DNA of 64,000 nucleotides, taken from Lineolata rhizophorae (Eukaryota > Ascomycota > Dothideomycetes > Lineolatales > Lineolataceae). The stretch lies in contig MU001679.1 of the NCBI GenBank assembly GCA_010093515.1, positions 265,474 through 329,473 on the forward strand, given 5' to 3'. Both the position numbers and the translations under genes were made by a program. The notes beneath the pieces were generated by a model. It had not been told where the DNA came from. It searched no databases and saw only the letters and a program-made list of their open reading frames with translations. Within the stretch, counting starts at the first letter, position 1. Each line of letters starts with the position of its first letter. Positions 1 to 64,000 of the stretch are shown one piece after another.

Positions 1-261
1 AGGGGGGAATCCTCGCGCGTCGAGGTTGAGTATGTGTTCGATTATCGCCTGCTCTTCTATAGGCGTGAGGTTCTTGCAGTTGGGTTGGCAATCGCGTCGG
101 AAGGATTTTTTAGCGCGTCGGTCGATTAGCGTGGTTCGGGGGACGTTGTAGGCCAGGGCAGCCTCTTGTACTGATTTAATATCGCGTTTCTCGATAGCTT
201 GAAGAGCAAGCTTAATCCTAGCTTCCTGCGCATTAATATCTTTGCGTGGTTGTTGAGGCAT
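1..261 (-). mobile_element. Fot1/pogo-type DNA transposon, transposase N-terminus (partial)
   Basis: Reading leftward from the ATG at 261, 87 codons stay open to the window edge. The protein begins MPQQPRKDIN and carries a helix-turn-helix of the psq type over residues ~10-60 (IKLALQAIEKRD, then SVQEAALAYNVPRTTLIDR), followed by a region that normally leads into the CENP-B-type second HTH (LTPIEEQAIIEHI). This arrangement is typical of Fot1/pogo members of the Tc1/mariner superfamily, whose DDE catalytic domain would lie beyond position 1. No stop or shift is visible in the part present. The terminal inverted repeat should lie in the AT-rich DNA to the right (about 300-540), but I could not define it by eye. 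Confidence 0.8.
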
Positions 262-1578
262 TATACTGGTTCGTCTGGGATGATGCGGGATCGGTGGGCG
301 CTGTCGGCTCGGTGATATTGACGACTCGGTGATGAAACACGTTAATCAAGATTAAGGAATAGTGTGTAGATTAAATTCCTATAGCTTAGACCCATGCTCT
401 AGTTAGAAAGAAAAGATTCTACTCATTCTTTTATTTAAGTAAAATTCTATCTTCTAAACAGTAGTACTCTACATTTTTCATGGCGATACCATTTTTATTT
501 GTGTTAAAATGCCTAGGTAAATTTCCTATATCTTAGTACAGGAGCACTACGAATATCAAGAGACCAATGACTTAGCACCGTACGTTGCCCACCAGAATCA
601 CATCCGCATAGCACTGCGGCCGTACTACCGTGCTCAAGTTGAGGGGGGGAGATATCACTGGATCTGCCGGCCTATGGATGAATTTCTGCGGGACAACGTG
701 AAAACGCCAAGGAGGGCCACGGTTCCCACCTCCCCAAGCCAAAATGGTCCTCCATCTACCTCGCAGCACATTAGACGCTTCCGCAACTACCTCTCACTTC
801 ACCCCCTCCCTCCTCTCTCCGCGACCAGCAAGCGCACCGCCACCACACATGCACAACGAGCACGCACTGCCCCGACCTCAAAGCCAGAACAAGCCCGTAA
901 ATCACACGGCTCAATTCTACACTACCTAGAACGAAACAAGACGACCGTATCTCAACTAAGCCTACCCACGTACCACGCACACTCAAACACCCGTTCCACC
1001 CATCTCTCTCCCCTCAATTTGGTTTTTCTCTCACCGTTAAGGAACCCACCCCACCCACCCCACCCACCCCACCCACCCCCAAACGCGCCTTCCATACGCC
1101 CCGTGACCGCGCAACAAACGACCCGCCCGCACGCGTGCGTAAGAAACCCACAGCCAGCCCCACGCAGAACCATCTTCCCAGAACCGCCGTGTCGAATTCC
1201 GTGGAGCCGAGCTCGAGTCGCGCGCGTGCCGTGGAGCGGAGAGCTGGAGCCCGGGCAAGAGGAGGCAAGCTAGAGAGAGAGACACGGCTGCGGGCGTGGG
1301 TCTCCGGCCGTCGGTCGCGGAACGCGCGAGGAGGGGAGGATTGTTCCGACGGGCGGCGAGCATGGCAGAAGCAAAAGAAGAAAAGAAAAAGAGAGAAAAG
1401 AAAACAGAAGAAAAAGAGCAAAAAGCCAGACTAGACTAAACTAGCAAAAAAAAAAAAATGCAGTAGTAATAGAACAGAAGAGCATCAGACTCGTAAACCG
1501 CACTACGCAGACACCAGCACCAACCTCAGACCTTCCAGCCTTCCGCCCTCCCATCTCCGCCCCTCTCCACTCTCGCCC
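262..1578. other. gene-free stretch right of the transposon, downstream of AIM21
   Basis: Positions 262-560 are AT-rich and probably hold the transposon's non-coding end. Positions ~760-1100 are strongly C-rich on the + strand and include a 9-bp repeat (listed separately). Positions 1368-1430 form a nearly pure purine A/G run. ORFs here are low-complexity and look like products of base skew, not genes. The right part probably holds the 3' UTR of the minus-strand AIM21 gene. Confidence 0.6.
1045..1080. repeat. 9-bp tandem repeat (CCCACCCCA)x4, G4-prone
   Basis: Four head-to-tail copies of CCCACCCCA (the last ending in CCC). The minus strand reads as evenly spaced runs of 3-4 G, a sequence that can fold as a G-quadruplex. 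It lies about 500 bp beyond the stop codon of AIM21, on that gene's sense strand. Confidence 0.85.
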
Positions 1579-4500
1579 TCACGCACCTCCCTCTTTCCCC
1601 CTAACAACCACGTCCCCCTCATCAGGCGCCTTCCCGCCCACAAACGCCGTCAACTTCTCCCCCACCCCCACCTCCATCCCCGTCCCCATCCCCTCTCCCG
1701 CCCCGACCCCCGCCCCAATCGCCACGTCCTTCCTCCCCGTCTGCACCGCCTCGTCCTTCGCCGCCCCCGCTCCTTTCCTCAGCGCCTCGCCGTCCTCCTC
1801 GCTCACTTCCTCCTCATCCACCTCCACCGGCGCCTCCGCTTCCGCCGCCGGTTCCGCCACCGCCGAGCCCCCCATCGCCGACGCAAGCGGCACCTCCGCC
1901 TTCGGCGTCGCCAGATCCTCCGCCTCTGCCTCCGCCGGCGCCGGCGCCGGCGCCTTCTTCTTCTCCGCCCCGTGCCCCACGCCCCCATCCTCACCAATCT
2001 CCAACGCCGTCCACACCGGCGCGAACGACAGCCTCAACGCCGACCTGCTCTGCCCGTCCGCCGCGGCGGGGGCCCCCTTCGGCGCCACCGTCGCCGTCGC
2101 CGCGCCAGCCGCGGGCCCCGGACTCCGGCTGCCGCTGCTGGCCGCGGCGCCGGGCCTCCTCCTCCTCGCGGGGCCCCTCGCACGGCCTTTCCTCGCGTCG
2201 CCGAGCGGGCGCTTCTCCTCCTCCTCGTCCTGCTCGTCCTCCCTTTCTGACTCCTTGCCCCCGCCCCGCGCCTCCCCCTTCTCCGACGCCCCCGGCATCC
2301 GCACCCCCTGCTGCCCCAGCTGCAGCCTGCTGTTCAGGTCCTTCATGAAGCCCGCCTGTAGGGCGGCGATCTTGCCGCCGGGCGGGGGCCGGGCCGGCGC
2401 CGCGGGCTTCGGCTTGGGCGCCGGCGCCGCGGCCTCCTCGTCCGCCGCGGCGGCCGCCGACGACCGCTTGGTGGGGGCCCGCGCCGCTGCGCCCGGCCTC
2501 GCCGGCACCGAGGGCTTGGGCCTTTCCGGCACCGAGGGCGGGGCCTTCTTGTCCGGGCCGGCGTCGCCCGAGGGCTGCTTGCGCGGCGGCCTGGGCGGAA
2601 CGCTCGGCTTGGCGGTGGCGGCCGTGGCCGTGGCCATGGCCGCCTCGGCCTGCCTCTGGTCCTCCGCCACTTCCTTCTGCTGCTGCTCCTTCAGCTGCTG
2701 CTGCTCCTTCTGCTCCTCGACCGACGGCGGCGACCGCACCACCGTCACCAGCTGGTGGTGGTCGGGCGTGTCCTCCCAGATGTCCTGCGACGGGAAGCGC
2801 TGCTGCATGCCGGGCCGCCTGCCGCCGGCACCGCCTTCCTCGTCCAGCACGCGCCGCAGGTGCCGGTTGTGCCACGCCCCTTGCCGCGACGCCTGGTGCG
2901 CCGACAAGAAGTCGGCGTGGCCGCCGTCCCCGTCCTCGTCCTCGTCCTCGCCCGCCGGCCTCAGCTGCTTGTCCGACGCCGCCTTGGCGCCCGGCATGGC
3001 GCGCTTGCGGCTCTGCTCCTGCTCGGGCGTCTCGAAGGCGCCGGCGCCGGCGCCCTCGAACGCGGCCGCCGCCTTCTTCTCGTCCGTCGGCGACGGCAGG
3101 TGGTCCACGACCGTCTGCAGCTGCAGGCTGTTGGGCGTGTCCTCCCAGACGTCCTTCGACGGGAAGTAGTGGCGGGCGGGCAGGGCCGGGCGGGGGACCT
3201 TGCCGTCCTCGCCCTTACGGCCGCTGCCGCCCTTGCCGCCGTCCGCACCGCGGTGTTTCTGGCCGGCCTCGTCGTCCTCGTCGTCCTCGTCCTCCTCCGG
3301 GAATAGTGGCTCGTACTCCTTGACGTGTTCGAGCGGCTCGTGGTGGTCCTCGGACGACTGGAAGCGTGACATGCCCGCTGGCGGCGAGTGCAGGCTGTTG
3401 TTTCTACTCGTCGGCCGTGTTGTCGGTCTACTGCTACTACTCTTGGGTCTAAGGGCATCGAGTTCCTCGGTCGTGTACATGCTGCTGCGGCGGCCTTCCG
3501 GCTCGGGCGACACGGCTGGCTGCAGGTACTCGGCCTCGGGGTGCTTGGCCACCTCGTCCTCCGCGAGGATGGGCGTCTCACGGTCCTCGTGCTCGTCGCC
3601 AGGGACGCTCGGAGCCCAATCGACGCTCTTCTGCGGCGCGTCAATGTGGATGACGTCCTCCTCGGCCTCGCTTTCGACGGCGCCGGCCTCGCTCGTCGTC
3701 GAAGTCTTCTTCTTCAGCTCGTTGATGGGGAAGCTCGCCTTGCGGAGCGGGGACTCGGCGTGCGTCTGGGAGCTGCCGGAGCGGCCCTTGGCGACCGACG
3801 GCGGACGGGGCGAAGCCATCCTCGACGCGAACTCCTCGTGGGCCATGTAACCGATCATCTCGTCGGGCGTGCTCATCGCGTTGACGCCGGAGCCTACGAA
3901 CGACAGCGTTAGAACATCCATGTAGCCACCTCTTGGAATCGAAAGTACCCACCCATTCCGACGCCATTGCGCGCGGTTTCCCGCACCAACTTATTCAAAT
4001 CGTCGCTGCTCAGGTGGTAGTCCTTGCGGTTCTCCTGGATGCCGGGCCCGTACTCGCCCTCGAGCGCCTCGGGATGCTTCTCGTACCACTTCTTCTCGAG
4101 CGGGTGCCGCGGCTCGACGCCATGGCCATGCAAGCCGTAGCTACCGGGCGGCACGGTGAAGATCTCGCGCCCGCTCTTGGTGCGCTGATGCCTCGGGCGC
4201 TGCGGCACCGGGGCCGAAGCATCGCCGCTGCCGAGGCCGCCGGCGCCGGCGCCGCTAACGCCGCCGCCAGAGACGGAGCCGCTGCTCGTCTGGAAGGGCC
4301 CGGCCTGGCCCGGCGCCGGCGTCGGCGCCTGCACGTCGCCCGCGTTCGGGTACATGGGCACCTGGATCCCGATCTCGGGGATGCCGTGCTCCTCGTCCTC
4401 TTTGTATATGGACTGCGGGCGGGTGCCGAGCGAGGAGGAGGAGCGGGTGGCGTCGAGGCCCAGGCCGAAGCCCGAGGCGGACGCAGCGCCGCCGCCGCCG

Positions 4501-5168
4501 CTCGTCGAGGACGGTGGGCGCGGCGCCTTGTTGCCGGCGCCGCCGGCGGCGGACGACGAGTCGTCGGCGCCGTCGTAGGCGGCGCCCTTGCCAACGCCGG
4601 CGGCTTCGGCCTGGCTGCTGTCGGTGCGCGTCACGGTGGCGATGCGCGACTTGGCCATGCTCTTGGGCATCGAGGCCGTCGGCGCGTACAGCGGCAGGTC
4701 GCCAGCGACGTTCTTGGTCTGCTCGGGCTTGCCGACGACCGAGTCGGCGTCGGCGTCGTCGTCCGCGTAGGCCATCTTGTCGCCGGGGGCGGCGGCCGCC
4801 ACGGCGTCCTTTTCGCGGTCGTGGTCGTGGTCGTGGTCGCCGCTGCCGCCGGTCGTGAGGTGCAGCAGCGAGGCGTACTCCTGGCCCTCCTGGCCGATGG
4901 AGGGCAGGGTCACGCTGGGCGGGCGCCGCGGCGGCGAGTCGCCGAGCTCGCGCTTGGAGCCGAGGCCGTTGGGCCCGTGGCTCGCCTTGTGCACGAAGGA
5001 CGGGTCGTTGAGGGGCGAGCGCGCGAACGTGTTGCGGTTCGGCGAGGCGGAGCGGTCCGGGCGCCGGGCCGGCCGCGGAGGCACGCGCGGCACGTCCATG
5101 GACGCCGTGGGCCCGGCCGCCTGGTTCTGGGTGCGCGCGGGGCGCGGCGGAACCGTGGGCATCGACAT
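1579..5168 (-). CDS. AIM21: Aim21-family actin-patch regulator
   Basis: Two exons, 5168-3953 and 3893-1579, encode 1176 residues. The 59-nt intron (3894-3952) has donor GTGGGT, branch TTCTAAC and acceptor GTAG. The start is the first of two close methionines (MSMPTVPPRPA). The protein is proline-rich and disordered, with many SH3-ligand motifs (PPRPAR near the N-terminus, VPPRPPRK and VPERPKPSVPARP near residues 835-870). The family signature KIAALQAGFMKDLNSRLQLG sits at ~913-932, and the MSTPDEMIGY...EEFASRMASPRP block follows the intron. Yeast Aim21 works with Tda2 and capping protein at endocytic actin patches; this role is transferred by family. Two copies of FPS(K/Q)D(V/I)WEDTP at ~649 and ~772 form an internal repeat. 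The protein is longer than yeast Aim21 because of acidic and alanine-rich low-complexity segments. Confidence 0.88.
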
Positions 5169-8002
5169 CGTGGTGCGTAGGTGCGTGTCGTGTGTGTGTA
5201 CTGCGAATTGCGGAAAAGGAGGCTGTTCGGGTGGGATGCGAGCGCTGCAGAGTCTGAACGAGAGCGGTTGCGAGGCGCAATGGTCAGCATGTGAAGCTAC
5301 GTACGCGGTTGGCGCCAATCTGAGACAAGGTGAGGGAGCCGCGAGCTTGTCCGGGCTGAGGGGCCCGTGGGCGTGTGGGCTGTTGTGGAGGGGCAGCCCG
5401 GGAAGCTGCTCCGGCAGCGGTGGGAGACGGACGTTGCCCCGCCGTTGCCCTGGCCGTCGCCGGCAAGGCTCAGGAAGCCGATCCTGATAGCCAGCCGGCG
5501 CACGGCGATAACAATGATTTGTTGTTGGGGGGCGCTGGCGTCGGCCCACCGGCGGGCAGCAAGGCGGTGACGATAACGCCTGGCAGTATGTCCGGGAACG
5601 GGGGACGGGAACATGAAAGCAGACTCACCGAGAAGCTTCAAGAAACAGCGAGCGTGGGTTCAGGAGCGTATTCGTGGCATCCAATCTCGCGGAGAGAGCG
5701 TTGTGGTGTTGCGGGTGGTCACGACTCAGCTGGCAAGACGAGAGATGCTGCGTGCAGAGAGAAAGGGATCAAGGGCCAGGGGGGCGGCACACGTCCGAGG
5801 AGAATTGAAGGTTTATGATGGGGGAGGCGGGCGGGCGATCTGATGCGGGCTTGGCATGGCGCAAAGCGTGCATCTCAGTTGCAATGACGACGCCGCCATT
5901 GGCCAGCCCGCCCCGCTGCGGCATTTCTAGGCTCAAAGAAAAACCAAACGGCAGCCCCTCGCCCCGTTTTCTTCCCCAGGCTTTGACTCGCCAGGAGCGT
6001 ATTTTATTCTCGAGCAATCCGGCAAATTGCAGCAAGTTCGTGCGGGTTTTGCTAGCCCTGTGCGCTTTGTGCGCTTTGTTCATGCCGGCGGGCGGCCAGA
6101 CCGGTCTGCGAGAACATGCAGAAGGGCTTCCAACCATCGGACGAGCCCTCCCGTCGGTAGCCCCCTTGCCAGCAAGTACCTGCCTGCCGCCCAGAGTACT
6201 ACGACGTGCTGTACCCAGGCACGACAAAACCACCCTGATGGATCCAAAGGACGCCGGTCGCTCCCTCGCCTGTTGCCGAGCAGGAATCGTCCCATACGTC
6301 CGCCGGGGCTCGTCGTGGACGCCCGCCGAGGAGCCCGATGTGGCATCATCATCATCATCGCCCAGCCCCAACCTACCGATCGATGCAGCACCACCATGCA
6401 CAGCCCCTCGGCGTCTTGCATCTTGCGGTCAAGGCGGCATAGCGCAGATGAAGAATCTGCTTCGCAGACTGACCTTTTTCGGCACCCTCCACGACTGCAC
6501 AACCCCGTGATTGCTCTCGCGTGCCGCGTTCCTGACATTCTGCTGGCTTCCGCGTCGTCTGCTGACCGACGACCCCGCCGTTTGCCCCCCCTAGATGCGC
6601 CCCGCCGCTTGTTTACTTACTGTACATACGCTAGGCAACGAACGGGCTTCAGCTCTAGTGTACCTAGGTTGTGCGTACTAGCCCTCGCTAGGTACATACA
6701 CACGCACCCGAACTTACCGCCGTTTCGACCTTTCTCTTCCTTTCTGTTCTTCCTTTTTTCTTTTGCCTTTCTCCAAGAAACTCGCCCGCCTTGGCGCTAC
6801 TGCGCCTACCGTGCTCCAAACTTCTCCGTAGGCGAAACTGCTGAGCCCTGGGACCGTGAAGGACCCTTGTCGCCGCGCGGAAGCCACGCCTATGCAGGCC
6901 CCAGGTCCTAAAACGCTGCAGCTAGGCACAAATCCTCATGCACGGCAACGTACTCCCATGGACAGAATTTACGAAAGGAAATGATGGGGAAAAAAAAGGG
7001 GGGGGCTCTGGTCATGCCCACAGTCAACCTAGCCGATCTCAGCAGTTCTCCTCTTCCACCCTCCCTAACTCACGCAGCCAACTATTGAAATCTTGACCAC
7101 CAAAAAAAATGCGAACGGCCCGGTCCCTGTGTCTCGATCCCGCCCGTCCCGTCCGTCCCTGTCGTGCTCCGAACGCTCCGGGTCCACGTGAATGCCCGTA
7201 GTAACGCGAACAGGTAATCGCAACTGTCCAATTGCGTAACTAGCAGCGTGGCGTCCCGCCCGTCCAGCCGCCATCTGTTCGTGCCATTGAGAGCTACAGT
7301 ATGTGGTACGTTGTATGCACCGGTAGGTATGTACATCCCCGCACAAATCACGAGCCTCCAAATGTCACCCGGGAATCTGCACTGGGGCCGACGGGGTGTC
7401 ACAGTAGGCTCGCTCAGAGGCGTGACGTAAAGCACATACGGGTGCCCCGCGTTCTCCGCGTGCCCTATAAGCAGTCGCTGCGTCGGTGTACCTATCTGCA
7501 TTTCTTCAAATAAGATCATGCCACCTCCCACCATGAATTTCGAGGATTAAAAATAATATGTACAAGAGGGCGGACCAGCCAGCCGCCCAATCGAAAGCGA
7601 GCCACCACTCCTGACACCGCGCGTCGCCGCCGCTCTCCACCTTTTTGTTGAGAGACGCGACCGCCCGCCCCGTGTCATGCGGTTGTGGCCCGCGTATTAG
7701 AATACAAAAAGACGCTCACAGTACTTCCCAACTCGAAGGGCAATCCCCCCAATGGTCGAGGTACCCGCAAGTCTAGCCCGTTGCTAGCCGGACCCGGTTC
7801 CGAGTACTCCGCCCGTAATTAACGCGCAGCCGCCAAGACACCATCTATACAGACGCGAGGATGGAACCAACTTGAACCAATCAAGTCTCCGTTTTCAAAA
7901 GCTCGGGACTTCATCTTGGGGAAATCCAGGGACTGATAGTTTCGCAAAGCCCATGAAACAGTGCCATCTCCGCTTCAACGAACCACCCCAACCCCCCGGG
8001 GC
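5169..8002. other. 2.8-kb gene-free stretch between AIM21 and ERG25
   Basis: This holds the 5' flank of AIM21 and the 3' flank of ERG25. Overlapping ORFs on both strands show no domain, consistent splice structure or family motif, so I call no gene. Small features are a CAT run near 6345-6360, a duplicated gcgctttgt near 6060 and homopolymer runs near 6990. Long 5' UTR introns of AIM21 cannot be excluded. Confidence 0.55.
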
Positions 8003-9137
8003 TTACTGAGCCTTTGCCGACAGCGCCTTCTGCTTCTCCGCCGCCTTGGCGCGGCGCCGCTTGGACGCCTCGGGCCCGGACTCGGTGTCCAGGACGTAGT
8101 CCCACCAGCGGAAGCTGGAGGCGTAGTTGCCGACGAAGCGCTCGTGGTGGGTGTCGTGGTGGTCGGCGCCGGCCCAGAAGGGCAGGAAGTGGTGCAGGCT
8201 CCAGGGGAACTCGTAGCCCGAGTGCGCGTCGATGGCCTGGAAGAGGCGCAGCACGATCCAGACGTACATGGTCAGTATGTGCAGGTCGCCCGTGGCGGCG
8301 ACCCAGAGGATGGGCCCGCCGACGGTGCCGAGGCCCAGCATCATCACTTCGATGGGCGACGCGTACTCGGCTGCCAGGCCGAAGGGCGCGCTGTACTGGT
8401 GGTGGATCTTGTGGATGTGCTTGTACAGCGACGGGTACACGTGCATGGCCCGGTGCGTCCAGTAGTGCCATGTGTCTTCCATCACGAAGAAGATGGCGAT
8501 CTGGTAGGCCATCTTGAAGGGCGACGGGAAGGGCACGCTGGTCTCGAGGCCGAAGAATTGCGCAAGGGGGTGGAAGAGCCTGCTCCCAAGTCAGTATCCC
8601 AGCAGCCCGCGGGGACGGTATAAGGGGGGCTTCTCGTACCAGATCTGAGGCAATTCAACAGTGAAGTGGCTCAGCAGGACGAGCATCGCGCATTGCCATT
8701 GCTCCTTGGCCGTGGGGATTTTTTGCTATCAAACACGTTAGCCGACACATGTTCAATCGAAGGTCGGCCCAAGCAATCAGCCGTCAGGACCTGGACATAC
8801 GTTCTGAATCTTGTACTTGTTGAACCAGGGTATGCAGTCGATGATGATCCAGGGCAGCGACCGGCCGAAGTAGACCAGCTCGTGCATGGCGAACGACATG
8901 ACGCCCGTGGCCAGCACGTCGTTCTGCATGAACGAGTACCACGTCAACCACAGCCGCTCGGCGTAGTTGAGCTGCACGTTGTACTTGGATATCTCGTCGA
9001 ACTGGCCCCAGTACGTGTCCGGCAGCGCCGCCGGCTGCACGATTGTCGTCGAGTTCCTGCTTGCGGCGTTAGCGTTGCCCTTGCTGCCAAGCCGCGCGGA
9101 GAGGTATCCGTCGGGCGGTTGGGGGGAAACCGTACAT
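8003..9137 (-). CDS. ERG25: C-4 methylsterol oxidase (sterol C-4 demethylation)
   Basis: Exons in order are 9137-9136 (only AT of the ATG), 9056-8801, 8725-8640 and 8579-8003, giving 306 residues. The three di-iron histidine motifs of the fatty-acid-hydroxylase superfamily are present: HYWTH at ~153, HKIHH at ~171 and HDTHH at ~256. The N-terminal part ([28 protein letters not shown]) matches fungal Erg25 closely. The enzyme oxidises the 4-alpha-methyl group in ergosterol synthesis in the ER. All introns (79, 75 and 60 nt) have good branch sites. The first splits the start codon: CCACCAT|GTACGG...GCTAACG...CAG|GAACTCG joins to ATGAACTCG, giving the expected MNST start. Without that splice the AUG opens a 22-codon dead-end ORF. 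Confidence 0.9.
9057..9135 (-). promoter_or_regulatory. intron inside the ERG25 start codon
   Basis: A 79-nt intron with donor GTACGG, branch GCTAACG and acceptor GCAG lies between the AT and G of the start codon. If it is retained, translation from the same AUG (CCACCATGT) reads 22 codons and stops at a TAA that is part of the branch-site sequence. Splicing is therefore needed to produce Erg25. Confidence 0.75.
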
Positions 9138-10083
9138 GGTGGAACGGCAAGTCTTGCGCGGCTTCGGTGGCTTCGGTGGTTGAGTCGGTCTCCAGCAGGA
9201 AAAGCGCAAAAAAAGAAACAGAAATCCCCGCAGGAAGAGCGCGTCTGTAGGAGGCCGAAGAGGCGTGTGGAGGGAACCGTTCGGTGGTTTTGTAGAAGGA
9301 GAAAAGAAGAACTGTTGCGGGCGGCGGCGCCAGGGACAGGCACGATAACCACGCCACAAAGGTTGAGCCGGAATTGGCGTCTGCCGGGGTGCACGGCGGC
9401 TGTCTGCCGATTCGCCTCCGGGGCCAATCGTGGCCCAGGACGTGAGATCGTGTTGAGGGAAACCGGCGGTGTGCACACGTGATCGGAGCGCCCTGATTGG
9501 GCGGTACCTTGCTTGCGGGCCGCCGGAAGCAGGGCTTCCGGCCCACCTCGACCTCATGAGATGGTGACCTGTGACGCTGGGCTCGCCACGCTTCCGTATC
9601 GTATGTACGGAAGGGGTCCGGATCATCCGCGATATCGCACCGTCAGTTGCTTCAATTGCTCATTTCGGATTTCTGTCTTGCGTGGCCACGTTCGCCGCAC
9701 GGATACTAAGAATCGAACAGACCATGATGGGCCATGAAGAGTGTTGAAGCTTTTGTTTGCTGCGGTCTAGACGCACTACCCCCTGCGACCCTTCAAGCGG
9801 AGATGCGGCATTTGGTGCAGTACTCAGTAACTTCCCTTTTCCAGTCGCCAGTCCTGCAAATTCATTCATTTAGGACCCCCTCATACGACTACGAACAATC
9901 ATTCCAATGCTACCGAACATTTTTACCTTTTTCTTTTTGCCTTCCAATGCAGCATCTTTTGGACCACAGCTCAACGTCACGTGACACTGCTGCGAGTAGA
10001 GTCTAGTACAGTCCACGAACAATCTTCTTGCCTGGGACATAGTCAGCGTGGCTGCTGAGAAGGGAGAATGGCCGACATCGTGA
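9138..10083. other. ERG25 promoter side / 3' flank of the dehydrogenase gene
   Basis: No gene is supported. Positions 9138-9500 form the ERG25 leader and promoter. A perfect 8-bp stem (GCCGGAAG/CTTCCGGC, 5-nt loop) lies at 9522-9542. A TCACGTGA palindrome lies near 9977-9984. Confidence 0.5.
9522..9542. repeat. short perfect inverted repeat upstream of ERG25
   Basis: GCCGGAAG, loop CAGGG, CTTCCGGC. It lies about 385 bp upstream of the ERG25 start codon. It could be a hairpin or a palindromic protein site; nothing else identifies it. Confidence 0.5.
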
Positions 10084-11517
10084 TCATACATGCTTCCAAA
10101 TCCGGGTGCTCTGGACTCCGAAGTCCACGAATAGCGATCGCTTCTTCTTGTCCAGGCGGGACGTTATACTACACCATATTTCAGCACCGCGATTCGCATC
10201 GAAGAATTCCAGGGGCGCGATTGATACCATTGCCAGCGCCCGCTTCAAGCCCAAGTTCGTCACCAGCTCATCCACGGCATCCGCAACCGCATGCGCGGCA
10301 GCCTTATGATTTCCTTCCGCCGCCGCTTTCTTCCCAATGTACGGCAACGCCCTCGCAATCTGCCTCGCCGCTTCCTCGCTGCTGTCCGCCTTGTGATGCA
10401 GCACGGGCGCCAGACTCATGCATGACGTGATGCCGTGCGGGATGCCGTAGGCGGCGCCGACGGCGTGGCCGATGCTGTGGCTCAGCCCGACAGAGCCGCG
10501 GTACAGGAACGGGAACAGCGCGCCGTAGGCGGCGATCAGGAGGCGCTGGCGCACCTCGACGTCTTCGGGCTTGGCTTTGGAGGCGGGCAGGTAGGCGAAG
10601 AGGTCGCGGATCGCCTCGAGGCCGAGGCGCTTGGTGGGGAATTCGGAGGCTTGCGGGTGGTAGAGCAGCTCGAGGGCGTGGTCGAGGGCTCGGAGCTGCG
10701 GAGCTGGTGAGTTTGAGCCGGACTCGATGCTGTGGGAGGTGGGTGGTTCTGCTGGTGGCTTACCCCGGTACTGGTCCAGAGCTCGATTGGCGTGTGCAGG
10801 GCTAGCTCTCCATCGTACAGTACCGCTACAACATCTATTAGCAGAGCGGCTCGGAGAGATAGGTGTTTTCCTACCACCTTTCGGCACGAGCTCAGAGTCG
10901 CTGATTCCCACTTTTTGGCCTTCGTCGTTCGTAAACCCCGCATTCTGCGTCGTCTCGGCTACGCTCAACGTCGTGGGGACCGCAATCTGAGGAATCCATT
11001 TCCCGGTGTCTCCGTGGAACGTATGAGCCACAACTTTGGCCGAGTCGATCGGGGATCCGCCCCCGACTGAGACAAGGATGTCGGCGCTGGATTCTTTGAA
11101 CAAGGTGATCGCTTTGCGGATGGCATCGATGGGCCTTTTCGTACACTCGAGTCAGCGTTACGTATGTTAACGGTGAGTCGAATCTCCAATAGAGTGCATA
11201 CGCATGCTGGCCGATTTCATTGAAAGTACCAGCGTGGGCATCTCCAAGAATTGACTGGACCTGTTTAATAACTGGCGTCTTGGAAAGTGAACGTCCGGTG
11301 ATAATGAAGGCCTTTGATGCTCCGATCGACTGAACAAGCGAAAGCAGGTTTTGAATGGCCCCTGTTGAACGGCGGTCAGAGTCCAGATATTTCATGAGTG
11401 ATAATAGCACGAAGCACCTAATCCATATATCATATGCTTCACTGGCGAAGCAGTATAGTGCCCTTGAACGGAGCTATCGATTCCATGCAAGTCCAACGAT
11501 TCAATTTGTGTTGTCAT
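10084..11517 (-). CDS. iron-type alcohol dehydrogenase / maleylacetate reductase-like
   Basis: Five exons (11517-11418, 11361-11202, 11134-10878, 10825-10764, 10695-10084) encode 396 residues. The nucleotide-binding loop GGGSPIDSAK and the metal-site region SHSIGHAVGAAYGIPHGITS with its histidines identify a group III (Fe-ADH) dehydrogenase. The segments IYGLGAIQNLL, GASKAFIITGRSL, VPTTLSVAETTQNAGFT and RALDHALELLYHP follow the fungal maleylacetate-reductase-like branch. Such enzymes reduce carbonyl substrates with NAD(P)H, for example in breakdown of aromatics; the substrate cannot be read from sequence. Introns are 56, 67, 52 and 68 nt. The first two donors after the start are weaker (GTGCTT, GTATGC) and the third is GTGGTA, but every join restores a conserved family motif. 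The start (MTTQ) is the ATG nearest the conserved region; an ATG further upstream in frame is not excluded. Confidence 0.82.
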
Positions 11518-12218
11518 TGTTGAAGAGATTCTCAAATAGCTTTCAGTAAAGTCAAACGCATCAAGTCGGAACAAATTTGACGATAATTCAGTTCAAAGAT
11601 CAAGCTGGAGCTGACATATATAAGCTGCGACTGAGTAGAGGGGAACCAGAGTCCCAGAAATACGCAATAAACTGTTCCGGAAATAATTCCGAGTCTCCGA
11701 GCCTCTTATCGGCTTGCGTCGGCTGTTCAAGATTAGCGGTAATGTTGCAGTGAGAATTTGCTTATTGAACATATAATGCAATCACATTTTTAGACTACTG
11801 TTTCATGGAGAGTCAAATAGATAGCTCCTAGAAAGCTGCGTCTAAATTGACATGGAGAATTCTGCTTTACATAGCTCATCTGAGTGCAGTGAAGGTCTGG
11901 GAGCTTGGCTTGGTCGGAAGTTGAGTTTAGCCGAAGCCGAAAGCTTCCTTTTCCGAACCCTTAGGCTTTGACCAAAGATCTTGAACCTCCACAAAAACAG
12001 CATTATCCAACTTCACAAGGCCGTGCGCATTGCGATTTTTCCAATACTTCTTTCACAAACAACTTGGGAAACTCGAATTCTCCTGTTCTAGCTTTGGCGC
12101 TTTACAGGTGACGCTGCCACTTTTTGCGCCCCGGCTCATCTCCTCCGTCCACTGGCGAATCCGCCGCACTTTAGCACCCTATCCGTTACCACCATAACCA
12201 CACACGCTTTCATTCACA
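11518..12218. other. intergenic, divergent promoters of the dehydrogenase and TOM6 genes
   Basis: This is AT-richer than the DNA to the left and has no supportable ORF. The two flanking genes are transcribed away from each other, so both promoters lie here. Confidence 0.55.
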
Positions 12219-12547
12219 ATGCCTGCCGGTCGTCCCCTCGTTGGCCGCAATAGCCAGCAGTCTGAGTCGACGTTCAAGACCGTCGTGAACGGCATAACCT
12301 CGAGCGAGAACCGGACCGTCGTGACGGCCGTGGGCCTATTCGCCGTACGTCAGCTTCCGCTGCTTCATGCTCTATGATATCAATGTTAGAGAGAAGACTG
12401 ACTTGTCTGTCGGCTTAGGTCGGCGTCGCGTTCCTGCACAGCAGCTGGAGCGAGATCCTGCTACCGTAAGTCGCACATTGGACCCGACGACATCTTCCGC
12501 TACGCCTTTCACCCGGCAAGTACCCTAATAGTGATTGCAGAGCATAA
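12219..12547 (+). CDS. TOM6: Tom6-like small subunit of the mitochondrial TOM complex
   Basis: Three short exons (12219-12344, 12419-12465, 12541-12547) encode 59 residues, MPAGRPLVGRN...ENRTVVTAVGLFAVGVAFLHSSWSEILLPA. There is a polar N-terminal half and a single C-terminal membrane segment (~33-52), then a short intermembrane-space tail. This is the plan of Tom6, and yeast Tom6 ends similarly (ALNGAFFVAGVAFIQSPLMD...). The role would be to stabilise the Tom40 import channel. The last coding exon is only 7 nt (A GCA TAA), after an intron with a CTAAT branch and TGCAG acceptor. The first intron is 74 nt with donor GTACGT and acceptor TTAG. The alternative assignment is another small TOM subunit. 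Confidence 0.72.
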
Positions 12548-13016
12548 AACCAATTACTTGGGCGGAGGTCTGCATTCGGTTGTGGGTGCACTATATGAGC
12601 TTCAAGAGGTCGGATATTGAAAGCAAAGACGTTTGGCGATGGCCCTCCAACTTGTGCATAGGGGGTTTATTGTACGATAAGGAAAGAGATAAGAGTTAAT
12701 ATTAATGTCCGGTCTACATGGTGTGCTAGGATAGCACGCACACGAACCAATTCACACCTCCATTAATGTCTGAGTATTATTGCAACCGAAACTTTGACCA
12801 ACTTGGCAAAGCAATCGTTTCAATTTTTCAGTAAGATCAATTTAAGTAGGTTTGCCTATGTGTTCCATGACGAAGACTTCCCATTGCGGCTCAAAAAGCT
12901 GGAAAGAAACTCGCTATGCCTCTTGATGTCACTTGTATTGAGGCCGAAAACAAAACTTGGTCTCCAGAGGTTGTGAATTTCCAGCAACAATTTCAAACAG
13001 TGTGGTTTCAAGGGCC
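12548..13016. other. intergenic, lower GC
   Basis: Nothing supportable. It holds the 3' flank of the TOM6-like gene, and a short + strand ORF without family features. Confidence 0.5.
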
Positions 13017-15029
13017 TCATCCTCCAGGAAAACTAAGAACCCCTAATGAAAGCGATGTCAGTACCATTTCAACGCTAAATCGGCGAGACAGACACTTATG
13101 CCGTATATGTGCGGAACTAGTATCCACATCCGAGGGTTTTGCATTTCTGTTAACACTGACAGCTGCGGCATGCGGATTTGGTGTTCTTAAAGCTAGTTGG
13201 CAGTCTGTTAATTCAGATCGTTCGAGGGGTTTAGGGATTGGGTGTCCCGGTCTCACCAAGTCTCCGCATACTGTATTCATCAGATTATGCAACTGACTTT
13301 CCATGTCAAGCAGACCGAGCTGCGAGATTTGATGCTGAATTCTGGATTTGAACGCGTTTGCAAGATCTCCCTGGCAATTGTCCCGTGCGATTTGCTCTGC
13401 GGTCTTGCCCTCGGCATTGAAGGCATGGAGAGTTCCTCGAGCGCGATTAGTGTGAGTGGATCTACAAAAACCGGTTTACCATTAGGATGCTTGCAAACTT
13501 ACTCCAGGCATTTGAATGCTTGATCTCCTTGATGAGCCTAGTCCAAGCGTCAGCATGCTTGCTGTCGTTTTGGGGCTCTCCCTGCCTAGCTATCTCGTGA
13601 AGCAGCGTATAGCCATTCCTTGGGTCATCGGCAGAATTTTCGGAGTCTGCTAAACACGCGTCAGCACATGCTCAATGACTATTTAAGTGGCCTATTCAGT
13701 TCACTTTGCTTTTCAATGTTGCCACATGTACCAGTCAGGTCTCTTCCAGTCGTACTCGGAGCACAGGCACTTCTCGACATGAATCCAATTCCCCTCTTAG
13801 ATAGCTTTCTACCACGGAAGTCTCTTGCTCACATAATTTCTAGGGTACGAAATCTAAAGCGACCCTCCCAGCCAGGTTGCGAGATTTTCTAATGCCGAAT
13901 CGCCCATACCTAGATAGTACGTCGGCCCCGATGAATTTTCTAGGTCGATGTCTTTCAAAGCTGCAGATACAAGCTTTCGGTATGCGGCTCCATCTTCGGG
14001 GAATTCTTCGCTGCAAGTTTCGCGCAGATATACCGAGAAGCTCAGATAATGCGACCAAAGAATTCTCTTTAGAGTCTCTTTTCACCATCTTGCTCTCCAC
14101 GTTCCTACCGTAGTCATGATTGGCATTGAGCATCATAAGTTCAACTTGATGAGTCCTCCCGCCAGCCGTATGTTCCGTTTCCATTCCGATGACGTGGAAG
14201 AAAGGTCCTCGAAGCAAGATCTCCTGTTCTTCGTTGTCCAAAATACAAGCGACTGGCATTGTGCATATGGAAGTGACCACGGTGGCAGGATAACGCTTGT
14301 GATAATGCTCGAGGAGTTCTAAGTGCAGTCCATAAATGTGAATCATCCAGGACATAGAATCCTCATTTAGTCCGCAAGTAAAGTTCCCCGCTGTAGCCTT
14401 CGATATGCCGCTAGAAATAAGAGACAGAGGAATTGCGAAAGTCCTGTCTGCTACGTTCCCCGTCTCTGCGATGCTCCTGAAGTCTTCAGCCATGCTTGGA
14501 GACACGCTCATTCCTCAATAAGTGATCCCTTCAAAGTGGCTATATTTGGGGTCGCCCACGTTTGACAGCCGAAAGTTATACAGCTCGATAGTCAGGCACT
14601 CTACCAGTGCGGCTGCTGTGACAAGATGATCTTGACTGACACTTTCCTTACGCAACAATTCATAAACCAAGCGGACATAGGAAATCATATCCGGCCTTCG
14701 AACAGTAAATTTCGAGTGCGATCGAATCCTCCTTGGCCCCGATGCGCATCTCTTCCTCTGCAATATCGGCGTAAATCGTTGAACCTCTCCAAAGTCTGCC
14801 CCAGATCGTTGCGAAGCTGTGGTGAATAGCTGTCGATCGGCTTTTAGACGAAGTCCCATATCTTCCTACGCAAGGCATCATGCCCTTTTGGCGATCGCCA
14901 TGATCTCCGAACGTCAAATATGGCATTTCGCACGACGTCCATCCTCATCTTCTCATCGTTGCCCGCAAAGGCTGACAGACTCTTCACGTTGGTGAAGACA
15001 GGCCGGCGAAGTCGAGAATTTGTTTCCAT
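13017..15029 (-). pseudogene. broken ankyrin-type gene of the NLR/accessory kind
   Basis: Protein-like segments follow each other on the minus strand but in changing frames, with no good splice sites between most of them. The left (3') part has ankyrin-like pieces (NGYTLLHEIARQG; TLHAFNAEGKTAEQIARDN). The right (5') part begins METNSRLRRPVF and has helical, charged segments typical of fungal STAND or ankyrin proteins. A middle segment around 14.2-14.4 kb (VTSICTMPVACI) is well formed but unrecognised. I count at least five breaks, so this looks like a decayed gene. Its family is inferred from the ankyrin pieces only; a weak likeness of the middle part to ADP-ribosyltransferase folds is possible but unproven. 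Confidence 0.55.
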
Positions 15030-16173
15030 TTTGTCAGTGTTTTGTTGTGAGAAGAATGCGCGCTCCGAGTTGTGTTTAGAGGAGTAGGAAACGACGTAGT
15101 AGGTGGCAGCTCTACAAGAAAAGTTGACTTTGGCAGCTAGACACAAGGCCAAAGTCGTCCTTAGAGCATTCCGTCCTATTGTACGTATCAAAATGGTTAG
15201 GTTGGGCTGTCCCATGACACTCTCGTCTCGCTTGGCGATTCATGTCAGTGGCACTTCCGGAACAATTCAGGTGCAGTGACACTCTTGTCACAAACGAAGA
15301 ATTGCATATTTAATGCAATGCGAGTTGCATGCTATCCTGCTTTCCTTCTCTTGGCTGAACTATGACAGCCTTCTAGACTCTGCCACAAGTCGTGATTAGC
15401 CAATGGTCTACGTGGTTTCGACACTACGCAGTTATCGGATGAACGTCAATAGCACTTCACCGACAGTTCAACCGCAATGACACGCTTCTCCAAACGGAGA
15501 ATCGCAGATTTGATGCAATGCAAGCTGCATGCTATCCCGCTTTCCTATCTCTTTGTCACACCATAAGACTCTTCTAGACTTGTCAGAAGTCCCAATAAAC
15601 CAATCACCTAGATTGTTTCGAAATCGTGCGATCATCCTAAAATGCTGAAAGTGGGTGCTTTTTAGCCTTGCTAGTAGGAAGGCTGATGGCTACAAATGTT
15701 CAAGGATAGGTTAAAATTTGGGGTCTTCTGGAGTGGTTTCTATGACAAAACGCGCAAAAATTTTGAGTCAGGCTGTGCTCTCGGCAGGAACTACCAAAGC
15801 TCGAATCTCATATTTCAGTGGGCTTGACGCATATTTTCCAGTGATTGTCTCGCCCGTTCTAGAGTGACCAACTTGCTTAGGCCCATGCAGCCAAGCGACG
15901 CTAGAGGATTGCACATACAGCCCAAGGAAAAGAGATGACTAGATGTCTCGCTGAAAACGGAAGCCTGCAGCTTTCCTAAGAGATAACGACATACCCACCC
16001 TACGCCTCAGTGTGAATCTGCCAAGAGTTTTGCGGACATTGATTGCTTGGCCTTCCACTCACTTGAGCCTCATTTTGGGTTGATACTACTCGTACTGGAG
16101 ATTTATCTCTTGCCAACTAGCGCTCCCTCTCTGCCGGCGAAACGCTTGTCGGTAAATCCAAAGTCCAATCTAA
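15030..16173. other. gene-free, lower-GC stretch between two relics
   Basis: It contains the ~200-bp tandem duplication listed separately. Otherwise no gene, RNA or mobile-element end is recognisable. Confidence 0.55.
15236..15640. repeat. diverged ~200-bp tandem direct duplication
   Basis: Unit A (about 15236-15435) and unit B (about 15436-15640) align at an offset of about 200. For example 15301-15340 and 15501-15540 match at 34 of 40 positions, and five of the six differences are transitions. Similarity continues through TTCTAGACT and TTTCGA blocks further right. A weaker start of a third unit may lie just left of unit A (TGACACTCTCGTCT near 15215). Confidence 0.8.
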
Positions 16174-17523
16174 AATGGATCTGCTCTGTGCCGGTGCATT
16201 AGCTCTTACGCTTGTAGCTGCTTGCTCCACCATCTTTTATAAATCAAAGAAGTCCTGGAGGCAACCGAAAACAGCCAGAAAGCCAATGTAGAGTTGCTGA
16301 TTACCACCAAGTGGATCCATCTTTTGTTCCAAGAACAACGAAACATGGCGGCTCAGCTTCACTGCAAATCGAGGAAACATGGCTTTCTTCTATCTTGCAA
16401 CGAGACCGACTGCGGAGCGATGATCAATGAAGTAATCAACTTGGTGCAGAAATTAAGAGACCGAGCACTGTCTTCCAAAGCTCCGTTCATGGTCAATTGT
16501 CTCCGGTAGAAACATCAAGTCGAAGTCTTGGTTGGCGACTTAAAAGCCCGTGAAGGCTAGATCCTTTTATTACTGGGATTCATCGTAGCGTAAGTCGTAT
16601 CTCAACATTTTACAAGCGGAAGGAAGCCAGGCTGACTTGCGGCCACCCGCATCTAGGCAAACCAGCATCAAGGCTCATGAACACATGACTGGGTTGCAGA
16701 AACTATCGTGAGAGAACCGAAATCGCAGACCCTTTTGATTCTGTGAGTCTCGTGGATGACTCCAGAAGCGCGGTTAAAGACTACGTGAACAAAGCAGAAG
16801 TAGACATTATCACTTGGCATGGGTACTACTTTACGGATAGTCGACCTCCAGAATACGTCGAATCCCGCGAGAAACTTTCGAACTCGGCATACGTTGGGGA
16901 CTGGTCAACATTCTGGAAGACGGTGAAAAATGGAAAGGACGAGTTTGAAGAAGATTGGATCAACTATACCAGGATAAGTAGGCCCTCTACACTCGGGCGA
17001 TATTGCAGCCCTGCGCCGACGAAAATGTCTCGCAGAGCCTTCGTCGATGGAAGATCAAGTTTCACTCTAGACGCCACTTCACCAGGCAAGTGCATCAGCA
17101 GAAATCGTGCAAAAAATGTTGCATTGCGGTGCTTTCAGTGTGTAATTTCTGCGGCTCTAAGAATAAATGTATGGCCTGTACCGACTATTTGGAGTTGGAG
17201 GGATTGCACGAACTCGATGGACCGACAGTAATTTCAAATATCGAAGTTTGACTGCTCTAGAGATTGCGAGAGAGTTTGGGTGCAGCCACCTCTACGGCCT
17301 CCTTAGTCCGACAATCTTTCATCCCGTGCCTACAGAAGATACCGTTGCTCTCCAAATGCAGTTCCATGATATGATAGTCGATGACCTCTCGGAGTGGTCG
17401 TTAGCATCATCAATGCGTTTGCCAGAACTGGGCGTTCTAACTGAACTGGAGTCTCCCGCAATGTGGTTCCCCCTGCCATCTGTTGGCCAGGGCACATGCC
17501 GTGCGGTCAGCAATGATGTATGA
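16174..17523 (+). pseudogene. broken STAND/ankyrin-family relic
   Basis: The + strand opens with a short hydrophobic ORF (MDLLCAGALALTLVAAC...) and a helical segment (16294-16509) resembling the N-terminal domains of fungal STAND proteins. From ~16690 to 17523 come pieces of a fungal ankyrin protein: GDWSTFWKTVKNGKDEFEEDWIN, TPLHQASASAEIVQKMLHCG, then RSLTALEIAREFGCSHLYGLLSP, FHPVPTEDTVALQMQFHDMI and LPELGVLTELESPAMWFPLP. The pieces are in changing frames, with roughly three or more breaks. Part of the disruption might be introns, but no complete model works. I read it as a decayed gene. Confidence 0.55.
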
Positions 17524-18304
17524 AAATTATGTTTATTATGCTGCCTTGCGCATTCGAATAGGGATACTTGTTCCGCTTCGACGAGAGGGATCTACTAGTA
17601 GGTAAATACTACATCTTCGGCACGGAACACTTCCAGCTGGTTCGTACCACCGTCGATTCACCACCATCTGAAATTCAGCAGGGAATCTGCTTTGCGGGAG
17701 GATGAAGCTGGAGTGATCAGGTTTCAACTTGCTTCGCTACAGTATGTTGGTTCAAATGCTCCTTGCTGCAGGTTATGATAAAGTGGAAGGGGAAAACATG
17801 TAAACGAACAGTAGCTAAGCTGCAAGGATTGCATGGCTGTCAGGCGCCCTTGTGGCTGTATTCCTTTTTCCTTATGTCTTTTCCTTTTCAAATAAAATGT
17901 AATGAGCACACAAGTATAAGAACATTCTCTTTTCTAACTTGCCCTATTCAGAATTTCAGCCACCCCAATTTATCGTGCCAGTGTAGCTAACGAATAGGCC
18001 AAAACATCTTTGTCAAAGCTAGAGCGCTGCAAGTCTGAAAGTACCCATTGAGTTCTCCAACTGTGAAGACTTCTAGCAGCAATGCATTAAGAAGACGGAT
18101 ATAGGCTCCACATTCTTGCTAGGTATTTTGCGTGAATTAGTTTGAAAGAGCTGCTGCTGCTGCATGCGGCCATGCAGCCATGAGTCTGACCTCCAGTCGG
18201 TGAACATCATGCCTCATATCTTCGTACCAAACGCATTACATGACCACTATAACTCGCAGCTAGATATTAAACCTCTGAACATTCACAAAGTGAGTGCGTT
18301 GTCC
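17524..18304. other. gene-free stretch beyond the pantothenate kinase 3' end
   Basis: Moderately AT-rich with no supportable ORF. A short CTG run lies near 18150. Confidence 0.5.
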
Positions 18305-20138
18305 TCAACTCTCAGGCCTTGCCATCGACTTCGCAATTGGATGTAGCGCCTCCAAGCTATTCCGGCGGCCCCAATTCCTCGGCTGACGCTTGAGGAAGGC
18401 CCCCACAGCACCAAGATACCCTTCGTGCCGCAGAAAGTACGCTTGCTTCTCGCCCTTGGACCAAAAGCGAATGGCGTACGAGAGCGTGTTCATGGTCTGG
18501 CGGTGACCGCCGATGAAAGACCCACCAAAGTATATATGGCCCAGATTGTGCTTTTCAGCGTGCAAGTACGCGATTTGGCCGATGTTATTGCTGAACCAGG
18601 CGAATGAGCCATCAGCATAGATGCAGTAAAAACCTGGTCACACATTTCGGCTTCGTGCAGCTCTCCCTCACTGGGGCTAAATGGGGACTCACCTCACAGC
18701 GTACAATAGGCTCCTACTAATATCCTCCGCCCTGAACATCCCCAATTCCTTTCCTCCTCCGCCATCTCCGTTCGCTTCTCCTTCTCTCGCATCTCCGTTA
18801 GCTAGTCCGCCATGGTCTTCCGCATCTCGCTCCGCCTCCCTCTTCATCTTATATACCTTGCCAAAACTGCTCGCAATCGTCGTCGACTTAAGTCCAATCT
18901 TGCCGTACCCTTGGCCGTAAATGTCGCCGACCAGCATGTCGACGGCTGTGTTGTCGCCCCGGTCCGACATACGCAGCATCTCATCAAAGTTGCGTGCGCC
19001 GGTGAGCAGGGACAGAAGGCCCCAGAGTGTGCCGCCGCCGAGAGATGTGCCACCGATACGCTCGTACTGGCGAGGACCGGAAACTTTTACCATGGAGACG
19101 CCCGAGCCGATGTTAACGAGGAGGTACGGGTATATATCCGGGCGAGCGTCGACAAAGTGCATCGGGTCTGATTCAGTATAGGTGAAAACTTCGTTGGGAA
19201 TTTCGGTTATGAAGAAGTCAAGGCCTGAGTACGTTAGCGACCAATGGCACAAGACTCACTCCGCGATCCCTACGAACCTATAATTAGACACTCCATTTCA
19301 TCCTCCCGCAACACTTCCACACCCAGAGCGTCTCTAATCTTGTCGTAGTATTTGAATGCACCTCCACCTGTTGCCATAACGCACAGCTCCGGTCCACCGT
19401 GCCCATTCGCAGCATGATGGTCGCGCTGCAATCGCCGCATGAACTCGACGCACGCATCGATCTTGTCCGTCTCGAATTTTAAGAAGTTGAGCCGCCCGCC
19501 GAGCTCTACCTCGGGCTGCTTGCTCTTGTCCGTACCAGTTTCGCGCGAAAAATATACGAGCTTGGCGAGTGATCCTCCGATCTGAAATAGAGCGCGCAAA
19601 TAGCGCGCCGTTAGCTTCCGCGCGTAGAGAAAATAGAGTTTTGACCTCAACGAGAACCATGACTCCGCTGGGAAGGTGCACGCCATATAAGGCCAGAGTC
19701 GCCAGCTCCCATATGGCTCAGCAGCGACGAGAAGAACCCCACCTACGTACGTACATCAACCGCGATATGGCTCACGACCGCCGTGTGGTTCGGCAGTCGG
19801 ATATCCTTATTCTCATGCTTGAAGTCCTCGTCCACCGTCGAGCCTCCGGGCGTCGTTGCCTCGTCCTCGACTATGAAGGCGCCCTGCACATTGATGCGCA
19901 CCGTTCCGGGGTGTGATATCGCCGACTCTATCCGCGCAGGGTCCGTGGCCACCGCTGTGCCGGCCAATTGAGGCCGTTTGCCAGCCGCATGGCCGCCGCC
20001 GCTGGAGGGCAAAGAGGTGGTGGAGCTGTTCGCGACGTCGGAGGGGATCGCGATAGGAGGGGCGTCGCGGGCGGCAGGAGTGCCGGAGGTCTGGGCAGCG
20101 TCACGGGTCGCTTCTTCCGCACTCGAGCCGCCCGGCAT
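18305..20138 (-). CDS. pantothenate kinase (CoA synthesis)
   Basis: Exons 20138-19755, 19581-19278, 19224-18693 and 18590-18305 encode 501 residues. The eukaryotic type II (fumble-like) family is clear: the phosphate-binding strand [13 protein letters not shown] begins at ~128. It is followed by [15 protein letters not shown], the active-site block [31 protein letters not shown], and the C-terminal [20 protein letters not shown] and [25 protein letters not shown]. It phosphorylates pantothenate, the committed step of CoA synthesis (yeast Cab1). The N-terminal ~75 residues are a disordered Ser/Ala/Thr-rich extension. A low-complexity insert of ~35 residues (rich in Gly, Glu, Asp) lies before the last intron. 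Introns are 173, 53 and 102 nt, each with a good branch site; every join restores a conserved motif. Confidence 0.9.
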
Positions 20139-21289
20139 CTTGTGCGGCTAGGTTGATATGCGCCGGGGCTGTATCCCGGGCAGCGGCGCGGGTCGCGCTC
20201 GAGGCAACGAAGAGACGAAGGATTCCCAAGTCCCGTTCTCGCGCGAAGAAAAGAGAAACCCCGAAGACGAGAGCGATGCGCTGTCGCGTTCTGTCGATTG
20301 ACCGATGACAAGACCGCGCTCGGCGGGGCGTAGCTACGGACGCGCCAGCTAGCAAAAGCGGTCACCGAAAATTGCTCGTCTCTCTTCGCGAGCCGTGCCA
20401 GCTTCTGACTCAGGCGGAAGAGGCCTGGATGTGAGGGCTTGACTGTTCGGAGTACGGAGTGCAGCTCCTCGCGGTGGCGGCTTATCCGTTTTGCATCTTT
20501 TATACAGGCGGCAAATGCAGCCGAAGCGCTCCGTCAGAACGTGTAGGTTAATTGCAACGGTGCGCCGGGGTGGCGGCCGAGGTCTGCTCCATCCGCCCGG
20601 CTCTTGTGTCTTTGGTGATCGGTCGGCTCCAAGCTTCGCCCGAGGTGTGTCGGCGGTGCCCCACGGCTCTCACCGGGCCGCGAGCCAAGCCCGTTCTTAC
20701 TGTGCGCCTCGGAAAGCCTCGCACCACCTCCGTTTTGGTATCACTTGTTTCAGCCTTATTTTGCTAGAGCAATCGAAATTATGTCACGCTTTGTATGTGC
20801 TCTGTAGGTTGCTATCGATAACATGCGGGGGGGGCACGATGCCCGCCGCCTGCAGCTGCGCGAACTGTGCTGCGCGCTAACCAAATGCGGCAGACTGTGA
20901 GACTCGCCGGCAGCTCACTCCGCGCTTCACATCCACTTGAGGACGAGGAGAGAGTCAGAATAAGTGGGTTAAAAACTGGTATGCGCTAAGAGGCTTGCAT
21001 GATAGTAGCACCGCTTTCAAGGGGACGTACTGTTCTGTGGTTTACGATGTGCTGATTTCCGGACGATCCGCACTGGATATCAATCAAACAAAAACAGAGC
21101 TGAACTGGCACATTATGCGGCTGATAATGTAGCCAAGGAACTAAAATTCCTTTTTTCAGATTGTTGATTGCACTTAAACAGGTTTGAGTCTCCTGGTACA
21201 AGGTGGAAAGCTCAAAGTGCATTACCCGTAGTTAAATTGCTCCATTTAACGCCTGGATATTTACTCCAACTTATCCCTGCAAAGACAGC
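20139..21289. other. intergenic, divergent promoters
   Basis: Positions 20139-20700 are GC-rich promoter DNA of pantothenate kinase, with a TTCGGAGTACGGAGTGC element at 20446-20462. The right part is AT-richer and leads to the kinase-like gene. No gene is seen. Confidence 0.5.
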
Positions 21290-22699
21290 ATGTACTGGAA
21301 GTCGTACAAGATCAAGGCCAATGCGATGACACGAGAACTATACGTGCTCCTCCAAGATTCCAAGGGGTCCTGCCGTTTACTCTCCAGCTTTGCAGAAGAC
21401 GTTCAAGACCCGGAATGCCTCGAAAGTCGACTTCTTTCTCATTTTTTGGACTCAGCAGATAGTCCTAAGCTCAGTTCATTCAAGTCTAAATCCTTGGCAG
21501 AAGATGCAATTCATGAAGCAGTCGAGGAAGCCTGGATTCGCGGTGCCTACACGCCTCAAGGCATCAAGCCGCATTCAATCCTTCGGATCAAGTCCAGCGC
21601 CACCGGGTTATTGGGGGTGCTCGTCAACAACCTGGATGATTACAATACATTCTACTCCTATCTGAAGCCACTTGATCAGTACTTCAACAAGTCAGTTCAA
21701 GGAGAAGGCGGGTACCTGACTCCGCCTTCCGAGGTCGATCACATTGAATACCGCACTGTCACGTACGTCCGCGCCTTCGACAGCTATCGCAGTACAAGTC
21801 GCACTGCCAAGATCGGCTCAAGCCAGGACATCGTCGTCTACAAAGGCATTTCCTTCCTCGACTTCCTCGCATTCGGCGAAGGCCGCTTCCGCGAATACGT
21901 GAACGCCATCTACCGAGAGCATCACCTCATCTCGTCCGTGATCCCACCCCATCCAAACATCATGGCGGCACCTAAGGCGTACGTCACACTTGATTCAACC
22001 TTCCCCGACGGCTCCACAGTGCCGCGGATCTGCGGTTGCATCTTCCCGTATTACAACAACGGCTCCCTTGCAGCTGTCCTCAATCGTAGCGTGGAAGAAC
22101 GGACCAGGATCTCTTTGAAGAGGAAAGCTAAGTGGTGCTATCAGCTGGTGTCCGCGATGGCGCATGTGCATTTCGTTGCCAGTGCTTGGCATCAGGACCT
22201 TAAGCCGCCGAACATCCTAATTGACGACAACGACGACCTCCTGCTCATCGATTGGGAGCAAGTGGGACAAGGTGGCTTCTTCATAGCGCCGGAATCGGAT
22301 GGCACGTTTGATGTTAGCACTGTCGAGGAAGATGGCGGGAAGCAAAAGTTGGTGTACACGCGCTACGAAGGGCCTAGAAGAGTCAACAACACACTGAGCC
22401 ACCCAGAATGGAACGTCCTTCCGACATGGAAAGAAGAGCACCCTAAAGCAGTTGAGTTGGCGGAAGTGCACAGCACCGGTGCAACCTTATACTTGCTTCT
22501 CGAGCAAGTGCGGCTAGTCCACGTCGAAGGAGTGAGCGACTATTCCGCCGAGGAAGTACGTTGGTCGGAGTGGTCTGATGATATTCCGCAGTCTTGGAAG
22601 GAGTCCATCACAAAGTGCAGAATGCTGGACCCCAACGAGAGGATTGGCATGATGGAGTTGCTCGAATTTTGGAAGACGGAATATGGCAAACTTAGCTAG
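21290..22699 (+). CDS. divergent protein-kinase-like protein
   Basis: A single-exon ORF of 469 residues. The C-terminal two thirds follow the protein-kinase fold: a candidate lysine in IVVYKG (K185), a helix-C glutamate in YREHHLIS (E210), a hinge-like IFPYYNNGSL, and the catalytic loop HQDLKPPNIL (D303, K305, N308). The metal-binding DFG is replaced by DWE (D321), which keeps the essential aspartate. I see no clear glycine-rich loop. The N-terminal ~150 residues have no recognisable domain. Catalytic residues suggest it may be active, but the substrate is unknown. Such divergent, often single-exon kinases are expanded in Pezizomycotina accessory gene sets. The first ATG was taken; MTRELYV at residue 13 is an alternative start. 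Confidence 0.75.
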   Translation: MYWKSYKIKANAMTRELYVLLQDSKGSCRLLSSFAEDVQDPECLESRLLSHFLDSADSPKLSSFKSKSLAEDAIHEAVEEAWIRGAYTPQGIKPHSILRIKSSATGLLGVLVNNLDDYNTFYSYLKPLDQYFNKSVQGEGGYLTPPSEVDHIEYRTVTYVRAFDSYRSTSRTAKIGSSQDIVVYKGISFLDFLAFGEGRFREYVNAIYREHHLISSVIPPHPNIMAAPKAYVTLDSTFPDGSTVPRICGCIFPYYNNGSLAAVLNRSVEERTRISLKRKAKWCYQLVSAMAHVHFVASAWHQDLKPPNILIDDNDDLLLIDWEQVGQGGFFIAPESDGTFDVSTVEEDGGKQKLVYTRYEGPRRVNNTLSHPEWNVLPTWKEEHPKAVELAEVHSTGATLYLLLEQVRLVHVEGVSDYSAEEVRWSEWSDDIPQSWKESITKCRMLDPNERIGMMELLEFWKTEYGKLS

Positions 22700-24118
22700 G
22701 CTTGGGTCTGGATAGACATATATCGCCGCCTGTAGATCTGAGCTACGGAGTGTGAATTATGATATAGTTTAAGATTTATGACATGGTTGACAAGCCGGTT
22801 ATCAATGAACTTTTCGAGTCGTTCCACTGCGGGAAAGTAGCAGTTCTACATACCGGAAAATGTGAAACAGTTACGCCTATAAGCTTGCAAAAATGGTAAC
22901 CTCGAATACACACCTAAAAGGAACAAAGCCTATACAATGAAATTCAAGACTCCAATTCCTCGTGTTCTTTGTCGTTCTCTATATCGCGATTCGGTGGCGC
23001 TGCTCTCCTTTACACATCTTCCCGCCACCCCAAGTCATTCCTGTAACCACTATGTCACCGAATCCGACAAATAGAAGGAGGTGCCTTTTGGTAAAAGGTG
23101 GCTCGACGCTTTCCGCCCTGACCAGGGCCTATTCTGCCGCCGATAATGGAGATTGCTCCTTTAGGCCTAGCGTAGAGCTATTCCTGTTTCATTTAGGTTC
23201 ATACACCGCAAAAATAATAGGATAGTTACAGCATAACCGTTTTTCATTATTGCTATCCAGAAGAATTAGTTCGTTAGGCCGCAGAGAAGCCGTCGGCCTA
23301 GACGTAGTAATGGCAAGGATAGAGCTTGTCGGGAATAGGCCAGTCTGTCGAGCTCCACAGAGTATACGGTGGCAAACAGAGTGTATACGAGGTTGAAGTT
23401 CGAGGTTGCAGAGTGTAGGGGAACCTGCACTTCTGCGATCTGTGTACGCTGTGCGCTGAACAGGGGCCGGCATTACCTTTGGCCCGGAGAATCACGTGAC
23501 TACTGATGCCATACATGATATCCACGACACAGTCGTTAAAAAGGCCAGGAGAATAGTGAAAGCAATCTTGAAGCGAATTTGAAAATAATAATCATCTTGT
23601 TGAAAGAATATTAGATTAATTTCAAATAACTTCTCTGGTTGCATCGATTGGTAACTGGATATGAAGGCTACCAGAAAGTTATATTCCAACCCTAACCCTA
23701 ACCCAACCCTAACCCTAACCCTAACTCCCTAACCCAAACTTCCGGTGTCCGTTCTAGGAACTATGGGCGCAACACAAAATCAAGCGAGATGCCTGATACA
23801 TTTGCAAAACAATCGAAGCAAAGCAAGGCGTAGCGCGAATCGATTAGGATTCGTTACACGTACAGACTGTTATCTTATCACCACGTGATGTCGCTCATTC
23901 ATATCCTCACAGACTCGGTTGTTTGTTTTGGTTTTGCCAACTGTTCGCAATTCCAACTACCACCATTTGCAATACTCGACATCATAATACTTGCGTCTGC
24001 GAAAGCCGTCGGTGTCGCGCGCAAGCTCCCTCCGCTCACTGCACTTTCATTCTACCATTTTGCACATCCTGCACACTTTGCGCGCATAGCACACTCTATC
24101 GATACAGCGCTGTCCGAG
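22700..24118. other. intergenic with telomere-like tract, promoter of the telobox gene
   Basis: Positions 22700-23640 hold no supportable gene and AT-rich patches. Then come the telomeric repeat (23688-23735) and a CACGTG E-box at 23882-23887; another, within TCACGTGA, lies at 23493-23498. Positions 23888-24118 are open in frame with the downstream gene, so a longer N-terminus is possible. Confidence 0.55.
23688..23735. repeat. interstitial telomeric repeat (CCCTAA)n / telobox array
   Basis: A 48-bp tract of AACCCT units in which six exact CCCTAA hexamers can be counted, with one shortened (CCCAA) and one lengthened (AACTCCCTAA) unit. The + strand is the C-rich telomere strand, as at the left end of a chromosome whose interior lies to the right. 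It ends 383 bp before the ATG of the telobox-protein gene. Confidence 0.92.
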
Positions 24119-27100
24119 ATGCCGCCCAGGCGCTCGAACCGGCAGCGCACCGTAACCCCAGAACTTGCGCCGACGCGCTCTACTCGGGCGACGAGAAGCA
24201 CGAGCAAGGAGCCCTCCGAGGGCGCGCCGATGCCATCTGGGCGGTCGACTCGAAGTACACGACAGCGCGCAGCCAGCGTCGTGAGTGCGGACAACGCTGA
24301 TGCCCCACTTGCGCGCACCTCGCGGACAAGGAAGAAGGCTGCGGAAGGTGCGTTCTTGCAAGTTCTGTTCGATATGTTGCCTTTCCTTCAATTCATCTTC
24401 AACCCCACAATGCCAAATTCTACTTCCTGGTCACCCCTCTCTAGCTCTTACCATCTTCCACTTCCGGCCCCGAACAGCCGTCCTTCCACGCGGTCATTCC
24501 ATTTTTCAGAGACCTTGAGAAAGTGTGTCTTTTCTTCATCGGTACTAACAGCAAGATGTTAGACCTCTCCACCGTTGAGGAAGAAGTCCCTATTTCAGCG
24601 CGCCCAGATGCGTCCACGGGAGAACCTGTCGCCGTTAGCCCTCGCAGGCAGTCAGGTGATTCACACCGTCGCCGCTCGGAAGGGCGGTTGTCCAATATGT
24701 CTGGTACTACTGCTGCTTATTCGGCAGAAGATGCCGCGGAACTCAATCCGGACGCTATGCTGTCTTCCCTTGCTAGCTTGAACTACGAGTCCGACTCCGT
24801 GTTGCGATTCCTAGCGCCGGCTGAAATTAGAAGCGAGCACCTGGTTCAAATCTGGAGCGGCCTTCGAGTGCCCAACTCCGCCCTCCGCAAGCGCCTGAGG
24901 GTCCGCGAGCGGTCGTTCAAGATGCCCTTGGAGAAGTTCGGAAGCCACGAATACATTCGTACCGACGCTGTAGTTCGGTCTCTGCTTAGCACCAAGGAGC
25001 CGTCGTCTCGCGAAGAGCTGTGGCGCCCGGATGGCATCCTACAGAAAGCGAATCTCGCCACCTTCGCGCACAACATCGCATTAATCGAGCCTGACGATCC
25101 AGACTTAGTCAAATTCGTTGATCAACTAGACCGGCAATTCCCCGCGCCTTTTGCGTCTTCATTCCAGTCTGTTGGTACCGGCATGTCGCTAAAACCCGGC
25201 CAGTCGAGACTCCTCGATAATACACTCGCGCTTGCGCTCGATATTCGGACGCAGCTAGCCGTCCGGCGACTCATCATGGAGAAGCCTCACGACCAACCCG
25301 ATAAGTCCATTGATGAGCAGCTCGCCATGATGTTCTTCGTCGTCCCCAACGAGGGCCTTGATGCGGTGCTAGATGAAGAGGAGTTCCCCAACGCGCTCGA
25401 CGTCCGTGGCTGGGGCGTTCCGGACTTAGCCGGCCCCAAGCTTTGGCCTGCCCAGCAGGAAGATGTACGCGAGCGCGTGCGCGAGATGCGCGACCTCATC
25501 GAGAGCGCGGGCAACGATTTTGCCGCCGCACTCGTCCGCCAGTACGATTGGCGGCGCTTTGCGACCCAGGCCATCGCGTGGGCCCGCCTACGCCGTGAGG
25601 AGATTGACGTCCAATATCAGCGTGTCGGCGGCTTCGAAGACGCTATTGATCGGCTGAGTGAGGAAGTCGTGACAGCTCCTAGTCAGAAAAGCTCGTTCAC
25701 GTCGGCGGTGGGCGGGGAGGCTCCACCACCCCCTCCGGCCACCACCCAGACGACGCCTAAGTCGATACTAAAGAATCGCACGTCGGCCGCGATGAATGAG
25801 TCGCCAACTGGTAGCGCGGCGATGCGGCACGGGGGTAGAAGGTGAGATTGCACTTGCTTTTTGAGAATCTTACGTAATGTTGTATGGACTCTAATCTTCC
25901 TCCAGTTTTGCTTCTGCCAGCAGCATCGCCCGTCTGAAAGCCCGTAAAGAGCGCCTATCCGGCACGTCGGGCGGCTTGCCTTCCTCCTCGGCGCCCGTTG
26001 CAACCAACACAACCACTGCTACCAGCAGCGCTATCCAACAGGAAGAGGAGCAGCAGCCCGAGATTGCCATGGACCTTGAACCGTACGAGCCGCCGCCGGC
26101 GCAACCTCCACCGCAAAGCTCGGCCCCCAAGAGTACCGCACCCCAGAGCTCCGCCGGTCCGCGCTCCACCCAAGAGATTCTACGCCAATACAACGAGCAC
26201 CTGCGCCAGGACAAGGAGAACCGGCGCCAGGGGCGTCGCTCTGCGACCCCAACCGAAAAGCAGCAGCAGCAGCCCCAAGGCCGGCAGGGGAGGCGCTTCA
26301 TCGACGCGCAGCAGGGCGCCACGCGTCTCGACTTTGACGACGGCTTGAGCCAGGCGACCACCCAAACGACCAGGCCGGCAGCTCCCGCCGCTCCCGTCGC
26401 CGTCATGGCGCGCAACGCGCCCGCGTCGAGCCGCTCGAGGGCCGAGACGAGACCGGTGTTCATCCACCCGCGGCTGGAAGAGCGTCGGGACGAGGAAGAT
26501 GAAGATGAAGAAGATGAAGAAGAAGACGGCTTCGAAACGGACACGCGCGTCGTCGACGTGGCCGCGAACAGGCACGCGGTTGCCCCGCCGGCGGCCCCGC
26601 CCTCGCGGCGCCGTCAGCTCCCCGCTTCCACCGCGGCCAGCGACGACGCCGCGGCGGCCAAGCGGCGGCGGATAGGCAGCGGTGCCGCCGGCCCCGCCGC
26701 CCCCGTCGCCCCTGTCGTGGCGCGGCGCGTGTCGCCGGACGCGGACTTCGCACCCGTCCAGAAAGCAGCGGCGGAGCCGGAGCAGGGCGGCACGACCAAT
26801 GACAGCGACGAGGAGGACCTGCGGCGGTACCGGGTGGTGAACCACAAGGGGCGGCAGCAGGCGGAGGTGGAGCGGCGGCGGCGGGCGGGGGCGGCGGAGC
26901 AGGCGCCGCGGACGCGGAGCAAGTGGACGGACGCGGAGACCAAGGCGCTGATCGCGGGGCTGAAGCAGTGCGCGGGGGCGCCGTCGTGGGCGTGGATCAA
27001 GGAGCTGGACGGCGTCGCCGGCGGGGTCCTGGCGGGTAGGGATCAGGGCGCGGTGAGGGATAAGGCGAGGAATATGAAGATGGATCATATTAAGTGAGTT

Positions 27101-27278
27101 TTGCGTCGTCTTTTGCTTTTTCTTCTTCTTCTTCGCGTTCGACTGCGTGGTCCTCGCGAAGAGGCGCGTCCGCGGCGCTGGCTGACTTGGGCGTAGGAAT
27201 GGTACTCCCGTCCCGCACTATCTCGAGAACGTGCTTGTGCCGGAGTCTCACCTGAAGAAGTTGGGGGCGTTGAGGTAG
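24119..27278 (+). CDS. TRF/Taz1-like telobox (Myb) telomere-binding protein
   Basis: Exons 24119-24347, 24563-25841, 25906-27093 and 27197-27278 encode 925 residues. The C-terminal Myb domain (~840-899) reads RSKWTDAETKALIAGLKQC...SWAWIKELD...AVRDKARNMKMDHIK. The DKARN motif in its third helix is the telobox signature of TRF, Taz1 and Tbf1 proteins, and S. pombe Taz1 has IRDKARLIK at this point. It would bind TTAGGG repeats in the nucleus. The N-terminus is basic (MPPRRSNRQRT). A folded-looking helical region (~130-420) might be the TRF-homology dimerisation domain, but that is inference. A disordered middle has a run of Asp/Glu near residue 680. Introns are 215, 64 and 103 nt; the first uses donor GTGCGT and acceptor GTTAG shortly after a TACTAAC branch, the only acceptor that keeps the frame. 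Tbf1-type function is the main alternative. Confidence 0.8.
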
Positions 27279-28594
27279 GAGGTTGGCTATCGGGGCTCCG
27301 GCGGTCGTTCCTCCACGTCTGAGGATTCGACCGGCGGGAGGCAGGTGAAGCTCTGGGCTTGCGGGTTTGTTGTACGACATAGTGTTTGGGAGCTTTGTGC
27401 GGTTATAGTCTTTCTTTTTTTTTTTTTTTTTCAAGTTCCCTTTTTCCGGCGGGTTGCCTGTTGGGTTGGTAATGTTCTCCCCGGGTTCAGGCCTGAGGCA
27501 CGGGGTGAGTGAGACCGTGGACATTGGCTCGAGGATGGGTTGTGTTCTGCCTTTTTGCTTTCATGCTCTCGTGTCGGGGCCATGGGCGGCTCGGACGTGT
27601 TTTGTACTGTGATACCCCATGGTTGGAGTTGCTAGGATAGGCGGCCCGATGGCTACGGGGCCATACGGATGGGTGTTCGGCCGTGGATGGTTCGGTTTGG
27701 GCTAGTTGGTCTGTTTCACCGATGTGTACTCTGTATTGTGCGGTTGTTTCTGTCCTGTTTATTTCCGGGCGCGTTTGTCTGGCCGAAGCCGCGTCCACCA
27801 AGGACTTAAGGCGCTGGCCGGAAGATAGCGGAGGTCGAGCCCAGCCGGCTCGATCTGGTCTGGCCCAGCTGTACAGGGGCATGGGCTCTCGCGCGTTCTA
27901 GCGTTCTAATATGCGCCTGGAGTCCCAGCCCCACGCGGCCAGATCCTCCTCCTCCTCACAGCCTGCAGAATTTCCGACCTGGTAATTGAAGCAACTGCGC
28001 TGTTCTGAAGCCTGGGAGCCCAGGTCGCTGTTCAATTGATGTCCGCCAAGCGGTGACCGTCTGGCGCAGCGTGTATGTAATGGCGCGGCGGCGATAGGCC
28101 CGACATCGGCCGGCTGCGGGGCAAATCGGCCGGGGCCTGAGGCCGGGCCAGGCCTGGCGCGTGTGGAGAACCCCCGGCGGGCGCGCTCGGCGCCTTCGGC
28201 GCTTTCACACCACCCGCAGCGCACGCTCGCGGTGACTCAATCGCCGGCCCCGATTCCCTTCCCTCCTGCGCCTCCGCCGGCCTCGATCCTTTCTCTCTCC
28301 CACACACGCTCACACACTTCCCACCAGCAATTGGTGACCTGCGTCGGCCTCTCCACTCCTCTTTTTCGTTCTGTCCTTCCGGTGGTCGCGTGGCCAACGA
28401 TTCGAAGTTCTGCGACTCGCTTGTGTGCGGCGGGCGCTCTCAAATATTTTTTTTTCCCTCTTTGTTTGCAAAAGCGTCTCTCCTCCTCCTTCGCCGCCTC
28501 CGCCTTCGCCCTCTCCCTGACGTCTCTCTGCGCAGCCGCAAACATCGATCATCACCGCCACCGCCGCCGGCAGCCAAAGTAACTCCTGCCCGCC
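27279..28594. other. intergenic, ILV2 promoter
   Basis: No gene is supported. The right third is the ILV2 promoter: a TGACTCA site at 28233-28239, then C/T-rich tracts (~28240-28330 and 28440-28520) typical of strong fungal promoters. Confidence 0.5.
28233..28239 (+). promoter_or_regulatory. Cpc1/Gcn4-type site TGACTCA upstream of ILV2
   Basis: A perfect TGACTCA lies 356 bp before the ILV2 ATG. Cross-pathway control (Cpc1, the Gcn4 counterpart) activates amino-acid genes through this sequence, so general amino-acid control of ILV2 is likely. A single heptamer can occur by chance. Confidence 0.6.
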
Positions 28595-30983
28595 ATGCTG
28601 CCCGCGCGCCGCGCCGCCGCCACGGCGCGCACCTGCGCCCTCCGCCCCTCCTCGTCCCCGTCCCCCGTGCCCTCCACCGTCTCCTCGCGTGCCTTCTCCG
28701 CCACCGCCGCCCCACGCGCCGTCTCGCCCTACCGGCGCGCCGGCGAGCAGAGCGGCGTCGTGAGCCGCACGGCGGTCAAGGAGGCCGCGAAGCGGGGCCA
28801 GAGCACGTCGGCGGCGTCGGCGGCCGGCGCCAAGGCGAAGGAGAGGCCGATTCCGAGCCCGGCGTTCAACCGCGACGATACGCGCTGGGGCGATGTGCAG
28901 CCGCTGAGGCCGTTCCGGCAGCCGGAGATGGACCACAGCTTTGTGGGCATGAAGGGTGGGGAGATTTTCCACGAGATGATGTTGCGGCTGGGGGTGAAGC
29001 ACGTTTGTATGCGCACCTTTTTTTTCTCTGGCCGTTCCTCTGGGATTGGCGGGGGTGAGGGAGGGGGGGAATTCAGACGTAAACAGAGGCTAACCCAAGC
29101 CGTGCAATTGTCGTAAAACAGTCGGCTACCCCGGCGGCACCATCCTGCCCGTCTTTGACGCTATATACCAGTCCAAGCACTTCGACTTCATCCTGCCCCG
29201 CCACGAGCAAGGCGCCGGCCACATGGCCGAGGGCTATGCGCGCGCCTCGGGCAAGCCTGGCGTCGTGATCGTGACGTCCGGGCCGGGCGCGACCAACGTC
29301 GTGACGCCGATGCAGGACGCGCTCATGGATGGCACGCCCATGGTGGTGTTCTGCGGCCAGGTTCCCACCACGGCCATCGGCTCTGACGCCTTCCAGGAGG
29401 CCGACATGGTGGGCATCAGCCGCGCCTGCACCAAGTGGAACGTCATGGTAAAGAACATCGCCGAGCTGCCGCGGCGCATCAACGAGGCGTTCGAGATTGC
29501 CACGACGGGGCGGCCTGGCCCGGTGCTGGTCGACTTGCCCAAGGACATCACGGGCGGAGTGCTGCAACGAGCGATCCCCGTGAGTAGCACGCTGCCGACG
29601 CACCCTTCGGCCGCTACGCTGGCGGCCCGCGAGCTCAGCCAGCGCCAGCTCGAGGGCGCGATCAAGCGCTCCGCGGACCTGATCAACATCGCCAAGAAAC
29701 CCGTCATCTACGCCGGACAAGGCATCATCAGCAGCGGGCCCGAGGGGCCCAAGCTCCTCAAGGAACTCGCCGACAAGGCCAACATCCCCGTCACCACGAC
29801 GCTGCAAGGGCTCGGCGGCTTCGACGAGCTCGACCCCAAGAGCCTGCACATGCTCGGCATGCACGGCTCCGCCTACGCCAACATGGCGATGCAGGAGGCG
29901 GACCTGATCATCGCGCTAGGGGCCCGCTTCGACGACCGCATCACGGGCCACGTGGGCAAGTTCGCGCCGGCGGCGCGCGCCGCGGCGCAGGAGGGGCGCG
30001 GCGGCATCGTGCACTTCGAGATCATGCCCAAGAACATCAACAAGGTGGTGCAGGCGACGGAGGCGGTCGAGGGCGACGTGGCGGCCAACCTGGCGCTGCT
30101 GCTGCCGCAGGTGCGCGAGACGAAGGAGCGGCCCGAGTGGTTCGCCCAGATCGCCGACTGGAAGAAGCGGTTCCCCTGGGCGTACGAGAAGGAAGGGCCC
30201 GAGGGCCGCATCAAGCCGCAGACGGTGATGCGCGAGATCTCGGACATCGCGGCGCGCCGGGGCAACGCCGACACCATCATCACGACGGGCGTCGGCCAGC
30301 ACCAGATGTGGGCGGCGCAGCACTTCCGGTGGCGCCACCCGCGCAGCATCGTGACGTCGGGCGGGCTCGGCACCATGGGGTACGGGCTCCCGGCGGCCAT
30401 CGGGGCCAAGGTGGCGCGGCCGGACGCGCTCGTCGTGGACATCGACGGCGACGCCTCCTTCTGCATGACGCAGACGGAGCTCTCGACGGCGGCCGAGTTC
30501 GGCGTCGGCGTCAAGGTGGTGGTGCTCAACAACGAGGAGCAGGGCATGGTGACGCAGTGGCAGACGCTGTTCTTCGACGACCGCTTCGCCCACACGCACC
30601 AGCGCAACCCGGACTTCGTCAGGCTGGCCGAGGCCATGGGGGTGCAAGCGCGCCGCGCCAGCCACGTCGACGAGCTGCGCGCGCAGCTCGAGTGGCTCGT
30701 CGACACCGACGGGCCCGCCTTCCTCGAGGTCGTGACCGATCAGAAGGTGGCGGTGCTGCCCATGGTGCCGGCCGGGAACGCGCTGCACGAGTTTCTGGTG
30801 TACGACGAGGGTGAGTGATCCCTGCATGTCCCCTTTCCCCCTTCCCCCCTCCTCCCCGCTTTTCGAATTGCGATGGCTCCCGCACGGCTGGGCTTGGTTT
30901 GCGACGGATGCTAACGTGCGGCGGGTCTTGCAGAGAAGGAAAGGGCGAGGAGGCAGCGCACGAGGGAGCGGACCGGTCGCTGA
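28595..30983 (+). CDS. ILV2: acetolactate synthase, catalytic subunit
   Basis: Exons 28595-29006, 29122-30810 and 30934-30983 encode 716 residues. The first ~80 residues are Arg/Ala/Ser-rich and look like a mitochondrial targeting sequence. The core shows the ThDP-dependent fold: FGYPGGTILPVFDAIY, the catalytic glutamate region HEQGAGHMAEGYARASG, LVDLPKDI, the FAD domain, and the ThDP motif GDASFCMT...VVVLNN followed by EEQGMVTQWQ. It condenses pyruvate (or pyruvate plus 2-ketobutyrate) in valine, leucine and isoleucine synthesis and is the target of sulfonylurea-type inhibitors. The last exon adds EKERARRQRTRERTGR, the usual basic tail. The first intron (115 nt) splits codon 138, and the join gives the conserved HVFGYPGG. 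Confidence 0.95.
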
Positions 30984-33866
30984 GTCGGGCGCTCCAACCC
31001 CTCCCTATCTTTGTAGATGGAGAGAGATGCCGACCGGCTTCGGTGGACTGTGGTCTGTGGTCGGTTGCCCTCCCCTCGTTGTGGTGTGTGTAGATACCCG
31101 TGCGCTAGGTTTCTTGTTCGTTTCGTTTCGGCTTCGGCCCCCTACCCCCCCTTTTCGACGCCTTTTTGTGGCTTGTCCGTTCTTGCATCTCGGGGGCTTC
31201 TTTTTTTTTTTTTTTTGTCCGCTCTTCGGAGAAAAGTAAAAGTTTCGGGGCGGAACTTTTTGTGGTCGTTGGGCTTTTTGACGAAAAGTTTTGCAAGCTG
31301 CGCTTTTGTTTCAGTTGGGCGGGCTCCGGGGGCAGGCTTTGCATGGGAGATTATGGGGATGGGGGTTGGGAGGGGAAGTCAGAGCATAAAAGCGACCTTG
31401 AATGACGAGAAGCATCGGGTTCGTGGTGTAGGGGGCAGAATGGATCCTGTGCTAGGTCAGTACATAAAGTCCGCAACATCGGTGGTACCTTTGTGTAGTA
31501 TGCATTGGAACTGCGTGGTCCTCGTAAAAGGGGAGGGGCAAAAAGTCTTGAATCATGACTGCTTTAGCTTGGCGTAATGCATGTGTCTTGAGTGATGGTT
31601 CGGGGAACACTTGCGATCCGATTGCTTCTCGTTGAAGGGTTCGACCTGGCTGGATAGTATTCGCGTTCAGCGTCTGGGCCTAGGGGTGCGGGCCTGGGTC
31701 CGGTGGACTAGCTCGGACCGGGCTTTGGTGGTTGTTTGGATGGCGGGAGCTCTTATTAGGAGGATCGCTACGGATTCGTCCTTCTCCTGGTATGTATGAC
31801 TCTGGGCTCAGTGCTGTTGAGCACTCAGCATCGCTCCAAGTGGTTTCCGCTCCTTGTGACTGGCTCGTTTAGGAACTGCCTGGAAGGCAATTGCCCTGGC
31901 GGGCTGCGGCTGGTCTTAAGATGCGCGCTTAGTCGTATATCATGGGGAGATTTCGGCTGGCTTGTCAAGGTGGACGTTCCGCGTGGAGCCTGGCGCAAAC
32001 GTGGGAATGCGGGCCTGTTAGGAACGCTCTTGTCGATATCTAACAGCCGAGCATTCGAATTGTCTTGACCTGCTGACGTCGAGCTCCTGTACGAGAACAG
32101 GGTGGCGCTGATGCCGCTGAGCCACGGATGAGGCCCGTGGTAGCTTCGACGTTTGCGCCGTTCTTGCTCCGTGCTGAAATGCAGGGGTTGAAGTGCTTAG
32201 AACGTAGTATCACTTGCGGAAATATGCAGTTTTTTTTTTCTTTTCTGATAGTGACGGCTTTAATGAGTTGGAAAATAGGATAATAGTTGTATGGAAACTT
32301 AGTCCTCGTGGACGCTAGCACCTCTCTTGTCAGTCTAATTGAACTCACAGCAAGCTTAGCCGGACTTTAGGTTCTCATGGAGGTCCTATGTGATGGTAGG
32401 AAGATAAAGAGAATTTGGCAATAGAGGACGCGGGAGGGCTGAGTTGGATTATGTTAAATAGCAAAATTGGAATCCTGACAAGCAAGTGGCGGCCGATGTG
32501 AATACTCTCGGCGGCCAAGGATGTATAAAATAGTTTCAACATTGGGCAGAGCGTATGTACTTGGAACCATCAAGCAATTCGACGTTTCATCGCAGTGTGA
32601 AGGAAACGATGAATCGTGTCTTGCATGCTAAGCATGCCTACTACCTGGAATGATCGATGCCTTGGCAGAGCTAGAAGGTGGCATCAATCACACTTTGACA
32701 GGTTAAAGCTTAGATTCATCAAAAGGCGTTACAGAGCTTGAGTCCACAAAGCTGGGATGGAGTGTATGATGATGAGGAAGGAGAACAACCTAAAGAAGGG
32801 GCAAATACAGGGTGGGCTCGGGCCTTAACCGGATTCGGTCTAAATCGCGGGCTGCGTGGGCTGCGTGGCTGTGCATTACTCCTTTCAGCCTTACGGCCTT
32901 CTCCACACCTCCAAAAACGGCTTTTGCTGCAATTTTATTCCTTCCAGCAAAAGTTTCAGTGTTTCACACGGTCCGTTTTCACGCCCAATATCACACATTG
33001 TCGTCGGTTTCCGGATCGGCGAGCAGATCAAGAAACTTTTTCTGCGTCTTGTCGTTTGTTAGCGCTTCCAATAGGCTCTAGCAAGCAGTAGGTCTCGCTG
33101 AACTTACAAGTTGCTCTTGGCACCTCTACAAGAGCAACGGACTCTCAGGCAAATTGTAGGCGTCCCACAATGATTCCAGCCGTTACAAGCAGCGTCTCTG
33201 GCTAGCGCTCATCTTGATCTGAGAAGGAGTTTGCGCGCCCTCATCATTGTACTGGGCTCTTGTTGGTTTGCACGCCTCGGAGGGCAAAAAGGGCGCCATT
33301 CGTACGAGTCTAGCTCGGCGACTGAGATGCGGAATTGGAAAAGGGCACAAATATCATGGCACGAAACACGGGATACTAGCCATCCAAGTCCAATCCAGCA
33401 CGTAAATTCGCCCGACAAAATATAATTGGACTCCACATTTTGCCTTTGCCCCTTCAGCTTCCTGCACCAAGAGGGCGCCGGGCCCGGGCCGGGGGTCTAG
33501 ACGAGCCGACCGGCCCCCCGGCGAACCCCCTGCGTTGGGGGCCGCGCGCGCGAGGCGGCCAACAAACTTACGTGTAGATCACATTCCATCACCACCGAAC
33601 TTCTCTCCGCACGACGCACTCCCTCCAGCACATCGCCTTCTGTTCCTCCCACCAGATCGTCTCTCCTTCACTCCGCTTCCTGCTTTATCTGCCTTGAGAA
33701 TTTTGTTGCTCAACTCGGTCCCTCCTCCCGACGGCCTCTGTCTCACCCGAGTTTCTCCTGTCAAACCCCTTCGCGGCTGCGCTTCTCAGCACGGCGCAGC
33801 TCCCCTGAATTCTCCCTACCGCCGCCGACCTCCGTCTTCCTCACACCGCACAGTGCTCACATCACG
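30984..33866. other. 2.9-kb gene-free stretch between ILV2 and GDT1
   Basis: Positions 30984-31250 look like ILV2 3' UTR with a long T run near 31200. Positions 32200-33430 are AT-richer with no convincing ORF. A perfect hairpin lies at 33110-33138 (listed). Positions 33440-33560 are very GC-rich and lead into the GDT1 promoter. Confidence 0.5.
33110..33138. repeat. perfect 10-bp hairpin
   Basis: GTTGCTCTTG, a 9-nt loop GCACCTCTA, then CAAGAGCAAC. It is perfectly self-complementary and stands in a gene-free stretch about 730 bp upstream of GDT1. No T-run follows and no known RNA family is recognised. Confidence 0.55.
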
Positions 33867-35643
33867 ATGCGCATGCGAAGGCGAGCATCGCCGTTCCTCC
33901 TGCTCCTGCTCCCTACCCTCGCCGCCGCCCTCTCGACCGACAATGCCGCCGCTCCCGCCGCTGCCGCCGCCGCCGACGCCGACGTGCAACGCACGGTGCG
34001 CGATGCCGCCGCCGCTGTCGAACCCGACCCCATAGCGCCAGCGTCATCGCTGCCGACGAACAAGCTCGACCTAGGCACCAAGGACGCGCCGGTGGACGGG
34101 CTCGACGGCAAGCCGCACAAGGGCCCCTGGGTCGAGAGCGCCGAGACGCGCGCGAAGAAGAAGCCGGCGGCGGCCGTGGAGGACATACTGGCGGCGCCGG
34201 CGCCGTCGAGCTCGCCGCTCGGCGGGGGGCCGCAGGCCGACGCCTCGTCCGACGGCGGCTGGCAGCTTATGGAGCCGGACGGCGTCATGGACGACCTGAG
34301 CCATCCGGCGCCGAAGGAGGGCACGACGGGCACGGAGGGAGGCATCTCGGAGAAGGATAGGGCTCGGAAGGCGCATGAGGAGCAGACGGGGTCGAAGCTG
34401 GAGACCGCGCCGGATCCGCCCAAGGAGGCGCCGCCGCTACCGCATGTTGACCAGGAGCAGGCGGTCGACGATGCTGATAGGCCCAAGGGAGCTCCTGGTT
34501 TGGAGGTACGTTTTTTTCGGTCTTTCGAAGCATCCACATTGCCATCAGATATTTCGTGTTGACACGCGATGAATTCTACACAGACACCTGAAGATCTTCC
34601 CGACAAGCCGCACGATATCCCACACCCTTATCCCGCTTCGAGCGAGTACGATCCTTTGGCCAAAGAGCCACCCGCCGATATACAGCCGGGCGTGACAACC
34701 GGCGACGGCACGCCGCTCGAGGATGAAGACCCCAGCGGCGTCATCCAGCCCTTCCACTCCTTCATCCTCTCACTCGCCATGATCATCTTCTCCGAAATAG
34801 GCGACAAGACGTTCCTAGTTGCCGCATTGATGGCTATGCGCCACCCGCGTCTCCTCGTCTTCTCCGCCGCCTTCGCCGCCCTCATCACCATGACCGTCCT
34901 GTCCGCCGTGCTCGGCCACGCCGTCCCCACTCTCCTCCCCAAGCGCTTCACCTCCTTCATGGCCGCGATCCTCTTTCTCATCTTCGGCGCCAAGATGCTG
35001 CGCGAAGGCCTAGCCATGAGCCCCGACGAAGGCGTCGGTGAGGAGATGAAGGAAGTCGAAATGGAGCTCGAGGAGAAGGAGCACACCATGGCGCGCCGCA
35101 ACTCGCGGCGGCGCTCCTCCATCTCACCCTACGTGCTCGAAGCCGGCCGGGCCCCGCACGCGCGCCGCTCCCGCTCCAACACGCGCCTGCCGGCGCCGCC
35201 GCGCAGCCCGTCCAGCTCGCCGTCGCGCTCGCCCTCGCCGCGCCGCAACCGCCTCGCCGGCCTGCTCACCGGCCTGAACAACCTCTTCTCGCTCCTGCTC
35301 AGTCCGGCCTGGGTCCAGACCTTCGTCATGACGTTCCTGGGCGAGTGGGGCGACCGCAGCCAGATCGCCACCATCGCAATGGCCGCCGGCCAGGACTACT
35401 GGTGGGTCACGAGCGGGGCGATCGTCGGGCACGCCATGTGCACGGGCGGGGCCGTGATTGGCGGCAGGGCGATTGCGGGGCGCGTTAGCATGAGAGTCGG
35501 TGAGTTTGGTGCCCGCCTGTTTTGCGTGAGCCTTCTGCTGGATGTGGCTGCTAACTATCGTGGCTGTAGTTACGCTGGGCGGTGCCGTCGCGTTTATTAT
35601 CTTTGGCCTCATTTACCTTGTTGAGGGGTCCTATACCGAGTGA
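33867..35643 (+). CDS. GDT1: Gdt1/TMEM165-family Golgi Ca2+/Mn2+ transporter
   Basis: Exons 33867-34505, 34584-35499 and 35570-35643 encode 542 residues. An N-terminal signal peptide (MRMRRR, then a Leu/Ala core ending near residue 22) precedes ~230 residues of acidic, disordered lumenal sequence, much longer than in yeast. The two family motifs E-x-G-D-(K/R) are present: SEIGDKTF at ~284 and GEWGDRSQ at ~467, each within a three-helix membrane bundle. A Ser/Arg-rich cytosolic loop (~385-435) links the bundles. The family exchanges Ca2+/Mn2+ for protons in the Golgi and supports glycosylation. Introns of 78 and 70 nt have good sites, and the last exon supplies the final membrane helix (TLGGAVAFIIFGLIYLVEG). 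Confidence 0.93.
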
Positions 35644-37619
35644 AAACGCCCCGCTAAATGACGCTTGATTCCAGGACATGCCGCAAGATGATTCGTAGGC
35701 TCCATATCGGTATCTTGGGCGACTGGCGGTTACTTTGGGAACTGGGTTAGTAAAAAAAAAAAAAGAAAAAGAAAAGATACGGGACACGAGGGCCCAGAAT
35801 TTTGTTCTCTTTCTTGTTGCAGCATGGGCGGGCTGGTCACTTCACTTTGCTAAGTCTTTGCTAAGTCATTGTAATACTCTCGAGGGTTTCACCTTTTCTG
35901 GTTCTTGCGGGACTGGTCGGTAGGGACGGCGTTTTCTGCTTTGACCAAGGCCTGTCTCCTCTTGAGGCTTTCCATGTATACTATAGCTTTTTTCCCTGTC
36001 TCTTTACATTATTACGGCCGCTAAGGAGTGACTAGATGGGTATCTAGGCTCAGGGCTGCCAGAAAAAATGCGCGTCGGTTGAACACCGTTGGGTTTCCTT
36101 TAGCTGTTACGGAAGGCGTGAAAATATTCGCTGTACTATCTTTTCCTTTGCGGTCGGAATAGGGTGCATGCTATTTTCATTTGGTTCTTGCATTGTTTAA
36201 AGGATACTCAGTTTGTCTGGTCTATTGATGTCCGTGTCTAAATATGTCTTGATTGGATGTTCTGGGGATGTACATTGTTCGTGACAAGTTAATTGGTTAG
36301 GTCGACACTGGACTTACAGAAACAACTACAATCTACGCAGTTCACTCAGCGCTGACTTATAGGGAACTTTTTCATTTTAGTCGATTCTATAGGTACGTAA
36401 GTAACAATTTATTTTATGCCCAAGAAAACTATTACTAGGTCTAAAATAAAATTCATGCTTGCTCCCAGTCACTTTCTCACAAGCACTAGCCTTCGAAATG
36501 CTAGAGAAAGTGATGCCGACTGCCGACTAGGCTTCTACGTTATTTCCTCCTCTTGCCGCCGCTAACTTTTGATTATTCGTAGCTTCAAACGCGACTTAGG
36601 GTTCGGTCTCTGTTGCCGAGTTCCCATTTCCAGTTATCGAGTTAGGCACCCACATTATGCAACAATAGCAATGGAGCTAACACCTACCTCAATAGAGCAT
36701 AGAAGCATTTATTTTTGGCTAATTTCCTCGCGGCAATCCTTGAATGTGCTCGAAGCTTCGACTACGAGCCATCTGCAACTAGGTAGTTTGGTCAGTCGGG
36801 GCTGCCGATTTGGACTAGGGTGTTCTGCAGGTTGCGGCGATGCACTCTTCACGAACCATACAGAGGCTGCGAGCCCTGGAGCCTGGACCGCACGTCCTGC
36901 GTTCAGGGTCTCCTACTCCATAAACGCTTTCCAGCTATTGGTCGCATGATGGAGGAATGTGGCTGATGGGGCGCGTGCGGCACAGCACTGTTTCAGTGAT
37001 AGTGCAACAAGCTCGCGAGAGAGTGGCTTCGACATAACCCCCACCTTCGGTCTTTTGTGCAGCTCGAGTGCATGGTGTGGCTTGTTGCGTGAGGGTGCCC
37101 GTCGAGATGTACTTAACGCCGCCATCAGTCGATGGTATGACTCAACGGAACCGCCAAGTCAACTCCCCCAGTTTGCTCTGTCATTTCACTGCGACCACAT
37201 AGCCCACTCATCGACTGAGAAAATCGCAAGAAGCCTAAGTTCGAATTCATTTCGGGCGCGTGAGAACAGAAATTAGCACACTCAGAACAGGCGTCTGCGG
37301 AGTTCCCGCGCTCATTTAACGATTGAACTCAACAAATCGCAAAACTCGATTCCTGAAAACTGAATTCTCTGGAACTTATGGAAAAGTGGAATATATGCCT
37401 TCGACTTGAGCAAGATTTCAGAGTCAGTTCAGCTCCTTTTAAATTCACCATCTTCCACTCTCAGCACGAGTTGCCTACGCATTCTGCCAGGCCACACCAA
37501 ACAGCCAAACGTCTCTACCCGCATTCTCTTGGACTGACAAGCATCTAGAGCCTCGTAAACACTTTTCTCCCTCCAGAGCGATCAAAGGGCATTGAAAGTC
37601 ATTTATATCATCGACTGAG
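35644..37619. other. 2.0-kb gene-free stretch
   Basis: AT-richer than its surroundings. ORFs near 36570-37280 are short, overlap one another and show no family motif. I see no gene. Confidence 0.5.
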
Positions 37620-39333
37620 ATGTGGGCAAAGCACACCCCTTCGAAGTCATCCCCCACCAAAGCTAAAAAGTCGCCTTCCACTCCCAAGGGCCCCCGGTGC
37701 TTCTGTCGCCCAAACCAATACAAGAACATCCAGAGGCTTTTCAAAGAGGCCGGTATATGGTTTGGAAAGTTCGACAATCCGGATGCTAGCGCCGACACAG
37801 ACCTAAGTGGCGAGCGACTACCTCCCTATAACGAGATCAGAGAGCAGTATCAGTCTATCAGTCGCAATAACCACGCCCCGGTCAGATTCAAACAAACTGG
37901 CCCGGCAAGTAAGCAAGGGTTCTGCGCATACTGTTACAGCACGGGTGGGACAGCGACGGACCGGCCACAGACGGTTGAACTTCTCCGCTTCGGAGGTCTG
38001 CCGGAGCTGGAGAGGGCGGCTCAGCAGGAAAAGTTCACACCGTTCTCTATAAAAGGCGACAACAAATCCGTAAGTTTGCAACGGTGGAATAGATAGCATA
38101 GGGGTGGCATATCTGACTATTTCTCAGGTTTGGATCTACAAATTCGACGCCAATTATACCGTATACTTCTCCATTCTCAAGCCCGAGACTACCGCAGCAG
38201 GAGAGAAGTTCACGTTCTTCAAGAACGGCGGTGGACATACAGAGGCATATGCAATCAATGTGCCCGCTGGCAGCTCGGACGATAATGACGATGAGGACGA
38301 AATTCTTGCTGAACTCTTCGACGAGCCGCACCCTCCTAAAAACACAGCAAACAACACTGAGAATGGAGGCCGGTTCCACGTGCCCACAATGATATCTATG
38401 CAGACACAAGCACCGGCACAGCCAGATGCACCCGGGTCATCTCCATTCCGGGCACCAACAGCATCAGGGGAACCTTCAAGGGATACGCCGCATGCTCGAA
38501 GCTCCGGCAATACTTCTATAGGGGCAAGAATCAGCCCCACTTCCCGCTTTACCAAACAGATGCCAGCGGAAGGGCAACGTTCACTGCATACCTCCCCTTC
38601 AAGCCGGGAACGCGGCGCTTCATCATTCAACCGAGCTCATTCTTCGTCGTCCGAAGTCGGCGGTCCCGTCATGACCAGCCCTGTCGCCCCTCAACGTCCT
38701 CAAGAGGGCCGTGGATCTGACAGAGAAAATCACAGCGTCGAGCGCACAGGAGATACATCAAAGCGACGACGGACCGCGGATGCCCCGGAACAAGAGAGCA
38801 GCTCCAAGCGACTCCGCCGCGCTCTCACCATCGAGACCGACCATGACCGCCTTGCGGAGGGCCCGGCAAGTACGCACAGCGACGACAGCACGTTCGTGCC
38901 CCCAGACACTCCGTGTCCGGTCCAGCTAGCCCGCTCTCCCACCCTGGGCCACGAGCCGGAGGGAGCACCAGCGGCGTCCACGACGCCGCGCCCGCCTTCG
39001 ACGCTGGTCAACAAGGACCTCGTCCTGCAGCTATCCATCGGCGACGGGCCCGGCCCGGCCTTCTTCCTCGCCATCAAGAACTGCGCGAGCGTGCAGGTCC
39101 TGTTCGACAAGGTGGCGGCCAAGATCGCCGACTCGACGCCCGTCGGCCAGCGCGCCGCGATGGTCAAGCTGCTGTTCGGCCCGGCCGTCTCGGACAGGGT
39201 GACCGAGGTCGCGCTCGAGCCCGGGGATGCCGTCACGTTCCGCGGCGTCGTTGGCTTGCTGTCCAACGCGCCGGTGTGGGAGAGCGACCCGGATGCGATG
39301 CTCAATATCGAGGCTAGGGTCTACTTGGGCTAG
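37620..39333 (+). CDS. hypothetical protein
   Basis: Two exons (37620-38069, 38128-39333) encode 551 residues. The 58-nt intron has donor GTAAGT, branch TCTGAC and acceptor CTCAG, in phase 0. I do not recognise the family. The N-terminus is basic (KSSPTKAKKSPSTPKGP) and runs into a Cys-containing region (CFCRP; CAYC) and a folded-looking segment (residues ~45-180, e.g. VWIYKFDANYTVYFSILKPE). The middle (~190-410) is disordered, Ser/Pro-rich, with a possible nuclear-type basic patch (KRRRTADAPEQESSSKRLRR). The last ~120 residues form a second folded-looking domain (LVLQLSIGDGPGPAFFLAIK...). A nuclear role is possible from the basic patches only. The clean intron and steady codon use argue that it is a real gene. 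Confidence 0.7.
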
Positions 39334-40018
39334 GGCTGCGGGGACGGCCGAGAGTTTGTCGATTGTGTTGGGACGGGCATTTCGCGTTTGATATTGACTG
39401 GACGAACTGGCGTTGAGTGAAGTGTGGAATTGGACATGGGTCACGTGCATACTTTTGGAAAGGGGATGGTTCTGCTCATGTATGCACGAGCCGGGTACGG
39501 TCGGGATTGTGCCGGCCGGGGGTCGGGCCGAGCATGAGAAATGGGCTCGCTGTGGGTGGCTGGCCTCGATTATTTCCGTGTGGGGATGAGGGGCCAGAAC
39601 TGGGGAACAAGACTGGCGGCAAAGCGGCCGGAAAGCTGTGGCTGCAGCTACAAAAAGCCGTCCCTCCAGGGTTTAGCCGTCGTTGTGTAATTGAAATTTT
39701 TTACCGTATCTGGCAATCCGCAGGCCCGGGAACTCGTCGTGTTTCCCGGCAAACTTTCCCCAGCGTCATCGGGCAAGACTTGGATCGTGGCTCGAACTCC
39801 GTTGTCCCTGCACCGTTTTTGATTCAACGCTTTTTAGAACGCTTCAATGTTTTAAAGGACGCAAAGCCCACTGCTTGAGAGATCTTTTAACGCCGTTATA
39901 TTTGACCCACTTATATTGTTCCTTAGCAAATATACACGACTCCTCGGCTTTCATAGCTCGCTCCATAGTCCGCCCTACGAAAACCCGAGGTCCAACCTCA
40001 CGCGCTCATACTGCCGCC
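39334..40018. other. intergenic, promoter of the flavocytochrome b2 gene
   Basis: Nothing beyond UTR and promoter DNA is seen. An open frame continues upstream from the gene's ATG to 39875 but lacks the composition of a protein. Confidence 0.5.
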
Positions 40019-41600
40019 ATGAACCGCGATAGCAACAACACGCAGAGGGACAAACTCAATGGCGCCGACGTGGCCAAGCACAACTCGGCCGAGTCATGTT
40101 GGGTCATTGTGCACGGCCGAGCGTACGACGTGACCGAGTTCCTGCCCGAGCACCCTGGCGGCAGCAAGATCATCCTCAAGTATGCCGGCAAAGATGCCAC
40201 CGAGGAATTCGACCCCATCCACCCGCCGGACACGCTCGACAAGTATCTGGACAAATCGAAGCACCTGGGCGAAGTGGACATGGGCACCGTAGAGCAGGAG
40301 AAGAAGGAGGAGGATCCCGAGGAGCAGGAACGGCAGAAGCGCATCGCGACGATGCCTATTCTGGAGCAATGCTATAATCTCATGGACTTTGAGGCAGTGG
40401 CGAAGCGGGTAATGAAGAAGACGGCGTGGGCATACTACTCTAGTGGTGCTGATGACGAGATTGTGAGTTTGCGACATTCACTCGTTGTGTGAGTTAATCT
40501 TTCGTGCTAACAACTTGCGATAGACGATGCGAGAGAACCACTCCGCATTCCACAAAATATGGTTCCGACCTCGGATTCTCGAGGACGTCGAGCACATCGA
40601 CCTCACCACAACGATGCTAGGAACAAAAGTGGATATCCCATTCTACGTGACAGCCACAGCACTAGGCAAGCTCGGCAATCCAGAGGGTGAGGTCATCTTG
40701 ACGCGCGGCGCTCGGAAGCACAACGTGATTCAGATGATCCCGACGCTGGCATCATGCTCGTTCGACGAGATCGTCGACGCCGCCGAGCCCGGCCAGGTGC
40801 AGTGGCTGCAGCTGTACGTGAACAAGAACCGCGACGTAACGAAGCGCATCGTGGAGCACGCGGAGCGGCGCGGCTGCAAAGGTCTCTTCATCACTGTGGA
40901 CGCGCCGCAGCTGGGCCGGCGCGAGAAGGACATGCGGTCCAAGTTCGCCGACACGGGATCCAACGTGCAAAACACGTCTGGCGAGAACGTGGACCGCAGC
41001 CAGGGGGCCGCGCGCGCCATCAGCTCCTTCATCGACCCGGCCCTCTCTTGGAAGGACATCCCCTGGTTCCTCTCCATCACCAAGATGCCCATCATCCTCA
41101 AGGGCGTCCAGCGCGTCGAGGACGTGATCCGCGCCGTCGAGGTCGGCGTCCACGGCGTCGTGCTGAGCAACCACGGCGGCCGCCAGCTCGACTTTGCGCG
41201 CTCGGGCATCGAGGTCCTGGCCGAGGTCATGCCCGTCCTGCGCGAGCGCGGCTGGCAGGACCGCCTCGAGATCTTCGTCGACGGCGGCGTGCGCCGCGCC
41301 ACCGACATCATCAAGGCGCTGTGTCTCGGCGCGAAGGGCGTCGGCATCGGCAGGCCTTTCTTGTACGCCATGAGCGCGTACGGCCTTCCGGGCGTGGACC
41401 GCGCCATGCAGCTGCTCAAGGACGAGATGGAGATGAATATGCGGCTGATTGGTTGCCGGACCGTAGCCGACCTCAATCCGTCGCTTGTGGATACCCGTGG
41501 CTTGAGCATGCATAGCACGGGCGTGCCGGGGGATACGCTTAGTTTGCGGGTGTATGATCCCTTGGCAGGACCAAAGGAGAAGCCGTCGCCGAAGTTGTAG
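40019..41600 (+). CDS. CYB2: flavocytochrome b2 (L-lactate dehydrogenase, cytochrome)
   Basis: Exons 40019-40462 and 40524-41600 encode 506 residues. Residues ~10-90 form a cytochrome b5 domain with heme ligands H45 (EHPGG) and H68, the same 23-residue spacing as in yeast cytochrome b2. Residues ~125-490 form the FMN-dependent alpha-hydroxy-acid dehydrogenase barrel: [50 protein letters not shown], the active-site SNHGGRQLD (H365) and [16 protein letters not shown]. It oxidises L-lactate or a related 2-hydroxy acid. Yeast Cyb2 has an ~80-residue sorting presequence, but this protein begins directly with the heme domain, so an intermembrane-space location is not evident. The 61-nt intron is canonical. 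Confidence 0.9.
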
Positions 41601-42286
41601 AGATGTTGCATGTACGAGACGGATGGATCTGTTATTGTATATATCTGCGACGAGCTATCTATTTTCCGTATACACCGCGGCTTACGTGTTCAATTAGAAT
41701 TCTAGTGTTAGTTCAACGACTCAGTCATATTACTTTACTGAGTGTATACAGTGAAAGGCAGCATTCACACGCTGTGTAGTTCCGTACGAGCCTGCGGCTA
41801 CCATTCACTTTTGAACGCGCAGATTGAACTCTCATAAATGTCCTTTGCGCTGTAAACGAGTTCTTCGAATATCGTGTCGCTATACGATGATTCTAGTACC
41901 GTTTCATACCCTATATTTAAGCAATATATACCTTAGCTACTCTACGAGACTATTGAAACGGAATTGATTACTAACGATTTCGTCATCAAGAGTGAGAAAG
42001 TCAGAATTGTTCTCGTTTAACGGGAGTACGAATATTTAGTCAAGGCTAGAGGATCAACGAAAGGAATATAATCCGAAAAGAAAATGCGGATATCAAAGTC
42101 TACTAGAGCCATAGTACACATTCCAGGCGAAGACTATCCTCCTTTTCCAATTTCGCGCCAGCCCACCATTCCCTACGTAGCCAAAGCGTCCATTTGAAAA
42201 AAACGATGCGAAAGGGAACTAGCGACGAAACCAACTAGACGTTATCCAAGTATCGCCAAAAAAACGACATGAGAATCTACCACAAT
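41601..42286. other. intergenic between convergent genes
   Basis: AT-rich 3' flanks of the flavocytochrome b2 gene and of the Vip1-like gene. No gene or repeat is seen. Confidence 0.55.
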
Positions 42287-43195
42287 TTACGATTTGGTAG
42301 CCGTGTCGGTAGCCGTGGCCGTAGGAACTTCCGGATTCTGCGCCCCAGCCTGTGTATCCGCCTCGGCTTCATGCTCAATCTCTTTGTGGTCCTCAGTACC
42401 GGCCTTTTCTGCTGCAGCCTGCTGCTTGAGCTCCTTCAAGCGCTCGGCCTCGTCCCGGACGTCCTTGACCATTTTGCTGCTGTCGAGGTAGAACTTGTGG
42501 AACTTGCCACCGGGGCCGGTCTTAGTGAAGTCCTCATAGTACGACGCAGCGCCACGCCATCCAGCGGCAGCCTTCTGGGACAAGCCCAACTTCGCATTGA
42601 CAGTTTTTGCTTTCTCGGTCGCCTTGAGCCGCGCGTCGAGGTCCGTTAGAGTCTGGTTGAACCGGTTCCAGATGCCGTGTTTATTGTCCAACTCGATCGC
42701 CTTCTTGATAGCGATATCCCTGACCTCGTAGCCATGCGCGAGGTATTCGGCTAGTATCCGAGTACGTGGCTTCTCCTCCTGGGGTACGTCGTCTGGAGAC
42801 CTTTCTTCTTCGGTGTTGCCTGCTAGTTCGTCGATACTAGCAGCACTACTAACTTGAATCTGAGAGGGGCCAAGCTGCGTACTGTCCAGCAGCAGAGCAG
42901 TCTTGGCGGCAGCCTCCTTCTCGAAGGTCACGCTCGCGGTCTTCTCAGCATCGGGCGCATCGGAGACAGGAGTAACAGAAATCGACTGGATCTTGCCGCT
43001 ATAGCATGAATTAGCTATGACCCTGCGCCCAACAACAGAAGGCCTAGTGCTTTACAAACCAGAAATTGAAGAAATCTGTTATTTGCTTCTCACTCGTCTC
43101 ATGCGAGATGTTCTTGACCTGCCAAGCTCAGATTAGTTCAGATGAACCATCTTTAAGTTACACAAATGATCACTCACATGTACAGTAGTAGCCAT
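42287..43195 (-). CDS. vip1: Vip1-like RRM protein
   Basis: Exons 43195-43178, 43118-43060 and 42998-42287 encode 262 residues. The first coding exon is only 18 nt (MATTVH), joined to VKNISHETSEKQITDFFNFC and then GKIQSISVTPV. Residues ~3-75 form an RNA-recognition motif with an RNP2-like TVHVKNIS and an RNP1-like TASVTFEKE. The rest (KKAIELDNKHGIWNRFNQTL, AGWRGAASYYEDF) and the Lys/Glu-rich C-terminal coil match fungal Vip1 proteins, named after S. pombe vip1. The molecular role is poorly known; annotation as an actin-cytoskeleton protein is traditional. Both introns (59 and 61 nt) are canonical. Confidence 0.85.
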
Positions 43196-44021
43196 CCTGA
43201 CGACAGAGGCGTTCTGAAGTAGATGTCTGAATCGGTCAATACGCAGGTGAAGAAAATGTGCAGAAGGTCTACAAAATAATGCAACGAAGAGGCGGAGTGT
43301 TGTACGGTCAGCAAAAGTGGTCTGATGATGCGGCGAAGAACGGCAGTTAGATTGGGCTCGGAAGTTCACATGGAAAGCGCCAGACGAGACGAGAGGGGGA
43401 GGGGCTGATGACGTTTACCGTGGCTGAGCCCTGCAAGTGGCTGTGCCGTTCTAACTTTCCCGGCCGTACGAAGTGCTCCGTACGGGGTATCCCTTCGGCT
43501 GAACTTACGCCCTTGCTAAAAGCATCTGACCGTGCTCCGACGACAGCTTCCAGGCTGCTGTGGTGTTGTTCTATGGCTGTTCGTTAAGTGAAAAATACCG
43601 CCACCAAGTCTCTCCTGCATCGTCGCTCGCAAAGGGTCTGCAGCACAGAAACAACATTGCTGCTGCCTGCTGCAGAAAGTCTTGGTCACTCCGCCTCGTT
43701 ACGCAGCTCATACCTCGGCATGCCTTCCTCTAACGGGGAGTCCAACCAAAAAGGACAGTTACATATGTCGCTCCAGCAGATAAATCAATATCATATGTTG
43801 ATGCGCGAATTATTCTAGGACAGGACGCGCGGTTTCGTGGCAACGTAAAATAGGAAATTGTTGCGATACTCCGAAAGCTACAACTCTTGCGGGCCGTATT
43901 AGCTTCAAAGTGGCGACTAGTCGCAGGATACCTTGTATCCATGCAAATGCGCTTTTGGACTGATCGCATCTCATCTTTATTTTACAGTAGGCAATCGACC
44001 AATCATCGAATTGCAAAGCCT
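43196..44021. other. intergenic, Vip1-like gene promoter side
   Basis: Promoter of the minus-strand Vip1-like gene and 3' flank of the NLR gene. A near-palindromic GTACGAAGTGCTCCGTACGG lies at 43466-43485. No gene is seen. Confidence 0.5.
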
Positions 44022-47000
44022 TTAAGAGTCCAATGAAGACCCTCCGTCCAGACAATACCGCTCTAGTAGGCTCATTATTGTTTCGTGACATCTTTTGAGT
44101 TGTGCAACCTTAAAGATCATTCGGCCCTGGTTATCTTCGGAGTAAACGTCGACCCCGGCATACCCAACAAGGAGCTTGACGGCGCCTTCTTGGCCATATT
44201 CCACAGCCAGCGCTAGAGGTGTCTTCCCGTTTTTATCCCTCGGGTTTACGTCCACCCGAGAGCAGCCCAGGAGCAATTTAATGGTGCTTTCACGGCCGTT
44301 CTCCGCCGCCAACGCTAGTGGTGTCTTTCGATCATCATCCCTAGAGTTCGCATCGACATCAGGTCGATCCAGCAATAGGGCAACACAGTTGTCTTGTCCT
44401 TTCTCCGCTGCTCGCGACAAAGGTGTCTTCCCTTTGCGGTCCTTCAAGTCAACCTCCTTTCCGCTATGACTCAGCAGGAGGCATAGAACGCTCTTATGTC
44501 CCATCCATGCAGCTTTTGCGGTTGCTGTGAAACCGTCTATGTCCTTTGCGGAGAGATCGACCTTCCCGGATGCTAGCAGTAGCTTCACCACATCTTCACG
44601 GCCTTCTCGTGCCGCTGCCATAAGCGGTGTTACTTTCATTTCGTTCGGTATGTCCGGCTTGATGTCTCTTTGCTCGAGTAGGATTCTTACAACGGCCTTG
44701 TGCCCAGCTGCGGCCGCCCAATGGATAGGTGTGAAGCCCATGAAGCTAGCCGCGTTGGGGTCAAATGTACCCCAGCCGAGGAAGAGTTCGACTACGTCGA
44801 TATGGCCTTTCATCGCCGCTTCATCGAGCAGAGTTGCTCTTACTTCGGGATCCTTCAGCTGGTTTGCGAGTTCTCTGCGTGCCAACAACACTTCCAGTAT
44901 GTCCCTGCGTCCATCTGTTGTCGCACGGTCGAGGGGAGTGTCTCCGTACTTTTTCGTCAGGTATGATTGTCGTAGGTCCGACCTAGCCAGTATTGACCTC
45001 ACGACGTCTTTGTTTCCCCCCACCACTGCCCATCCGATCGTCGTTTCTCCAAGGTAATCTGAGGCGTTGATATCAACTCCAGTTCTCGCAAGAAGCAGGT
45101 TCACTGCTTCGGAATGTCCGTAAGCCGCAGCCAACATCAGTGGTGTTCTTCCGCGGTTGTCAGTCACGTTCAGATCTTCCGCGCGACAGAGTAGTATTTC
45201 GAGAACACTACTATGGCCCCTCTCCGCGGCATCTATTAGGGCCCGGTCACGAACGTTGGGAAGGCTGTCGAGAACATTGTCCTCTTGTATGGAGGCAAGG
45301 CACTTTGGAGAACATTGCCATATGTGATATTCCCATTCGGAAGCAGCATACTCCAAAAAAGCCGCTCGCCGATCCATTTCGCGGATTGTGTCGTCCCACA
45401 TTTGCAGCAGATGGCGGTCAACTCGTCTGACGATATTTTTGCCCTTGTCAAACTCATCCATGCCCATGAATTTCCAGCAGATCTGGAACATAACGAAATT
45501 AGACGTGTCAGGAGGTATATAGAAATCTGAAAGCCTCTCGCTTCTAACAAGATGATCGCGTAAGAATTCCTTGGCAGATTGATGGACCAAGTTGATTGTG
45601 TTTGTTTCCCGGTCGATTTTGAGAAATGAGCCACAACTTTTGTAGCCATCTTCGTATTCCTCTAGCTCAATTTCGGGTGGCAGACAATTCTCCCCGTAAT
45701 CTTCTTGTCCAATAAGCCGGGTCATGGCAAGTTCTTCGATTCTCAAAGGACGGCGGGCAACTAGTACTGTCCGCAAGATGAATATGGCGTCGGGTTTGTT
45801 GTCTGAGTCGATTGTGAGCAATATCCGTTCGTAAACGTCCTGCAGTGTACGTGGGAGCGTTTGAAGCTTTTTCCGAGCGACCGTGGATATCTTCGCACTG
45901 GATATTTCGTCAAGGACAAGAGATGCCCAAAGGAAAGTTCCGTCTGCATTGTTTCCAAGAGTTTCCCGAATGTCCTGAACCAACTTTGGAGGGAAGGTCT
46001 TCTTCCGGACTGCCAATTCTTTGACCTTAATGTCGACATATTTTTCGAGATCCGAACCGGTCGCGCTGCCGCCAATACGTATATGCTCCCCAGCACCGTC
46101 TAGCATCTCTTCAACAATTGATCCCGATCTGTAGGTGATCAAGAGCTTCACTACAGTGCCGTTCTGTTGGCTCAGAACTCCGCGAAAGAAGTCGGCAATC
46201 GTTTCTTGTGATTCACCCTCGCACTCATCCAATGCATCGACTAGTATAATTACGTGCTGCGCCAGGGGATCGTCACAGATAGCCCGGAAAGCCCTGCTGA
46301 GAGCGCTGAAATTGTCGCGGAACCTTTCGCGTGCTTGATCAAGTTCGTGTTGGACATGCTTGGCGAGACCAGGCTGCTTTTTCAGCACCTGCAATAGTAC
46401 TCCTCGAAGAATGGCTACCGCTGTCCGCCGCCGATCGTCTTTGTTATCACAAAAATAATACGCAAATAGCGTCGAAGGGTGGTTGTTGAGCTTCCCCTGA
46501 ATTTCATCGACTATGTGCGTTGCTATCATTGTCTTTCCAGTGCCAGGCCCGCCTGCCAGCTGAAGGAGTTGGGAAGAATTGGTACCAGCCCACTCAACGT
46601 ATTCTTTCTTGTTCAATATCCACTCGCACGTTCCCTGAACAACTCGTCCCTTTGTTCGGCGGATCAAATCGAGGTCATCCCGTGGATTAGTGAGGAGCAG
46701 TTTTCGGAGACATTGACGATACTCTTCTCTCACTTCTGGCGAACAAGTCAGCTGTTTAATCTAGTGACATACAAAAGATGGTACCAACCTGGCTCGTTTC
46801 GGGGCGGAGTTTGGGCTACAAACACCCAATCAGCGCTTTCTGCCATTTGGAGGGAGCCTGTAACTGGTGGGTTGCGTACGTCCGAAGCGCCCTCTGACAG
46901 TCGGGATAGCCGTCAAAGCCATATCCACAAGTTGCGAGGATACTGCTCTATAAGACGAATCGTTCGGGCCGCAGTATTTATTGAGTTTCAAATGATCCTC

Positions 47001-47980
47001 GTAAAGGTAAAGTCTGGGATGGCCATCGATGCAAGCAGAATCCTCCGGAACAACCTATCGAGGGTGCGTATGTGGTGAGCATATAGTCTGAAAGTGCTTG
47101 GTGTGGAACTAACCATTGCTTTCATCGGTAGAATTCCGCCGAGCCTCTTACCATAATCCGTCTCGTATAGTTCGACACCACAAACAATAGGTACAGAGGC
47201 TCGGTTCACCCAGCGGCTGAAAGCGCTTGACATGTCTTTTAGGTTCTCCGAATCTGCCCGGAGCTCTTTCAATATCTCATTGTGTGAGCCCAGACCCATT
47301 TTCTGGCCCATGACCGCCATTAGTTCACCCCACGATTGCACGTCAGTGCCCCTGTGAGGTGTCCCTAGGAATACGATGCCGGCAGTAGCCTTCCGAATGT
47401 AGCCAATTTCCCGATGAAGCGTGTGGACAATGAGCTAGGACATCAACATTAGGCTTCGATTCCTGATATATCAGATTCGATCACTGACCTGTTCAATCAC
47501 AATGCCTCCGTAACTGTGGCCAATGAAGAGGAGCGGTCGATTCCTGACTCTTGGATTCTTTGAAACAAGCGTTAGCTTTTGCATTGCGTATTAAGTAGAG
47601 TTGACACACATTCTGGCGTTGTTCCTCGAGACACCGCAAGAGATTATCAGCGACAGAAGTCTTCCGATGCTTGGGTGCGTTGCGGTGCCATCTAGACTCG
47701 TAATTGAAGGTCATGACACGGCTTCTTGGAAGCCGTGCGGGCAAGAGATTTGGATCGGAGAGCCATTTGACCTCCTTCATCTTTCCCCCTGGGGCCTCAA
47801 CCCTCCTGGTCCAGGCCCATTCAGGCCGCGCACCAAGGCCGTGAACTGCCACAATGCTGTTGCACAATAATTTAGCGTCGCCCTTGTCGTTTTCGTCAGC
47901 TAGCTGACGTACTCGATCTCGGGATCGTAGCCTTCGTAGACCGTTATTAACCCCAAAGGAGTATTCCGAATGGCTTCCAT
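44022..47980 (-). CDS. NLR: alpha/beta-hydrolase (SesB-like) - NACHT - ankyrin
   Basis: Best model: exons 47980-47913, 47856-47610, 47557-47489, 47434-47114, 47054-46944, 46891-46789 and 46735-44022, about 1210 residues. The N-terminal domain is a serine-hydrolase fold: IVAVHGLGARPEWAWT, the nucleophile elbow GHSYGG (S120), FLGTPHRGTD. Residues ~340-600 are a NACHT NTPase with P-loop GGPGTGKT (~368), Walker B VIILVDALDE (~468) and LLITYRSG. A winged-helix-like part follows. From ~810 to the end are about ten ankyrin repeats (e.g. RTPLMLAAAYGHSEAVNLLL, KTPLALAAENGRESTIKLLL), the last ones near-identical in pattern. Such STAND proteins act in non-self recognition and regulated cell death in fungi. 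The small exon pair around 46.9 kb is uncertain: a weak GAG acceptor is needed to keep the frame. Confidence 0.82.
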
Positions 47981-49505
47981 GGCGGGTCAGATTACACCAA
48001 AATGAGTTGATATGTACGACTTGCAAATGGAAAGTGAGAAACGAGTGAGTCTGCTTTACTGATAGAACAGACGGAATCTCGACTTTAATAGAAATGGCTG
48101 AGGGGGGCGTGAAGATGGCCTGAGACAATTGTTGTATCTGAGGAGCGGCAACATTGCGGCGTAGCAAGGCTGCCGGCGGATAATGTTTTTGGTACCCAAT
48201 ACATTGCCTGCTTATCTTGGCTGCAGTGTACAGCACTCCTATAATTACCTTGTAAAACCTCGTTCGGCAGCGTGAGTGGTGTCCAAGGGCATAGGAACAT
48301 CAAATCAGGCTTTACATAGTCGTGACATGCTACGGACGTGGCTTCTAGTTTGAATTTGCAACAGAATAAAAAGAACAAGGTAGCGTGTATTCATCTAGCA
48401 AGGAAATGTGCTGCAAATTTGACATCGTTGTTTGGTGGGAAAATACAACTATGCAAGTTGAGCTTCTGGAAGTTAACGAGTAACTGCAAATTTTCAGACT
48501 CAACGTCGATAAGCCTTGAAAGTTAGAGACTTCTGCCACTTCTATTGAACATGAACTTTTCTTTAGCGAAAGGTAACATTAATGACATGATATCGACATA
48601 TAGTTTTCAGAGTCATCTCGATTGTCGGCGGCACATTCGCCAGTGGGAACAAGCTCATTGGCAGCTTGCACCCCTGAAGTTCCAATAGGGACCCTTCGGG
48701 GTCGCGTTGGTTGCCCCAGGGCGCTAAGCCAGCGGCTACAAGGGCATGCACTGCATGCTTGTCTCTCAACCAGTTCTGCCTGAAATCTGCCCTGTCCGTG
48801 TCAAGCGATTGGAATCGATGCCTTCTCTGAGGATTTCCCGCACTGGATTTACCTGCTAGTTTTGGCCGTGAAACAAGTGGCTGTGCCGCAAAGCTTCGGG
48901 CAAGCCGATATGGCAACGGCATTGAGATCAGATCATGTGGACAATTGAAACACTTCAAACCTTTTCAGCGCGACCACAAACTTGCAAGACATTCTAGGGT
49001 ACTCAGGTTCGGGGAAAATCCTGTTTTAATAGGTGGCGATAATTCTATAATTATTCCTACGGAGTACGCCCTCTGGATCTAGAATGTCCATTGTTTGCAT
49101 GATGCAAGTTCTAGGTGTTAAGGTTGTGCAAGGAATCCTACGCCACACATGCACGTACCCGCGCCCGCACATCGAGTAGCCGCTGCGCCTTTCAAGCGTG
49201 TTTGATCGCCAGGCGGCAGCGCTCCAGAGGCCCTTGAACTACTGGGCCAGGAGGAGCGGCACTACCCGCTCTGCCTAAACTGACTCTCAGCTTGGTATCC
49301 CATTCTTTGCCATTCTGCGTACGCGTCTTTCTGACTCGACGCTTTCGTTGCCATGTTTTTATATCTTGAACGATCTACCTACTACGAGGTCGATTACTTG
49401 CCATCTAGGATGAGAGTCGGATGGGCAATTTTTTCTTTTTTCGCTTACCCCTGAGAGTCCTCTGTGAGCGCTTAGTGGACAACACCGATCGCGGTTTTGC
49501 TCCTC
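47981..49505. other. 1.5-kb gene-free stretch, promoters of two divergent genes
   Basis: AT-rich in the middle. A minus-strand open frame at 48563-48958 (131 codons) has no recognisable family and no promoter evidence, so I do not call it. A GTACGGAGTA-type motif lies at 49058-49067. Confidence 0.5.
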
Positions 49506-50671
49506 ATGGCACCTCTTGAGGTGCGTCAAACAGCTCTTCTGTTGTCCCAACTCACTGACACGAGCTTGTTGAACAGCCAATTCTTGAACCTCCATTCGAC
49601 GACAATATAATACCGCCTTCTGCCCTGGCTGAAGATGAGTCTGAACGATCCCTCCCTGGATTTGATTCGATGCTTCCAGCGTCCTATCGTCGCAACGACG
49701 ACTTCCACGTACCAAGTCCCGATTTCGAGTTCCTGCACGGCGAGTTGAATGTTGAGCGACTGAACAAGGTACATAACTTGCTTTGGCTGGCAGGTCGACC
49801 GATGCCTCCTCGACCTCTGCACTATCAGCGAGCGTCAGGACGAGAAATCGTCATCACGGAACAGATGAGCTTGCATCTTCTGTGGGGCCATGGGAAAATG
49901 TACTTGAAGCCTATTCCTCGATATCTGTTGGACTATGCCTTCTGGAGAGACAAGATAGTCTGTAAGGCCGGCCCTCAACAGTGCGCCTGCTCAAACACCG
50001 GCGACTTCTATTCGGACAAGCACCACAGCATGGCGCAGAAGTTCTCGACGAAGCACGGCCACAGCAGCTCGAAGCAATGCAGCCAGCGCCAGCTGTACGG
50101 CTGCGCGCTCGGCTTCCTGCTCTCCTACGTCGCCTTGATCCAGTACGAAAGCGACTTCCACATCGCCCAGGAGCACCGCCTCGTGCCGCCGAACCTGTCC
50201 TTCGCCCGCTGGCGAGCCTTCGTCAAGAGCCTGCTCGCCGACCGCTCCAGCACCTACGTCGACGTCAACGAACGCTACCTCTTCGGCGAGCTGCGGCTCA
50301 ACCGCCTCAACCTCATCTACCGCTTCGCGCTCGGCAGCTGGCGCGGCTACGTGTACCCGTACCAACAGTACAGCCAGTTCTTCATCGACAACTTGACGCC
50401 GATCTTGTCGTTCATCGGCTACGTGGCTATTGTGTTGACGGCTATGCAAGTGGGGCTGGCTACGGATAGATTGGCCGGCAACATACATTTCCAGCGCGTC
50501 TGTTACGGCTTCACGGTGTTTTCCATCCTGGGCCCGCCTGCTCTGGTCGGGTTTGTGTTCTGCGTATTCCTATTCCTATTTCTCAATAATCTCTTGGTGA
50601 CTTGGGCGTTCAAAAACAAGAGGTTCCGACACTTTGATCGGGCAAGGGGCAGAAATGGTCCCTCGCCGTAA
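49506..50671 (+). CDS. DUF6601-type fungal membrane protein
   Basis: Preferred model: exons 49506-49520 (MAPLE) and 49577-50671, 369 residues. The 56-nt intron has donor GTGCGT, a CACTGAC branch and acceptor AACAG, and it restores an N-terminal PILEPPFDDNIIPPSALAEDE segment. Without it the first in-frame ATG is at 49670 (333 residues). Family blocks are SPDFEFLHGELNVERLNKVH, LLWLAGRPMPPRPLHYQ, WGHGKMYLKPIPRYLL, ALGFLLSYVALIQYESDFHIA and LVLTAMQVGLATD-like VLTAMQVGLATDRL. Two membrane helices lie near residues 281-303 and 317-346. The family occurs in Pezizomycotina and its function is unknown. A His/Ser/Lys-rich insert (~145-165) interrupts the conserved region. Confidence 0.8.
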
Positions 50672-50849
50672 TCGTAAACCCAAATGGCTTTCTAACGAGC
50701 CAAACGTTCAAAACAGCCCGTATTTGGTTATATATAATATACAAATATGATGAGGAGGCATTTATATGATTACAAGTTCTATAGTTACAATATATAATGG
50801 TCCAAGTCTATGCAAAGATGCCTGTGCGCCTGGAAGTGCATCCTCAGTA
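50672..50849. other. shared 3' region of two convergent genes
   Basis: Only 178 nt separate the stop codons of the DUF6601 gene and the PPR gene, so the transcripts must overlap or end within this AT-rich spacer (TATATATAATATACAAATATG at its centre). Confidence 0.6.
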
Positions 50850-53072
50850 TCAGTCAACGTCCTCATTTGCTTCAGTCCCTTTCCTACCCTTCCTCCCACC
50901 CCCACTCCTTTGGCCCTGCTTAAAATTCTGGCTAGCTTGAAGAATAATTGCAGAGACTTTCTTCCTCTTCTCTTCCACTTCCTCTTTCTGCTCTTCCGGC
51001 ACCAGCTTCCGCTCAAATAGCCGATCATAAGCCGCCTGCAACCTCTTGAGCAAATCAATTACATCCACTCGCTCCTCGGACGAGACTAGTTTTCCACGAA
51101 TACCCCGTCCAAGAGCCGCTAGCTGCCGCAGGCCGTAGTTATCTGGGTTGAACCGCTCCAAAGCAGCAACCGCGGCCTTGCCATCAACGTCGGCCTCGGA
51201 CGCTAGGTCGACGTACATAGCAGCCGAGCGGGCATCAAACTGCACTTTCGAGCGGCCCATGATGTCAACCATGGTGGTAGCCTTGGCAAGAGCGTTAGGG
51301 TTATTCTTATCGCGCACGGCGGCCGACATGGCGATGCGGAACGTCTTCGCGCTGAAGGGAAAAGCCAATTTTTTCCAACGAGAGCGCTTTTCGAGATCCT
51401 GAAGAAGCTCGGCGGCCGCGGCACTGCTGCGGGATTGGCGGAGGATGCGGAGGTAGATGTGGACGTTGTCGGCGTCGGGGACGATGCCGTAGGTGTCCGG
51501 GTCCGTTAGGAGGTCCATGTATTCGACGGCAGGGTTCTTTGCAATGGTCTTGAGGCAGGCTTCTAGGATGAGGGAGAGGGTGTTGTTGTCGGGTCGAACG
51601 TATGCGAAGGAGCCGTTCTTCTTGCGGCCTGTCTGGACGACTGTAGGAGCATCGAAGCTAGCGAACTCGCTCCCAGGGGCATGGGCGCCGTCGTCGAACA
51701 CGCTATCGTCCTTCATGCTCTTAGGCGTATAAGGAGCGCGGATCTGCGGTACTCCAGCGCGACTTCGTGCCTCTGTGCCCAGACGCGGCACCAGCCTTGT
51801 AATGTTCATAGTCTGCTGGACGAGCGAGAGCACGTCGTCCCAATCCCGCGGCCGGCTGCCAATCAGAAGCAAGCGGCCCATGGCACAGACGGTCCGCGTG
51901 TCTAGGAGCAGATCACCGGCCCGCCATCTACGAATGATGTCCTCCCACATCTGACGGCCCTGTATTATAATTTCCTCGCGGGACTCGGCAACCTGGTCTG
52001 CGTCGATATCCCTCGGCCCAGGTTTGAGGGCGTACGTACGCATGGCATTCAGGATCGTAGTATAGGTAGTCGTGTCGGCCGAGCCAGATCCATTCTCCGT
52101 AAGCTTTGCTACAACACCCCACAAAGCGTCCATGTCACCAGCGCGGGCGCAGACCTTGATGACGGCGTTCGAATGGATGATGCTCGGTTTGATTGTGGAC
52201 TGGGGGCCGTGCATGGCATGATATAAGGATATGGCTTTCGTCAAAGCTTGAGGGTAATGCGCGTGATAGGCAAGGCCACGAAACATGAGGAGGTACGTGT
52301 GGGAATCGGGTTTCTGGCCGCGCTTTTTCATCTGCATAACGGGGAATATTAGAGACGTTCAGACACTTAAGAGACCGAAAGTACAACTACGCTCTTTTAC
52401 ACATACCTCATTGAACGACTTCAGCGCCGCCTTCACCTTATCCTGCCCCATCTGATGATCGATCAAATGGTTCCACCCCACCGTACACCGCATCTGCTTG
52501 CTCGCCAATCGCAGCAGCGCCACCGCCCACTCCTCCTTCTCCTGCTTCCTCAGCAACTTCCGCACATGCTCCGCAAAGTGCAGCGGATCCTTCAAGTACT
52601 GCAACTCCCTCCTCAGCTTCCCCCGCTCCGCGACCGACAACTGCCCTCCACCCCCCTCCCCATCCTCACCCTCCTCCCCGTCTTCGCCGTCTCCCCGCCG
52701 CGCCTTAGCCGCCGCCGCCGGCCGCGCCGTCTGGCTCCGCCGCACGACCTGCTTCTGCCTGCGCGCCATGGCCGACCTCCCCCACGAGTCCCGCGGCCGA
52801 TGGAAGTCGTAGTCGGCGTGCTCGACGGCGGCGCTCGCCGCCGCGTTCCCGCCGGCCCCCCCAGGGGACCGCGCCGCCTCCTTGGCGGGCGCTCCCGCCG
52901 CTACGGCCGTCGCGTGCGTCCCGCGACGCCATTGCAGTCCTCCGACGGTTGGCGGCGGTGGTCGCTGGTGCGGGACGCGCGGCTGCGCGAGCGGCGCGAG
53001 GCGGCGCGAGTTGGACACATCGCGGACGGAGGCTCGGACAAGGCGCCAGAGGCAGGCTGGGCAGTCCAGCAT
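50850..53072 (-). CDS. mitochondrial PPR protein, Ccm1-like
   Basis: Exons 53072-52407 and 52331-50850 encode 715 residues. The N-terminus (MLDCPACLWRLVRASVRDVSNSRRL) is Arg-rich and free of acids, as expected of a mitochondrial presequence. Pentatricopeptide repeats are visible in the first half: VGWNHLIDHQMGQDKVKAAL, then HTYLLMFRGLAYH, IIHSNAVIKVCARAGDMDAL, TTYTTILNAM, and later VRPDNNTLSLILEACL. This pattern matches fungal proteins annotated as Ccm1, which stabilise the small-subunit rRNA and help group I intron splicing. The 75-nt intron (52332-52406) joins SFNE to MKKRGQKPD. A Gly/Asp/Glu-rich linker (~125-150) and a Lys-rich tail are low complexity. The exact ortholog is inferred; the PPR nature is firm. 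Confidence 0.83.
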
Positions 53073-55078
53073 GGGGCGATCGGGGCGGGCGTTGGCGAAT
53101 TGGCCTGGATTGGGGGTGGCTGTTGCTGTAGCCCAAAAAAAAAAAAAAGGCTCGAGAAAAGTTAAGTGCTCGGGATGCTGCGTGTAAAAGTCGGGTAGGG
53201 GAAGCACGTGATTGCGCGAGGGTGCTGCACCTCTACAAGAAACGCGTCTCTCGCTCAACGTCGCGCGTCGTCTGGCTGAACTCATAATTCATACTGAAGT
53301 GGACTGTCGAGCATGGCGGATATGCCGCCATCTCCGGTTTTATTTCATTAAAGATCTTCGAATCCGCTTTCGTGGTGCTGTTCTATCTCTCGGAAGGAGA
53401 AGTCCAACCTTCCGGGTTATCTGATTATCGTTGGTGCAACCTTCCCATAACTGAGGATTGTTGGTGATCTCTTTCGTTTCTTCACGATGCTATTGAAATT
53501 TGTACTAGTCATCAATGCCTAAAATTAATCTTATTTCCTCTCTTTTTTTTTGTGTGTGCAATATCAAGCGATGTGCTCACGGGCGTCGTCCCGATTGCCC
53601 GTCAATTTGCCTCACCAGAAGGCAACCAACGCTGGTATACAATGGCCGAATGCAAGATCCCGGATGCGCTATAGATGCCTACATCCATACCTACAACATC
53701 TGCAGTCTGACCTGTCACCGCTTGGTCGGGACAAATATCCGGGAAATGCATTCCTTCGCCTTTCTAGGACAAGTGACTTTTGCCGCTGGCCGGAAGCCCA
53801 GTCTGTGTACCCGGTGGATCTATCTCGAACAGCGTCAGGTTGTTCGAACCTCAGGATACACTACTCCCCAACAGCAGCGCATACCACCCATCATCTATCC
53901 AACAAACCCGCGACGCCTTTTACACAGAAGAAGACCGGACTCCGTAGCGGCATCGAACCACGCCCACGCCGTCGGTAGACCCGTCGCCAACCGCACCACA
54001 TTAGCCCACCCACCACGTCGGTCCTGACTCCGTCCCAACACCATCCCCCTCCCGCATTCCCAACGCTCCGGCCACGCTATCCTTAGCTTCTTGTTCCAGA
54101 GGTTAGCCGAAATCAATGCCGGCAGACCCGGAAACGCAGCCCAGTGCAGCCCTACCGCAGGGCGACGGCGGGGCCGCAGGAAAGAGGCAAGGGCGCCGCC
54201 GGCTGGCCAAGGCAATCTAGTAGCCCAGCTACTGTGGCCCTAACCTAGGCGCGCGGCTTCGCGGCCGAGCCATAGAACCGGGACCGCCGGGAAGGGGCCG
54301 ATGGGGGAGATCTGGTAGGTGGGAGCTAGCGACGGCGGCAGCGGAGGCTAAGAGCGACCATCTGGCAAGGCTGTTCCCACTGCATGTCCGAGACGCAAGT
54401 ATGAGGGCACCAGTCGTCTGGGACTGGGGCGCCGGCGGACTTGGCTACAGAGTCGGGCAAGGGCGGAAGGTACATGTGGGTACCGAGTAAGCTCAAGACA
54501 TATGTAGGCCGTCCTACCTACGGTACAGGGTATGGGGAGATATAAAGAGGTGTAGGGACATAGATCCAAGGGAGGGAGTAAAAGGGGACTAAAGTCCGGC
54601 TAGGCAGACCGTGGACGATGCAGACGGGAGACCAGCATCGCCTTTAGATGCATAAGACTAACAGAACGAGGTGGTGTGCTGATGACAGTGGTGGTGTGGT
54701 GTTGTGTGCAGCTACGAACTTAGGGGAGGCCTCCAGCCTGGGCAAGGCAGGCTCGAAAAAGTGCTCGATCAAACGAAATGGAAGACGGGTGACTTTTTGC
54801 GATCAAGGACTTGATAGGCAAAAGGAGGGCACCTACACGCTCTACGCATTGCTAGCTACCGCGGTTGAGATCAGCTAAAATACCATGACCGCACGGGTCG
54901 ATTATTTACTTTAATTTCCATTTGTCGGTGGACTCTTTGTTCGAGTAACGGTATTTTTAGCTACCACCAACTGTCTTGTCTCGTCTCGTGGGCGGGCGCG
55001 GGGCACGCAAAATGACAGCCCGCACCTGCCCGGCAGGCGGGGCACCTTCGGGCGACCTTTGAGGATCCTTTTTTTTTT

Positions 55079-55088
55079 NNNNNNNNNN
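55079..55088. other. assembly gap (10 N) in a poly-T tract
   Basis: Ten N bases are flanked on both sides by T runs, so the gap most likely marks a homopolymer of unknown length. Confidence 0.9.
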
Positions 55089-58000
55089 TTTTTGCCTGCG
55101 GCGGCGGCGGCGGGAGCGGGCGGCTGGCTGCAGCGCAGCGGCAGGCACGGAAAACCACCTATAGAACCCACGTTGTTCGAACATACCGCAAGGAGACCAA
55201 ACTAGTAGAGAGACGGTTAGCAGGACGAGCAAGTTAGCGGCGGCTCGTCCCTCGTGTACACACATGTACATAGTGCACACGGTAGTCCCAGAAGCCTTTC
55301 CCACCCCCGTTCGTGCTAATGCTGCTTTCCGACCGAGCGAGGGCGACGGGGCGGCGGCGACGGGCGGCGTGCCGCGGGGGAACGGCCGGCAGTATGTACA
55401 GTACATTACATAGGAGCAGGCCGGCGACCGGCGGCTTGGAAAGCCAACACCTGCAGCGCCGCGCAGCGGCAGCTACGGCGAGCCGGCAGGCTACCAGCAA
55501 CCTCGTCCGGCCTCCGTCGAAGTCGTTCGCCGCCGTCGTGCAAGCTACTGCAGCCCGAGCGCCATTAGGAGCCGTGGTGCGCACCGCCAGACCCGTGATC
55601 TCTCTCGCCGGCCGGCCGGGCAGTAGCTCCCTCGTGGAACCCCAGAAGGGGGTCCGATGCACGGCGGGCGAACAACGGCCGGCCCGGGGAGACGGCGACG
55701 GCGGGGGCGACGGCGGCGGGCGGCGGGCGGTGCTGGCACGAACGACCAGGCGTACACGCGCGCAACAGGGTTTGGAAGAAGGCGGCGAAGACGACGGCGC
55801 GCCGGCGCAACGGGAAAGGAAAGGACGGGGCAAAGTGTGGGTGTGTGGGTTGGGTATAGTTGAGATCGCATATAGGTGTTCTCGAGATGCGATGGTTTTG
55901 GGTTTTGCTTTCGCACGGTCAGCTTTTGCAAGGGGTTCATAGGTGGGTCCTGCGTATATCTTTTCGGAGTAACAGCGTAAGCCTATAAGCGGGCATTGAA
56001 CGTGTGTTGGGGCGTTAAGAAGTTCCAGAGTTTACGTAGAAGCTCATTGCTGGTTCCCTTGATATGAAAGCTCCTCCGGATCCAAATGCCTCTACGGAGC
56101 GCAGTGCCGACGTCGGGTATCCACGCCGTTTCAGTACATCATGGCGGTCATCACGCCGAACGGCACTTCCCTTTGGTCCGTCCGCCGGCATAGGAAAGCG
56201 GACGTCGTGGTGGGACCACACTCGCATTCGCATGCAGTGAATTAAATTCAAGGAACAAGGACCGCCGGGAGCGAGTCGACAGGACCAAAAAAATAAAAAA
56301 AAGTGCCACGCGGTACATTGCCGCGCCCGCCGCGGTCGAGCGAGCGAATGAAGCCACGGGCGAACCCGCGACTCGGCTAGCGCACCCGGATGGCTGGGAG
56401 CTACAGCGCTACAGACGTAGCACACGCCTGCCGGTACGCCGCCGACGGCAGATGCTGGACGGCCCTCGGGGGACCCCGAAGAACGGAGCCCGGAGCGCCC
56501 GGTGGAGTCGCAGCTGGCAGATCTCCCGCCGCCGGTCCCCGAGACACACATCGAAAGCGGATGGCATGATCCATTCAGCGTGGCCCGTCTCGCTAGCGTA
56601 CGTCGTGCTAGCCCAGTGCGTAGTCCTCTCCGCCCGGCGGAGGGGGACGATCGAGTGCGCTACTGCTGTGTAACACGTCAACGGCCGGTTGGCCGTTTGG
56701 CTTTGGCCCGGGATCTTAATATGATGGATCGCGGCGGACGTGCGGGGAACTACCTAGGTGGCGATGTCCATGGTACGTTCATTTGATCACGCAGTCGATT
56801 TCGCTTCGGGCCGTTCAGGGAGAAGCGCTGAGAGAGCAAGACCGAAGTTTCGTTGTTCGGCGCAATTGTGGAGGACAGGAGTGGACTCCCTCGCGGGCAT
56901 ATTTCCGCAAACCGAAACAGGACAGTCGCGGAACGTTCCGGCGATTTGGCAGATCCACATCAGCAAGCTGCTGGGTGCCCAACCACACCTCCTCTGCATG
57001 TCTCTCGTTTCCACGACGAAGAGAAAGGGCCCACTCAAGCCGGAGTCACCCCAACGCCAGCATGGATCAAGCTCGGCGAGCTGTCCGTAGCAGGGTAAGA
57101 TGCGGGACGACAACGTTTCCACTTCCCAATAGCGCCCCCCCTCCCTCCCCTGTTCTAAGCCCCGAACATCCGGCGTTATTACATCCTACGTGGGCCCGGC
57201 TGAGGGAGGAAGAAGCGGGTCCATGACGGGAGAGTGACACGACCCTTTTCATGTTCACCGAGGAGGCCCAGAGGAATCTCTTAGTGCCGGGAAGGCTAGC
57301 GGCGCCAGCAGATCTGCCCCACACGTCTTCCCGTCCCAGAACGAGTCAGGAAGCCCGGCTAGTTGCCGTACGTGGTACATACCGGGCGAAGCGAAGGGGG
57401 GCCCGTTCCTTCGTATAGGCTCACTCCGCGACTGGTCCGGCGTCCAAAACCCTGGCAGCTCGGTTCGCCCAGGATCGGACGACTCGCAGGACCGACCGCA
57501 CGAGAAGGACGAGTGAGGCGCGCGAGAGCGAGGTAGAAAGCAGTTCAGCCTCGCCCGGGGCGCGAGCGCGCATGTACCTACCTACGAGCTCCCGCAGCGA
57601 TGTGGGAAAGCGCTGCCCTATTCGGCGGGGCCCCCGCGGCTAGCCTCCCCTCGATCCCCTCGATGGGTCGTGGCTCGCGGTCGCAATGGGCTTGGGGTGG
57701 CTGCGCGTTGCGCACTGGCGCGGACGCCAATGTAACCAGGGGAGGGGGCACGCCGCCCGCGCGTTAGCTGCCGCCGCCGGGGCTTTCCCTCTCCCCCTCG
57801 TCTCTCCCTCTCTCGCGCCTCTTGTCTTTGCTTTTTGACTTTTCGATTCGAACAGATTCCCCACTTTTCGCATGGCGAGGCGCTTCTGCATGCGCAGAGG
57901 AAAAAAGCGGGTCCTCCCAAGCCTCCAAAGGGCGCGCAGGGAAAAGTGGGTCCATGCTGCGAACCTTCAGCCCCTCCTCCTGCCCCCGGCCACGATTAGC

Positions 58001-58979
58001 AACCGCAACAACAAACAGCGCAGCCACCGACAAGTGGAGGGCAGAGCAGGAGAAGCCGTACGGAGTGCGACTTACCTACGTAGTACGTAGTATGTGCACT
58101 CGCCCCAACACACCAAGCCCGAGCTCCGTTCTCACCATCGAACGTGGATGTACCAATGCTCATCGCTTGTTCCCCTCACTACCACGTCCTCGCCATTCTC
58201 ACACTTTGACATCTCACCGGAAAAGTGAATTGCGCGCACGGGCCGACCACAGCTCCCTCCTTGGATGATCCTGTTGTCCCCATTTCCAAACTTCTCAAGC
58301 TATTCCGCTGTATTCGATGTCTTCAGCTCTCGGCCCCCATCCAACCTCGCTTCCCCTCTGTCGTACATCATATCCCTCAAATATCGCGTCCAAAAGGATA
58401 TGAAATCCGTATTCGCAGCTGGCACACGGTATACGTTGTCGCCTGCCCGGCCTTGGGGCGCCTCGCAGCTGGAAAGGCATGTGTGTGTGGCTTGATATGT
58501 ACATATGTCGAATCATTGGCATGCAGTCCGGTGCCGGGCCAAGCGAGCCCTCCACATCCGACCGGAAGCCGCAAGATGTACGGAGTACATAGACATGTCA
58601 CTCCTGCGCCTCCACCTCGAGTCCCATACTGCCTACATACGGTATGCTCCGACGGGACTTCCCTCCCGAGGAGAGCGAGAGTCGTGGTGTGTGGGGAATG
58701 CACACGGTACTGCGTTTTGAAGGCGCATGCGTGCGCGAGATCGTCCTTACAGAGCTCGTTGCTCACCAGTGGACTCGACGAGCTGATAGACGTGCACTGT
58801 GTACCCGCATCCCGCACCGAACGACTCACCACTTTCTTCCCTTCAATGATGCCGACGATGCAAAACGGGACGGTAGACTACGTAGATACAGACCGGCCTG
58901 TTCGGTACTCACGGATGCAAGGCATCTAGCATCAGGGAAGTGCCGCGCTTAAGTCATAGATGCGGCTGCTCCATGCGCT

Positions 58980-59012
58980 GCTACTGCGACTGCGACTGCG
59001 ACTACGACTGCG
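58980..59012. repeat. hexanucleotide microsatellite (CGACTG)n
   Basis: About five imperfect CGACTG/CTACTG units in a row, outside any gene. Confidence 0.75.
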
Positions 59013-59372
59013 ACTGGGGCCGCAACTACAACCTTCCTCACCGGTACCCCAGGCCTCAGGCCCCCATCGGCTGCTCTTCCCTGCCCGCGGCTCGCATGCG
59101 CGCGGGAACGATACAATGCTACATGACTGCATCGGCAAAGGCGTCCGCGACTGCACGTACAGTTTGCGTGGGTGAGTTCACTCCCTCCGTACACTCCTAC
59201 CAGGTACGTCACCAGAGGGGGGCAGCAAAGCCGCGCCCGCGTTTCTAGCCTTTCTAGCGTGGCCAGAGAACCCGCAGACACCCATCCATACGTAGTACAT
59301 ACATACACGCCGACCTACCCACACGGCATGCATGCACGCCGCCTGCATGGCCACCACTTACATGATGCAGCA

Positions 59373-59404
59373 CGTACATACATACATACACACATACATA
59401 CATG
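59373..59404. repeat. tetranucleotide microsatellite (TACA)n
   Basis: GTACATACATACATACACACATACATACATG: TACA/CATA units with one interruption. Related ACATAC and ACCTACCT runs occur nearby (59290-59330, 59505-59520). Confidence 0.8.
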
Positions 59405-59878
59405 CGCGCGCAGCGAAGCTGGAGCGAATGCCGCCGGCCCGAAGGGATGCTTGCATCCGCCGCGCCGCCGCGCAGAAAAGGCGGAACGATACGGAGTACC
59501 GACCAGGTACCTACCTACACCTACGTAGTCCGCTCCCCGATGCAGGATGCAGTCGTCCCAGCGACACCACCTACGTATGTAGTAAGTTCGACGCCGCCAC
59601 GTTCATCTCGGCCGCTCGCGCTCTTCGAAGAACAGCCGCGCGATCCCCGCCCCCTCCCCTTTCGCACCCACCGCGCCGGGACGAAGGGGGAGGGAGGGAG
59701 GGGGGGTCGCGGTCCCTGAGCTGGGCCGGCGGGCGGGCGGGCGGGCACCAGGCGGGCACCAGGCGCGCCGCCGACTTGGCCGCCGACGCCCTCGGCCGGC
59801 TGAAGCAGCCCGCCGCTGTGCGCGCCCTAACGACTCTCCCGGCAGCAAGTGTGGCTCCCCCCGTTCGTTTTGTTGGGA

Positions 59879-59905
59879 GAGCACGCGCGCACGCGCGCGT
59901 GCGTG
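59879..59905. repeat. alternating purine-pyrimidine (CG/CA) tract
   Basis: AGCACGCGCGCACGCGCGCGTGCGTGC: almost perfectly alternating, partly self-complementary sequence that could adopt Z-DNA or a hairpin. Confidence 0.7.
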
Positions 59906-60457
59906 CTTGCTTGCGCGATAATGTCGGGTGGAGGGCGGATGAAGTGTGGGCGGGTCCCCCATAAAAAAAAAGATTTTTTTCTTTTCAAAAAGAGAACGAT
60001 GCTTCACTTTCAATCAGTCATGAAATCGTATTACCATTGCAAATTGGCAATGGGAAATAAAAGCGGGGTTGTTGTGCGTGCGAATTCGCTGCGCGTGGGC
60101 TCTCTGCGGCGCATGTATGTGGTATGTACTGTGGTATGTGCGTTTCTTGTGGACTCGTGGAAATGATCGATGGGGGGGTTACATATGTAGGTATTTTCGA
60201 GGGAAAAAGAAGAATAGCCTCCCCGTCTTACTACCTTACTTAGTACTAGGCTCCCGGCGCAGAACGGAGATGCAAGCGCATAGGACAAAGAGCAAAGAGA
60301 AAAAAAAAAAAAGAGGTGTTAAAATGAAGTTGGAAAGTGACCGCGGGCAAGAAGGTCACTGTCTCGCGTAGAACCCCGCGCAGGCGGTCAGGGCGAACCC
60401 AGCAGGGCGGAGTTAGGCAGGAGCGCCCGGCCGGCGGCCGCGAACGGACCCACCCAT

Positions 60458-60486
60458 CCACCCACCACCACCACCATCACCACCAC
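60458..60486. repeat. triplet microsatellite (CCA)n
   Basis: CCACCCACCACCACCACCATCACCACCACC, a short CCA tract in the gene-free region. Confidence 0.75.
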
Positions 60487-61277
60487 CCAATACCCGCCGC
60501 TGACGATGCGCCTCCTCCATACACACCCCCATCCGCGGGCCCCATGTCGCAATCGACACGGGTCATCTGACCGACACGCGCGCCCGCGCGGACGAATGGC
60601 GACGGCCGCCCGCTGCCGCCGGCGCGCCGACGGCAAGGGTCGACGACTGGCTCGGTCGCCGCGAGGTATTCTGTCCATACGGGACGGGAGTACATACATA
60701 CATCCTATGTACGATCCGCAGTGCGCCGTGCACCACGCCATATACATGTCACGCACATACATAGCAAGTGGACAGCATTCGTTCCCGGTTTCGTCGCGGT
60801 CACGGGGAGGGGGCGAGGGGCGCGTCGCAGCGACAGCGAGCCAGCCCGCAGCGAGATATACCCCAGCCACTCGCCAGCCGTGCCGGGCGCCAAGCCCGGA
60901 CCCGCCACAATTTGAACGAGGCTCGAGCTTTTTCACCTCCAATTGCTACCGCGGCACTGCCATTGGCCGCTGGGCATGTCCTCAACCAGAAAGGGACCAA
61001 GCACAAGAAAGCAGCAAGCAGCAAGCCCCCAGGCAGCCGACGCAATCAATATTCGGCGCAGCCAGCCTTGCTCCCCAAGGAGAAGGAGAAGAAGAGAGAG
61101 TGTGTGCGTGCGTGGGCATGTGAGAGTGAGTCCCGCCTTCATTGCCGAAATCAACGAGGGGAACTCTTTCTTCGGCTTAGATTCGTGTTTCCCCTCGGGC
61201 CTTCTCCCGTCGTGCTCCGCAGAAACCTGTGACCCTCTCTTTCTGCCAAGCGGCGGCGGTGCAATGGGTGTCGCGCG

Positions 61278-61296
61278 CAGCAGCAGCAGCAGCAGC
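61278..61296. repeat. triplet microsatellite (CAG)n
   Basis: Six consecutive AGC/CAG units in the gene-free region. Confidence 0.8.
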
Positions 61297-63026
61297 GAAT
61301 GGAGGCCAGCCCAATGACTGAGCATTAGTCCTAGGCAGCTCAGCACCCCAACTCGGTGGTCCCCACACACACACGCGCACACACAATGATCTGCGCTCCG
61401 CAGTGCGCACGCAAGGTTTGCGGCCCAACAATAGCACAATAATCGATGCGCCGCCATCGCCGCCATCGCCGCCATCACCTGCCTTTCCTTCCCGCCGTTT
61501 CCCGCTGCATGTCTTCGGCTGTTGTCTCGCATCCAAGCCACTCCCACTCCCCTTGTTCCACGACCCACACACAGCGATAGCCGAGGCGCGTCTGGGATTT
61601 GCGGGAAACATGGCGTTTTGGCGAGAGTTTCCAGGGGGACGGGCACCAGCTAGTCCGCGTACGACTCACCACGGGATGGGGGCCACCCGGCGAGCCGGCC
61701 AAAAGGTGACTCGGAGATGGTCCTTTCCTTGGCAGCCGCGGGCGCGGGCGTGCGCGATCCGTTGCGCCGGGCGTGACGGCTCAATTCATTGACTCCGGCA
61801 CGCGTGGGAGAAACAGAGCCCGTGAGATGCGTGCGCCTTGTCACATGCGGGCCAAAGAAGGCGAAATGAAAAGAGCGGGCGGGCTTTTCGAGAGCAAATC
61901 AGCCTTGTCCAGCCTGCCACGTATGTAATAAGCTTGTCGTGACACGAGAACCAAGATGGAGCTCCACAAGCGAAATCTTGCGTCTTCTTTCGGGCCCTCT
62001 CCCTCGGGTCGGCTTGCGTCAAAAAAATAATGTGGCGGGAAAAGCAAAACAACGGACGAAAAAGTAAAAGCAGAAAACACCCTGGAGGAAGATACGGACC
62101 AGACATCACAAATTCCTCGCGTTTCCAGGGGTATGGGAACACCATGTGCCAACCGCAGAGGTAAGAGGAAGCTTGCCACTGACAATTGAAGAGAGGGAAA
62201 CAGGCAATTCCATTTGTCAAAGTACCATTTTCAACCTTCAATCGCTACATAAAACTTCCAGTTGCAGCCCTGACTAAAATCTAGGGCTCGGAACGGGCGT
62301 TCCGATAGGGAAAGTTTCAAAGGGGGGGAAGAAAAAAGAAAAGAAAAGGAAACGGGATTCTGCAAACGGGTAACGACGAATACAAAATGGGGAACACAAA
62401 TCGTTTCACAAGCGCCGGGATGTATGCATGTCTAGAGGAGAGTGAGGGAAGACTGAAAGAGAGAATGATATGCCAATTTTTCAAGACCCCGCAACAGACA
62501 AGCCCCCCGGCATGGAGAAGAAATAGAATGAAGCCAAAAGACGGTGGAAACTGTGCTCCTCGAGAATGACTGCCGGGTCCACGGACCCGCCATGTGCAAA
62601 CGTATGGTATGATCTTCGCGGTCAAGCATTCCCCATCGTCCGAGATGAGTTGACCGTAGCCCAGACTTAAGGAAATCGGCCGTCACATCGTCAAAACCCA
62701 CCCTTTCTTTGTCGCACCAATCCCTGATTTTCGCACGCTTATGATATGAAGAGTACTTTGCCACCTGAACACCTCGAGAATTGCAAACGGCCACCCCGGC
62801 CCCCCGTAATGCAGAGCTCAAACCTAATGACGCAAAATGCAAACCCACGCTTCCCTTTCCTGGCCTTAAGAGAGAATCCAGTGGCCCTGCGCTGGTATCC
62901 GATCGAACCGTAGACAATGGAGACTTTGAGAGGAAATTCGGGCGGAAGGAGACGCATGCGCGCACATGTCGTCATTGTTGGACAGTATCCGGTCACGAAT
63001 CAGGGTCTGTAATCTGTCGTCAGCAT

Positions 63027-64000
63027 CTATATTGCGTATACCAGATGAGGAGCAGGACTTTGTTGATACATCTGACCGCCCGGTGCATACGGGGACTGAG
63101 GGAACGTGCTACTCGTGCTGCTGGTGTTGGCGCTGGTGTTGGCATTGCTGCTGTACATCTGGTTGTTCGCATTGTACTGGCCCATGCTCTCCATCGCGGG
63201 ACTCGGGGCGCCGTAGGTGGGCTGAGGTTGGCCACTGGCGGCAGGCGCGTAGCCGATGGGAGGCAATTGCGGCCCGCCAGGCATATTCGGCGGTCCTCCC
63301 ATGGGCCCGCGCATCTGGCCGTACGCAGGATCGCTGCCACCTTCAGCAACGTTGCGCGCCTCGGCTTGGCGGTGCCGTTCCTCCTCAGCTTTGCGAGCAG
63401 CTTCTTCTTCCTTCTTCTTCTGCTTCCATTCCTTACGGATCTCCTTAAACTCTGCCGAGAAAACAAAAAAAGGACAAGTGGGTTAGCGATGTAGCTCACA
63501 GAGGGAGGGGCGGGGTGCCTTGAGGGATGTAGGGCTTGAGGCTAAACTAGAGGTGCGGGTCGGTCTATACTAGTCCCCGGAACCCTTGACGACGCTATCC
63601 GACCGAACGGCGCAGACCGTCGCAAGTAGGCCCACGGGCCAGAAGACGCCATCGGAAGATAACCTAAAGCAGACGCGACAAAACAAATACAAGGAAAAAT
63701 GATAGAAACAAGTCTTCGCCAAACGCCAACGGTCGAATTTCGCAACCTACCCTCGGGAGTGCGCTTTTGCCCGTGCGACTGCATCGTGACATGCGCGTTC
63801 AGATGATTCAGCGTGCCGTATGCTTTTTCGCACCCGTTCCAGCCGCATTTGTACATGCGTTCAATTTCCTCGTACCGGCGGCGCGGGCGCTTGTGCTGCT
63901 GCGCTCCCGGGATTGGCACAAACGAATAGACAGTGGACAATTGATGTCCGCCCTGCATCGTGTTAGTGGGCGAAGGATAGCTAAACCCGTAAGTGCCTAC
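63027..64000 (-). CDS. CON7: Con7-type C2H2 transcription factor (partial)
   Basis: The 5' part of the gene lies beyond position 64000. Visible exons are 64000-63751 and 63451-63027, 224 codons. The conserved Con7 core is present: MQGGHQLSTVYSFVPIPGAQ, then KRPRRRYEEIERMYKCGWNG and the single C2H2 finger C-x4-C-x12-H-x5-H (CGWNGCEKAYGTLNHLNAHV...). A charged helix follows (EFKEIRKEWKQKKKEEEAAR) and a Gly/Pro/Asn/Gln-rich tail. In Magnaporthe and Fusarium, Con7 controls conidiation and infection-related genes; this role is transferred by family. The 299-nt intron is the longest in the window and splits the TPE-EFKEI codon. The extreme C-terminus (after GGQMYQQ) is uncertain. Confidence 0.9.

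Follow-up and report, generated by a model that had tools for sequence, protein, structure and literature searches.

A telomere-repeat tract upstream of a Tbf1-like gene

The locus lies within a 64-kb stretch of Lineolata rhizophorae DNA, which is called the window here. A 1.42-kb intergenic stretch (22700-24118) carries six exact CCCTAA hexamers on the + strand (starting at 23690, 23696, 23707, 23713, 23719, and 23727) and is followed by a gene that begins at position 24119. The hexamers span 43 bp (23690-23732) and are flanked by CCCAA-type units, such that the whole tract covers about 50 bp (approximately 23688-23737). Its units are imperfect and the six hexamers are interrupted. A preliminary description of this DNA had placed six hexamers within 48 bp, 383 bp before the ATG; the hexamer count stands, and the lengths are corrected to 43 or 50 bp for the tract and to 386 or 381 bp for the distance, depending on whether the last hexamer or the tract end is used as the boundary.

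The downstream gene was modeled manually as an open frame of four exons encoding 925 residues. Exon 1 (24119-24347, + strand) is separated from exon 2 (24563-25841) by an intron at 24348-24562 that has GT..AG borders and a TACTAAC branch-point-like motif. Exon 3 (25906-27093) encodes a low-complexity linker and most of a C-terminal Myb domain, and exon 4 (27197-27278) encodes the end of this domain and carries the stop codon. The DKARN residues of the Myb domain are encoded directly 5' of an intron, and its recognition helix reads RDKARNMK, which corresponds to the KDKxRN-like telobox signature.

Generic Myb Pfam models score below their cut-offs in the 925-residue protein. Among solved structures, the closest matches are TBF1 (PDB 8x6d, E 8.4e-12) and SpTrf1 (8ynu, 1.4e-8; 6k5u, 3.6e-8), with identities of 43 and 46% and an invariant DKARN. 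The Myb domain and DKARN signature noted in the preliminary description are upheld, but the nearest solved structures are those of Tbf1 and Schizosaccharomyces pombe Trf1, not Taz1. When the Myb domain was searched against the 31-Mb genome (E <= 10), the sole match was the gene itself, in two exons. Using the solved TBF1 Myb as a genome query, this gene ranked first (2.3e-6), followed by a gene with two Myb domains (0.004).

Within exon 2, TRF (PF08558) is the one Pfam family to appear, as a weak match of 12.7 and 14.4 bits that falls under the cut-off of 25. A Pfam scan of the full 925-residue protein returned no PF08558, and a search of the genome with this family gave no match, with control genomes equally silent, so that it carries no information on this point. 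The TRF-like region has no match among PDB sequences, and its single-sequence AlphaFold model is unusable (mean pLDDT 35.5). The product is probably a Tbf1-type telobox protein, which is predicted to bind duplex TTAGGG.

Rarity of the repeat cluster

The CCCTAA hexamer occurs 18 times in the window versus 22.2 expected, and is therefore not enriched overall; the signal lies in its clustering. When the 64-kb window was shuffled 100 times with its dinucleotides preserved, the maximum number of same-strand hexamers per 48 bp was one in 87 shuffles and two in 13, compared to the observed six. For the intergenic stretch alone, 1000 shuffles gave a mean of 0.4 and a maximum of three hexamers. Away from the contig ends the pattern AACCCTAAC is scarce: genome-wide it has 208 matches, about 65 of which are in terminal arrays (reversed control, 295), yet five matches start inside the tract at 23688-23737. 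CCCTAA arrays are present at contig ends. Only five internal places in the 31-Mb genome hold at least three hexamers separated by gaps of 8 or fewer, versus one control match, and the tract upstream of the Tbf1-like gene has the most hexamers of the five. By comparison, 30 loci of Myb genes (about 3.1 kb each, some overlapping) contain at most two hexamers per locus.

The main rival explanation treats the cluster as a neutral interstitial telomere tract left by break repair or slippage, which has no effect on the gene despite its position. Such an origin, which we consider rather unlikely, would accord with the imperfect repeat units and with the existence of ten other internal places in the genome that carry at least two tandem repeats. 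Among these ten, four perfect repeats lie past a transcription-factor frame and three lie between convergent genes; the shorter tracts include one probably in an amidase intron and others just 3' of the stop codons of a transcription-factor frame and a lipase frame, places that suggest no role in regulation. At least two of the ten are promoter-like and reside beside genes without a known telomere link. However, the strongest internal cluster precedes the one clear Tbf1-type gene, and the chance that one of five randomly placed clusters would fall in the 1.42-kb intergenic stretch is 2.3e-4, a value calculated post hoc, once the association had been noticed. The preliminary description had raised the concern that such tracts might be equally common upstream of unrelated genes. 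This does not hold for six hexamers, but finds weak support in the shorter tandem repeats beside unrelated genes.

Several other origins for the tract were considered and rejected. The tract sits at about position 289,160 of a contig of 1,155,957 bp, and this internal location, the interrupted hexamers, and the lack of a long perfect array do not fit a chromosome-end telomere or an assembly misjoin. A subtelomeric duplication was also dismissed, given that the 1.42-kb intergenic stretch matches elsewhere only via an LTR-like part (query positions 636-838) in a search that scored 40 of 69 candidates and skipped simple repeats. A telomerase RNA template is disfavored because the repeats outnumber those required of a template. 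An Rfam scan of positions 20000-30000 yielded a single bacterial match below its cut-off, a scan of viral contigs turned up no relative, and single-strand folding gave no hairpin. The gene for telomerase reverse transcriptase (TERT) was located on another contig (C13:217275-217740).

A very improbable alternative is that the tract acts independently of any Tbf1 feedback, either by forming a G-quadruplex or by weakly recruiting Polycomb-type silencing. A G-quadruplex-type motif does occupy 23690-23735 on the strand opposite the CCCTAA hexamers, but the scan that detected it counted 22 stretches of this kind across the window. Two reports lend the chromatin version some credence: ectopic (TTAGGG)8 in Neurospora crassa induced some local H3K27me2/3 (PMC5752202), and the top motifs under accessible regions of PRC2 domains look like TTAGGG (PMC8214302). 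Nevertheless, the tract falls short of (TTAGGG)8 in length and has more interruptions, and it would be odd to silence a gene expected to be essential; Tbf1 is described as essential in Saccharomyces cerevisiae in PMC4650311.

CACGTG boxes and a solo-LTR-like repeat

The preliminary description correctly located two CACGTG boxes, at 23493-23498 and 23882-23887, and had likened them to the pairing of Tbf1 with Cbf1, which is its partner at the ribosomal-protein promoters of Candida albicans. This analogy fails because the upstream box belongs to an inserted repeat and because the C. albicans-type palindrome was not found in the genome. The repeat is a solo-LTR-like dispersed element (23346-23529) flanked by a 5-bp duplication, CAGTC, at 23341-23345 and 23530-23534. 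It has 45 further matches in the genome, and CACGTG is present in eight of nine examined copies, including the one in the window. As for the palindrome, nine places in the genome carry inverted hexamers with gaps of 0-15, of which none has the six-base gap of TTAGGG-N6-CCCTAA (reversed control, 10) and none is in the Tbf1-like gene promoter. The downstream box stands alone with no evidence of importance, and the window as a whole shows no excess of CACGTG (10 versus 15.7 expected). The LTR-like repeat lies outside the proposed regulatory element; the possibility that the tract is part of it was rejected, since eight other fetched copies lack CCCTAA and TTAGGG and the two features are 158 bp apart.

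A possible self-regulatory circuit

The site to which the product is expected to bind is clustered upstream of its own gene, an arrangement that in this respect matches the self-bound Tbf1 promoter of S. cerevisiae. If the gene encodes the Tbf1 of this fungus, a TRF-like telobox protein that binds TTAGGG, then the promoter tract might serve as a multi-site element to which Tbf1 would bind and thereby adjust transcription of its own gene. We take this to be the leading reading, somewhat more probable than not. The tract, the open gene model, the Myb similarity, and the rarity of such tracts inside this genome are observed, whereas binding, an effect on expression, and its sign are inferred; as to the sign, a homeostatic (negative) loop would be a guess, and activation by exclusion of nucleosomes from the promoter seems about equally likely. 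The autoregulation originally proposed is consistent with the Tbf1-type Myb domain, the strongest internal clustering, and the S. cerevisiae precedent, though it must be stripped of its Cbf1 component. The densest internal telomere sequence fronts the gene of a predicted telomere-repeat binder, and by analogy this gene may plausibly respond to its own product.

Some results count against a broader role. The 600 bp that precede the U3 snoRNA gene and the 3.5 kb around the Tay1-like gene yielded no telobox, and thus a wider Tbf1 regulon is not seen. It is also conceivable, although improbable, that the tract is read not by Tbf1 but by a Tay1-type protein or a zinc-finger TTAGGG binder. The two-Myb gene, which is located on contig C38 and has telobox-like helices, could supply such a factor, but the S. 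cerevisiae precedent concerns Tbf1 at its own promoter.

Under the self-regulation reading, Tbf1 would also be expected on TTAGGG chromosome ends, and occupancy of the promoter could in principle track the free pool of the protein. A more ambitious version, which we hold to be distinctly unlikely, is that the promoter array senses telomere load, with Tbf1 freed from shortened telomeres occupying its own promoter. Such a sensor would allow the cell to match Tbf1 supply to telomere repeat number. To our knowledge, the means by which the amount of a telomere-binding protein is matched to the amount of telomere is largely an open question. If self-regulation is true, a fungus whose chromosome ends bear vertebrate-type repeats, and whose one clear Tbf1-type gene has this repeat in its promoter, would offer a small feedback circuit. 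A search of open-licence literature, which is weak evidence of absence, turned up no filamentous-fungal Tbf1 gene described as having a telomere array in its promoter.

Comparison with known systems

The closest parallel is S. cerevisiae, whose Tbf1 binds at its own promoter and has as its sites clustered TTAGGG motifs with no fixed spacing or orientation, as described by Lavoie et al. 2010 (PMC2834713). Both fungi have a Tbf1-type telobox protein and clustered TTAGGG motifs, with self-binding established in S. cerevisiae and predicted in L. rhizophorae. They differ in that S. cerevisiae has degenerate telomeres and uses Tbf1 at subtelomeres and gene promoters, whereas L. rhizophorae has TTAGGG ends at which Tbf1 is expected as well. 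C. albicans likewise possesses a Tbf1-type protein and CACGTG boxes, but its Tbf1 needs TTAGGG-N6-CCCTAA and its own promoter is not bound (PMC2834713), whereas the L. rhizophorae tract holds same-strand hexamers only. Self-binding is therefore not a universal trait.

N. crassa resembles L. rhizophorae as a filamentous fungus with TTAGGG telomeres and both Tbf1-type (NCU03416) and Tay1-type (NCU02182) proteins. TTAGGG bait captured NCU03416, the Tbf1 homolog, and its direct binding was inferred, cloning having failed (PMC4650311). In the accessible text of that paper the word "promoter" is absent and gene control is not treated. Accounts of human TRF2 (PMC6264879, PMC12483519) provide a further likeness in the idea of competition between telomeres and promoters for a telomere-binding protein. 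There promoter binding is telomere-length-dependent and concerns other target genes in another organism, and it is not self-regulation. If the proposed circuit is real, it suggests that the Tbf1 self-binding found in S. cerevisiae and not in C. albicans extends to filamentous fungi.

Telomere repeats inside the contigs

CCCTAA arrays sit at both ends of contig C1 and at the starts of C4 and C43 in the 31.0-Mb assembly of 48 contigs, in which the window occupies C10:265474-329473 and includes a run of ten N (55079-55088), either an assembly gap or a masked stretch. Because these arrays lie at contig ends, they show that the telomeres of this organism are built of TTAGGG/CCCTAA. As the preliminary description had claimed, the same repeat precedes the Tbf1-like gene, with six exact CCCTAA hexamers on the forward strand (23690-23732) within an imperfect tract at approximately 23688-23737. 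None of 100 shuffled windows contained more than two same-strand hexamers per 48 bp, and 1000 shuffles of the surrounding intergenic stretch (22700-24118) gave at most three in total. The whole window is not enriched in CCCTAA (18 versus 22.2 expected), and the hexamer cluster is not a product of chance composition.

Internal clusters are rare throughout the genome. Tandem hexamer pairs occur at 11 internal places, the tract included, versus four matches for the reversed-motif control. Similarly, at least three hexamers with gaps of up to 8 are found at five internal places (C6:988024, C9:359240, the window tract, C15:856823 and C20:182582) versus one control match. The probability that five clusters placed randomly would hit the 1.42-kb intergenic stretch is 2.3e-4, a value computed post hoc, when the association had already been noticed. 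The sequence AACCCTAAC has 208 matches genome-wide versus 295 for its reversed control. Terminal arrays account for approximately 65 of the 208 (50 among the matches listed, which run as far as C9, and an inferred 15 or so at C43). Inside contigs the sequence is thus scarcer than its control, with approximately 143 matches, as though the genome avoided internal telobox sequences. Five matches start within the tract.

The ten other tandem places were each evaluated in 10-kb stretches by open frames and Pfam matches, without gene prediction. Two are promoter-like, lying approximately 200 bp ahead of a Mit_KHE1 frame (C15:207830) and approximately 700 bp ahead of a Duc1 frame (C42). The C9 place is directly ahead of the main amidase frame and probably intronic, the C7 place is at the end of an Rpn13 C-terminal match, and the C11 place is within an FtsJ-methyltransferase frame. 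Others follow frames: the C20 place is approximately 60 bp past a lipase frame, between convergent genes, and the C35 place is approximately 460 bp past a diphthamide-synthesis frame. The C3 place falls between frames, and at the C26 place neither of the two frames scanned has a Pfam match. A Fungal_trans transcription-factor frame reaches its stop codon approximately 95 bp short of C15:856823-856846, which carries four perfect CCCTAA repeats, the longest unbroken internal run among those listed.

Unrelated genes thus also adjoin short tracts, which keeps alive the main rival explanation, a neutral interstitial telomere tract. The possibility, raised earlier as a refutation, that such tracts are equally common upstream of unrelated genes is borne out in a weak form by short tracts, but six hexamers are found only here; no more than four, and no fewer than two, lie at C6 or at any of the ten other tandem places. 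Interstitial telomere tracts in N. crassa are described as rare and shorter than four tandem repeats (PMC5752202). Relatives of this genome were sought in one viral-contig scan, and none was found.

A structural or chromatin role for the tract is also possible. The tract sequence is a G-quadruplex-type motif, but the same scan found 22 stretches of this type across the window. In N. crassa, an ectopic (TTAGGG)8 is reported to have brought about some H3K27 methylation nearby (PMC5752202), whereas the tract is shorter and interrupted.

The Tbf1-like product and other candidate binders

A manual gene model with GT..AG introns has four exons (24119-24347, 24563-25841, 25906-27093 and 27197-27278) and encodes 925 residues without internal stops. 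If translation began instead at an in-frame ATG upstream (23888), the product would be 77 residues longer, with an extension of improbable composition. The tract lies upstream of both candidate starts. The proposed C-terminal telobox Myb is upheld, since the best solved matches to the last 91 residues are Tbf1 (E 8.4e-12) and S. pombe Trf1 (1.4e-8 and 3.6e-8); the remaining ten of 13 listed PDB matches are S11 ribosomal proteins (E at least 0.26). As to its Myb, the product can be predicted with confidence to be Tbf1-like. A TRF homology domain is only probably present, because TRF (PF08558), the single family in a Pfam scan of the exon-2 region, scored 12.7 and 14.4 bits against a cut-off of 25, and no match was obtained for PF08558 in the full-length product, for exon 2 among PDB sequences, or for PF08558 in the genome, a search in which control genomes were likewise silent.

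Searching the genome with the Myb of the product returned only its own gene, in two exons. Besides this gene, the solved TBF1 Myb detected two places, namely a two-Myb gene on contig C38, at E 0.004 and 0.06, and, weakly, a place on C2 at E 0.05. The C38 product (C38:64613-65197), with two telobox-like helices (IDLKDRFR and DLRDRFR), presumably resembles Tay1/Teb1, and neither CCCTAA nor TTAGGG occurs in approximately 3.5 kb around its gene. The window gene is not among the 32 genome matches listed for a generic Myb search, and 30 Myb-gene loci (approximately 3.1 kb each, some overlapping) contain at most two hexamers per locus and 22 in 93.7 kb. The minimal sample of candidate target promoters comprised that of the Tay1-like gene and that of U3, which has no telobox in the 600 bp upstream. 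A TERT gene was found in the genome. The C2 gene could be the counterpart of a weak second Tbf1 homolog reported for N. crassa (PMC4650311). Reading of the tract by another TTAGGG binder ranks next after a neutral tract among the rivals, because N. crassa is reported to have at least six such proteins (PMC4650311).

The flanking CACGTG boxes

The upstream box (23493-23498) sits in a solo-LTR-like dispersed repeat (23346-23529), whose ends read TG...CA and which is flanked by the 5-bp duplication CAGTC. The box therefore arrived by insertion. This repeat has at least 45 further genome matches at 74-94% identity, one of just 40 bp. Among nine copies examined (eight fetched plus that of the window), eight start with TG, all end with CA, and eight contain CACGTG; the flanking 5-bp duplications are exact in seven, agree at four of five bases in one and are lacking in one. 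By these sequence features, the copies bear the marks of solo LTRs.

The window has 10 CACGTG sites versus 15.7 expected, and the downstream box (23882-23887) is unremarkable. RTCACGTG has eight matches (9476, 9976, 9978, 23491, 23493, 23882, 39440 and 53205) versus 3.1 expected, a count reached by three of 100 shuffles. The region may hold an excess of Cbf1-type sites, because three of the eight (23491, 23493 and 23882) fall at the two boxes. The C. albicans palindrome TTAGGG-N6-CCCTAA was not found genome-wide; nine inverted hexamer places with gaps of 0-15 were found, none with a gap of six, versus 10 in the reversed control. The suggested analogy to Tbf1-Cbf1 ribosomal-protein promoters finds no support, as the upstream box is LTR-borne, the downstream box is ordinary, and a genome-wide search did not find the N6 palindrome.

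Possible self-regulation and known systems

Putative self-regulation of the Tbf1-like gene via the tract is the most likely explanation, in which the product would bind the tract in the promoter of its own gene and, once bound, would adjust its expression. Sensing of telomere state would require both a free Tbf1 pool set by telomere repeats and a promoter sensitive within the range of that pool, and only if both hold could the tract serve as such a sensor, which we consider unlikely.

Published accounts offer parallels. The N. crassa Tbf1 homolog was recovered with a TTAGGG bait in this filamentous fungus with TTAGGG telomeres (PMC4650311), Tbf1 is proposed to be bound by telomeres in Aspergillus (PMC3603654), and a review describes some yeast promoters as kept nucleosome-free with the help of Tbf1 (PMC6410037). 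Tbf1 is reported as bound at its own promoter in S. cerevisiae and as not bound there in C. albicans, and the S. cerevisiae sites are described as TTAGGG clusters whose spacing and orientation are not fixed (PMC2834713). The putative self-binding of Tbf1, inferred here from the promoter tract, would thus resemble that in S. cerevisiae, with the difference that the tract consists of true telomere repeats, the same repeat as at the chromosome ends of the species itself.
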